Shown here: one piece after another, positions 1 to 45,351 of the stretch | Position numbering within the stretch: the first letter of the stretch is position 1 | How the letters are laid out: each line of letters starts with the position of its first letter | Assembly (NCBI GenBank): GCA_025361485.1 | Contig: JANYLA010000125.1 | Span: forward strand, 1-45,351 | DNA: 45,351 bases | Origin: Bacteroidales bacterium | GTDB taxonomy: Bacteria > Bacteroidota > Bacteroidia > Bacteroidales > Tenuifilaceae | Reading direction: 5' to 3' | Notes under the pieces: generated by a model | Told to the model about the DNA's origin: nothing | What the model saw: the letters and a program-made list of their open reading frames with translations, nothing else | Database searches by the model: none | Program-made: the position numbers and the translations under genes

Positions 1-9
1 TAAATTAAA

Positions 10-2256
10 ATGAACACAAAAAAACTATGGATTGGATTTATTGCCGTAATGGTGATATGCTTTTCAGTTTTGGGATTTTTTGGCTATGAGATTTATTTGC
101 AAAAGCCACCAATTCCTGAGAAAGTGGTTAGCGACAATGGAGAGCAGCTTTTCAACGCTCAAGAGATAAAAGATGGTCAAAGCGTTTGGCAGTCAATTGG
201 TGGTCAAGAGATGGGAACCGTTTGGGGACATGGTGCTTATGTTGCTCCCGATTGGTCGGCAGATTGGCTTCATCGCGAAGCTGTCTTTATGCTAAATGTT
301 CTTGCAAAAGAACAGGATTCATCAACTTATGATAAGCTATCTCCTGAGCGTCAAGCATATCTGAAAGCCCTGCTTCAGAAGGATATGCGCACGAATCGCT
401 ACGATGAGTCTACGCAGACTTTAAAAATATCTGATTTGCGAGCAAAAGCAATAAAAGCCAATCAAGAATACTATAAAAACTTGTTCACCAACGGGAAAGA
501 GCAAGAAAAAGAACGTTTGGCTTACGCCATTCCTGCAAATACCATTAAGGACGAAGTTAGCATGCAGAAGATGAATGCTTTCTTCTTTTGGGCTTCGTGG
601 GCATGTGTAACCGAGCGACCTAACAATGATATCACCTATACAAGCAATTGGCCCGGCGATGACCTAGTAGGTAATCACCCAACTGGAAAGCATCTATTTT
701 GGTCTATGTTTAGTATTGTTATGCTGCTGCTAGGTATTGGTTTGCTTGGTTTTTACTATGCAAAAAATCAGGATAATGAAACTGGAGTAGAGAAATACCC
801 CGAGAACGATCCTCTTATCAATCTACAGGCAACACCTTCGATGAAAGCAACCCTGAAATATTTCTGGATTGTTGCTGGGTTAGTCTTGCTTCAGGTAATT
901 ACAGGTATTGTTACTGCCCATTTTGGCGTTGAGGGAAATAGTTTTTACGGATTAAACTTAGATACAATACTTCCTTATACTATTTCACGAACATGGCACG
1001 TTCAGCTGGCTATTTTCTGGATTGCAACTGCTTGGTTGGCCACAGGACTATTTATTGCCCCTGCAGTATCTGGCGTTGAACCTAAATATCAACGGTTAGG
1101 TGTTAATGTTTTATTTGGCGCCTTGTTGATAGTTGTTCTTGGTTCAATGGCGGGTGAATGGTTAGGCGTAATGCAGAAATTAGGTTTAATACAGAATTTC
1201 TACTTTGGTCATTCGGGTTACGAATACATCGATTTAGGAAAGTTCTGGCAAATTCTTTTATTTGGTGGTCTGCTTATTTGGTTATTCCTAATGATACGCG
1301 CATTACTACCTGCGCTAAAAGTTAAATCGGAAAGTAGGAATTTATTGATTCTTTTTACCATTTCATCAATTGCCATTGCTGCTTTTTATGGTGCCGCTTT
1401 AATGATAGGTCGTCAAACTCACTTATCAATTGCTGAGTACTGGCGTTGGTGGGTTGTGCATCTTTGGGTTGAGGGGTTCTTTGAGGTGTTTGCAACTACA
1501 GTTATCGCTTTTGTATTGGTAAAACTTGGCTTATTAAACATTAAGAGAGCAACAATGGGTTCGTTGTTTGCTACAATCATCTACTTGCTTGGAGGAATCA
1601 TTGGAACATTCCATCATCTTTACTTTGCTGGTGTACCAATGTCAATAATCGCTTTAGGTGCTTCGTTTAGCGCGTTAGAGGTAGTTCCCCTTGTGCTTAT
1701 GGGATTTGAGGCATGGCACAACTATAAGTTAACTAAAACAACTCCTTGGATGGTTAAGTATAAATGGGCAATCTACAGTTTTATTGCTGTTGCGTTTTGG
1801 AACTTAGTTGGAGCAGGAGTATTCGGTTTCTTGATTAATCCTCCACTTGCTTTGTACTACATGCAAGGGTTGAATTTAACCCCTGTTCATGCGCACACAG
1901 CTCTATTCGGTGTTTACGGGATGTTGGGTATTGGATTGATGCTTTTCTCATTGAGAGGTATGACTATAAAAGAGGAATGGAACGATAAAATCTTAAAGTA
2001 TTCATTCTGGTGCTTCCAAATAGGTTTGATATTAATGGTTACGATAAGCATTTTACCTGTTGGTGTTAAGCAAACCATTGCATCGGTTGACCATGGAATA
2101 TGGTATGCGCGTTCGATGGAGTTTATGCAAAGTCCATCAATGATAAAGTTAAGATGGTTGCGGGTTATCGGTGATACAATCTTCGCTTTAGGAAGTGTTG
2201 GGCTTGTTTACTTTGTTGTTGGCCTCAAAACAGGTTGGTCAATTAAGAAAAAGTAA
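10..2256 (+). CDS. norZ: Quinol-dependent nitric oxide reductase (qNOR), single subunit
   Basis: Reduces NO to N2O at the inner membrane using quinol electrons, for respiration or NO detoxification. The 748-aa protein has one N-terminal TM segment, then a roughly 200-residue periplasmic domain (GQEMGTVWGHGAYVAPDW) as in fused NorC-NorB enzymes, then a heme-copper-oxidase-type multi-TM core. Visible metal-ligand candidates are H330 (TWHVQ), H484 (HLWVEGFFEVF), H535/H536 (HHLYFAGVP) and H627/H629 (HAHTALFGVYG). The E of WVEGFFEVF fits the glutamates conserved near FeB in NORs. The length fits qNOR (about 750-760 aa) rather than cNOR, and no separate norC is adjacent. The ATG is only nine bases into the window, so promoter and regulator are out of view. 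A strong terminator follows the stop. Confidence 0.95.
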   Translation: MNTKKLWIGFIAVMVICFSVLGFFGYEIYLQKPPIPEKVVSDNGEQLFNAQEIKDGQSVWQSIGGQEMGTVWGHGAYVAPDWSADWLHREAVFMLNVLAKEQDSSTYDKLSPERQAYLKALLQKDMRTNRYDESTQTLKISDLRAKAIKANQEYYKNLFTNGKEQEKERLAYAIPANTIKDEVSMQKMNAFFFWASWACVTERPNNDITYTSNWPGDDLVGNHPTGKHLFWSMFSIVMLLLGIGLLGFYYAKNQDNETGVEKYPENDPLINLQATPSMKATLKYFWIVAGLVLLQVITGIVTAHFGVEGNSFYGLNLDTILPYTISRTWHVQLAIFWIATAWLATGLFIAPAVSGVEPKYQRLGVNVLFGALLIVVLGSMAGEWLGVMQKLGLIQNFYFGHSGYEYIDLGKFWQILLFGGLLIWLFLMIRALLPALKVKSESRNLLILFTISSIAIAAFYGAALMIGRQTHLSIAEYWRWWVVHLWVEGFFEVFATTVIAFVLVKLGLLNIKRATMGSLFATIIYLLGGIIGTFHHLYFAGVPMSIIALGASFSALEVVPLVLMGFEAWHNYKLTKTTPWMVKYKWAIYSFIAVAFWNLVGAGVFGFLINPPLALYYMQGLNLTPVHAHTALFGVYGMLGIGLMLFSLRGMTIKEEWNDKILKYSFWCFQIGLILMVTISILPVGVKQTIASVDHGIWYARSMEFMQSPSMIKLRWLRVIGDTIFALGSVGLVYFVVGLKTGWSIKKK

Positions 2257-2274
2257 TCAATATAAAGAAAATTT

Positions 2275-2312
2275 AGAGCCCCGTTCAGATTCAAAAATCT
2301 GGACGGGGCTCT
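2275..2312. terminator. Strong intrinsic terminator, probably bidirectional
   Basis: A 17-bp stem with a single G-T wobble and a CAAA loop (AGAGCCCCGT at the left arm, ACGGGGCTCT at the right). It is followed by TTTTCTTTC on the plus strand and by a T-rich run on the minus strand. It sits between norZ and the convergent KAS III-like gene and can serve both. Confidence 0.88.
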
Positions 2313-2340
2313 TTTCTTTCAGAACTTTTTAACTTTAGGC

Positions 2341-2362
2341 ACCTGCCTGCCTACCGGCAGGT
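2341..2362. repeat. GC-rich interrupted palindrome, REP-like
   Basis: ACCTGCC and GGCAGGT form a 7-bp inverted repeat around TGCCTACC; an alternative fold uses CTGCC/GGCAG around TACC. It is markedly GC-rich against AT-rich surroundings and is not followed by a T-run, so it does not look like a second terminator. Its palindromic CCTGCC/GGCAGG form recalls intergenic repeat units found in many Bacteroidota genomes. Only one copy was seen in this window. Confidence 0.5.
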
Positions 2363-2370
2363 TTAAGTAT

Positions 2371-3450
2371 TTATTGTTGTTTATAAACAAATGCATTAAT
2401 ATTCATCCCTGCTCCAACCGAAGCAAAGATGAGAATATCACCTTTGTTTATGTGATGATCAGGTAAAGTTTTTTTCAGAATCATATCATAAAGGGTTGGA
2501 ACGGTTGCTACAGAGCTGTTCCCAAGATCATGAATACTCATTGGCATTATATTAACGGGTAACTCACGAATCTTGAATAGTTTGTAGAAACGCTGAACAA
2601 TAGCTTCATCCATCTTCTCGTTTGCCTGATGAATAAGAATTTTATGAACTTGCTCAATTGGTATGCCCGACTTGTCTAATGCAACTTTCATCGCCGCTGG
2701 TACTTGTGAAAGAGAGTATTCGTATATTTTACGACCCAGCATTTTTATATAACGAATTTTTGGATCACTATCCGGTTCATTAGATTTACCTAGATAAAGG
2801 TAACCAGCTTCTTCTCCGGTATGTGATACCATTGCTGTTGATAAGATTCCAAATTTCTCATCAGACTCAACTCCTTCTAATATTGTAGCACCTGCACCAT
2901 CTGAAAAGATCATTGAGTCTCGATCTTTTATATCCACAACACGCGACAGCGTTTCTGCGCCAATTACAAGGCAACGCTTTGCCAAACCCGATCGGATAAA
3001 ACTATCCGCTTGGATAATACCTTGAATCCATCCTGGGCATCCGAAAATAATATCATAAGGGATGCACGATGGGTTTTTAATACCAAGGTTATGTTTAATT
3101 CTTGACGCCAAACTTGTTAGGGCATCGGATTGTATGGTCCCTTTTAATACATCACCAAAATTCTCTGCAACGATGATTTGATCAATCGTCTCTCGATCGA
3201 TACCTGCATCAATAATCGCTCTTTCTGCAGCAATAGTTGCTAAATCAGATGCATTTTGTTCATCTTTTGCCCATCGACGTTCTCTAATTCCTGTGATATC
3301 TCTAAATTTTTCAACAATTTCATGTCCATCACCTTCGATAACCGTTTCATCTTTTTCGTAGAAGGTATGCTTTACGAAGTGTTGATTTGGAATTTTTACC
3401 TCGGGAATATAAGATCCTGTTCCTATGATTATTGTGTTGATGTTTTTCAT
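2371..3450 (-). CDS. 3-oxoacyl-ACP synthase III (KAS III / FabH-like) family protein
   Basis: A thiolase-fold condensing enzyme, 359 aa from the ATG at 3450. An in-frame TTG two codons upstream is possible but less likely. The KAS III catalytic triad is visible: Cys138 in FGCPGW, His274 in LIHQANEKM and Asn311 in LGNSSVA. This enzyme class condenses an acyl-CoA or acyl-thioester with a malonyl unit. It is longer than canonical FabH (about 320 aa), and the GCPGW context differs from the usual ACAGF around the Cys, so it may be a specialised KAS III paralogue for a secondary lipid or polyketide rather than the primary FabH. It stands alone on the minus strand, with no plsX or other fab gene next to it. 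Family confident, substrate unknown. Confidence 0.85.
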   Translation of the reverse strand: MKNINTIIIGTGSYIPEVKIPNQHFVKHTFYEKDETVIEGDGHEIVEKFRDITGIRERRWAKDEQNASDLATIAAERAIIDAGIDRETIDQIIVAENFGDVLKGTIQSDALTSLASRIKHNLGIKNPSCIPYDIIFGCPGWIQGIIQADSFIRSGLAKRCLVIGAETLSRVVDIKDRDSMIFSDGAGATILEGVESDEKFGILSTAMVSHTGEEAGYLYLGKSNEPDSDPKIRYIKMLGRKIYEYSLSQVPAAMKVALDKSGIPIEQVHKILIHQANEKMDEAIVQRFYKLFKIRELPVNIMPMSIHDLGNSSVATVPTLYDMILKKTLPDHHINKGDILIFASVGAGMNINAFVYKQQ

Positions 3451-3601
3451 TGTCAAATCAAATTATCTTTTTTTATTTTAAAAAATAAAACCCTGCAAGA
3501 TAGTAGAAATATAAACTCAAAAGCAAATTGTTTTTATCTAAAGTGATTATATCATGTTGATAACACAAGTAATCAACCTAATAAAGTTTTAAAAAATGGG
3601 T

Positions 3602-3609
3602 TAACTTTG
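3602..3609 (+). promoter_or_regulatory. Bacteroidota -7 promoter element
   Basis: TAACTTTG matches TAnnTTTG. It lies 36 bases upstream of the transaldolase ATG. No clear -33 TTG element is seen at the usual spacing. Confidence 0.5.
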
Positions 3610-3645
3610 CTGCGTTCAAAAGCATAACCATAAATCTATAATACT

Positions 3646-4302
3646 ATGAAATTTTTTATTGATACTGCAAATTTAGCGCAGATTAAGGAAGCCAACGATT
3701 TAGGCGTACTCGATGGTGTTACAACAAACCCATCGTTGATGGCAAAAGAGAACATTAAGGGTGAAGCAAATATCAAGCAACACTATGTTGATATTTGTAA
3801 TATTGTTAAGGGTGATGTTAGCGCCGAGGTTATTGCGCTTGACTATGAAGGGATGATTCGCGAAGGCAAAGAATTGGCTGCATTGCATCCTCAAATTGTT
3901 GTTAAAGTACCAATTACCAAGGATGGAATTAAGGCAATTAAGTATTTCAGCGATCACGGAATTCGTACCAACTGCACATTAGTTTTCTCTGTTGGACAAG
4001 CACTGTTGGCAGCAAAAGCAGGAGCAACATACGTTTCACCATTTATTGGTCGCTTAGATGATGTTTCAACCGATGGCGTTGCTTTGATTCGCCAGATTGT
4101 TGATGTTTACAACTACTATGAATTCGAAACTAAAGTTTTAGCCGCGTCAATACGTCATACAATGCACATTATTCAGTGCCTTGAGGCAGGTGCCGATGTT
4201 TCAACCTGTCCTTTAAGCGCAATCCTTGGGCTATTAAATCATCCATTAACCGATAGCGGCCTTCAGAAGTTTATGGAAGACTATAAGAAGGTGAATGGCT
4301 AG
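3646..4302 (+). CDS. fsa: Fructose-6-phosphate aldolase / transaldolase-like protein
   Basis: A 218-aa small-type transaldolase-family TIM barrel. The N-terminus [18 protein letters not shown] and the TTNPSL motif are typical of the TalC/FSA subfamily. The Schiff-base lysine is K87 in VVKVPIT. The length fits FSA-like enzymes (about 215-220 aa), not the classical 310-aa TalB. It acts in the cytosol, either transferring dihydroxyacetone in the pentose-phosphate pathway or cleaving fructose 6-phosphate. Sequence alone does not separate the two, and in Bacteroidota this short form often stands in for transaldolase. It has its own promoter-like element and is followed by a repeat-filled gap before the tsaC-like gene. 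Confidence 0.9.
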
Positions 4303-4303
4303 A

Positions 4304-4390
4304 AAGTTGATAAGTTGACAAGTCGATAAGTTAATAATTCTTCAAGTATAGTTTGTTCATACTGTCAACTGTCAACCCTTAACTGTCAAC
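4304..4390. repeat. Degenerate short direct and inverted repeats
   Basis: The left part repeats the unit AAGTTGATAAGTTGACAAGT loosely three times. The right part repeats ACTGTCAAC three times, which is the inverse of GTTGACAAGT-like units, so the two halves could pair imperfectly. It fills the gap between the fsa and tsaC-like genes. Similar GTCAACAAGT-like runs are seen at 5013-5060 and 35775-35838. Confidence 0.5.
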
Positions 4391-4400
4391 GAATAGAAAA

Positions 4401-5012
4401 GTGTTAATTAAAATATACCCTCAGAATCCCAATCCACGTGAAATTTCCCGTGTGGTTGGGGTTTTGCGTAATGGGGGTATTATCATCTATCCAACCGATA
4501 CCGTTTATGGTATGGGCTGCGATATTACTAACCAAAAAGCTGTTGAAAAAATAATTCGGATAAAAGGCTTAAAGGCTAAGGATGCTCATTTTTCCTTCAT
4601 CTGTTCTGATTTAAGCCATATTGCTGACTTTGCAAGGGTCAGTAATCCTATTTTTAAGTTGATGAAAAAAAACTTACCAGGCCCTTTTACTTTTATTCTG
4701 CCCGGTTTGAATAAGGTCCCTGACTATTTTATTAGTAAAAGAAGAACGGTTGGTATTCGTATTCCTAACAATTCAATTCCCATTGAGATTGTTAAAGAAT
4801 TGGGGAATCCAATTATGACTACATCAATAAAGGACGACGACGATGTGGTTGAATACACTACTGACCCCGAACTTATTCATGAGCGATACCAAGATATTGT
4901 GGAGATTGTAATTGATGGTGGCTATGGCGATAATGTTCCATCTACAGTTGTGGATTGTACTACCGATGACCCAGAGATCATTAGAGAAGGAAAAGGTGAG
5001 CTGGTCTTTTAG
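4401..5012 (+). CDS. TsaC/Sua5/YciO family protein (threonylcarbamoyl-AMP synthase-like)
   Basis: A 203-aa YrdC-fold protein. The N-terminal part GGIIIYPTDTVYGMGCD and the later LPGPFTFIL and VGIRIPNN are the hallmark YrdC motifs. Canonical TsaC makes threonylcarbamoyl-AMP from Thr, ATP and bicarbonate for t6A37 of ANN-decoding tRNAs. The short form without a Sua5 C-terminal domain, and the opening LIKIYPQNPNPREI, fit the YciO-like branch, whose role is less certain. The start is a GTG at 4401; no in-frame ATG lies close by and the second residue onward matches the family N-terminus. mobA follows after 53 bases and may be co-transcribed. Confidence 0.85.
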   Translation: MLIKIYPQNPNPREISRVVGVLRNGGIIIYPTDTVYGMGCDITNQKAVEKIIRIKGLKAKDAHFSFICSDLSHIADFARVSNPIFKLMKKNLPGPFTFILPGLNKVPDYFISKRRTVGIRIPNNSIPIEIVKELGNPIMTTSIKDDDDVVEYTTDPELIHERYQDIVEIVIDGGYGDNVPSTVVDCTTDDPEIIREGKGELVF

Positions 5013-5065
5013 TTAACAAGTCAATAAGCACTACCTCACTTTATACTGTAAACAAGTAAAAGAAG

Positions 5066-5668
5066 ATGGCCAAATTCTCCGATACCACTCTTGCAATACT
5101 TGCCGGTGGGAAAGCTACAAGAATGAGAGGAAGGAATAAAGCTCTTCTGGAGTTTCAAGGTGAAACGTTTATTAATCGCATATATAGGAATTTAAGCCCC
5201 CTTTTTTTGAATACAGTTATCATTTCTAATGATATTCTGGATTACAATTTTTCAGGTGCCATAGTTTACCCTGATAAAATTCAGAATATTGGACCTCTAG
5301 GAGGAATTCACTCCGCTTTAGTACACTCAATTGATCCTGCTGTTTTTGTAGTTTCGTGCGATATGCCTTTTGCCGATTCGGCAATTGCTAAAATACTCAT
5401 TGAAGAGTTTGTTTGTAAACAGCCTGAAATACTTTTGCCAGTAATTAACTCTTTTAGCGAACCCCTTTTTGCAATTTATTCAAAACACCTTATTGAAAAA
5501 ATTGAAACTTTATTTTCATTATCCGATGGGAAACCGATTAAGGATTTATTGAAAATTTCAAATACACTTTATTTCAACCTGCCTGAAAGTATAGCAACAA
5601 AAAAATGTTTTACAAACATCAATTCAATTGAAGATTTTATGAAAAGTTGTTTTATCGGTGATATATGA
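5066..5668 (+). CDS. mobA: Molybdenum cofactor guanylyltransferase
   Basis: A 200-aa nucleotidyltransferase that transfers GMP from GTP to molybdopterin to make the bis-MGD cofactor. The GTP-binding motif LAGGKATRMRGRNKALL is at residues 12-28. GPLGGIHSAL and VVSCDMPFAD supply the guanine-side loop and the metal-binding Asp. The length suits MobA (about 190-200 aa). No other mo-cofactor gene and no molybdoenzyme is in the window. MobA-like proteins of other specificity (for example MocA) share this fold, so the exact nucleotide is by family resemblance. Confidence 0.85.
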   Translation: MAKFSDTTLAILAGGKATRMRGRNKALLEFQGETFINRIYRNLSPLFLNTVIISNDILDYNFSGAIVYPDKIQNIGPLGGIHSALVHSIDPAVFVVSCDMPFADSAIAKILIEEFVCKQPEILLPVINSFSEPLFAIYSKHLIEKIETLFSLSDGKPIKDLLKISNTLYFNLPESIATKKCFTNINSIEDFMKSCFIGDI

Positions 5669-5794
5669 TAGGGTTTAAATATTTCTATGCATTCTTTTAA
5701 TCTTCAATCTAGAAAAATGATAAATAAATTCAATCGATTGCGTTAAAATCTACTTAAAACAGGTGTTGAGAATTTATTTAAAATCAATTTTAAT

Positions 5795-5802
5795 TACCTT
5801 TG
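5795..5802 (+). promoter_or_regulatory. Bacteroidota -7 promoter element for GAPDH
   Basis: TACCTTTG matches TAnnTTTG and lies 46 bases before the gapA ATG. The surrounding gap 5669-5848 holds no other ORF. Confidence 0.55.
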
Positions 5803-5836
5803 AAGTCGATTATAAATCTTAATAATTAATCCATAA

Positions 5837-6853
<1,017 letters not shown>

Positions 6854-6857
6854 CATA

Positions 6858-6881
6858 AAAACCCCGGGAGACCGGGGTTTT
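6858..6881 (+). terminator. Intrinsic terminator of gapA
   Basis: A perfect 10-bp stem, AAAACCCCGG/CCGGGGTTTT, with a GAGA (GNRA-type) tetraloop, immediately after the gapA stop. The T-rich right arm runs into TACTTTTTAC. Confidence 0.9.
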
Positions 6882-7033
6882 ACTTTTTACATTTTAATAA
6901 TTTAATAAGGAGAATGGTAATTGCCGAAAAAATTTATCAAGAAAAATAAATATGCACCTAACTATCTACCTCTGTAAATCTTTATTGATGGCAATAAGTT
7001 GTAAGGCTTTTCTGTGCAAATAATTCAAAAAAA

Positions 7034-7068
7034 AGAGATCGTCTCAATTCGCTTATGAGACGGCCTCT
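7034..7068 (-). terminator. Intrinsic terminator of the ABC permease gene
   Basis: A hairpin with arms AGAG..CGTCTCA and TGAGACG..CTCT, one A-C mismatch and one wobble. On the minus strand it is followed by a run of T (plus-strand A-run at about 7027-7034). It lies just downstream of the minus-strand permease gene. Confidence 0.75.
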
Positions 7069-7090
7069 TATGAAAATAAGTATTTATAAT

Positions 7091-8338
7091 TTACTCGTAC
7101 CGTAATGCCTCAATAGGATCTAAACGCGATGCTTTAACCGCTGGCAAGTAACCCGAAGCAAGTCCAACGCCGAAACATAGTCCAAGCCCTGTTATTATCC
7201 AAACCCAAGGGACTAAAAAAGGACTTTCAGTAATCATCGACATAATATTGCCGATTAGTATGCCAAGTATAACACCTAATATACCTCCAAGTTGGCAAAC
7301 AATAATTGCCTCGAACAGAAACTGCTGCTTTATGGTTGCCGATTTTGCTCCAATAGCTTTTCGGGTTCCTATTTCTCTTGTACGTTCAGCAACAGCTACA
7401 AGCATTATATTCATGAGCCCAACAGCAGCCCCTAATAAAGTAATAATGCCAATAATAGTTGCTGCATAGGTTACATACTTTAGATTTTCCAAAAGGATTT
7501 GGGCTAAACTATCGCTTTGTTCAATATTAAAGTCCGATTCGTCGGTAGCACTTAAACCTCGAACAATTCTGAATACCCCTTCGGCTTCACTTACAGCATA
7601 TTCTAATAATTTGGGATCGTTAGGCTTTATGCTTATTGTATAATCCATATTTGGCCTCGAAAAGTAGGTTGCTACATTTCCATACGGTAAATAAACCGAC
7701 AAATCGGGACCCCCTCCAAATCCAGATCCTTTAGATTTAAGGACACCTATAACACGATATTTACCGCCACCAACGCTGATGAATTTATCCAAAGGATCTT
7801 CGTTTTTTTCAAACACCTTTTTTGCAATCTCATAACCTATAATGGCTACAGCTCTGCCTGCATCCAATTCATGGGTTGAAAAATTACGTCCTGTATTAAT
7901 TTCTAGACCTGCTGTCGCTGCATAATTTTCATCAATACCATAAACCGATATGTTAGGGTTTGTTTTTTTTGATTTTTGTTTAACGGTACTGGTGCTTGAC
8001 GCAAAAACAGAAATGGAGACTTCTGCAGGAAATTCAAAGCGATCTTTGAACTCAATAGCTTGCCTCATATTAATATAGGGATGGTTTTTGCTGCGGTAAC
8101 GTTTCCCGGCAACATTTACCCGCATTCCTCTACTGCCAATACTAAATGTATTTGCACCCATGCTAGAGAACTCGCTGCTTATACTTCCTTTTATGGAGTC
8201 AATGGCAGTAAGGATTCCCACTAAAGCCATTATCCCCAATGCGATTATGAATATAGTTAGTATTGAACGCAAGGTATTTGTGCGAATTGCGTTAAGCGAA
8301 ATTTTTATGTTTTCTTTTATAAGGGCACCGTATTTCAT
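7091..8338 (-). CDS. MacB/FtsX-type ABC transporter permease
   Basis: A 415-aa inner-membrane permease. It has an N-terminal TM segment (LTIFIIALGIMALVGILTAI), a large periplasmic MacB_PCD-type domain (about residues 45-280) and three C-terminal TM segments of the FtsX domain carrying AERTREIGTRKAIGA, the coupling-helix region typical of MacB/LolC-like permeases. These proteins need a partner ATPase and often an HlyD-like adaptor; neither is adjacent here, so the cognate ATPase must be elsewhere. The MacB-type topology points to mechanotransmission-driven export of lipoproteins, peptides or drugs. Substrate unknown. Confidence 0.88.
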   Translation of the reverse strand: MKYGALIKENIKISLNAIRTNTLRSILTIFIIALGIMALVGILTAIDSIKGSISSEFSSMGANTFSIGSRGMRVNVAGKRYRSKNHPYINMRQAIEFKDRFEFPAEVSISVFASSTSTVKQKSKKTNPNISVYGIDENYAATAGLEINTGRNFSTHELDAGRAVAIIGYEIAKKVFEKNEDPLDKFISVGGGKYRVIGVLKSKGSGFGGGPDLSVYLPYGNVATYFSRPNMDYTISIKPNDPKLLEYAVSEAEGVFRIVRGLSATDESDFNIEQSDSLAQILLENLKYVTYAATIIGIITLLGAAVGLMNIMLVAVAERTREIGTRKAIGAKSATIKQQFLFEAIIVCQLGGILGVILGILIGNIMSMITESPFLVPWVWIITGLGLCFGVGLASGYLPAVKASRLDPIEALRYE

Positions 8339-8527
8339 AGGTTTTTTTAAATTTTAGCATACGACTCAAAGTTAGTAGAACTTTATATATCATTAAGCTA
8401 AAAAATAATAAATCGTAATGCGAAGCTTTAATTGATGATACAGTTTTATCTGAATTGTTAAAACTCTTTATATATTTCCAAAAAAATAATTACATTTCCA
8501 TATTATTTGTATTAAACAAACATGTAA

Positions 8528-9565
8528 ATGAACCTACATTCCCGTATCGATTCATTCGTCAAATTAGGTGAAAAAATGCTTGGTGATTCTAAGCAAGGAA
8601 GTGGAACTCGATTTGAATCTATTGTCAAGGATGCAAGTATTCATAACCCTTGGTTTACCTCTGAAAATGTTTACTATGCAATCGACGCAATTGCAAATAA
8701 TTGGCTTACTCGCGAAAATTTAAACTCTTTTGTCTCAAAATATCCGAAGAGTTTTTTTGATCCCCAAAAAGCCAAAAAAATAGTCGTTATAATGGCCGGG
8801 AATGTTCCTTTTGCAGGATTACATGATATGATTTGCATATTGCTTTCAGGTCATCGATTCTTAGGTAAAGTATCGTCAAAAGATGGACAGCTGATTTCTG
8901 CAATCATTGAACTGCTTTATGAAATTGATTCTGATTTTAAGAACTTAATTGAATTATCCGAAGTTACTCTGCATGGTTTTGATGCTGTAATCGCAACTGG
9001 CAGCGATAACTCATCCCGTTACTTTGATTACTATTTTAAGAATTACCCAACCATAATTCGTAAGCACCGCAATAGCATTGCAATCCTTAGCGGAAGTGAA
9101 TCAGAGGAGCAGCTGACACAGCTTAGCGATGATATCTTTTTATACTTTGGATTAGGTTGCCGAAATGTTTCGATGTTATTAGTACCCGTAGGATATGATT
9201 TTAAAGGTTTGCTTAAAGCATTTAAAGCATGGCAAAATCTCGACACGCATAATAAGTATATGAATAACTATGAGTTTCAGAAGACAATGAATCTTATGAA
9301 CCTTATCGATCATATCGATACCGATTTTATGCTCTTAAAACAGAACGACTCAATCAGCTCAACAGTTGGAGTTGTTCATTATAAAGAATATGACAATATT
9401 CAAACGGCAATAAAATTTATTCACGATCATTTAGATGAGTTACAGTGTGTTGTTGGTGATGTTAATGTGATTCCTAATGCAATTCCATTCGGCACATGCC
9501 AAAATCCATGTATCGATGAGTTTGCTGATGGTATTGATACTATCGATTTTCTATCAAAGCTATAA
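8528..9565 (+). CDS. LuxC-like acyl-CoA reductase family protein
   Basis: A 345-aa protein of the aldehyde-dehydrogenase-like LuxC family, which reduces acyl-CoA or acyl-thioesters to aldehydes with NADPH. MAGNVPFAGLHD (about residue 97) is the nucleotide-loop region, and the presumed catalytic Cys is in YFGLGCRNVS (about residue 217). The C-terminus QCVVGD...PFGTCQNPCIDEFADG also matches the family. In many Bacteroidota this gene sits beside a ferredoxin gene, but here it is followed by a pRiA4b ORF3-like gene. No luxD or luxE partner is nearby, so bioluminescence is not implied. The physiological substrate is unknown. Confidence 0.82.
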   Translation: MNLHSRIDSFVKLGEKMLGDSKQGSGTRFESIVKDASIHNPWFTSENVYYAIDAIANNWLTRENLNSFVSKYPKSFFDPQKAKKIVVIMAGNVPFAGLHDMICILLSGHRFLGKVSSKDGQLISAIIELLYEIDSDFKNLIELSEVTLHGFDAVIATGSDNSSRYFDYYFKNYPTIIRKHRNSIAILSGSESEEQLTQLSDDIFLYFGLGCRNVSMLLVPVGYDFKGLLKAFKAWQNLDTHNKYMNNYEFQKTMNLMNLIDHIDTDFMLLKQNDSISSTVGVVHYKEYDNIQTAIKFIHDHLDELQCVVGDVNVIPNAIPFGTCQNPCIDEFADGIDTIDFLSKL

Positions 9566-9612
9566 TACAAAATGTACTCGCAGAATTAATTAACTATCCC
9601 AATGCCTTTTGT

Positions 9613-10140
9613 ATGATTTATAAGTTTAGAATGATCTCAGGCGATAATAAGGCCTTTTTACGCGATTATGAAATCGACTCAAATCAAACTTTTCTTGAGT
9701 TTTATAAACTCATTCAGAACAATCTTAACTATGACTTAAGCCAACTTACCTCTTTTTTTCTTGCCGATGAGAAATGGAATAAGGGGTTAGAACTAACGCT
9801 TATTGATATGGATAACGATGGTGGTCCAGCTGCTATACCAATGGATTCCGTTCGGATTAAGGACACACTTAAACAACGAAAAGAGCGATTGCTCTATGTT
9901 TATGATATTTTCAATGATAATCTATTGTTTATTGAACTCCTAGATATTTACACTCCCGATTGTGCCGTGAAATACCCAATTTGCTCGGCATCTATTGGTG
10001 AGCCGCCATTACAAACCGATCCTTTGGCGAGTTCTAAATTGCCAGTAAGTTACGATGAGTCCATTGATGAGATATTCAATGAATTTTATAATGAGGATCT
10101 TGATTCAGGCTCTGAGGGTTTTGATGGTGATGACGAATAG
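9613..10140 (+). CDS. pRiA4b ORF3-like / IS1096 passenger TnpR-like protein
   Basis: 175 aa of the plasmid pRiA4b ORF-3-like fold. YKFRMISGDNKAFLRDYEI at the start and the later LLYVYDIFNDNLLFIELLDI match the usual pattern of an opening strand plus a (Y)xYDFGDxWxHxIxLE-type segment, although the W and H of that segment are absent. The C-terminal 40 residues are strongly acidic (E/D-rich). Family members occur on plasmids and beside transposons, but this one sits among housekeeping genes with no transposase or inverted repeats, so it appears to be a resident gene. Function unknown. miaA follows 54 bases downstream and may be co-transcribed. Confidence 0.7.
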   Translation: MIYKFRMISGDNKAFLRDYEIDSNQTFLEFYKLIQNNLNYDLSQLTSFFLADEKWNKGLELTLIDMDNDGGPAAIPMDSVRIKDTLKQRKERLLYVYDIFNDNLLFIELLDIYTPDCAVKYPICSASIGEPPLQTDPLASSKLPVSYDESIDEIFNEFYNEDLDSGSEGFDGDDE

Positions 10141-10194
10141 AAAGAGCTAAGTAATCATACAATTTAATTAACAGTTTTCAAACGAATTCTAAAA

Positions 10195-11112
10195 ATGCCT
10201 AGTAATTCCAAATATCTCATTGTATTACTTGGCCCAACAGGAGTCGGTAAAACCGATCTGAGCATAACCCTTTCATATGAATTCGATGCACAAATCCTTT
10301 CATCCGATTCAAGACAATTTTACCGAGAGATGAAGATTGGGACAGCAACCCCAACCGACGATATTCTTAAGGCTGCACCCCATCATTTTATTGGAAATAA
10401 ATCCATATTCGATCGATATAGCTGTGGCATATTTGAACTTGAGGTGCTAACTCTTTTAAACGATTTATATAAAACTCATCAATCCGCAATGCTGGTTGGC
10501 GGTTCAGGACTTTATATTGATTCTGTCTGCGATGGAATTGATGATTTTCCTGCACCTGATATCGAACTACGGAAAGAACTTTACAAACAGCTAAACAATG
10601 AGGGGATTGAGAGTGTAAGAAAGCAGCTTCAGCTGCTCGATCCCGATTATTACAATCAGGTAGACCTTAAAAATACTCAGCGAATGCTTAAGGCAATTGA
10701 AGTTTGTTTGCAAACAGGTCGAACTTATTCATCTTTTAGAACAAAGCCAAATAAGGAACGCCCTTTTATTTCTATTAAAATTGGATTAAATCGAGAACGT
10801 GAGGCGCTTTATCAACGAATAAACAATAGGGTTGATTGTATGGTTACCAATGGGCTGGTTGCTGAGGTTAACGGTTTATATGATCACAAGCAGTTGAATT
10901 CATTGAATACCGTTGGGTATAAAGAAATATTTGAGTACCTCGATGGAATAATTAGTTTAGCTGAGGCAATTGATTTAATCAAAAGAAATTCACGCCGTTA
11001 TGCTAAGCGACAGCTGACCTGGTGGACGCGCGATAAAGATATCGTTTGGTTTCATCCTGAACAGGTTGATTTGATTATTGAATTTATTAAAAATCGTATG
11101 CAGAATGGTTGA
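10195..11112 (+). CDS. miaA: tRNA dimethylallyltransferase
   Basis: Adds a dimethylallyl group to N6 of A37 in tRNAs reading UNN codons. The 305-aa protein has a P-loop GPTGVGKTDLS at residues 13-23, SSDSRQFYREMKIGTATPT for substrate and tRNA recognition, LVGGSGLYID, and KRNSRRYAKRQLTWWTRD near the C-terminus. The length is normal. The next gene starts inside its last codons (8-base overlap), which suggests translational coupling. A second modification-related gene, the TsaC-like protein, lies in the same plus-strand neighbourhood. Confidence 0.96.
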   Translation: MPSNSKYLIVLLGPTGVGKTDLSITLSYEFDAQILSSDSRQFYREMKIGTATPTDDILKAAPHHFIGNKSIFDRYSCGIFELEVLTLLNDLYKTHQSAMLVGGSGLYIDSVCDGIDDFPAPDIELRKELYKQLNNEGIESVRKQLQLLDPDYYNQVDLKNTQRMLKAIEVCLQTGRTYSSFRTKPNKERPFISIKIGLNREREALYQRINNRVDCMVTNGLVAEVNGLYDHKQLNSLNTVGYKEIFEYLDGIISLAEAIDLIKRNSRRYAKRQLTWWTRDKDIVWFHPEQVDLIIEFIKNRMQNG

Positions 11113-11698
11113 TAATCAGCAAGAAATACTATCGATTAATTATGAGCTGCCAAAACCGATAGCCTTTAATTGCTGGAAGCACCATCTAGGTTATGTTCGA
11201 AATGTTTTAGATAAACAGACCAATTATAGTAAGAATGATACATTTCTTCGTGAAATAGTTCAGTTCATTGGTGAATCACAATTCGATTATTACCTAGGAA
11301 CTCTTGATGTTTTCAGTATATCAAATGAGGTTATCGACTATTTAAAATCAGTAAAAGCGTTCAGCCATAACGATTTTAAGGAATGGTTAGCTTCCGAGGG
11401 TGCCGATTACCGTTGTATCTCTCTTTCCGATGGTTCAAATTGGACTTTAAGGTTGGGTCAAGGAGATGATCGGTATATCCATATTCACCCGAGCAGGCAT
11501 TCCAAAAAAACGATTAGATTGAAAAGTTCATCGCTTAAAACTGCGTATGTTTTTTTGTTCTATTATGGATTATCAGATGCTGAAATTTCGATTGCAAAAG
11601 TGAATCATGTTCGTAATAAATTTGCAAAATTACCCCCGTTAAAATTAACTTCCCCACTGGCAGCCATATCTAGAATCATAAATTTTTTTATTGTCTGA
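11105..11698 (+). CDS. Hypothetical protein overlapping miaA
   Basis: 197 aa from the ATG at 11105, which overlaps the miaA stop by 8 bases. An upstream in-frame start at 11078 would overlap more and is less likely. I do not recognise the family. It is a soluble, mixed alpha/beta-looking protein without signal peptide or TM segment. A basic stretch, IHIHPSRHSKKTIRLKSS, lies near residues 132-149, and the last third reads YGLSDAEISIAKVNHVRNKFAKLPPL. The segment SRHSKKTIRLKSSSLKTAY could contact nucleic acid, but that is speculation. Its coupling to miaA is the only context clue. Confidence 0.7.
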   Translation: MVDNQQEILSINYELPKPIAFNCWKHHLGYVRNVLDKQTNYSKNDTFLREIVQFIGESQFDYYLGTLDVFSISNEVIDYLKSVKAFSHNDFKEWLASEGADYRCISLSDGSNWTLRLGQGDDRYIHIHPSRHSKKTIRLKSSSLKTAYVFLFYYGLSDAEISIAKVNHVRNKFAKLPPLKLTSPLAAISRIINFFIV

Positions 11699-11919
11699 TT
11701 TTATAGCGCTTTCATTCGTTACGTGGTAGTAACAATCACATAGATAGGTTGATACGCTTTTAAGCGAAGGGTGATGTTAATCATCGTTAATTTTACAGAT
11801 TCTTTGAAACATTATTTATAAATTAGCGTTTATGTATTTGAAAAGCAATTTCATTAATTAGGTTTTAGGGTTAATAGTTAGTTATGATTTTGTTGTTTTT
11901 AGGTTAATTTTTAGGGTGT
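11699..11919 (+). other. Gene-free stretch, possible long 3' UTR or small RNA
   Basis: About 220 bases without a credible ORF between the miaA-linked gene and the terminator at 11920. It contains a short inverted element, ACGCTTTTAAGCG, near 11752-11765. No clear TAnnTTTG promoter lies inside, so a long 3' UTR is as likely as an independent sRNA. Confidence 0.25.
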
Positions 11920-11947
11920 AAAAACGGGATTGAAAAATCCCGTTTTT
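11920..11947 (+). terminator. Intrinsic terminator before the peptide-binding lipoprotein gene
   Basis: A perfect 11-bp stem, AAAAACGGGAT/ATCCCGTTTTT, with loop TGAAAA, followed by GTTTTT. It closes the transcript of the upstream genes (9613-11698, if these are one operon). Confidence 0.88.
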
Positions 11948-11993
11948 GTTTTTAATACCTTTCATAAATCATCGAATCTCATCAAAATTTGAA

Positions 11994-12001
11994 TACTTTT
12001 G
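11994..12001 (+). promoter_or_regulatory. Bacteroidota -7 promoter element
   Basis: TACTTTTG matches TAnnTTTG, 22 bases before the ATG at 12024. It lies inside the longer reading frame that opens at 11946, which supports the downstream start. Confidence 0.6.
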
Positions 12002-12023
12002 CTATCAAAGAACTTTCGGTTTG

Positions 12024-13667
12024 ATGAGATATCTTGTTTTTAGTTTTATTCTAATTCTCTTTTTATTTGCTTGTAATAATCCCCAAGAGGATTATAAAAA
12101 GCATCAGATTTTTCGTTATAACGAAAGCAAAAGTATTACAACCCTTGATCCTGCTTTTGCTCGTAATCAAGCATTGATATGGCCTGCACATCAGCTCTAC
12201 AATGGATTGGTTCAGCTCGATGACTCCTTAAATATTAAACCCTGTATTGCAAAGGGCTGGAGTATCTCAAAGGATGGAAAGATATTTACTTTTTTTCTTC
12301 GAACTGATGTTTTTTTTCATGCATCCGAAGTTTTTCCTAATGGGGTTGGACGAAAGGTTAACGCATCAGATTTTGTTTATAGCTTTAATCGAATTTTGAA
12401 CCCTGAAGTTGCTTCACCCGGGGCATGGGTTCTATCCATCCTCGATAAGAATAAATCGGGTTCTCTTAATGGTTGTATTGCTATAAATGATTCGGTGCTT
12501 CAGGTGAATCTCAAGAAGCCTTTCCCCGCTTTTCTTGGCATGCTATCGATGCCATACTGCTACGTTGTTCCTAACGAGGCCATTGAAAGGTATGGTAAAG
12601 AGTTCAGAAACCACCCAGTTGGAACAGGCCCTTTTTATTTAAAGTATTGGAAAGAGGGCGAAAAACTTATTTTTAGACGTAATCAGAACTATTTCGAAAG
12701 AGATAAATGCGGTAATCATTTGCCTTACCTTGAAGCAATAAGCATCACTTTTATTGCCGATAAGCAATCAGAGTTTTTAGAATTCGTTAAAGGCAATATT
12801 GATTTTATTTCGAGTGTTAATTCCGCATCAAAGGATGAACTTTTAACCCGAATGGGTAGTTTGAATCCGCGCTACGAAGCAAAGGTGAAAATGTTAACCG
12901 GACCCTATTTAAATACAGAATATATTGGAATTCTTGTTGATAGTACAAGTCAGTCATCAAAAAGTAATCCGTTACTCATCCCCAATGTCAGAAAGGCCGT
13001 TGGTTATGGAATTGATCGTGCTAAGATGATAATGTATCTTCGAAGTAATATGTTTTACCCCGCGTTTAATGGTTTTGTTCCGATTGGAATGCCAAATTTT
13101 GATAGAGTCACAAAAGGATTCAACTATAACCCTGTTTTGTCGCAGGAACTCCTTAAAGAGGTTGGCTTTAGCCCTGCGAATCCAGTGCCATCTTTCTCCT
13201 TATCAACTACCGATGATTATGTTGATATCTGCGAATTTATTCAGAATCAGCTTAATGAGCTGGGATTTGATATTAAGGTTGATGTTTACCCTGGTGCTGC
13301 ATATCGCGAGATGCTAGCGAATTCAAAACTTAATTTCTTTAGAGCCTCTTGGGTTGGTGATTATGCGGATCCTGAGAATTACTTAGCGCTGTTCAATAGC
13401 GAGAATTTTAGTCCTTCGGGGCCAAACTATACTCATTTCAGAAATAAGAATTTTGATAATCTATACTCTTGCTCGTTAACCGAGGTTTCATTGCAAAAAC
13501 GGCTAATGTATTACAAAGAGATGGACTCATTGGTTATTGCTAATGCTGTTGTTATTCCTTTGTACTACGATAAGGTAGTTCGATTTGTTAGCAGCGATAT
13601 TGAAGGTATGGTATGCAACCCGATGAACCTGTTAGATTTAAAAGTAGTTAAAAAAGTATTTAAATAA
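12024..13667 (+). CDS. Peptide/nickel-type ABC transporter substrate-binding lipoprotein
   Basis: 547 aa, SBP_bac_5 family. The start at 12024 gives a lipoprotein signal peptide, MRYLVFSFILILFLFACNN, with the lipobox Cys at residue 17. The frame opens earlier at 11946, but that region is a terminator and promoter. The family fold is evident from ESKSITTLDPAFARNQAL, the VNASDFVYSFNRILNP segment, PVGTGPFYLKYW, VRKAVGYGIDR and the late FFRASWVGDYADPENYL. It binds an oligopeptide or similar ligand at the cell surface. No permease or ATPase genes are adjacent, so it is an orphan receptor or works with components elsewhere. The GlcNAc-kinase-like gene starts six bases after its stop, which hints at cell-wall peptide/amino-sugar recycling (inference). 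Confidence 0.9.
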   Translation: MRYLVFSFILILFLFACNNPQEDYKKHQIFRYNESKSITTLDPAFARNQALIWPAHQLYNGLVQLDDSLNIKPCIAKGWSISKDGKIFTFFLRTDVFFHASEVFPNGVGRKVNASDFVYSFNRILNPEVASPGAWVLSILDKNKSGSLNGCIAINDSVLQVNLKKPFPAFLGMLSMPYCYVVPNEAIERYGKEFRNHPVGTGPFYLKYWKEGEKLIFRRNQNYFERDKCGNHLPYLEAISITFIADKQSEFLEFVKGNIDFISSVNSASKDELLTRMGSLNPRYEAKVKMLTGPYLNTEYIGILVDSTSQSSKSNPLLIPNVRKAVGYGIDRAKMIMYLRSNMFYPAFNGFVPIGMPNFDRVTKGFNYNPVLSQELLKEVGFSPANPVPSFSLSTTDDYVDICEFIQNQLNELGFDIKVDVYPGAAYREMLANSKLNFFRASWVGDYADPENYLALFNSENFSPSGPNYTHFRNKNFDNLYSCSLTEVSLQKRLMYYKEMDSLVIANAVVIPLYYDKVVRFVSSDIEGMVCNPMNLLDLKVVKKVFK

Positions 13668-13673
13668 TATTTT

Positions 13674-14519
13674 ATGATTGTCATTGCTGATAGTGGACTT
13701 ACAAAAACTGATTGGAGATTAGTTCTCAAGGATAGGAATATTATCAAATTTGAAACTAAAGGTTTAAGCCCTTTTTTTTGCACCGAGGAGGATTATTATA
13801 CTGCGTTACAATCTGCATTCCCATCGCAAATAGAACCATCAATGGTTTCAAAGGTTTTTTTCTATGGTTCTGGTTGTGCAGGAGAGGAAAAGGGCTTAAA
13901 AGCCAAAGAGGCGTTGCAATTATTTTTTGTTAAAGCTCAGGTAAGTGTTTATTCCGATTTGCTTGCAGCCGCACGTTCCTTGTTTGGCGATGATAAGGGA
14001 GTTGTTGCAATTCTTGGAACGGGTTCAAATATTGCTTTTTATGATGGTATTCAAGTAATTCATCGGACACCCTCGTTAGGATTTATCCTTGGCGACGAGG
14101 GTGGTGGAGCTTATATTGGGAGACAGCTAATTCAATCCTTTTTTTATGGACAACTTCCATCAGAATTATCTGAATCCATTAAATCAAAATATAATTTAGA
14201 TTTAAGCCATGTGCTCGATAGGATTTATGCTCAGCCAAAACCATCGGCATATCTTGCATCTTTTGTTCCTTTTGTGAATGAAAATATCGACCACGTGTTT
14301 ATGAGCCAGCTTGTTTACGATGTATTCGAAGATTTATATGAGAAGCACCTCAAAGTAATACCTGAACTTAATACTTATGGACTTGGTGTGGTTGGCTCTG
14401 TTGGTTCGATTTTTAAAGATTTTTTACTTAGAATTGCTACGGATAAAGGGTTTTTGATAAAAGGTTTTAATCAATATCCGATTGAATCTTTAGAGGACTA
14501 TCATATTCAAAAAGTTTAA
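13674..14519 (+). CDS. BadF/BadG-type ATPase, N-acetylglucosamine kinase-like
   Basis: 281 aa of the ASKHA fold. IADSGLTKTDWRLV is the phosphate-1 motif, VAILGTGSNIAFYDG the phosphate-2 motif, and LGDEGGGAYIGR the conserved loop of the BadF/BcrA and NAGK group. The size fits N-acetylglucosamine kinase-like members. It is cytosolic and probably phosphorylates an amino sugar salvaged from peptidoglycan. It is translationally close to the upstream peptide-binding lipoprotein. Its stop codon overlaps the stop of the convergent STAND gene by 4 bases (TTAA at 14516-14519), with no terminator between them. Confidence 0.85.
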   Translation: MIVIADSGLTKTDWRLVLKDRNIIKFETKGLSPFFCTEEDYYTALQSAFPSQIEPSMVSKVFFYGSGCAGEEKGLKAKEALQLFFVKAQVSVYSDLLAAARSLFGDDKGVVAILGTGSNIAFYDGIQVIHRTPSLGFILGDEGGGAYIGRQLIQSFFYGQLPSELSESIKSKYNLDLSHVLDRIYAQPKPSAYLASFVPFVNENIDHVFMSQLVYDVFEDLYEKHLKVIPELNTYGLGVVGSVGSIFKDFLLRIATDKGFLIKGFNQYPIESLEDYHIQKV

Positions 14520-17023
14520 AAGAGATCATAACTGAACCCTGTCTTGCTTATTAACTGTTTTGCAAAGGTGCTGCATTCATTGGATTTGGTTTTCTCTCCA
14601 AGTCGAAGTAACGATTCAGAAAGATTTTTCATTAGTTTAACTTCAATTATCTTGTAACCTGCAAGGTTACTAAGTTCAGTTGAGTGCCGAAAACTTTCAT
14701 ACGCATTGGTCATTTCATTGCTATTCAAGTAGTAAATTGCCTTTAAAACCTGTCCTGTAATTTTGAAAATAAAACTATCCATTGGGTTTAGTTGCGATAC
14801 AATAAGGTCAATCTCAATGATGTCCTTTAATTCTAGTTGTTTGCCTGAATTCAATCTACAGATGTATCTAAAGAGTTTTAGCTCATTATTAAAGATGCCG
14901 ATGTTATTATCCTCAAGGGCTTCATCAATTTTTGTTAGCTTCGATAGTGCATCATATTGATTAGTTATTATTAATGCGTTGTAAAAAGATGATTCAAATG
15001 AACCATACTTATAATTTTTTGATTTGCGAATTTGTTTTAAGTATGCGATTGTTTCATCGATGACTTTGTCGGCGTTCAAGTTTTTTAGTAGATAATAGTA
15101 CATGAGCTTGCAGGCAAACCATTTTCCTGCAATGTTGGCGTTGAAGTTATTATTCGGTTTGAAATCAATTATTTGTGAGAAGTACCTTTCAATTTTACCT
15201 TCATCTAACGAAAGAAAACCAGAATATACATTAAGAATAAAACCAACTATCTCTTCATCTTCCGTATCGTAATGCTTTAAAAAGTATTCTAAACTTACAG
15301 AAAATGATCCTGTTATGTTGTTAAAATCAGGAAAGTCTTCAAAGAAGTATTTTCTTGCAACAGGAATACTGGCGTAAATTGGAAGTAAGTGCTTACGCAG
15401 ATATTCATCCTTTCTAAGCGTAATAGCAATTTGCGGGTTAGATAATACGGACTTAAGAGTTGAGATATTAAGATCGAAAAAACTCATCAAAGGTTTTAAA
15501 AGTCTATTCTTATATGCAAATTGGTAAAGGCGAATAATTAGATGCGGCAAAAGTTCGTGTCCCGAATATTTTCTTTCAATTTCAACAAATAGCGAAAATG
15601 GTATATCATCCTCCTTATCAATATAATTCTTTGAAATAAGGATCTCGAATAGATTATTGTTGGCAAATTTTATAATCTTACTAAAACCTCCGAATTTGTT
15701 TTCAATATCATCCTCGGAAATTATTCCAAAGGAGATTAAATCTTCGTATGCAGCTAGGTATTTACCTGCAAGTTTTAAATGAATGGGGTAAATCTCCTTT
15801 AATGAATTTTTCTTTACTGCCTCAAGATTAAGCCCGTAATCAGATAATTTGAGTATTGTATTTATGATATCAATTTTCTCTTCAGCAAAGCTGGAGGTGT
15901 ATATCTGATTATTTAAAAACTCATTGAAGATTTCTAATTGGTCGTTAAGTAAATACTCATTTTCAGGATGAAAGATATTTACAAATAGCTGTAAAAAATA
16001 TGGGTACGATAAGGTTTCCTTCAGTTCTAAAGAAAACTCATCAATTAGCGTTCTCCTTGCATGGCTTGTATTAATGGTGTTATCAAGAATTTTTTGAATT
16101 TCAACAGATGTGAGAAGGGGCATGTTTGCCCCATCTGATGTGAATGATACGGGTGTAACATGTAGCCATTTTTCAGCATTCTCGATAAATGGTTTAAACT
16201 TATTCCATGTATAATGCCGAGCAGATATTATAATCTTAAACCAGTTAGTTGAGGAATAACTTAATGATAAATCAGCCAATGCAGCATAAACTTTCTCGAG
16301 TTTTGAACCCTGAAGGTTTGATTCATCAAGACCATCAATAATTAAAATAAACCTGCCTTCATGTGGCGACTCACCGCTTTTTAAAATGCTTAAAAAATTG
16401 TTATCGGGCGATAATCCTAACTGTCGCATTAACCAATCTTCTAAGTATAATTCTGAGTTTGCGAATGAATTGAGGGTTGTAGCTTGAATAAAAAGGATTA
16501 AATCGTTTAAGTAGCTTTTTTTCGAATAATTTTTTTCATACCATTTTGCAAGTAAAGTAGATTTGCCATAACCACCAGGACCAATAAATGCAGTTGAACT
16601 AAATTCGCTTTTTAAAAAATAAGAAAGTCTTTCATCAGCATAATGACGTTCAATCGTCTTATTATAATTAATTCCACTTTTCCGTTTAATAACGTCTATC
16701 GTATTCGTGCTAATCTTTTTTGATTTCTCCGATATTCTGCTCCATATTTCTGTAATTTGATTTTGATTTTCGCCTACTTCACGATTCATTTCGATGAATT
16801 GACCCCAATTCTCAATGCCAATATAGCGGCAAAGTATATCGTATGTGATCCTTGATGGATGAGAATTCGTTATAAGGATACCAAAAAAACGCCTTAGCGT
16901 TGCAGGGCTTAAGTACTCCCTTGAAATTTCTAGTATATTGTTAGATAGTGATTTACAATCCTTCTGGCAGGTTATTTTTTTGCCAAACTTCTTTTCTACA
17001 GAAACTTTTAACCGTTCAACCAT
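14516..17023 (-). CDS. NACHT-type STAND NTPase with N-terminal LRRFFG-type helical domain
   Basis: 835 aa from the ATG at 17023. The frame opens at an ATG at 17176, but the promoter-like TATATTTG at 17087-17080 lies between, and MVERLKVSVEKKFGKK looks like the domain start. Residues 1-80 form a small helical domain (SPATLRRFFGI, TYDILCRYIG, WGQF) of a type I associate with Bacteroidota signalling proteins. The NTPase follows: Walker A GPGGYGKST at about 148-156, Walker B FILIIDGLDES at about 225-235 with the NACHT-like DGLDE, and IIISARHYTW in the sensor-1 position. The rest, about 550 residues, is helical and repeat-like, as in STAND sensor regions. STAND proteins act as ligand-triggered oligomerising switches, often in phage defence. 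No effector domain is recognisable in this chain. Confidence 0.82.
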   Translation of the reverse strand: MVERLKVSVEKKFGKKITCQKDCKSLSNNILEISREYLSPATLRRFFGILITNSHPSRITYDILCRYIGIENWGQFIEMNREVGENQNQITEIWSRISEKSKKISTNTIDVIKRKSGINYNKTIERHYADERLSYFLKSEFSSTAFIGPGGYGKSTLLAKWYEKNYSKKSYLNDLILFIQATTLNSFANSELYLEDWLMRQLGLSPDNNFLSILKSGESPHEGRFILIIDGLDESNLQGSKLEKVYAALADLSLSYSSTNWFKIIISARHYTWNKFKPFIENAEKWLHVTPVSFTSDGANMPLLTSVEIQKILDNTINTSHARRTLIDEFSLELKETLSYPYFLQLFVNIFHPENEYLLNDQLEIFNEFLNNQIYTSSFAEEKIDIINTILKLSDYGLNLEAVKKNSLKEIYPIHLKLAGKYLAAYEDLISFGIISEDDIENKFGGFSKIIKFANNNLFEILISKNYIDKEDDIPFSLFVEIERKYSGHELLPHLIIRLYQFAYKNRLLKPLMSFFDLNISTLKSVLSNPQIAITLRKDEYLRKHLLPIYASIPVARKYFFEDFPDFNNITGSFSVSLEYFLKHYDTEDEEIVGFILNVYSGFLSLDEGKIERYFSQIIDFKPNNNFNANIAGKWFACKLMYYYLLKNLNADKVIDETIAYLKQIRKSKNYKYGSFESSFYNALIITNQYDALSKLTKIDEALEDNNIGIFNNELKLFRYICRLNSGKQLELKDIIEIDLIVSQLNPMDSFIFKITGQVLKAIYYLNSNEMTNAYESFRHSTELSNLAGYKIIEVKLMKNLSESLLRLGEKTKSNECSTFAKQLISKTGFSYDLF

Positions 17024-17079
17024 ATTGATTGGTAAATAGAGGGTGCTAGATTGTAATCCTTTGATTGTATTGTGTTTTA

Positions 17080-17087
17080 CAAATATA
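17080..17087 (-). promoter_or_regulatory. Candidate -7 element of the STAND gene
   Basis: Reads TATATTTG on the minus strand, 57 bases upstream of the ATG at 17023. It matches TAnnTTTG. It supports the shorter start of the STAND protein. Confidence 0.45.
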
Positions 17088-17165
17088 TATAGGATTATTT
17101 TATTATTAATGCCTTGAGAAAAATATTGACCGCTTTGACCACTTAATGTAAGGATTGGTAAAAAA

Positions 17166-17173
17166 TATATTTG
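17166..17173 (+). promoter_or_regulatory. Candidate -7 element of the divergent three-gene unit
   Basis: TATATTTG on the plus strand, 18 bases before the ATG at 17191. With the minus-strand element at 17080-17087 it forms a divergent pair about 80 bases apart, using the same 8-base -7 sequence. Confidence 0.5.
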
Positions 17174-17190
17174 CATAAAATAATTCTACA

Positions 17191-18009
17191 ATGGAGACCC
17201 CATTCTTAGCCGAGTTAGATAAAGAGTATACCGAACTTTTGAAAACAGGTAAAATAAAGATTGTGGAAGACGTTAAGAGATTGACATCTAAACAGTTTTC
17301 ATATAATTCACCTTATTATTTCCTTGGAAACATCCGTTCTAGAGTTGTTTTAGTAACCTTTAATTTAAAAAAAGAGTATTTGTGCAAAGGGAATAACCTT
17401 GTTGATTTTGAATCCTATCAGAATAAAAGCCAAGGCCTTGGAGAAATATTCCTCGAATCGGAAAACAAAGTTGAGTTTGATTCTATTTATGCCTCAGATA
17501 TTCGAATGTTAAACTACCTGCGACCATTCAATATTATACGATTTGATCAAGAATCAACTTTTCGAAATCTACAAAAGTTAACCGCCGAGAAGTTAGAGTT
17601 AGGATTAGTCCCATATCCATCTCCTGATTTTTCGGATAGAGATTTTATGATTAATTATAAGGTTTGCAGACCTTTTGTAGAAAGAGTTTTGAATGGAATT
17701 ATAGCTTATCCTCGACAGTATATAGTTTTTATCGGCAGCTGTTTCAATAATATTTTATCGGAATTTATCGAAGAGTCAGAATCGTTCCGCTTTTTATTAA
17801 CCAGCCCCAATTGCCCAAACCAGAAGTTTATCGCCCATTTTACTCGCGTTACACTTAAGATTAATAATAAACGTGTAATTGCTGGTATTGCGGAATCGTT
17901 TTGCGACGAAAACCTTGATAGTGTTCTTCTTGAGAAATATGGTCAGGAATCAGTTGCAATAATTAATCGGGGATTTTTATTGTCAAACCCACTGTGGAAG
18001 TCTTACTAA
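17191..18009 (+). CDS. Uncharacterised 272-aa protein, possibly UDG-fold-like
   Basis: I do not recognise this gene with certainty. It is soluble, with no signal peptide or TM segment. The order of elements loosely resembles uracil-DNA-glycosylase-superfamily proteins of unknown role: a hydrophobic strand RSRVVLVTFNL (about 49-59) where a GLNPG-type loop would start, then LELGLVPYPSPDFS (about 135-148), comparable to the ELxPYHSxxF motif of such proteins, then a helix and strand PRQYIVFIGSCFNN (about 174-187). The catalytic-loop residues of true UDGs are not evident, so enzymatic activity is doubtful. It diverges from the STAND gene and is followed at 12 bases by a mini-TM gene, which argues for one functional unit. 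Confidence 0.55.
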   Translation: METPFLAELDKEYTELLKTGKIKIVEDVKRLTSKQFSYNSPYYFLGNIRSRVVLVTFNLKKEYLCKGNNLVDFESYQNKSQGLGEIFLESENKVEFDSIYASDIRMLNYLRPFNIIRFDQESTFRNLQKLTAEKLELGLVPYPSPDFSDRDFMINYKVCRPFVERVLNGIIAYPRQYIVFIGSCFNNILSEFIEESESFRFLLTSPNCPNQKFIAHFTRVTLKINNKRVIAGIAESFCDENLDSVLLEKYGQESVAIINRGFLLSNPLWKSY

Positions 18010-18021
18010 TTATTAAAAAAA

Positions 18022-18147
18022 ATGGAAAATATAAAAATGTTTATAAATAAGAGTATTGGGCCATTGGGAAAGTTTGATGTTGGAGTTTTTATTGTTTTCC
18101 TTTTAATTACAATGATTTTTGTATTTACAATAGTTATAAATTTTTGA
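18022..18147 (+). CDS. 41-aa single-span membrane protein (small ORF)
   Basis: The ATG at 18022 opens a 41-codon frame ending in TGA at 18145-18147. Residues 1-18 are polar and basic (MENIKMFINKSIGPLGKF). Residues 20-40 are one uninterrupted hydrophobic helix (VGVFIVFLLITMIFVFTIVI). It sits 12 bases after the 272-aa gene and 27 bases before the trypsin-fold gene, on the same strand. No family is recognised. The positive-inside rule suggests N-in, C-out. It could be a membrane toxin or effector, an anchor, or a holin-like peptide, but it could also be a chance ORF in an AT-rich spacer. The tight spacing and clean TM profile favour a real gene. Confidence 0.5.
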   Translation: MENIKMFINKSIGPLGKFDVGVFIVFLLITMIFVFTIVINF

Positions 18148-18174
18148 TTTTACCATAACCTAAAACCTTATATA

Positions 18175-19017
18175 ATGCTAAGTCAAGTCTGGAAGTCATG
18201 TCATAGTTCTATTTGTAGTTTGAACTTTCAAAACGAACGCGGTGTAAGCATTGATACCCTTTCAGGATTCAAAGTGAACCAATCATTGGTAACAACCGAT
18301 TATGCTTTTTATATTCCAAAAGCAAAAACGGTTGAAATATCTTTTGTTGATGAGGATGCCAATACCGTTGTAGCATCGATGAAAATTCCTTACCAAGAGT
18401 TTATTAATGATCTTAAGATTGGAGTATTCGATAACCAAACAGGTTACTCAATCTTTAAACTTGATTTCCCTGAATTTAGTGAGATACATGGACTGAAATT
18501 GAGCGAAAGAATGAAACTCCAGATTGGAAACGAAGTTGCAATGCTCGCATTTAGCGCTAACTGCCCAAATCTTTCTTTACGTTCAGGTATCATTTCGTCA
18601 TTCTTTACAGGTTCCCTTGGCAACCGTTTCTTTCAATTCGATGGGCTTTCATGCTTAGGGAACAGCGGTGGACCGATTATTGATCCTGCAACTATGCAGG
18701 TAATTGGAATTGTTTCACGCCGAAATACACCCGCTTTTCAATCGTATAAACAATTAGCTGATATCATTTCAACAAATATCGATGAACTTTCTAAAATTCA
18801 GGGTGTAGTCAAATTTGGTAATATCGATCCTATTCAAGTATTAATTGCCAATCAGAATCAAGTTAAGCAGTTAGCCAATAATCTATATAGATATACAGCC
18901 CTTGGGACAACACACGTAGTTATGCTCGATCAAATTTTATCGTACTTTAACGAAAATGCAGCATTAGAATATAATAATGAAAGGGTTAAGCAAGAGTTTG
19001 AAATTAACCTTAGTTAA
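18175..19017 (+). CDS. Trypsin-like fold protein, probable pseudo-protease
   Basis: 280 aa with a chymotrypsin/trypsin-2-like domain over about residues 10-200. The serine motif is clear: CLGNSGGPIID with Ser164, followed by VIGIVSRR, as in Deg-like or trypsin-like proteases. Where GFxVxxxxVLTxxHV is expected the protein reads GFKVNQSLVTTDYAFYI, so the catalytic His seems replaced (Tyr43). Where DIALLKL is expected it reads GYSIFKLDF, so the Asp seems replaced (Ser92 or Tyr91). There is no signal peptide, so it is cytosolic. The last 80 residues are helical. It probably acts as a binding or scaffold domain rather than a protease. It is the last gene of the divergent unit and is closed by a terminator. 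Confidence 0.75.
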   Translation: MLSQVWKSCHSSICSLNFQNERGVSIDTLSGFKVNQSLVTTDYAFYIPKAKTVEISFVDEDANTVVASMKIPYQEFINDLKIGVFDNQTGYSIFKLDFPEFSEIHGLKLSERMKLQIGNEVAMLAFSANCPNLSLRSGIISSFFTGSLGNRFFQFDGLSCLGNSGGPIIDPATMQVIGIVSRRNTPAFQSYKQLADIISTNIDELSKIQGVVKFGNIDPIQVLIANQNQVKQLANNLYRYTALGTTHVVMLDQILSYFNENAALEYNNERVKQEFEINLS

Positions 19018-19037
19018 AAATTTATTGAGTATTTGTT

Positions 19038-19060
19038 AACCCCGCTCTAAAGGCGGGGTT
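19038..19060 (+). terminator. Intrinsic terminator ending the STAND-linked operon
   Basis: An 8-bp stem, AACCCCGC/GCGGGGTT, with a 7-base loop followed by CTTTTTTC, 20 bases after the trypsin-fold gene's stop. It separates that unit from the aspartase gene. Confidence 0.9.
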
Positions 19061-19150
19061 CTTTTTTCAATAAAAATGAATAAACTTATCCATTCAATAA
19101 TTGTTCAGTAAATTTACCATATTAATTTGGGCTATTTAAAGTTAAACAAA

Positions 19151-19156
19151 AGGAGG
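19151..19156 (+). promoter_or_regulatory. Consensus Shine-Dalgarno of the aspartase gene
   Basis: AGGAGG within AAAGGAGGAG, 7 bases before the ATG at 19164. It stands out because most starts in this window have AT-rich leaders without a Shine-Dalgarno. A weaker promoter candidate lies upstream: TTG at 19101-19103 and TTAATTTG at 19122-19129, spaced 18 bases apart. Confidence 0.7.
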
Positions 19157-19163
19157 AGACACG

Positions 19164-21026
19164 ATGGATATCAATGAGACATTTTTATTTCTTAAGAAGA
19201 TAGAACTTTTTAGAAACCTCAATAATGATGAATTTATTGGGCTAGCCAAGAGTGTGAAAGAAAATAAATATAAGGCTGGAGATCTTCTGTTTCGAGAAAA
19301 CGGACCCCGTGAAGATATTTTTATCATTTTTGATGGACAAGTTGAGCTATATAAAAGCAACCCGTATGGGGTTGAACTAAGATTGACCCTTTTTGGGAAG
19401 GGAGATTTTCTTGGTGAAGGTTCTTGGGCAAATGATTCCCCGCATTCAACTTCAGCAAGGGCTCTTCAACCAACAACCGTTTATGCAATAAGCAGCGATT
19501 TTTTCAATAAAAATGCAGATACTACCCTTAAGATTTTCTCTAATATTGCAAGGGTTATCTCAAGACGCATGCGAAGTGTTAATAGTCGAATGATTAATCC
19601 TGCTGCTCAATACGAATCAGGACAAACAAGAAGAGAGCATGATCTTTTAGGCGAGCGAGATGTTCCATTTGAATATTATTATGGTATTCAAACTCTTAGG
19701 GCGATAGAGAATTTTAATATTTCGGGGGTAACCTTAAATTTCTATCCTTCGCTGATTGAAGCGCTAGCTTTGGTAAAAGAGGCCGCTGCTGAGGCTAATT
19801 TTGATTTAGGCTTGATTGATGAGAGCATAAAAAGCGCTATTGTTTCAGCATGTCGTGAAATTGTTAACGGAAAATTTCACAACCATTTTGTTGTCGATAT
19901 GATACAGGGTGGAGCAGGTACTTCAACAAATATGAATGCAAACGAGGTGATAGCTAACCGTGCATTAGAGATTCTTGGATACGAAAAAGGCGATTACCAG
20001 TTCTGCCACCCAAATAATCATGTTAATCTTTCTCAATCAACAAACGATGCTTACCCAACATCAGTTAAGATTGCTCTGATAAACTCAAATAAAAAGCTTG
20101 TACAGGTGCTTTTAGCGCTTGTTGAATCTTTTAGAAATAAAGCGCAAGAGTTTGCTCATGTCATTAAAATGGGACGAACTCAGCTACAGGATGCTGTGCC
20201 AATGACCTTGGGTCAAAGCTTTGAGGCCTATGCCGTAACGCTGGGAGAGGAGGTTGAACGGTTAAATCAGAACGCTAAACTATTTCTTGAAGTAAATATG
20301 GGTGCAACGGCAATAGGAACCGGCATTAACTCAGAGCCTGGCTACACCGATATCGTTATTAATCACCTTAGAAAGGTTACCGGACTTGAAATTGTTCTTG
20401 CATCAAACCTCGTGGAGGCAACTCAAGATACTGGTGCATTTATCATGTATTCCTCAGCAGTTAAGCGGTTGGCGGTTAAACTGTCAAAAATTTGTAACGA
20501 CTTGAGATTGCTTTCCTCGGGGCCAAGAACGGGTTTCAACGAAATTAATCTACCTCCGATGCAACCCGGTTCATCGATTATGCCAGGGAAAGTTAATCCT
20601 GTTATACCCGAAGTGGTAAATCAGATTGCATTCAAGGTTATTGGTAACGATTTATCTGTAACGATGGCTGCTGAAGCGGGACAACTTGAACTGAATGTTT
20701 TTGAACCTGTTATTGTGCAAAGTATTTTTGAATCAATCGAGATGCTTAAGAACGGAATGAACACTCTTAAATATCGTTGTATTGATGGAATAACAGCAAA
20801 TGAAGAGCGTTGTAGGATGATGGTTTATAATAGCATTGGTTTAATAACTGCACTTGTTCCGTTCTTGGGCTACGAAACGGCAAATCGACTGGCCAAGGAA
20901 GCGCTAGTAAATAACAGAGGTGTATATGAACTGGTTCTTGAAAAGGGGCTTTTGACTAAAGAGCAGTTGGATCTGATTCTGGAGCCCGAAAATATGATTA
21001 AACCTAGGAGGATGAAGCTGGATTAG
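19164..21026 (+). CDS. aspA: Aspartate ammonia-lyase with N-terminal cyclic-nucleotide-binding-type domain
   Basis: 620 aa. Residues about 155-620 are aspartase of the fumarase/aspartase superfamily, deaminating L-aspartate to fumarate. EHDLLGERDVPFEYYYGIQT, GGAGTSTNMNANEV and the signature PGSSIMPGKVNPVIPEV (about 468-484) favour aspartase over fumarase. Residues about 10-130 are a CRP-type beta-roll (GDLLFRENG, FIIFDGQVELYK, GDFLGEGSWA). In its phosphate-binding cassette Glu85 is present, but the position of the conserved Arg reads His94 (SPHSTSARA), so cAMP binding is uncertain. There is no DNA-binding domain; the beta-roll seems to regulate the enzyme directly. It has a strong Shine-Dalgarno and stands alone. 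In anaerobes this step feeds fumarate respiration. Confidence 0.93.
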   Translation: MDINETFLFLKKIELFRNLNNDEFIGLAKSVKENKYKAGDLLFRENGPREDIFIIFDGQVELYKSNPYGVELRLTLFGKGDFLGEGSWANDSPHSTSARALQPTTVYAISSDFFNKNADTTLKIFSNIARVISRRMRSVNSRMINPAAQYESGQTRREHDLLGERDVPFEYYYGIQTLRAIENFNISGVTLNFYPSLIEALALVKEAAAEANFDLGLIDESIKSAIVSACREIVNGKFHNHFVVDMIQGGAGTSTNMNANEVIANRALEILGYEKGDYQFCHPNNHVNLSQSTNDAYPTSVKIALINSNKKLVQVLLALVESFRNKAQEFAHVIKMGRTQLQDAVPMTLGQSFEAYAVTLGEEVERLNQNAKLFLEVNMGATAIGTGINSEPGYTDIVINHLRKVTGLEIVLASNLVEATQDTGAFIMYSSAVKRLAVKLSKICNDLRLLSSGPRTGFNEINLPPMQPGSSIMPGKVNPVIPEVVNQIAFKVIGNDLSVTMAAEAGQLELNVFEPVIVQSIFESIEMLKNGMNTLKYRCIDGITANEERCRMMVYNSIGLITALVPFLGYETANRLAKEALVNNRGVYELVLEKGLLTKEQLDLILEPENMIKPRRMKLD

Positions 21027-21080
21027 GCTGAAAGGTGATAGCTGTTCGTTGAATATTTTTGATGCTTGTATTTCGTTTCA

Positions 21081-21284
21081 CTACTTATCATCGAACTCTT
21101 TCAGGATTTTCTGAACTTCATCTTCAGTGCTCTTCAGTTTCTTTTTGCAAAAGTTTAAAAGCTCTGCAACGCGTTTTACATTTTCAGAAAGCTCGTCAAT
21201 GTCGAGTTCTTGATTCTCAATTTTATTAATAATTGATTCTATCTCTTCTATTGCGCTGTTGTAGTTCAGTTGTTTCTTCGACAT
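21081..21284 (-). CDS. xseB: Exodeoxyribonuclease VII small subunit
   Basis: 67 aa, the usual size. The sequence reads YNSAIEEIESIINKIEN then LDIDELSENVKRVAELLNFCKKKL, the two-helix hairpin by which XseB binds the XseA stalk. With XseA it forms a nuclease that degrades single-stranded DNA to oligonucleotides. It starts 5 bases after the stop of the upstream histidine kinase, so the two are surely co-transcribed. The partner xseA lies more than 5 kb upstream, beyond two kinase genes, which is unusual because the two subunits are commonly adjacent. Confidence 0.92.
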   Translation of the reverse strand: MSKKQLNYNSAIEEIESIINKIENQELDIDELSENVKRVAELLNFCKKKLKSTEDEVQKILKEFDDK

Positions 21285-21289
21285 ATCAG

Positions 21290-24190
21290 CTAATTTTTTT
21301 GTTTTTGATTGGGTAATGTAATGATAAAAGTTGATCCAACATTAATTTCACTTTCAACGGCAATGCTTCCGCTGTTTTTCTCAATAAACTCTTTGCAGAT
21401 AATTAATCCTAATCCTGTTCCCGATTCTTGATTTGTTCCTTTTGTTGAAATGCTATTGTCAACCTGAAATAGCTGATCAACTCCCTCTTTGCTCATGCCA
21501 ACACCGGTATCGGTGATGTATATGTCAATTTTTTCATTTCGAACGTAAGCCCAAATAGTTATTTCCCCACCAGTGCCGGTAAATTTAATGGCATTGGAAA
21601 TTATATTTCTAATTACAGTGGTAACAGTCTCTTTGTCGGCATAGGCAATGTCGGTTTCGTTTAAACCTGATTTTATCGAGATGTTTTTATCCTGAGCCGA
21701 CAATAAAGCAACTTCAATGCATGAATTAATTATTTCTTTAACGCTGATAAAGTCAGGATATAATTTAATCCTTCCTGTTTGGCTCCTTGCCCAGTTTAGC
21801 AAATTGTCAATGAGTGTTAATACCTTGTTCGACGATTTATTAATATGAGTGCTTATCTCTTTTATCTCAGGAGGAGAGAGAGTGCCTGCTCTTTCACTTA
21901 GAATTTCGGTTAAACCAACAAGCGCGTTAAACGGACTTTTAAGATCGTGAGCGATTATTGAAAAGAGTTTGTCTTTTGTTTGAATATTTACTTTAAGCGA
22001 TTCTTCCGAAATATAGAGCTTGTCGTTGATGTCGCGGATTATTGCGATTTTATCCTTTAGCGCTTGATTGTGTTTCTTTTTTTGTCGATATCCCCAAATT
22101 GCAAGCCCAGCAATGCCAAGTATTAGTATGGCTAAGGCAATGGCAAAATACTTTAAAACCCGTTGCTTCTTAATCTCAAACTCCTTGATAATCGCTTCCT
22201 GCCTTAGAAGTTGAACTTCTCCTTCCATCGATTTTATCTCTTCTTTCTTCTTGTCGAGCTCTAAATCGAGTTGTGCTTCTAGGTTCTTTTCGTTTCTTCG
22301 GGAATTATCAATGCTGTCGCGAATTCTAATGTGTTTAGTAAAGAATTCGAGGGCGAGTTTATTATTATTTGTTGATTTGTAGAATTCGTGCTTAGCCAAG
22401 TAGCCAAAATGAACTAAGACCATGTTTCCAATCTCTTTCCCTATCGAAATGGATTGATCAATACTCTTCTCAGCGATGTCAAATTTTTCTTGTTTTATTT
22501 GAATCTCACCAATTTTCCTAAGGCATAATGCCTTTCCCTCATAGTTGGCCGATTCATCATAGATTTTTATTGCATCTTCGAAATAATTTGTTGCAACTTT
22601 AAGGTTTCCAACCTGACGCTCTAAATTGCCCAAATCATTATACGTATCGGCAACTGCCTTGCCATCATTTAACTTCTGGGAGAATTTAAGGGCAACGATA
22701 TAATTATCCCGTGCTTTATCAGTTTGCCCAATTTGAGCTTGAACCTGTGCAATATTGCGAAGAGTACGAGCGAGGCTTGCCTCATCGCCCGTTTTCTTTC
22801 TCATCGTGAGTGCCTCCTGGAAAACCTTAAGGGCGATGTCGAATTGTTTTTGGTCGATATATAGATTCCCAAGATTTATTAATACATAAGCAGCTTCTGA
22901 AGGATCTTTTCCTTCAGTAATTAGATCACGAGCTTGTTCCAGATAAACGGTTGCATTTTTGATTAGGCCTAACTTTCTGTAGGTAATTCCAATATTCGTT
23001 AACGATTTTGCGATGTCTTGATCGTTTCCATCTTTTTCTCGAATCTTCAGCGACATCAAGTACCTTCTAAGCGCTTCAGCGATATTTCCTTTCTGGTTAT
23101 ATAGGTTCCCAATCTCATTAAGAGTTGATGCGATGGCTGATTGATCCTGCAATTGTTCTCTTATTCTTAATGCTTCATCCAATGCTTTATAGGCATCGTC
23201 AAATTGCAATTTTTGGCTATAAACTCTTGCCAAATTTTCAAGTGTGTTTGCTGTGGAGTTGAGTAACCCATTTTTTGTTCTGATATCTAAGCTCTGTTTA
23301 TAATAGAGTATCGCTTCGTTGTAACGATTAAAACGATAGTGCAGACTTCCAAGCAGGTTTAATATTTCTGAAATTTCTAGTTTGCTATTCGTTTCGTCAG
23401 TTAATTTTAAAGCCTGATTTAATTGGCTCAATGCTTTATCAAAGTTGCTGAGATCGCGATAAACCAGCCCAAGGTTTTTTAACGATGCAATAATACCAAG
23501 AGTATCTTTTAAGGATTCCCTTATTATATAGGATTTATAATAGTTTTCGAGTGCATCCTGAAAATGGCTAAAGTACCAATAGGTACTTCCAATGCTGTTC
23601 CATGATTCGGCTGTTAATTGTTTGTTGCCTAGTTTTATTGACTTCTCTAGGGCTTTTTTCTTAGCAGTTAATGAACGGTCAAAGTCGCCTGATGATTTAA
23701 GAAAATCACCCATTATTAAATCTATTCTTATCTCTTCGTTAATTAATTTTGCTTTTTTTGCTAAGCTACTAGCATCTGATAGTTTGGCTAAAAAGAGATT
23801 GTTATCACCCTGTTCGCTGCCTAGTTTACTAAATAGTATTAAGCAGTGTATTTGTTGTTCGAGTAAGTTTTTTCGAGTTGAAATAGCTATTGCGGAATCT
23901 AAATATACCTTGGCTTCATCGAATAGTTTAAAATTTATGCCCGATTCAGCATATATAAGATAAGATTCAACGAGTAATTTCTGATTATTGGACGACTTTG
24001 ACTTTGATATTAAGATTTTTGCTAGCTGTTGCGCTTTATTCGGATCTTCAGTAACAAAAGTTTTAGCTTGTTTTACTAATGTTTCAAGTTCTAATAAATT
24101 GGTGGGTTGACTTCTTCCCGCCAAACTTATCGTAACTAGTAGTGCGAGTATAATTGCTTTTGAATAACTCATGCTGATTTGTTTTAGCAT
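21290..24190 (-). CDS. TPR-repeat sensor histidine kinase (long paralogue)
   Basis: 966 aa. A signal peptide (KAIILALLVTISLAGRSQ) is followed by about a dozen TPR units over residues 40-620 (repeating A..xLGNLY..G/A.A...Y..AL), a coiled coil, one TM segment at about 678-698, then HisKA with phospho-acceptor His748 in IIAHDLKSPFNAL. The HATPase_c domain shows N-box NIISNAIKFTG, DTGVGM and GTGLGL. No receiver domain is attached and no response regulator is next to it. A second ATG six codons in (24172) also gives a good signal peptide. The TPR region is presumably periplasmic, as is usual for this Bacteroidota class. The ligand is unknown. Paralogue of the next upstream gene, 45 bases away. Confidence 0.93.
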   Translation of the reverse strand: MLKQISMSYSKAIILALLVTISLAGRSQPTNLLELETLVKQAKTFVTEDPNKAQQLAKILISKSKSSNNQKLLVESYLIYAESGINFKLFDEAKVYLDSAIAISTRKNLLEQQIHCLILFSKLGSEQGDNNLFLAKLSDASSLAKKAKLINEEIRIDLIMGDFLKSSGDFDRSLTAKKKALEKSIKLGNKQLTAESWNSIGSTYWYFSHFQDALENYYKSYIIRESLKDTLGIIASLKNLGLVYRDLSNFDKALSQLNQALKLTDETNSKLEISEILNLLGSLHYRFNRYNEAILYYKQSLDIRTKNGLLNSTANTLENLARVYSQKLQFDDAYKALDEALRIREQLQDQSAIASTLNEIGNLYNQKGNIAEALRRYLMSLKIREKDGNDQDIAKSLTNIGITYRKLGLIKNATVYLEQARDLITEGKDPSEAAYVLINLGNLYIDQKQFDIALKVFQEALTMRKKTGDEASLARTLRNIAQVQAQIGQTDKARDNYIVALKFSQKLNDGKAVADTYNDLGNLERQVGNLKVATNYFEDAIKIYDESANYEGKALCLRKIGEIQIKQEKFDIAEKSIDQSISIGKEIGNMVLVHFGYLAKHEFYKSTNNNKLALEFFTKHIRIRDSIDNSRRNEKNLEAQLDLELDKKKEEIKSMEGEVQLLRQEAIIKEFEIKKQRVLKYFAIALAILILGIAGLAIWGYRQKKKHNQALKDKIAIIRDINDKLYISEESLKVNIQTKDKLFSIIAHDLKSPFNALVGLTEILSERAGTLSPPEIKEISTHINKSSNKVLTLIDNLLNWARSQTGRIKLYPDFISVKEIINSCIEVALLSAQDKNISIKSGLNETDIAYADKETVTTVIRNIISNAIKFTGTGGEITIWAYVRNEKIDIYITDTGVGMSKEGVDQLFQVDNSISTKGTNQESGTGLGLIICKEFIEKNSGSIAVESEINVGSTFIITLPNQKQKN

Positions 24191-24235
24191 AGGAAGGAGA
24201 ACAGGTGAGCGTTTAAAGGGTTATTAAGTTAATGG

Positions 24236-26428
24236 CTAAGAAATTTTTGTTTTTGGAATAGTAAAAAAGAATGTGCTCCCCTTACCTTTATTGCTCGTAG
24301 CCCAAATTCGACCATGGTTCATCTCTGTAAATTCTTTACAGAGCAACAGTCCAAGTCCTGTACCATCCTCATTTGCTGTTCCTTTGTTTGAAATTGAACT
24401 GTTGAGTTGGAAGATTTTATCTAAATCATCAGTATCTATACCTATACCTGAATCCGATATGGAAACTTCTATTTCGGAGACTAAGTCTTTCGCACTAATC
24501 TCAATATTCCCATTGGTGTTTGTGAATTTTATGGCATTACTTATCAAATTTCTGACTACTGATGATATTATATTCTTATCCGCATATGCAGTAATCGCTT
24601 CATTAATAATTACATTGACTGTGATTTTCTTTTTGTCGGAGTTAATATGCAAAAAGATAACCTCTTGTTGTACTAGCGGCAGTAATTCAAACTGTTCTGG
24701 GTGATAGGAGATTGATTTAGTTTGAGTTCTAGACCACTGTAATAGATTGTCAAGAAGTTTAAAAAGACTTTGTGATGATTCGTAAATAACATTTATATAC
24801 TCTTTAACCTCTTCTTTTGTATAGGAATCGAAGTTTTTTTCGAGCAGCTCGCTAAATCCTAAAAGGGCATTAAATGGATTCTTAAGATCATGAGCAATAA
24901 TGGAAAAGAACTTATCCTTTGTAGCATTTAACTCCATAAGGTTATGCTCTGATTCGATTAACTTACTATTTGTTAGTTCAAGCTCTTTATTTTTTAAGGA
25001 TAAAAGAAAACTAGCTTTTCTTTTACGTTTTTGGCTGAAAAGAATTACAAATACGAGAACTATAAATAGTACAAGCGAAAGCACTAAGTATTTCTGAAGG
25101 ATTTTATGTCTGTCAACCTCAAGGGCACTAATTTCTTTGTCTTTTTTTAGTAGTTGAATTTCTTTCTCTTTTGCTTCCGTTTCGAAACGGGTCTGCATTT
25201 CGAGTATGCTGCTAGTTTTCTGTTGATTGTATAAAGTATCATTATATGCTAACTGCAATCCTTGATATTCAAATGCTTTATTGAAAAGACCTTTTTTCGA
25301 ATAAATTTTGGCAAGAATTTGATAGCTTTCCTGAATGACGTCTACAACAGGAAGTTTTCTTGCTAAAGGAAGGGCCTTGGTTACGTATTCTTCTGCTTTT
25401 TGTAAATTTCCAGTTTCTAAATATGCTGCAGAAATATTATTAAAGGTATTAGTATAACCAGATTTATCGAAAAGTTTAATACTATAAACCTGTGATTCAA
25501 AATAGTTTTTAAGCCCTTTTTCTAATTGACCCATCTCAACGTAAATCATTCCAATATTATTCATTGCAGTTGCGATACCGTCATCATCATTAAGCTGCTT
25601 TGCGTAATCAAGCGATTTGGTGTAAAATTCAATTGCCTTCTGATTATTTTTATTCTCGTTGTAAATAACACCTAAATTATTAAAGGTTGCAGCTAACCCG
25701 CTAATATCGTTGTCCTTCAAAAACAACGCCTTCGCTTTTTCAAGGTACTCTTCGGCTAGATCCCAATTTTTTAAAGCCATATGTACGTAACCGATGAAAT
25801 GATAAGTGTTGGCTAATTCAGAACTAATATTATGTTGTATCAATATGTTTGCAGACTTTATAGCAAATTCTAAGGACTTGTTTAAATCATTAATGCTATA
25901 GTAAACACTAGCAATTCTCTTGAGTAATAAACCTTCACTTTTATAATCTTCAATTTCCCTTGCTTTTTCGTTAGCTTGATTATAGGTATTTATGGCATCG
26001 CTAGTTTTTTTAAGATTTTCATAGGTTCTACCAATTAATAACCGAATGTTAATCTGGTTATCTTTATTATTTGTTCTTTCGCAATAATCTTTTGACTTTA
26101 AGTAGGATTCAAGTGCAAGTGAATAATCAAATCTATCGGCATAAGCATCACCAAGGCATTTAAAAGCCTCGTAAAAACTTAAGTCGCTCTTGTCCTTTTG
26201 AGCCGATTCTAAAGCAAGGTTTGCAAAATAGAAAACAGAGTCGTTATTTTTTCCTTTATACTGTTTCGATAATTGCTGATAAAGCATTACCTTATCCTCT
26301 TCCGAGTAAATTTTTGCAAGAATAAGTAAACTATCGACTTTCTTTTTAGAATACAACTGCTGAGTTTTAATTGCGTTAGCAAATAAAAGCAGAAGCAATA
26401 ATGGGAGAAAGATTTTAGTTTTTAGCAC
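24236..26428 (-). CDS. TPR-repeat sensor histidine kinase (short paralogue)
   Basis: 730 aa from the GTG at 26428, chosen because it begins the signal peptide LKTKIFLPLLLLLLFANA. The frame is open up to a TTG at 26500 but has no ATG there. TPR units span about residues 40-400 (for example ATAMNNIGMIYVEMGQLEKG), then a coiled coil, a TM segment near 445-465, HisKA with His513 in IIAHDLKNPFNAL, and HATPase_c with NLISNAIKFTN, DSGIGI and GTGLGL. It has the same architecture as its downstream neighbour but fewer TPRs, so it is a tandem duplication product or a paired sensor. No receiver domain is present. It sits directly after xseA, inside the xse run. Confidence 0.9.
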   Translation of the reverse strand: MLKTKIFLPLLLLLLFANAIKTQQLYSKKKVDSLLILAKIYSEEDKVMLYQQLSKQYKGKNNDSVFYFANLALESAQKDKSDLSFYEAFKCLGDAYADRFDYSLALESYLKSKDYCERTNNKDNQINIRLLIGRTYENLKKTSDAINTYNQANEKAREIEDYKSEGLLLKRIASVYYSINDLNKSLEFAIKSANILIQHNISSELANTYHFIGYVHMALKNWDLAEEYLEKAKALFLKDNDISGLAATFNNLGVIYNENKNNQKAIEFYTKSLDYAKQLNDDDGIATAMNNIGMIYVEMGQLEKGLKNYFESQVYSIKLFDKSGYTNTFNNISAAYLETGNLQKAEEYVTKALPLARKLPVVDVIQESYQILAKIYSKKGLFNKAFEYQGLQLAYNDTLYNQQKTSSILEMQTRFETEAKEKEIQLLKKDKEISALEVDRHKILQKYLVLSLVLFIVLVFVILFSQKRKRKASFLLSLKNKELELTNSKLIESEHNLMELNATKDKFFSIIAHDLKNPFNALLGFSELLEKNFDSYTKEEVKEYINVIYESSQSLFKLLDNLLQWSRTQTKSISYHPEQFELLPLVQQEVIFLHINSDKKKITVNVIINEAITAYADKNIISSVVRNLISNAIKFTNTNGNIEISAKDLVSEIEVSISDSGIGIDTDDLDKIFQLNSSISNKGTANEDGTGLGLLLCKEFTEMNHGRIWATSNKGKGSTFFFTIPKTKIS

Positions 26429-26501
26429 TTTTCTATTTTTTGAGGTTGAAATGTATAAAAAATATAAGTCAAATACAAAACATTCAAACAGAAGAATCAA
26501 A

Positions 26502-27875
26502 TTAGTAATTAACAGTGCTTTCTATCAAACCTTGATTTAGTATAGTTCTAATTGTACATCCTTTTTCAACTAACTTTGAATCCTTAAGGGTTTTCCCATT
26601 AAAAGTTGTTAGGGAATAACCCATTCTGAAAATGTTAATTGGATTTAATGATTCAATTTTCCCTTCAAGTCTGTCTGTTAGATTTTTATGATTCGCGAAA
26701 AAGTAATTGATTCTATTATCAAATGATTGATTTATCCCTTTTATACTGTTTTTTGAATTTGTAAGTTTCATTAATGAATGTATCTCAAATGATTTAATTG
26801 TTCTTAAAAGGTAATCGTGTTCACTTGCTAAATTACGATTTATTACAAGGGAAAATTTACTTTGTTTACGTTCAAGAATAACCTTTTGATTTGAAGTGCT
26901 TTGAATAATATTCGGTATTAACGACTTTAGTGGTTGCTCAATTTGTTGTTTGTGAGCAGTAAAAACATCTTCTAAGGCAATTACTAATCTTTCTTTAAAT
27001 TCAACGATTATTGTTTCGGCTTCAAAGAATTTATCAATGATGAATTCAGCCACTGCTGTAGGTGTTTTTAGTTTTTTATGCGCAACGAGGTCTACTACAG
27101 ATGTGTCCTTGTCGTGTCCTATGCCTGTTATGATGGGTAATGGGAACTGTGCAACATGTGCTGCCAACCAGTAACTATCAAAGCATGATAGGTCTGCTTG
27201 TGAACCTCCTCCACGAATAATGGCAACTATATCAAAATCATTTTGGCTTTCGTATATCCTGTTAAGGGCATCAATAATCGATTCTTCAGCCCCACTCCCT
27301 TGCATATTGGCAGCAAAAAGGGTGTGCTCAACCTTGTAACCATATTTGTTTGAGAATAGTTGATTAACAAAATCTTGTAAACCTGCAGCGGTAGTAGAGG
27401 ATATAACGGCAACTCTTTTAGGGAGCAAGGGAAATTCAAGGCTTTTGTTCATGTCAAAAACTCCTTCAGCAACGAGTTTTTCTATAGCCTCTCGCCGCTT
27501 TTGCTCAATATCTCCGAGTGTAAAATTTGGTTCAATGTCAGTAATATTCAGCGAGTATCCATGAGCCTCATGAAATACTACCTCGACCAATACCAATACC
27601 TTCATGCCTGCTGATAATGGTCTGCCTGTTGATGTTTCAAAATATGGTTTAAGCATTCTGTAGGTGTAAGCCCAAATAGTTGCTCGGGCTTTTGCCTTTA
27701 AGGTATCATTGATATCTTCTTTTTGGATTAGCTCGAGGTAGCAATGCCCCGAACTATTCTCTTTTGTTTCGCTTATCTCGGCAATAACCCAGTAATGACC
27801 TTTAAAGGCTAGGGCAAACGCCTCTTTTACCTTTTGGTTTAACTCGAAAAGTGTTATTTTTTCAGCAGAAAGCAT
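26502..27875 (-). CDS. xseA: Exodeoxyribonuclease VII large subunit
   Basis: 457 aa, starting at the ATG at 27875. The frame is open to a TTG at 27944, which would overlap the upstream gene's stop. The N-terminal OB fold is visible (ITLFELNQKVKEAF, HYWVIAEISETKENSSGHCYLEL), then the catalytic core with PKRVAVISSTTAAGLQDF, IIRGGGSQADLSCFDSYWLA and PIITGIGHDKDTSVVDLVAHKKLKTPTAVAEF (read as separate motifs), then the long helical stalk and a C-terminal RMGYSLT segment. It is the catalytic subunit for single-strand DNA degradation. xseB is downstream but separated by two kinase genes. The upstream MORN-type gene ends 31 bases before it. Confidence 0.95.
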   Translation of the reverse strand: MLSAEKITLFELNQKVKEAFALAFKGHYWVIAEISETKENSSGHCYLELIQKEDINDTLKAKARATIWAYTYRMLKPYFETSTGRPLSAGMKVLVLVEVVFHEAHGYSLNITDIEPNFTLGDIEQKRREAIEKLVAEGVFDMNKSLEFPLLPKRVAVISSTTAAGLQDFVNQLFSNKYGYKVEHTLFAANMQGSGAEESIIDALNRIYESQNDFDIVAIIRGGGSQADLSCFDSYWLAAHVAQFPLPIITGIGHDKDTSVVDLVAHKKLKTPTAVAEFIIDKFFEAETIIVEFKERLVIALEDVFTAHKQQIEQPLKSLIPNIIQSTSNQKVILERKQSKFSLVINRNLASEHDYLLRTIKSFEIHSLMKLTNSKNSIKGINQSFDNRINYFFANHKNLTDRLEGKIESLNPINIFRMGYSLTTFNGKTLKDSKLVEKGCTIRTILNQGLIESTVNY

Positions 27876-27906
27876 TTGGTTTATTATCAAAGAATGGTTT
27901 ATCGCT

Positions 27907-28725
27907 TTAGTAACCGCCGCCCATTTTCTTAAAGAACTCTTCAACAGAGGGTTCTTGAATTTTTCCAGCGTTGGAAATCATTTGTTGGAGCATTTCGCTC
28001 TCCTTCTCAAGAAATTGGTTGTTGTTCTCTGATAAACCGTTATTGTATTTTATCTCACCAACAAGTTTGCCTTCAATATCGTACATTTTCCATATCCCAT
28101 CTTTAAGGCCATTTTTGTAGTTACCATCAACTCTAATCTTACCATCAAAGTTGTAAACTTTTACTTTGCCATTTTGAACACCCGCTAAAAACTTTGCATA
28201 TGCTTTATATGAGCCATCTTGGTAGTATTGTATTAGGTCACCATTCATTTGCCCATCTTTCCAACTTATGGTTTCGTAAATGGAACCATCGTCATAGTAA
28301 CTTTTATAAATGCCATCCTTTTTGCCTTTGCTGAAAGATTCTTCGTAAACAAGTTTTTGGGTTTGACTAAAGTATTTCCAAACGCTATCCTTTTGATTGT
28401 TGTAAAATGAACCTTCTGCAGCAACTTTGCCGTTTAGGTAGAAGAATTTCACTTTTGATTTAGTTCCGTCCGAATTGTATGATAATAATGCTTTTATTGG
28501 ACCACCTTCATGGTATCGTTTAAAGATACCTCTGGGCTTATCATCCTTAAAAAAGCCTTGGTATGCAACCTTTCCATTAGGATATTGCTTTTTCCAAAAA
28601 CCTTGCTTTAGGTTGTTGTTATCACGTTGATTAAAGATAGTATCGTTTTGAAATGCAATGGACGACTGTGATGTGAAAGCAATCAAAAGCAACAGTAAGA
28701 GTAGGGTGATTTTTATAAGTCTCAT
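27907..28725 (-). CDS. MORN-variant repeat protein (YwqK-type), secreted
   Basis: 272 aa from the ATG at 28725. A signal peptide (MRLIKITLLLLLLLIAF) is followed by eight or nine MORN-2-like repeats of about 20-25 residues with the pattern GxWKxYxxDGKxxxEGxYKNGxKDG (for example KQGFWKKQYPNGKVAYQG, NYKNGLKDGIWKMYD). The C-terminus is helical and ends KKMGGGY. Automated annotation often labels such proteins YwqK-family antitoxins, but nothing here suggests a toxin partner, and export makes an antitoxin role unlikely. It is probably an envelope protein of unknown role. It heads the minus-strand run containing xseA, the kinases and xseB. Confidence 0.8.
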   Translation of the reverse strand: MRLIKITLLLLLLLIAFTSQSSIAFQNDTIFNQRDNNNLKQGFWKKQYPNGKVAYQGFFKDDKPRGIFKRYHEGGPIKALLSYNSDGTKSKVKFFYLNGKVAAEGSFYNNQKDSVWKYFSQTQKLVYEESFSKGKKDGIYKSYYDDGSIYETISWKDGQMNGDLIQYYQDGSYKAYAKFLAGVQNGKVKVYNFDGKIRVDGNYKNGLKDGIWKMYDIEGKLVGEIKYNNGLSENNNQFLEKESEMLQQMISNAGKIQEPSVEEFFKKMGGGY

Positions 28726-28762
28726 ACTTTTTTTTCTCAAAGGTAACGGATTTCAATAAAAA

Positions 28763-28784
28763 AAGCCCTCATTGCTGAGGGCTT
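28763..28784 (-). terminator. Intrinsic terminator of dnaK
   Basis: 8-bp stem AAGCCCTC/GAGGGCTT with a 6-base loop. Read on the minus strand it is followed by TTTTTTATTG. It lies 21 bases downstream of the dnaK stop and isolates dnaK from the MORN-type gene. Confidence 0.88.
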
Positions 28785-28804
28785 ATCATTTATTTAACTA
28801 AAAT

Positions 28805-30712
28805 TTATTTAACTTCCTCAAAATCAACATCGGTGACCTCTTTATCCTTTTCAGTTGGATTTTGAGTCGATGATGTATTTGACGATTGACTATCCTGTGG
28901 ATTAGCACCTTGAGTATTTTTGTAAATCTCTTCAGATGCCGCTTGCCAAACAGCGGTTAACTCCTCGGTTGCTTTTTCAATAGTTGGAATATCTTGACTC
29001 TTATGAGCCTCTTTTAGTCGAACTAAGGCTTCCTCTATTGGAGTTTTTTTATCAGCAGGTATCTTATCGCCAAATTCTTTCAGCTGTTTTTCGGTTTGGA
29101 AAATCAAACTGTCAGCAGCGTTAAGCTTATCGATTCTTTCCTTTTCCACCTTGTCCGATTCTTCATTAGCTTTCGCTTCGTCGCGCATACGCTTAATTTC
29201 GCTATCGGTTAAGCCCGATGATGCCTCAATTCTGATACGGTGCTCTTTTCCAGTTCCTTTATCCTTTGCGGTTACATGTAGAATTCCATTCGCATCGATG
29301 TCGAAGGTTACCTCAACTTGTGGAACACCACGTGGGGCTGGTGGAATACCATCGAGATGGAAACGACCAATTGTTTTGTTATCCTTTGCCATTGGACGTT
29401 CGCCCTGTAGGATGTGAATTTCAACCGATGGTTGATTATCCGATGCAGTAGTGAATGTCTCCGATTTACGTGTAGGTATTGTTGTATTCGATTCAATTAA
29501 ACGGGTAAATACGCTGCCCATAGTTTCAATCCCAAGTGATAGTGGCGTAACATCAAGTAAAAGAACATCTTTTACTTCACCAGTTAAAACACCACCCTGA
29601 ATTGCAGCACCAACAGCAACAACCTCATCTGGGTTAACGCTCTTATTGGGAACTCTTCCGAAAATTTTTTCAACTAATGCCTGAATAGCAGGAATTCGTG
29701 TAGAACCTCCAACTAAAATTACTTCATGAATATCGGATATTTGTAATCCTGCATCGCTAATTGCTTTGCGGCAAGGTTCAACGGTACGTTGAATCAATTT
29801 ATCGCAAAGTTTTTCGAATTGTGCGCGGGTTAAAGTTCTAACCAAGTGCTTAGGTATGCCGTTAACTGGCATGATGTATGGAAGATTAATCTCTGTAGAT
29901 GTTGAACTTGAAAGTTCAATTTTAGCCTTTTCAGCTGCTTCTTTTAATCGCTGTAAAGCCATTGGATCAAGTCTTAAATCAAGACCTTCGTCTTTTTTGA
30001 ACTCATCAGCCAACCAATCCACTAAAACGTGGTCGAAATCATCGCCTCCTAGGTGTGTATCGCCATTAGTAGATTTTACTTCAAATACTCCATCGCCTAA
30101 TTCAAGAATTGAAATATCAAAGGTTCCGCCACCAAGATCAAAAACAGCAATCTTGTGATCTGATGATTTTTTGTCAAGCCCATAAGCCAAAGCCGCAGCA
30201 GTTGGTTCGTTGATAATACGACGAACGATTAAACCTGCAATTTCTCCTGCTTCTTTTGTTGCTTGGCGTTGAGAATCGCTAAAGTAAGCGGGAACTGTAA
30301 TAACAGCTTCGGTAACCTCTTGTCCAAGATAATCTTCAGCAGTTTTTTTCATTTTCTGAAGAACCATTGCAGAAATCTCTTGAGGAGAATACTTACGATC
30401 GTCAATTACAACGCGAGGCGTATTGTTTTCGCCCTTAACCACTTGATATGAAACTCGTTTAATTTCCATAGTAACCTTATCGTAGGTTTCACCCATGAAT
30501 CGTTTAATCGAGAATACCGTTTTCTTTGGATTTGTGATCGCTTGACGTTTTGCAGGATCACCTACTTTGCGTTCACCATTTTCAACAAATGCTACTACTG
30601 AGGGGGTTGTACGTTTTCCTTCGCTATTTGCAATTACTACGGGTTCATTACCCTCCATTACTGATACGCATGAATTTGTTGTTCCTAAATCGATTCCAAT
30701 TATCTTGCCCAT
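28805..30712 (-). CDS. dnaK: Chaperone protein DnaK (Hsp70)
   Basis: 635 aa, normal length. [18 protein letters not shown] opens the ATPase domain, with [14 protein letters not shown] and [14 protein letters not shown] as the Hsp70 signatures. The substrate-binding domain contains [13 protein letters not shown] and the lid ends with an acidic tail DVDFEEVK. It folds and refolds cytosolic proteins with DnaJ and GrpE, neither of which is adjacent. It is monocistronic: its own terminator follows, and a 327-base intergenic region lies upstream, divergent from panB. No CIRCE-type inverted repeat was spotted upstream. Confidence 0.99.
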
Positions 30713-31039
30713 TTCTATTGAGTTTTATGTTTTTCAAATTGATTGCTGACAGGTATCTTCAATCACTATGCCAACACTAATTGCCTCCGTTTTTAAGAAA
30801 TTGTGGCAGGTTTTCAATAAGGAGTGAGCAAATTATGGCAGTTTTATAATTTTATTTTAAATAATTACTGGTATGAAAGAATGTAATTACTTAGAAAAAA
30901 TCAATTCGCTGCCAATTCGTCATACATAACTGTGTTTTGCAAAGAATGTCAATATAAAGATTACCTTGGTTTGGGGGTAAATTGAATAAATACTTTAAAT
31001 TTGAAGTCTTGAATACGCACTTAATTAATACATACTGCA
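30713..31039. other. Divergent intergenic region dnaK/panB
   Basis: 327 bases without a credible ORF. The right end holds the panB promoter candidate (30996-31003). For dnaK, a near-match ATAATTTG reads on the minus strand at 30836-30829, but its spacing within TAnnTTTG is one base short. No CIRCE (TTAGCACTC-N9-GAGTGCTAA) repeat is seen, so heat-shock control by HrcA is not supported here. Confidence 0.5.
30996..31003 (+). promoter_or_regulatory. Bacteroidota promoter of panB
   Basis: TAAATTTG matches the -7 TAnnTTTG. A TTTG at 30970-30973 sits 22 bases upstream and may be the -33 element. The panB ATG is 36 bases downstream. Confidence 0.5.
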
Positions 31040-31855
31040 ATGTCAATCGAGAGTAAGTCCCGTGTAATTACTACACATGTGTTAGGTGAAATGAAACTTA
31101 GAGGAGAGAAAATTGCTATGCTAACTGCATATGATTTCTCAATGGCTCGAATACTCGATGCTGCTGGAATAGATGTTATATTAGTTGGCGATTCAGCATC
31201 AAATGTAATGGCAGGTTACGAGTCAACACTGCCAATTACTTTAGATCATATGATTTACCATGCATCATCTGTTGTTCGTGCTATAAAAAGGGCATTGGTT
31301 GTTGTTGATATGCCATTTGGCACTTATCAAGGTAACTCAAAATTGGCCTTGAACTCAGCTATTAGAATCATGAAAGAGAGTGGTGCTGATGCTGTAAAAC
31401 TTGAGGGAGGACGAGAAATTGTTGAATCTGTTAGAAGAATTCTTTCAGCAGGGATACCTGTTATGGGACATCTCGGGCTTACACCTCAATCCATTCATAA
31501 ATTTGGTACTTATGTAGTTCGTGCAAAAGACGAGGATGAAGCTGATAAACTGATTGAAGATGCCCAAATATTGCAAGAAACGGGCTGCTTTGCCATTGTT
31601 TTGGAAAAAATTCCTGCAAAGTTAGGAACTAAGGTTTCTCGCGATTTGAAAATCCCTATCATTGGAATTGGAGCTGGAAACGGAGTAGACGGTCAAGTGC
31701 TTGTAACTCATGATATGCTTGGTATTACGCAGGAGTTTTCTCCAAGATTTTTGCGACGCTATCATAATCTATACGATGAAATGCATGGAGCATTTAAAGC
31801 ATATATTAACGACGTGAAGAGCCTCGATTTCCCTAATGAAAAAGAACAATATTAG
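31040..31855 (+). CDS. panB: 3-methyl-2-oxobutanoate hydroxymethyltransferase
   Basis: First committed step of pantothenate (CoA) synthesis: transfers a hydroxymethyl group from methylene-THF to alpha-ketoisovalerate. The 271-aa TIM barrel shows [33 protein letters not shown] (metal-binding Asp), [19 protein letters not shown] and [12 protein letters not shown], ending with the usual [14 protein letters not shown] motif. The length is normal. The RluA-type gene starts 12 bases after its stop and the cyclase gene soon after, suggesting a three-gene transcript. panC and panD are not nearby. Confidence 0.97.
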
Positions 31856-31867
31856 TAATATCTCTCT

Positions 31868-32554
31868 ATGACCTTTACTTCCGAACGCATTCTGTTTGAG
31901 GATAATCACCTTATTGCAGTTTACAAAACAAATCACGATATCGTTCAAAGCGATAAAACAGGTGATGAGCCTTTAATTGAGCAGATTAGAACATTCATAA
32001 AGAAAAGGGATAAGAAGCCCGGTAATGTTTTTCTCGAGGTTATTCATCGTATCGACCGACCTGTAAGCGGAGTAGTTCTTTTTGCGAAAACTAGCAAAGT
32101 GCTACCGCGAATGAATAAACTTTTTCACGATGGTTTAGTAACAAAGATTTACTGGGCTGTTGTAAAAAATATGCCACCTAAAGAGAGCGATACTTTAATA
32201 CACTTTCTCCTTAGGAACAGCAAGCAGAACAAATCATACGTTTACGATACACCAAAACCTGACTCAAAAGAGGCGAAGTTAAACTATAGAATAGTTGGGA
32301 GGACTACTACTTACTTCCTTTTAGAAATAGAACTAATCACCGGTAGGCATCATCAGATTAGGAGTCAGCTAACAAAAATTGGATGCCCAATAAAAGGGGA
32401 TTTAAAGTATGGCTTTCCTCGTTCAAACCCTGATGGTGGTATTCATCTACATTCTAGAAAGGTTGGCTTTATTCATCCTGTGACATCTGAGGCCATTGAG
32501 ATTATTGCCCCAACCCCCGAGGATTTACTTTGGAATGAATTTTTATATATTTGA
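31868..32554 (+). CDS. RluA-family pseudouridine synthase
   Basis: 228 aa. The catalytic motif is VIHRIDRPVSGVVLFAKTSK with the nucleophilic Asp in HRIDR at about residue 61. GRHHQIRSQLTKIGCPIKGD is the second conserved motif of the family. There is no N-terminal S4 domain, so it is the short RluA-like form as in RluA, TruC and many Bacteroidota members. It isomerises uridine in rRNA or tRNA; the target position cannot be told from sequence. It lies between panB and the adenylate cyclase on one strand. Confidence 0.9.
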   Translation: MTFTSERILFEDNHLIAVYKTNHDIVQSDKTGDEPLIEQIRTFIKKRDKKPGNVFLEVIHRIDRPVSGVVLFAKTSKVLPRMNKLFHDGLVTKIYWAVVKNMPPKESDTLIHFLLRNSKQNKSYVYDTPKPDSKEAKLNYRIVGRTTTYFLLEIELITGRHHQIRSQLTKIGCPIKGDLKYGFPRSNPDGGIHLHSRKVGFIHPVTSEAIEIIAPTPEDLLWNEFLYI

Positions 32555-32578
32555 CATGTTATTTTTTAAATCTTTATA

Positions 32579-34183
32579 ATGGGTTATAAGGTTTTAATAA
32601 TTAGTGATGCCCCTAAACTGATTCTTGAAATTGAAAAGTTATTCGATTCCACTGATGACTTCTTAATTTTAGGAATTAATAATACATCATCTAATTTTTA
32701 TGTTATCAATGACTTTTCGCCTGATATTATTCTATTTGACGCTCGTAAAATTGATGAATCATCAATTGAACAGATTACTGATTTAAAGGTTGATGGCATT
32801 TCCTCGGAAATACCTTTAATGGCTATAACAAATACAACTGAAAAGGAAAATACTATCACTCTGTTTCATGCTGGTGTTGAGGATTTTATTAATTATCCTT
32901 TTGCGAAAAGAGAGTTAATTCAAAGGGTAAGTATAGGTATACAACGGGGTCATATTCTCGAGAAATTAAAAAAACAGGCAGCGCAATTTGGTGATGTCTC
33001 ATTAGCTGCTAATAGTGCTGGGAATTCTATTATGATTATTGATAATTCCGGTGCAATTATTTGGGTTAATGGTGGTTTTGAGCGTTTGTATGAATGCAAA
33101 TTAAATGAGTTTACGAGCATTTTTGGAAAAAATCTTTTCGACCCGAGTATAAAGAAAACTACTTACGATGCGATGATGCGTTGTCGCCAATCCGAAGATT
33201 ATGTTGTTTACGATAACGTATGGGAAACCCCGTCGGGAAGAGTTAAGAGTATACAATCTACATTAACTCCAATCTTTGATGATTCTGGAAAATTTAGCAA
33301 GATTGTAGTAATGGAGTCCGATATCTCGGATTTGATCGAAACGGAGAAGGCACTTGAAGAAAAACACGACCACCTTTTAACATTAACGGAGCATTTAGAG
33401 GAAGCCAATAACCTACTTGATGAGCAACGTAATGAAATAGAGGCTCAGAAGGAAGCTGTTGAGATTGAAAAGGGAAAATCCGAAGAGATTTTAAAGAATA
33501 TTCTGCCATGGGAGGTTGCTCGGTCGCTTCAGAAGAAGGGGGTTTACAAACCCAAGAAATTCAAAGAGGTAACTATTCTTTTTGCTGATTTTGTTGATTT
33601 TTCAAAAATATCTGCAACGTATGAAGATGCTGAGGCTTTACTTAACGTATTAAGCTGTTATTTTGAGGCTTTTGATGAGATTACTTCTACGCGATTTATT
33701 GAAAAAATAAAGACAATCGGTGATTGCTATATGTGTGCAGGTGGTCTACCTCGTGCAAATCGAAGTCATCCGTTCGATATACTATTGGCTGCACTTGAGA
33801 TGCAGAAATTTGTGAAGAATATAGCGATTGCTGATGAAAGGGATGGAAATAAAGTCTGGCGATTAAGGATAGGAATTCATACTGGAAGTGTTATTGCAGG
33901 TGTAATAGGTAAATGGAAGTTTGCTTACGATATTTGGGGAGGAGATGTAAACATTGCAAGTAGGCTTGAATCGTCGGGAGAGGCCGGTGCAATAAACATT
34001 TCAGAATCTACTTATCAAATTATTAAAGATTATTTTAAATGCACATTTAGGGGTAAAATTGCAGCAAAAAATATTGGCGAAATAAATATGTATTTTGTTG
34101 AAAGAATTTTACCTGAGTACTCCGAAGATGAAGAGGGTTTTACTCCAAATGCAGCATTCCGTAAAATTGTAGGTTCGTTCTAG
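32579..34183 (+). CDS. REC-like/PAS/class III adenylate cyclase
   Basis: 534 aa, cytosolic. Residues 1-120 are a receiver-like domain that keeps the phospho-acceptor-type Asp (PDIILFDAR) but reads NYPF instead of KPF, so the conserved Lys is lost. A PAS domain (about 140-255) and a coiled coil with ILPWEVARSL lead into the cyclase domain (about 320-505). Metal-binding D337 (FADFVDFS) and D382 (TIGDCY), transition-state N458 and R462 (DVNIASRLE), and the adenine-selecting pair K378 (EKIKT) and D451 (YDIWGGD) are all present. An active, ATP-specific (cAMP-making) enzyme is therefore predicted, with PAS-mediated control. No cNMP-type protein other than the aspartase at 19164 is in the window. 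It ends 6 bases from the convergent cdd. Confidence 0.9.
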   Translation: MGYKVLIISDAPKLILEIEKLFDSTDDFLILGINNTSSNFYVINDFSPDIILFDARKIDESSIEQITDLKVDGISSEIPLMAITNTTEKENTITLFHAGVEDFINYPFAKRELIQRVSIGIQRGHILEKLKKQAAQFGDVSLAANSAGNSIMIIDNSGAIIWVNGGFERLYECKLNEFTSIFGKNLFDPSIKKTTYDAMMRCRQSEDYVVYDNVWETPSGRVKSIQSTLTPIFDDSGKFSKIVVMESDISDLIETEKALEEKHDHLLTLTEHLEEANNLLDEQRNEIEAQKEAVEIEKGKSEEILKNILPWEVARSLQKKGVYKPKKFKEVTILFADFVDFSKISATYEDAEALLNVLSCYFEAFDEITSTRFIEKIKTIGDCYMCAGGLPRANRSHPFDILLAALEMQKFVKNIAIADERDGNKVWRLRIGIHTGSVIAGVIGKWKFAYDIWGGDVNIASRLESSGEAGAINISESTYQIIKDYFKCTFRGKIAAKNIGEINMYFVERILPEYSEDEEGFTPNAAFRKIVGSF

Positions 34184-34189
34184 TTAAAA

Positions 34190-34684
34190 TCACTGATTTA
34201 CAGCATTATTAACGCTCGAGAAGTTGAATGGAAGCAGATGAGTAACATCTTCAACCACATAAATTCTATCTTTTCCAACCAGAATCACCCTCATGGGTTC
34301 ATTTCCAATATTTCTTGACTCTATCATTACCTGTCTGCACGCACCGCAAGGTGGAATAGGCTCACTTGGTACTTGATCATTAAAACTTGCCGTTATCGCA
34401 ATTGCTTTAATCGGAATACTTGGAAATTTCACCCCTGCATAGAAAAGAGCGACCCTTTCGGCACATAATCCCGATGGATAAGCTCCATTTTCTTGATTGC
34501 TCCCTTGTATCATTTCTTCATTCGCAAGAAGAACCGCTGCGCCAACTTTGAATTTTGAATAGGGAGAATAACTCGATTTTTGTGCTTCAATTGCATTGTC
34601 AATCAGTTGAATATCCTCTGTAGAGAGATCTTCTTTGTTTGTGTATTCAGTGAATCTAAATCCAGACTCTTTGATTATTTTCAT
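34190..34684 (-). CDS. cdd: Cytidine deaminase
   Basis: 164 aa, the zinc-dependent homotetrameric type for pyrimidine salvage (cytidine to uridine). The zinc motif is complete: CAER (Cys plus catalytic Glu) in YPSGLCAERVALF and PCGACRQ with the other two Cys. SPYSKFKVGAAVL and the N-E substrate loop (NQENGAYPSG) are typical. The N-terminus is about 25 residues longer than the compact enzymes. A Shine-Dalgarno-like AAAGGAGAT precedes the start on the minus strand. It is convergent with the cyclase gene. Confidence 0.96.
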   Translation of the reverse strand: MKIIKESGFRFTEYTNKEDLSTEDIQLIDNAIEAQKSSYSPYSKFKVGAAVLLANEEMIQGSNQENGAYPSGLCAERVALFYAGVKFPSIPIKAIAITASFNDQVPSEPIPPCGACRQVMIESRNIGNEPMRVILVGKDRIYVVEDVTHLLPFNFSSVNNAVNQ

Positions 34685-34802
34685 TGATCAGAATCTCCTT
34701 TGAATAGTTATTAACATCACCAAAGGTATAAAATACTTGGATTAATTGGGTTGATTCCTGCAAAAGTTAGTTGAATAAGCTACTGAGAACGTTACATTTT
34801 AA

Positions 34803-34810
34803 TACTTTTG
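34803..34810 (+). promoter_or_regulatory. Bacteroidota -7 promoter element
   Basis: TACTTTTG, 18 bases before the ATG at 34829. It overlaps the upstream TTG of the open frame at 34808, which argues against that TTG as a start. Confidence 0.6.
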
Positions 34811-34828
34811 TACGATAAAACTAAAACA

Positions 34829-35773
34829 ATGAGGCTTTATAGTTATTTTTTTCTTCTAGCATTTTTTCCCCTAGCGATTTTTGCTCAAAATAAGCAAACT
34901 CGTGAAGAGTATATAAACAAGTATAAGGATGCAGCGATTTACCAGATGAAAACGCAGGGTGTTCCTGCAAGCATTATTCTTGCTCAAGGACTATTGGAGA
35001 GCGATAATGGGAATAGCTATTTAGCTATCAGGGCGAATAATCACTTTGGGATTAAATGCCATAAAACATGGACTGGGCCAACCGTTCATCAGGATGATGA
35101 TGCGAAAAATGAATGTTTCAGAAAGTATTCGAACCCCGAAAAATCTTACAAAGATCATTCTGACTTTTTAAGAGGTGCTCGTCGATATTCAATCCTATTT
35201 GATCTTGATCCAACCGATTATAAAGGATGGGCGCATGGTCTTAAAAAGGCAGGTTATGCAACCAACCCCAACTATGCAGAGATGTTAATCAAGATAATTG
35301 AAGAGAATAGCCTTTATGTCTATGATAAAGGAATTTCGGTTGAGGTTCAGTCACCCACAAAAGGTCTAGGCGATTTGGTTGATATCGATAAGTTTGTAAT
35401 CGATTTGAATAAGCATCGTAAGGTATACACTCGCAATAGAATAAAGTATATTAATGTTAAGAAAGGCGATAGCTATGCAAGTTTAACTAAGGAATTGGAA
35501 TTGTTACCATGGCAATTGGCTAGCTATAATGAGATAAGCAAGGAAACTCAGTTAAAAGAAGGACAGGAACTTTACATTCAACCAAAGCGAACAAAGGCCG
35601 AGGTTAATCATTCGGTTCATGTTGTTGAAAAGGGTGAAACGATGTACTCCATTTCGCAGATGTATGGTATTAAACTGAAAAGTTTGTACCGTAAAAATAG
35701 AATGAAGATAGGCGAAGAGTTAGAGGTGGGGCAGGTTATTCAGCTAAGAAAGCGTAAGGCGAAGGATAGTTAA
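34829..35773 (+). CDS. Glucosaminidase (GH73) with two LysM domains
   Basis: 314 aa from the ATG at 34829, giving the signal peptide MRLYSYFFLLAFFPLAIFAQ. Residues about 30-165 are the N-acetylglucosaminidase domain: IYQMKTQGVPASIILAQG, then LLESDNGNS with the catalytic Glu, NNHFGIKCH, and a Y-x-x-x-L region AGYATNPNYA. Two LysM modules follow, one weak (NVKKGDSYASLTKELEL, about 205-250) and one strong (HVVEKGETMYSISQMYGIK, about 265-310). It hydrolyses peptidoglycan glycan strands in the periplasm, for cell separation or wall turnover. It is exported and monocistronic. Confidence 0.92.
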   Translation: MRLYSYFFLLAFFPLAIFAQNKQTREEYINKYKDAAIYQMKTQGVPASIILAQGLLESDNGNSYLAIRANNHFGIKCHKTWTGPTVHQDDDAKNECFRKYSNPEKSYKDHSDFLRGARRYSILFDLDPTDYKGWAHGLKKAGYATNPNYAEMLIKIIEENSLYVYDKGISVEVQSPTKGLGDLVDIDKFVIDLNKHRKVYTRNRIKYINVKKGDSYASLTKELELLPWQLASYNEISKETQLKEGQELYIQPKRTKAEVNHSVHVVEKGETMYSISQMYGIKLKSLYRKNRMKIGEELEVGQVIQLRKRKAKDS

Positions 35774-35774
35774 T

Positions 35775-35838
35775 AAGTGACAAGTGAAAAGAAGCGAGTG
35801 AGAGATGAGAAGTGAGAAGCTCGCAAGCTGACAAGTAT
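35775..35838. repeat. Degenerate AAGTGA/GACAAGT repeats
   Basis: Several loosely repeated units (AAGTGACAAGTGAAAAG, GAGTGAGAGATGAGAAGTGAGAAG, GCTGACAAGT) fill the gap after the glucosaminidase gene. They resemble the run at 4304-4390. Confidence 0.4.
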
Positions 35839-35882
35839 AGAGGTTTAGTTTGTCTGATGTCTAGCAGCTGAAGGCTACCTTG

Positions 35883-36851
35883 TTAAAGCATCTTTAACGG
35901 AATAATATTTCGAAATCCATTCAGCATGTCACTTGTTTTCATTGGCTTTTTACCTGCAAGTTGAATTTCCGTAACGCTTATAAATCCATTGCTGCAAGCA
36001 ATATTCAGCAAGTTTTTACCCTCAATAATAATTGTTCCTGTTTCAAAATTATGATTCTTCTCAATCAGGTTCGACTTTAGTATTTTTGCTTGAATGGTGC
36101 TTCTATCATCAAAAATTATTTCTGTCCAAGCTGCTGGGTAAGGACTCAATCCTCTGATTAAATTATGTACCTCTGGTACTGGTTTACTCCAATCGATTCG
36201 GCAAGAATCTCTAAAAATTTTTGGCGCTGATTTAATAGATGAATTTGCTAGATATAATTTATCTTGAGATATGGGTTGTATGGTATTTTCAGCCAGTGCC
36301 TTTACAGTTTTAAGAACTAGGCTTGCTCCAATAACCATTAGCTTATCGTGGAGTTCTCCTGCTGTTTCGTTATCAGAAATACTTACACTTTCGCTAAAAA
36401 TGATATTTCCGGTATCAATTTCTTTGTCGATGAGAAATGTTGTTACTCCTGTTCTTTTTTCACCGTTAATGATTGCCCAGTTGATTGGAGCCGCACCACG
36501 GTATTGAGGTAGGAGAGATGCGTGAAGATTGAATGTACCTAATTTAGGAATAGACCAAACTGATTCGGGTAGCATCCTAAAGGCAACAACAACAGCAATG
36601 TCGGGTTTAAGCGATGCTAGTTCATCAATAAATTCAGGATTCTTGAGCTTTTCTGGCTGCATTATTTTCAGCCCATTCTCTTGAGCGTATTGCTTAACAG
36701 GTGATGGTTGGATTTTTTGCCCACGACCTACTGGTTTGTCGGGTACGGTTACTACACCAATAATATTGCAGCCAGCATCAAATAGTGCTTTTAAGGGTTC
36801 AACCGCAAAATCGGGAGTGCCCATATATATAACCCGAACATCCTTATACAT
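35883..36851 (-). CDS. fmt: Methionyl-tRNA formyltransferase
   Basis: Formylates the methionine on initiator tRNA using 10-formyl-THF. The 322-aa protein opens with VIYMGTPDFAVEPLKAL; the formyl-THF site motif NLHASLLPQYRGAAPINWAI and catalytic Asn, His and Asp are present (the last in IDKEIDTGNII). The C-terminal OB-like tRNA-binding domain (AKILKSNLIEKNHN...) is complete. It lies 15 bases downstream of ribBA, so it is co-transcribed with it. No def is adjacent. Confidence 0.97.
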   Translation of the reverse strand: MYKDVRVIYMGTPDFAVEPLKALFDAGCNIIGVVTVPDKPVGRGQKIQPSPVKQYAQENGLKIMQPEKLKNPEFIDELASLKPDIAVVVAFRMLPESVWSIPKLGTFNLHASLLPQYRGAAPINWAIINGEKRTGVTTFLIDKEIDTGNIIFSESVSISDNETAGELHDKLMVIGASLVLKTVKALAENTIQPISQDKLYLANSSIKSAPKIFRDSCRIDWSKPVPEVHNLIRGLSPYPAAWTEIIFDDRSTIQAKILKSNLIEKNHNFETGTIIIEGKNLLNIACSNGFISVTEIQLAGKKPMKTSDMLNGFRNIIPLKML

Positions 36852-36866
36852 GTTTGTTGAGGAAAA

Positions 36867-38111
36867 CTATTTCTTAGGTTTGAGCAAAATTAAATGCCCC
36901 ATTTTGTCGCGCTTGGTTTGAAGGTAGAACTCGTTGTGAGGGTTTGAATCAATTTCAAGCGAAATGTTTTCAACAATCTCAAGCCCGTACCCCTCTAATC
37001 CTTTACGTTTGACAGGATTGTTAGATATTAAACGCATTTTATGAACACCAACCTCATGCAATATGCTTGCCCCAACTCCATAGTCGCGTTCATCGGGTTC
37101 AAAGCCTAATTCAACATTCGCTTCAACGGTATCCATACCCTCTTCTTGTAACTTATAGGCATGAATTTTATTGAAAAGTCCTATTCCACGACCCTCCTGA
37201 TTCATATATACTAAAACCCCTTTGCCTTCCTTCTCAATCATTTGCATGGCTTGGTGAAGTTGAGCTCCGCAATCGCATCGTTGCGAGCTGAAAATATCAC
37301 CGGTAACACACGATGAGTGAACTCTAACAATAATTGGTTCATCTTTTTTCCATGTTCCTTTTATTAGGACAACATGCTCTAATCCATTCGATTTTTGTCT
37401 GAAAGGGATTAATTCAAAATCACCATAGGCTGTGGGTAATTTTACCCTTGAACCTGCCTCAACGATACTGTCTGATTGAAGTCTAAAGGCAATTAAATCC
37501 TTAATCGAAATAATCTTAAGGTTGAATTTTTTGGCAATTTGAATGAGTTCGGGTAGGCGTGCCATGGTACCATCGTCGTTCATAATTTCTACCAATGCAC
37601 CTCCTGGGTAAAGTCCTGCTAAACGGGTAAGGTCAACTACGGCTTCGGTATGTCCTGCTCTTCGAAGCACGCCTTTATCCCTTGCTTTAAGCGGGAAGAT
37701 ATGTCCTGGTCTGCCCAAATCTTCCGGTTTTGTCGTTGGATCAACAAGTGCCTTAATTGTTTTTGCTCTGTCGGAAGCAGAAATCCCGGTTGTACATCCA
37801 AATCCATTTAAATCAACTGATACAGTGAATGGAGTATGATGCAGGGCTGTATTATTCCCGACCATTAACTCAAGGTCAAGCTCCTTACAACGTTCCTCAG
37901 GGATTGGAGCACAAATGAGCCCACGTCCATGCATTGCCATAAAATTGACAATTTCGGGGGTAATCATCTCGGCAGCTACAGTAAAATCTCCTTCATTCTC
38001 CCGATCCTCATCATCAACTACAATAATGACTTTTCCAGCCTTTAACTCTTCAAGAGCCTCAGGTATTGTATTTAGCTTAAACTCGTTATTGCTTTCGTGG
38101 TTGGTGCTCAT
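36867..38111 (-). CDS. ribBA: Bifunctional DHBP synthase / GTP cyclohydrolase II
   Basis: 414 aa from the ATG at 38111; the frame is open to a TTG at 38171 but a promoter lies in between. The N-terminal half is Rib[46 protein letters not shown]. The C-terminal half is Rib[16 protein letters not shown] with the zinc cysteines, and [13 protein letters not shown]. The two halves make the two precursors of riboflavin, from ribulose 5-phosphate and GTP. The gene sits between glycosyltransferase genes and fmt on one strand. No FMN riboswitch could be fitted, because the leader is only about 25 bases. Confidence 0.98.
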
Positions 38112-38139
38112 TTCTAATTTCTCATTTTTAAAAGTGATG

Positions 38140-38147
38140 CAAAAATA
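38140..38147 (-). promoter_or_regulatory. Bacteroidota promoter of ribBA
   Basis: Minus strand TATTTTTG (plus-strand CAAAAATA). A TTTG at 38172-38169 (plus-strand CAAA) sits 21 bases upstream as a -33 candidate. The ATG is about 28 bases downstream, so the start at 38111 is supported. Confidence 0.6.
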
Positions 38148-38179
38148 GTGTATTGAAATGATAGAATGCAAAACATTTA

Positions 38180-39358
38180 TCAGGTTTGTCTTAAAGATTT
38201 ATCCCATTTTACATTTTGCTCATCCCTTACAAATCGAAAAAACCCTTGAACAATAGAAATGTTCATCATAAAGAGGTAATATGGTAGAAAAATCCATTTT
38301 GTTGATAGTCTTTTGTCTTTTAATATCCACCCCAATATAATGGCAATTAGCATTAGTATTTGAATCATCAAGGTTAAGATATAAAGGATATTTTGCTTTT
38401 CAACTAAAAGAATCAAAATGTTAAAGACAGGAATTAATATAAGTGAAAGAGGTAATATAAACCACCTAAGGATTTTATGAGAGATAAATTGAAAAGTAAG
38501 AAAAGGATGCTTGAATGGATTCAGCAACTCCATATTTCTGAAAAGTGCTTGAAAACTTCCGGCCGCAATACGAACTTTCCTTTTCTTCTCCTCGTTAATA
38601 TTTGCTGAGGCGCTTTCGCAGGCATAGGCCTCGGGTACGTATTTTACAAGTAACCCCTTCTTTAATATACTTGTTGATATAATAAAATCATCGAGGATTG
38701 TATTGCTATCAACACTTTCGAAAAGTTCTGTGCGTATAGCATATAGTTCACCAGTAGCGCTTAGGGTTGAACTGCAATCTGATTCTAATTTCTTGATAAA
38801 CGATTCGTATCTCCAGTAAACACCCTCGCCTGTTGCAGCAGCATTTTCAATAGAATTCATTGAAATTCTTTTTTCTCCAGCAACGCATCCAACATTTTTT
38901 TTTGAAAATGGCTCAACAAGCAATCTGATTGCATTTGCCGAAAGCATTGCATTAGCATCTGAAAAAACAGTAATTGGTGTAGTTACATGCTGCATTGCAA
39001 GATTGATTGCCGCAATCTTCCCTTTTCGCTCGGGTTGATTTAGAACTTTTATAAACGGGTATTCATCTAATAATACTTTCGTTTTATCCGTTGAACCATC
39101 GTTTACCCATAGTTGAGTAATTTTGTCCTTTGGATAATCCTGCTGTAATGAATTAATAACTTTGTATAAAATATTTTGTTCTTCATTATAGGCTGCAACT
39201 ACTATGGTAATGTCTGGAAGATCATTGGTTGAACTAATCCCCTTTTTAAGGAGTAGCGTTTTTTTACAATACACTATTAATGCAAGAAGCATCGTATAGC
39301 CAAAGTAACTATAAAGAAGTAGTCCTAAAAGTATCCAGAAAAGTATTGTAATTAACAT
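38180..39358 (-). CDS. Family 2 glycosyltransferase, membrane-bound
   Basis: 392 aa. One N-terminal TM segment ([18 protein letters not shown]) is followed by a GT-A domain with [14 protein letters not shown] (nucleotide-binding), VFSDANAML (DxD-like DAN), [15 protein letters not shown] (catalytic ED-like) and a QxxRW-like region ([15 protein letters not shown]), then three or more C-terminal TM helices. The shape matches processive or polyprenyl-linked glycosyltransferases of capsule and exopolysaccharide systems. Its start codon overlaps the stop of the upstream glycosyltransferase gene by one base (TAATG), so the two are coupled. Sugar and acceptor unknown. Confidence 0.88.
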
Positions 39359-40560
39359 TAAATTAACTGCTTATAAAAAATATCGAGCTCTTTTGTCAAC
39401 TTTGAGTTGTCAAAATGTTCCATTGCAAAAATACGAGCTTTTTCTGCAATACTTGCTCGATATTTAGGCTGACGAATCAATTCAATTATTTCTTGAGCAA
39501 AATCAGAGGGGGTGTCAATAATTATAGCATGTTCATGGTTTATTGCATCGATACCTTCAATTCCCATTGAGGTTGTAACTACAACATTTCCATTCATCAT
39601 TCCTTCAACGATTTTTACCCTCATTCCGCTTCCCGAGAGTATTGGAGCAACCAAAATAGAGTATGTACTTAAAAAATTTTGTGAACCCTCAACTTCCCCG
39701 TGAAAAAAAATGCCAATCTCTTTTTTTAATTTAGATTTTATTGTTGCTGGTGCGTTCCTTCCTGCAACATGAAAGGTTAGCGTTGGATATTCTTTATGAA
39801 TTGAAGGCCAAACTTTATCGATGAACCATATAAGCCCCTCCTGATTTGGTTTCCAATCGAGAGAGCCTAAAAAACAAAGTTCATTATTAGAACTATTTGA
39901 GATTTCCGATGAATTCGGAATTGAATATCCCATCGGTATTGTAATGGATGGTTTGATGAAGCCATTGTCAATAAACCACTGCTCATCGCGTTTTGTGATT
40001 GCAGCAATAGCATTAACCTGACGTGTAATGTCAGTTTCCATCTTGCGAATACGCTTCGACAGCAAGGCGTAATATTGTGATTTGAGCCAATTCTTTTCAT
40101 TTATCGCTAATCGATGCCAAATCTCGTGCTCAATGTTATGGGAGCGATATACGATAGGAACGCTTGTTAATTCTTTAATAGTATTTATGTATGGTGCAAG
40201 GTAAAGGCCTTCAATCTGAATTATATCAAAACTATTCGCTTTTATTATTTGGGTGAGTTTTCTGACATAACTAGAATCAATAAAGCGTTCAATATTGTAA
40301 GGTTTATTTGAAAAGAAAAAATTTATGACTCCCTTATGAAGGCTAATCTTTGTATTGATATCTACCAGGTTGAAATCAATTAACTGCCTTAATTCAATTG
40401 GAATTTGTTCAATTCTACAAGGATGTTTAGGGGTTGAAATTGCTAATATGGTTGTTCTATTCCCTGATTTAGCAAGCCCTTCTGTCAGACAAAGTGTTGC
40501 AAGTGAACTTCCATCTTTAGCAGGATAGGGTGGTTTGTTGGCAAGAATCAGTATGTTCAT
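39358..40560 (-). CDS. Family 1/4 glycosyltransferase (GT-B)
   Basis: 400 aa, soluble and cytosolic. MNILILANKPPYPAKDGSSLATLCLTEG opens the N-terminal Rossmann half (a glycine-containing acceptor loop). The C-terminal half has LCFLGSLDWKPNQEGL, HVAGRNAP and the donor-binding APILSGSGMRVKIVEGMM (E of the EX7E-like motif), GNVVVTTSMGIEGI. This is a retaining GT-B enzyme of the kind used in glycan assembly. It begins 17 bases after the LptF/G-type gene and overlaps the next glycosyltransferase by one base. Substrates unknown. Confidence 0.88.
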   Translation of the reverse strand: MNILILANKPPYPAKDGSSLATLCLTEGLAKSGNRTTILAISTPKHPCRIEQIPIELRQLIDFNLVDINTKISLHKGVINFFFSNKPYNIERFIDSSYVRKLTQIIKANSFDIIQIEGLYLAPYINTIKELTSVPIVYRSHNIEHEIWHRLAINEKNWLKSQYYALLSKRIRKMETDITRQVNAIAAITKRDEQWFIDNGFIKPSITIPMGYSIPNSSEISNSSNNELCFLGSLDWKPNQEGLIWFIDKVWPSIHKEYPTLTFHVAGRNAPATIKSKLKKEIGIFFHGEVEGSQNFLSTYSILVAPILSGSGMRVKIVEGMMNGNVVVTTSMGIEGIDAINHEHAIIIDTPSDFAQEIIELIRQPKYRASIAEKARIFAMEHFDNSKLTKELDIFYKQLI

Positions 40561-40577
40561 CGGGTTATTCGCGGATG

Positions 40578-42059
40578 CTATTTCTTAGAAAAATTTATCC
40601 CCTTTATCTTTACATGAATCCTTTTTTGAAAAGTCATATACTTTTTGAAGGCTTCAATATAAAAATCTGAATTCATGATAACCGAATCCGTAGTTGCTTT
40701 ATACGATAAGAATATACCAAGTGGGAGCAATATGAAGGATGATAACCACATGCCAGCAGCAGGTTGCCACATAAGTTCACGGGCAAATTTTTCGCCTGTA
40801 ATCGTAATTACATAGTAAAGGACAAAGAAAAGAACGGATATGACGGCAGGTAAGCCTAATCCTCCTTTTCGGATTATAGCGCCAAGAGGTGCTCCAATAA
40901 AGAAGAAAACAAAACATGCAAAGGATAATGAGAATTTTCTATTCCACTCAATGACATGCTTAGCTATGTATTTACCTTTTGAGAATAGTTCATCGCTTGT
41001 TGATGATATGTAACTCTTTGTTGATCTGGCATTAGAAATTGCTATTTCAACATTAGTTTTTTTATCTCTTATTGATAAGGATTCATATATAGAATCACCC
41101 GACAGGAAACAGGTTATTTTTCGCAACGTATCAAGCGTTTCCTGACTTTGGTTTTTAGGTAAAACCGCATTTCTAATATTTTTCTGAAATGAAACTTCTC
41201 TAAATCTATACTGTTTTTTGAGTGAATCTTCAGCAACTGAGAGCTGATGAAGATTCATTACCTGAGCGCTGCTTTTAAACAAGTCCTCATCGGTTCTTTG
41301 TAAGCCATTTCCTTGTAGTTCGAAAATTATAACTTGTTCCTGAAACTTTTGCTTGGTAGAAGGAAATTTTCGTAATTCCATTCTTCTTGCACCTGAATTC
41401 TCTGTCTTTTCCTCATAGGAATTTCCGCTGTATAGCGTTGCTATTAATCGTTTCTCATCATTTGTAACCTTGATATAACCCGAATCTGCGTATGTAACAT
41501 TAATATTGCCTTCGTTCTTGCTGTGATCGTAAATCATTATTCTTTTCATCAAGTTTGTCTTCGGATTCTTCTCGCCTACCTTGATACTGTAGGTGTCGTT
41601 TATTGTAGTAAAAACGCCCTCTTTTATTGCTAATTCAGGCTTTTGCTGTTTAACAGAGTAGAGTAAGGTTAATGTTTTAAGGTTGGTGTACGGCAAAACG
41701 TTATTGGAGAAGAAGAATGCGCTAATGCTAATGACAATAGTGATGAGGATTAGCGGACTTAATATTCTAGGCAATGAGATGCCTGCTGATTTCATGGCAA
41801 GTAGCTCATTGTTTTCGCCAAGATTCCCCATAGTCATCAATGCTGCAAGTAATGTGGCCAATGGAAGAGCCATAGGGATTAGGTTTGAAGACATGTAAAG
41901 GAGTAGCTCTGCAATGACTGTCCATTCAAGGCCTTTCCCTACTAAGTCGTCGATATATTTCCATAGAAATTGCATCAATAGGATAAACATGACAATGAAA
42001 AATGTCATTACGAGAGGTCCTAGATAGGATTTTAGAATGAATCGATGTAAAGTCTTCAC
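40578..42059 (-). CDS. LptF/LptG-family permease
   Basis: 493 aa with two blocks of three TM segments (residues about 10-125 and 380-470) around a large periplasmic beta-jellyroll-like domain, the shape of LptF/LptG that drive lipopolysaccharide from the inner membrane to LptA. The conserved opening LHRFILKSYLGPL and MALPLATLLAALMTMG are visible. The start is a GTG at 42059, within the family's usual MKxLHRFIL. A -7 element TACTTTTG lies upstream. lptB and lptC are not nearby. It leads a run that continues into two glycosyltransferase genes, consistent with envelope glycan assembly. Confidence 0.92.
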   Translation of the reverse strand: MKTLHRFILKSYLGPLVMTFFIVMFILLMQFLWKYIDDLVGKGLEWTVIAELLLYMSSNLIPMALPLATLLAALMTMGNLGENNELLAMKSAGISLPRILSPLILITIVISISAFFFSNNVLPYTNLKTLTLLYSVKQQKPELAIKEGVFTTINDTYSIKVGEKNPKTNLMKRIMIYDHSKNEGNINVTYADSGYIKVTNDEKRLIATLYSGNSYEEKTENSGARRMELRKFPSTKQKFQEQVIIFELQGNGLQRTDEDLFKSSAQVMNLHQLSVAEDSLKKQYRFREVSFQKNIRNAVLPKNQSQETLDTLRKITCFLSGDSIYESLSIRDKKTNVEIAISNARSTKSYISSTSDELFSKGKYIAKHVIEWNRKFSLSFACFVFFFIGAPLGAIIRKGGLGLPAVISVLFFVLYYVITITGEKFARELMWQPAAGMWLSSFILLPLGIFLSYKATTDSVIMNSDFYIEAFKKYMTFQKRIHVKIKGINFSKK

Positions 42060-42091
42060 TTAAGCAAATGGATTTTTTTAGTTACCACAGA

Positions 42092-42099
42092 CAAAAGTA
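42092..42099 (-). promoter_or_regulatory. Bacteroidota -7 promoter element of the lptF/G-type gene
   Basis: TACTTTTG on the minus strand, 33 bases upstream of the GTG start. No convincing -33 element was seen. Confidence 0.5.
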
Positions 42100-42143
42100 A
42101 CTGATTTTTCTAAGAAATAGTGTAGTTGAAAAGTGAATAGAGG

Positions 42144-42542
42144 TTAAACACCTAAAATTCTCCTCAGTTCTCCGATTTGGCTATTCCATAAAGAAATAGC
42201 ATCTTCAACATCTTCATTGTCATCAAGCTGTTCGATAACCTGAAGTGAAAGTTCGCGGGTAAGTTCGTGGGACGATAGTTTGAAAGAAAAGAAATTTTTG
42301 GGATTAGAACCTTCTTTTAGCCATCTGAATTTTATGCTCTTATTCTCTTTTTTTTCAAGTAATTCTGCCTTTTGTTGAATATCATCCCAAACAAAAGTGA
42401 ACGTTTTCCCCGATAAGTTAACATCATCGGCAAACCATTCTGCCAACCCCGATGGGGTTGATAATCTATTAAACAATAAATGGGGTGAAGTATTTATTGT
42501 AAACTCTAATTCAATTCTATTTAATATGCTTACATCTTCCAT
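42144..42542 (-). CDS. START-like (SRPBCC/AHSA1-type) domain protein
   Basis: 132 aa, a single helix-grip domain with no signal peptide. FTINTSPHLLFNRLSTPSGLAEWFADDV and VWDDIQQKAELLE match the Bacteroidota START-like family, and the acidic C-terminal part EQLDDNEDVEDAISLW plus the final helix close the hydrophobic pocket. It binds an unknown small hydrophobic ligand or acts as a co-chaperone-like protein, as in Aha1. It is upstream of and on the same strand as the LptF/G gene, with 84 bases between. Confidence 0.85.
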   Translation of the reverse strand: MEDVSILNRIELEFTINTSPHLLFNRLSTPSGLAEWFADDVNLSGKTFTFVWDDIQQKAELLEKKENKSIKFRWLKEGSNPKNFFSFKLSSHELTRELSLQVIEQLDDNEDVEDAISLWNSQIGELRRILGV

Positions 42543-42774
42543 GATTTGTACTATAACTCTTATCAGAAAAATTTAATTGTTTTTACATTCTATTTTACTT
42601 CTTATGCAAGATATAAAAAAAAGAATGCGAAGCACTTATATTGAAATTCTTTTTATTAACAATGTGTTTTGTTTTAGTTTTTTTTATTAGTAATAACTGT
42701 TTCGATGGGTTGGTTATTGTTATTAACCCATTTGTTTTCGTTGAATAAAAACTTGGTGGATAAAAATTATTTTA

Positions 42775-42782
42775 TACTTTTG
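42775..42782 (+). promoter_or_regulatory. Bacteroidota promoter of the tRNA pair
   Basis: -7 TACTTTTG at 42775-42782 with a -33 TTG at 42753-42755 and 19 bases between: a full-consensus arrangement for the Bacteroidota primary sigma factor. It drives both the tRNA remnant and tRNA-Met. Confidence 0.7.
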
Positions 42783-42797
42783 CACCTCAATTCTGAT

Positions 42798-42870
42798 GGC
42801 GAGGTAGCTCAGCTGGTTAGAGCGTCCCGATGCAAATCGGGAAGGTCGGCGGAGCAAACCAAGAAAGAAT
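42798..42870 (+). pseudogene. tRNA-like remnant, partial duplicate of tRNA-Met
   Basis: The first 27 bases (5' acceptor strand, D arm, base 26), with two bases before them, are identical to the tRNA-Met 82 bases downstream. The anticodon arm is replaced by a perfect 7-bp hairpin, TCCCGAT/ATCGGGA, capped by a GCAA tetraloop. The remainder (GGCGG, AGCAAAC, CAAGA) does not form a T-stem, and no complementary 3' acceptor strand exists. TCAATTCT at 42787-42794 and AGAATTGA at 42866-42873 form an inverted pair around it. It cannot be a normal tRNA; it could be a remnant of duplication or element excision, or a tRNA-like RNA. Confidence 0.65.
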
Positions 42871-42879
42871 TGACATAAT

Positions 42880-42953
42880 GGCGAGGTAGCTCAGCTGGTT
42901 AGAGCGCATGATTCATAATCATGAGGTCGCCGGATCATCCCCGGCTCTCGCTA
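42880..42953 (+). tRNA. tRNA-Met (anticodon CAT), elongator type
   Basis: A 74-base cloverleaf: acceptor GGCGAGG/TCTCGCT with G1-T72 and G7-T66 wobbles, D stem GCTC/GAGC, anticodon stem CATGA/TCATG with loop TTCATAA (anticodon CAT), variable AGGTC, T-stem GCCGG/CCGGC, discriminator A. The T-loop reads ATCATCC, so T54 is an A. CCA is not encoded. G1-T72 and the absence of three G-C pairs in the anticodon stem rule against initiator tRNA. A lysidine-modified tRNA-Ile2 also has CAT, so elongator Met is likely but not proven. Confidence 0.9.
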
Positions 42954-42965
42954 CTTAAAGATGAG

Positions 42966-42999
42966 GCACTTGTACCTTAAATGGCGCAGGTGCTTTTTT
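42966..42999 (+). terminator. Intrinsic terminator after tRNA-Met
   Basis: 7-bp stem GCACTTG/CAGGTGC (one G-T wobble) with a 14-base loop, followed by TTTTTT, 12 bases after the tRNA. Confidence 0.65.
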
Positions 43000-43135
43000 A
43001 ATTGCCCCAAGGATTTGCACCATAACACTGTAGTTAAAATCTCTAATTATCTTTTAAAGAAATTTCTTATCCATTAATTAGCCTTAACGGATTTGATTAA
43101 GTCCTTTCTCCTCCAAAGAGCCGATTGGCTATAGT

Positions 43136-45351
43136 TTAATCTTCTTCTATCAATAAAGCCGGCCAAAATGATGGATTTATAAGATAAGTAATATTCTGTT
43201 GATGCTTTTGAATAAAACCTTTAAGTAATTTCATATTGTAATTCATTGAATAAATATACTTGGTTTCTTCGTTGTCCTTTTTAATACCGAGGAACCCATA
43301 CCATAACAAAAGATCAATTATTTTTTCTAAGTGTAAACTATTATCATTTTTCTCTAAGATGATTTTATGCAAGTCATCCTTATTTAGATTAGCTTTTGCA
43401 GAAATAAAATTATAGAGAACATCACCAATTTCAGGAAATATATCTCTTATTTCATAATCAATATCTGTTAACAAATCAGAAGAAAAAGCTTTGATTCCTT
43501 TTTCAATATCCTCCTTCTCTATAATGGTATGATTCAAATTTACAGCATTACTTTTACACTGATTTATTAGGTTAATTAAAAATCTTGGTCTCATTAACGA
43601 ACGTTCAATTAAATACTCAGAAGTTTCCTCACCCTTGTAATGACTTACGATTATTTTCCTCCAAATTTTGTCAAAATCCTCATATTCTAAGTCGAGGCTT
43701 GATATTATTCTTAATTTAATTATTTCTCTCAATAAATCAGTATCAGTCCAATCGAGTAATTCTTTTGCTTCCTTTTGCCTGTCTGAAGTTTCACTAACTA
43801 ACAATTCATAGACATCATTTCTTAGAAAAATAATTGGATAAACTTCAATTTTTTGCTTTACAAATTCTCTCTGGATTTTTCTAGCGGCATCAATTAATGT
43901 ACGAATAATTATTAGATCTTCATGCTGTAATCCTGAAGACGGCCAACCTTTGTCAATATTATCAAATAGTAACCAGACTTTATTTTTATTCTTTAGATAT
44001 TTAGCTAAATTTTGTCTTAATTTCCATATGTCTGATTTGTAAAGTAAATCAGTTATCTCTGGGGTTGAAAGAGAAATATTAGTTGCATTACCATACTTTT
44101 GATTAAAGGATTTGGCCAAATTTTCCATCAACTTTGACATCCTTTCAGAAAAGTCGCCTTCTGTTAAATAGTCTTCTGCTTTATAGGTTTCTTCTAACTC
44201 TCTATATGGCTCATATAGTTCGGTTGTTACAATATGTTTTTTTCTGTCAGTAATCAGGATTTTATGACAAATTTCAAGAAGTAATATATACTCCCAAAAG
44301 GCCATTATAGTATGTTGAAAAGTACCTTCTTTCAGGAAGTTAAAAACTAATTCTTTGAATTTAATTAGTTTATAACCTTCTGGTTTTAAGTCAAGAACGA
44401 CATTGTTATGCTTATTCCTTTCTTTGTCTCTAATTTGTAAAAATATTGCTGTTTTTCCCGAACCTTTTCGACCTATAACTAATTGAGTTTCACCTCTAAG
44501 TGCTTTGCTATAGGAATCTGTTTTAAGATAGTATGCTTGTAAATTACGCATTTCGTTTTCTGCGGAAGAAGCACCAAAATCAAGTTTTTGTAAAAAAGTA
44601 GTTTTTCTAGATTTGTCCAAATCTTTGCCTTCTTGAAAAGCTTCAGCAATATTACCAGCAAAATCTGCTATGATATTATCAATATCATCTATTGCATAAT
44701 AAACATTTACAAAATCTCTGTAATCAATAGGTACTGGATCATCGCCTTGTTGAAGTAAACATATTTCTTTATTCATGCCATAAGCTAGACCTGAAATGAA
44801 TGCTGCCCTAATATTATGAATCTCATAATCATTATTTTCTTTTGATAATAAACAAACGACTATACCATAAGATTGAGCCACTTGATTAATAGCATCATAA
44901 GCTGATAACCTCGGTGTTTCATTAGGATCGAAACTTCTATAAATATATCTTGCTTTCTTAATTCTTGCTGTAATCCTAATGGCGTAATCAGTTTTATATT
45001 TCTGTTCTAATAAATATAGTGGAGCTTTTGTATTTATGCTCAAATTATCGCCAAGTAAAGTATTAGATTTTAATTCAGACAAGATTTTAAATAATTCATC
45101 TGAATTTGAATATTCTTTATAACCAATGGTGTCAAATATTCCTACTTCTCTAATAAAAGGGTTTTGTTCTTTAATAGAGTTATTTCTTAATAATACTATA
45201 GGTTTGCCTTTACCAATTGCATAACCAATCTCATAAGTTACATTAAAATTCAGAGTTGTAATATCTGCAATTAGGATATCATTTTCATCAATCGCTTGAT
45301 GAATTTTTCTTGTTACAAAAGCACCTATTATATCGAGTTCTTTCCAAGGTG
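43136..45351 (-). CDS. Tandem NDT/TIR-like domains fused to a Sll1717-like P-loop ATPase (start outside window)
   Basis: The frame is open to the window edge. Residues upstream of the TTG at 45082 continue in frame as a recognisable domain, so that TTG is not the start. The partial protein is about 738 aa. The first domain contains ILIADITTLNFNVTYEIGYA then GKPIVLL, the pattern of nucleoside 2-deoxyribosyltransferase/TIR-like nucleotide-processing domains, with the Glu of YEIGYA in the catalytic position. A second, weaker copy reads GIVVCLLSKENNDYEIHNIR then GLAYGMNKEICLL. The ATPase follows: Walker A GRKGSGKTAIF, Walker B VWLLFDNIDKGW. It is visibly more AT-rich than its neighbours. It is a candidate nucleotide-depleting or signalling defence protein. 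Confidence 0.75.
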   Translation of the reverse strand, partial: PWKELDIIGAFVTRKIHQAIDENDILIADITTLNFNVTYEIGYAIGKGKPIVLLRNNSIKEQNPFIREVGIFDTIGYKEYSNSDELFKILSELKSNTLLGDNLSINTKAPLYLLEQKYKTDYAIRITARIKKARYIYRSFDPNETPRLSAYDAINQVAQSYGIVVCLLSKENNDYEIHNIRAAFISGLAYGMNKEICLLQQGDDPVPIDYRDFVNVYYAIDDIDNIIADFAGNIAEAFQEGKDLDKSRKTTFLQKLDFGASSAENEMRNLQAYYLKTDSYSKALRGETQLVIGRKGSGKTAIFLQIRDKERNKHNNVVLDLKPEGYKLIKFKELVFNFLKEGTFQHTIMAFWEYILLLEICHKILITDRKKHIVTTELYEPYRELEETYKAEDYLTEGDFSERMSKLMENLAKSFNQKYGNATNISLSTPEITDLLYKSDIWKLRQNLAKYLKNKNKVWLLFDNIDKGWPSSGLQHEDLIIIRTLIDAARKIQREFVKQKIEVYPIIFLRNDVYELLVSETSDRQKEAKELLDWTDTDLLREIIKLRIISSLDLEYEDFDKIWRKIIVSHYKGEETSEYLIERSLMRPRFLINLINQCKSNAVNLNHTIIEKEDIEKGIKAFSSDLLTDIDYEIRDIFPEIGDVLYNFISAKANLNKDDLHKIILEKNDNSLHLEKIIDLLLWYGFLGIKKDNEETKYIYSMNYNMKLLKGFIQKHQQNITYLINPSFWPALLIEED

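What the first reader, a model, noticed from the sequence alone, without database searches (positions are those of the whole stretch)
43136..45351. tRNA-linked tandem NDT/TIR-like + Sll1717-like ATPase gene, cut by the window edge
Two copies of a nucleotide-processing-type domain (the first with the catalytic Glu pattern) precede a P-loop ATPase with clear Walker A and B. Enzymes that cleave nucleotides and are gated by an ATPase are a recurring anti-phage design. The gene is AT-rich and lies directly beyond a tRNA gene, a common integration site.
Basis: partly seen in the sequence, partly recalled or inferred. Interest (0 to 1): 0.55.

Follow-up and report, generated by a model that had tools for sequence, protein, structure and literature searches.

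The report
Mobile nucleotide-cleaving immune-type ATPase gene
A bacterium carries, inside a DNA element inserted at a tRNA gene, a single large protein that joins a predicted nucleotide-cutting enzyme to a molecular switch; it looks like an unstudied kind of self-contained anti-virus protein, related to an unexplained gene in common laboratory E. coli.

Summary
Window 43136-45349 (- strand) is one open gene, cut by a contig end: two NDT/TIR-fold domains and an ATPase that passes the NCBIfam Sll1717 cut-off (1.2e-100). Contig C123 supplies the missing start.

The same genome holds an exact 51-base copy of the tRNA-Met 3' end on contig C99, without the tRNA 5' half, beside a tyrosine integrase. 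C99's far side carries DUF4349 and POT genes found beyond this tRNA in some relatives. So the gene is most likely the first cargo gene of an integrated element; the contigs are not joined.

Domain 1 keeps a Glu aligned with that of DNPH1/Rcl deoxynucleotide N-hydrolases; domain 2 has the same fold without it. The ATPase resembles Cdc6/Orc, TnsC and STAND proteins. Relatives ride plasmids, predicted prophages and a Tn7-like locus. The ATPase also occurs alone in phages, with TIR, and with a weakly PD-(D/E)XK-like tail as Tn1000's third gene.

Best reading (inferred): a one-protein defence or inter-element conflict switch that cleaves nucleotides. A neighbour test for known defence families gave no support.

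The parts
43136..45349 (-). 3' 737 codons and stop of the tandem-NDT / Sll1717-ATPase gene; the first 31 codons lie on contig C123 (L004 3036-3128)
45050..45349 (-). domain 1 (residues 1-100 of P0001): NDT/DNPH1-like, with D29, N34, N36, E40
45230..45232 (-). codon of invariant Glu40, aligned with the Glu of the YELG motif of DNPH1/Rcl
44615..45037 (-). domain 2 (residues 105-245): same fold, no such Glu; conserved E144, R147, N179, R181, D209, R211, D212
43430..44593 (-). AAA+/STAND-like ATPase core (residues 253-640)
44450..44473 (-). Walker A, GRKGSGKT (residues 293-300)
43943..43963 (-). Walker B, DNIDKGW (residues 463-469)
43151..43429 (-). C-terminal part (residues 641-733), winged-helix-like by its place in the Cdc6/Orc match (inferred); no repeat domain follows
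42880..42954 (+). tRNA-Met gene, insertion target
42904..42954 (+). attL: 51 bases repeated exactly at C99:6708-6758 (attR) beside a tyrosine integrase
42955..43135 (.). element end between tRNA and gene, with a stem-loop and T-run unlike the terminator that follows the copy on C99
   Evidence: terminators read by eye
45314..45351 (.). 38-base exact overlap with contig C123 (reverse strand), which carries the gene start and hsdM/S

Best explanation
The gene is cargo of an element integrated by a tyrosine recombinase into the 3' end of tRNA-Met. It encodes a single-protein, ATPase-gated nucleotide N-glycosidase. At rest, the Cdc6/STAND-like ATPase with its C-terminal winged-helix-like part holds the protein inactive. 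On infection or entry of foreign DNA, the ATPase senses a trigger (identity unknown; DNA or a phage protein) and the protein oligomerises. The NDT-like domain 1 then cleaves the glycosidic bond of a nucleotide, stopping replication of the invader, probably at the cell's expense. Because domain 1 appears to have the Tyr plus Glu pair of NDT/DNPH1 enzymes, a 2'-deoxynucleotide is a likelier substrate than NAD+. Domain 2 is a copy without the Glu that binds a ligand or shapes the assembly. Shown: architecture, predicted fold, conserved residues, att repeat and integrase, spread over unlike mobile vehicles, purifying selection. Inferred: continuity of the element, trigger, oligomerisation, substrate, anti-phage outcome.
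For: Domain 1 D29, N34, N36 and E40 do not vary in 54 of 54 rows of A3; N36 and E40 also hold in the 60 rows of A2, which include the distant clade. The motif occurs in 79 of 83 intact matches; 3 of the 4 misses are matches that begin after it, and L145 has Asn for the Asp. In a profile match to DNPH1/Rcl (E 4.8e-5) the YELG Glu aligns with the invariant Glu. Structure: domain 1 to DNPH1 Z 9.4, 2.2 A over 112 residues; domain 2 to DNPH1 Z 10.8, 2.6 A over 116, and to the N-terminal part of TIR-STING Z 10.5, 3.6 A over 135. ATPase to 2fna, Cdc6/Orc1, TnsC, CED-4, Dark, Avs5. Relatives of the ATPase with other effector-type domains: N-terminal TIR_2 in L189 and L190, weak PDDEXK_3 in the tail of the Tn1000 gene and its Pantoea homologue. 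Full-length copies on plasmids, predicted viral contigs, beside a Tn7-like locus and here at a tRNA element. ATPase-only copy after the lysin gene of a Lactococcus phage. Type I R-M genes within 8 kb in 5 of 80 genome loci, against 0 of 19 control stretches. Literature: retron-Eco1 forms NAD+-hydrolysing filaments (title in a reference list) and NDT-like retron genes exist (legend); SIR2-STAND Avs5 hydrolyses NAD+ (abstract).
Against: No enrichment of known defence families among neighbours: 23 PADLOC families in 136 neighbours against 45 in 136 control genes, at E <= 1e-10. The Type I R-M count has a control of only 0.22 Mb against 1.20 Mb, and 3 of its 5 loci supplied queries; 0 of 7 viral and 0 of 8 plasmid loci had a hit. 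No PADLOC model fits beyond weak partial hits. There is no repeat-type sensor domain. In the distant clade D29 and N34 are not strictly kept. The Asp of DNPH1 (D80) is Val/Ile in 39 of 40 relatives, so the chemistry need not match DNPH1. PF05014 stays below gathering. Retron-Eco1, whose effector I recall as NDT-like, acts on NAD+ by the title of its paper, against the deoxynucleotide guess.
Confidence: 0.6

Rival explanations
1. It serves the mobile elements themselves: a Cdc6/TnsC/MuB-like DNA-binding ATPase that controls transposition, maintenance or competition between elements (exclusion of a second element), with the NDT domains modulating it.
For: The ATPase's structural neighbours include Cdc6/Orc1, TnsC and MuB; an NDT-less relative is the third gene of Tn1000 beside its recombinase and transposase genes; others lie on plasmids, beside tnsD/tniB genes and in phages. 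The Tn1000 gene just misses the Pfam ORC-CDC6-like cut-off (26.9 against 27 bits).
Against: The conserved catalytic-type residues of domain 1 have no role in this reading; the carriers use unlike mobility systems; the most frequent neighbour family, which reads as a serine recombinase, is in only 7 of 87 loci.
Confidence: 0.2
2. It is an accessory guard of Type I restriction-modification: it fires when the neighbouring hsd system is inhibited or lost.
For: It follows an HsdM-HsdS fusion gene on C123 with the same orientation. HsdR or HsdM-like genes lie within 8 kb in 5 of 80 genome loci (L061, L063, L065, L091, L140), three of them HsdR by Pfam (L061, L063, L140), and in 0 of 19 control stretches.
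Against: 75 of 80 genome loci, 7 of 7 viral and 8 of 8 plasmid loci show no such gene at E <= 1e-10 in the DNA held. The hsdM on C123 is interrupted.
Confidence: 0.11
3. It is a nucleotide-salvage or DNA-precursor clean-up enzyme regulated by an ATPase, without a conflict role.
For: NDT and DNPH1 are nucleotide-metabolism enzymes.
Against: Patchy occurrence (2 full-length in 395 genomes of the phylum, own included), spread over several phyla and on plasmids, no full-length copy in 39 relatives.
Confidence: 0.07

Closest known systems
NCBIfam NF047389, P-loop ATPase, Sll1717 family
   Same: The ATPase half matches the whole profile far above the cut-off.
   Different: The family name says nothing of function or of N-terminal domains; no paper in the library holds the word Sll1717.
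DNPH1/Rcl (2'-deoxynucleoside 5'-phosphate N-hydrolase) and nucleoside 2-deoxyribosyltransferases
   Same: Fold of both N-terminal domains; catalytic-type Glu in domain 1; Tyr after strand 1 in 37 of 40 rows.
   Different: Asp80 of DNPH1 replaced by Val/Ile; tandem with a Glu-less copy; fused to an ATPase.
Avs5 / SIR2-STAND and other NLR-like single-protein defence systems
   Same: N-terminal nucleotide-cleaving-type domain plus a similar ATPase fold (9jap Z 10.9, 4.7 A over 274; PMC12931631 abstract).
   Different: NDT instead of SIR2; no C-terminal repeat domain, which Avs5 needs (section heading seen).
Swarozyc (DUF4062 TIR-like NADase)
   Same: A TIR-like domain with distant similarity to NDT acting in phage defence (PMC13174449: abstract, passages, section 8).
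   Different: Different domain family; this protein has no DUF4062 hit.
Tn1000 (gamma-delta) third gene, WP_000422420
   Same: Same ATPase family; RefSeq also calls it Sll1717.
   Different: No NDT domains; a C-terminal extension of about 218 residues with a weak PD-(D/E)XK signal.

Membership tests
NF047389 ATPase_Sll1717 | score over the curated cut-off of 75 bits | tested here: met
   337.8 bits, full profile 1-454
PF05014 nucleoside 2-deoxyribosyltransferase | score over gathering (28.8 bits) | tested here: not met
   21.9 bits for the cut protein, 24.2 for L061 with its start
PF05014 nucleoside 2-deoxyribosyltransferase | catalytic Glu in the E-x-G-x-A stretch | tested here: met
   Glu in 54 of 54 rows, aligned with that of DNPH1
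DNPH1/Rcl | Asp80 of the human enzyme | tested here: not met
   V 22, I 17, T 1 of 40 at that column
STAND / Avs-type defence NTPase | effector-type domain and P-loop ATPase in one protein | tested here: met
STAND / Avs-type defence NTPase | ATPase of the STAND class proper | tested here: inconclusive
   fold matches to Cdc6/Orc, TnsC and STAND proteins lie within 3 Z of each other
STAND / Avs-type defence NTPase | C-terminal repeat sensor domain | tested here: not met
   window protein ends after residue 737; in the 83 intact relatives at most 30 residues follow the matched part, one running off its contig
Known PADLOC defence system | full-length match to a PADLOC model | tested here: not met
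   only partial weak hits, best 1.9e-6 over residues 260-313
Integrative element at a tRNA gene | direct repeat of the tRNA 3' end | tested here: met
   51 of 51 bases identical, C99:6708-6758, no tRNA called there
Integrative element at a tRNA gene | tyrosine integrase next to the att copy | tested here: met
   L250 6910-8178, Phage_int_SAM_5 2.3e-18, Phage_integrase 5.8e-14
Integrative element at a tRNA gene | continuous DNA from attL through the gene to integrase and attR | tested here: inconclusive
   C119, C123 and C99 are separate contigs; C119-C123 overlap by 38 bases, C123-C99 have no link

The most novel reading that the evidence does not exclude
The Sll1717 ATPase is an origin-recognition-like (Cdc6/Orc/TnsC) sensor that detects foreign DNA and drives interchangeable effectors: tandem NDT (here), TIR, or a PD-(D/E)XK-like nuclease as in Tn1000. 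It would be a defence class separate from Avs/NLR proteins, with a predicted 2'-deoxynucleotide-cleaving member, and one of its members has sat unnoticed in DH5alpha and other cloning strains.
Probability: 0.35. Interest if true: 0.75.

Novelty: new variant of a known kind. Interest (0 to 1): 0.56.

Why it matters
If true, it adds a compact, repeat-less sensor to the NLR-like defence proteins and a deoxynucleotide-directed effector beside the NAD+-depleting ones. It also gives the third gene of the classic transposon Tn1000, present in DH5alpha, DH10B and XL1-Blue, a testable role: laboratory strains used to measure phage defence may themselves carry a member of this ATPase family.

Tried and rejected
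Many control hits are methyltransferase models. Families, not proteins, are counted, and the control is one phylum only, so the test is weak; it does not support enrichment.

Conserved operon partner: none seen. The largest neighbour family is in 7 of 87 loci; the nearest upstream ORF is on the same strand within 100 bases in 9 of 78, the nearest downstream in 11 of 81. I raised that rival slightly (0.10 to 0.11).

tRNA beside relatives: within 1 kb in 5 of 60 loci scanned (L070, L071, L087, L090, L099), so a tRNA is not a general feature.

The viral fold search gave nothing useful. Foldseek's best PDB rows for the N-terminal model were unrelated two-domain proteins; DNPH1 came at E 8e-3 with probability 1.00, and the closer comparison is VIA-align. 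No DNA relative of the full-length Brenneria gene was found in the E. coli collection by blastn.

Papers: the listings of searches showed no description of a tandem-NDT Sll1717 ATPase; I read passages or sections of few of the papers listed, and the library lacks most subscription journals. Two searches and the passages of PMC6340991 name tnpX of Tn1000 without a function in what I saw. The eLife 2020 survey of NTP-dependent conflict systems has no 'deoxyribosyl', 'Cdc6' or 'Sll1717' in its main text. The retron-Eco1 and the 2015 nucleotide-conflict papers are not held.

Full report
OBSERVATION. The window is the whole of contig C119 of its genome. Frame 43136-45349 (-) is open for 737 codons to the contig end. 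Its ATPase half is NCBIfam ATPase_Sll1717, 1.2e-100; its N-terminus matches Pfam NDT weakly. The last 38 bases of the window recur on contig C123 (3,221 bases, L004). Read from there, the gene starts at L004 3036 with 31 further codons. The closest relative, L061 (77%), has a similar start of the same length in one piece. The last 57 bases of C123 match window 45033-45089 in the wrong orientation, so that end is chimeric or a minority inversion. Full length is about 768 residues.

ELEMENT. tRNA-Met lies at 42880-42954. A search of 26 genomes with window 42144-43136 showed an exact 51-base copy of its 3' end elsewhere in the window's own genome, at C99:6708-6758. ARAGORN finds no tRNA on C99, and identity stops at both ends of the 51 bases. 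On one side of the copy lie a tyrosine integrase (L250 6910-8178), a 268-residue ORF, a helix-turn-helix protein and a DUF5906 protein. On the other side, behind four or five ORFs, lie a DUF4349 gene and a POT transporter gene. In 12 relatives read around their tRNA-Met, DUF4349 lies beyond the tRNA in 6 (G004, G005, G008, G009, G014, G015), at 80% identity in G004, and POT in 2 (G004, G005). The other 6, among them G002 and G003 of the same genus, show neither in the stretch read; two of those stretches were under 4 kb. In G004 and G009 the tRNA is turned round against its neighbours. The terminator after the copy on C99 resembles that after the tRNA in G008, while the window's tRNA is followed by a different one (read by eye). 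So C99 most likely carries attR and the old chromosome flank, and the window attL and the first cargo gene. No full-length copy was found in 39 relatives besides the own genome; 2 of 395 genomes of the phylum have it, the own genome and G213. The Sll1717 ATPase passes its cut-off in 14 of 395. C123 continues with a 148-residue protein without a Pfam hit and an HsdM-HsdS fusion gene whose 5' part is cut by a multicopy element that reads as the end of an IS transposase (by eye). The distance from C123 to C99 is not known.

RELATIVES. Plasmids: 141 records match, 13 over at least 80% of the query, up to 44.5% identical. Viral contigs: 37, of which 7 span both halves. Of these 87 loci, 83 have no stop in the matched frame. 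A tree of 59 rows puts the window gene with L061 (100/100), next to nine gammaproteobacterial genes (100/99). The gene of G213, a genome of the same class as the window's, sits in a deep second clade with Leptolyngbya and Leptospira plasmid genes of the same architecture. L062 (Telluribacter, 61%) was left out of the tree for a stop. That pattern fits horizontal transfer but is no proof. L061's copy follows hsdR and an SMC-like gene, and tnsD and tniB genes of a Tn7-like transposon lie beyond it. So the same gene travels in unlike vehicles. Type I R-M genes were found within 8 kb in 5 of 80 genome loci (L061, L063, L065, L091, L140), 0 of 7 viral, 0 of 8 plasmid and 0 of 19 control stretches; the control is small, and three of the five loci supplied queries.

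ARCHITECTURE. A scan with the ATPase core shows proteins of 478-600 residues with short extensions in the 30 other viral loci; a phage case (Lactococcus phage CAP) lies after the lysin gene. L189 and L190, over the Sll1717 cut-off, have N-terminal TIR_2-like domains: 29.9 and 27.8 bits against gathering 28 when the piece is scanned alone; in the whole protein L189 scores 25.7 and L190 is not listed. The Tn1000 third gene on F (L053) and a Pantoea homologue (L059) carry a C-terminal extension of about 218 residues with weak PDDEXK_3 hits (0.039 and 0.12, below cut-off). RefSeq calls the Tn1000 gene Sll1717 too; 126 of 5,426 E. coli genomes have a match and 115 hold at least 80% of it, DH5alpha, DH10B and XL1-Blue among them. 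The ATPase is thus found with several effector-type domains.

STRUCTURE AND RESIDUES. The AlphaFold2 model of the window protein has pLDDT 85.3 and pTM 0.86. The ATPase half resembles 2fna (Z 13.8, 5.4 A, 322 aligned), Cdc6p (13.6, 9.3 A, 320), Cdc6/Orc1 2qby (12.9, 6.5 A, 328), TnsC 9g0f (12.7, 5.5 A, 288), CED-4, Dark and Avs5; such Z values do not single out one class. The N-terminal model, from L061 with its complete start, has pLDDT 89.4 and pTM 0.89. Domain 1 matches DNPH1 (Z 9.4, 2.2 A, 112); domain 2 matches DNPH1 (10.8, 2.6 A, 116), CMP N-glycosidase MilB (10.7, 3.0 A, 124), TIR-STING (10.5, 3.6 A, 135) and plant RRS1 TIR (9.9, 3.4 A, 127). D29, N34, N36 and E40 of domain 1 do not vary in 54 of 54 rows; with the distant clade added, N36 and E40 still do not, D29 and N34 stay at 90% or more. 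Domain 2 lacks the Glu but has its own conserved polar set and changes least against L061 (dN 0.115, domain 1 0.168, ATPase part 0.161), which suggests that it has a function. A Tyr follows strand 1 in 37 of 40 rows. In Thoeris work (PMC11204291, section 11 read) a Tyr bonded to the catalytic Glu is noted in NDT and DNPH1, enzymes highly specific for 2'-deoxy substrates; that is why I expect a deoxynucleotide rather than NAD+. That the Tyr here is the equivalent one is inferred from its place after strand 1. The Asp80 of DNPH1 is Val or Ile in 39 of 40, so this is not DNPH1 itself.

MECHANISM AND LIMITS. The best reading is an ATPase-gated nucleotide N-glycosidase acting in defence or conflict between elements. 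The trigger, oligomerisation and substrate are inferred. A neighbour test for known defence families gave no support. No function in print was found in the searches named under Tried and rejected. The verdict is a new variant of a known kind, with location and mobility well supported and the function open.

Noticed in passing
L053 4303-6399 (F plasmid, Tn1000): The third gene of Tn1000 is an Sll1717 ATPase with a C-terminal extension of about 218 residues that weakly matches PD-(D/E)XK; 126 of 5,426 E. coli genomes have a match, DH5alpha, DH10B and XL1-Blue included.
   Followed up: partly
   Followed up: partly
G000:C7, L252 6234-13517: A second Type I R-M locus in the same genome (hsdM, hsdS, hsdR by Pfam) has a 201-residue DUF4062 (TIR-like) gene at L252 8789-9391 between hsdS and hsdR.
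   Followed up: partly
L004 1-141: End of a multicopy element, reading as an IS transposase C-terminus, cuts the hsdM gene of the island; the same bases occur at 7 other places, 6 of them contig ends.
   Followed up: partly
window 45021-45032 and 45314-45325: 12-base inverted repeat (92%) inside the gene, 281 bases apart; C123's wrong-way 57-base tail starts at it, so either a chimeric read or a minority inversion.
   Followed up: partly
window 42798-42824: Copy of the first 27 bases of the tRNA-Met just upstream of it, in a remnant that ARAGORN does not call; a similar 27-base fragment stands beside the tRNA in G009.
   Followed up: no
L004 2507-2950: 148-residue protein between hsdM/S and the gene, no Pfam hit at E <= 0.01; by eye it recalls CheD.
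   Followed up: no
L070 10472-11725; L141 11732-12259; also L071, L135: Pseudomonas and Brenneria relatives stand near a protein with an NDT-like motif (by eye) and a TPR-S domain, and near a ThsB_TIR protein; the two Pseudomonas genome copies lie next to tRNA-Pro.
   Followed up: partly
L056 5875-8268: Rhodococcus plasmid relative is split by an in-frame TGA and sits between a TIR-domain gene and a DUF4062 gene.
   Followed up: no
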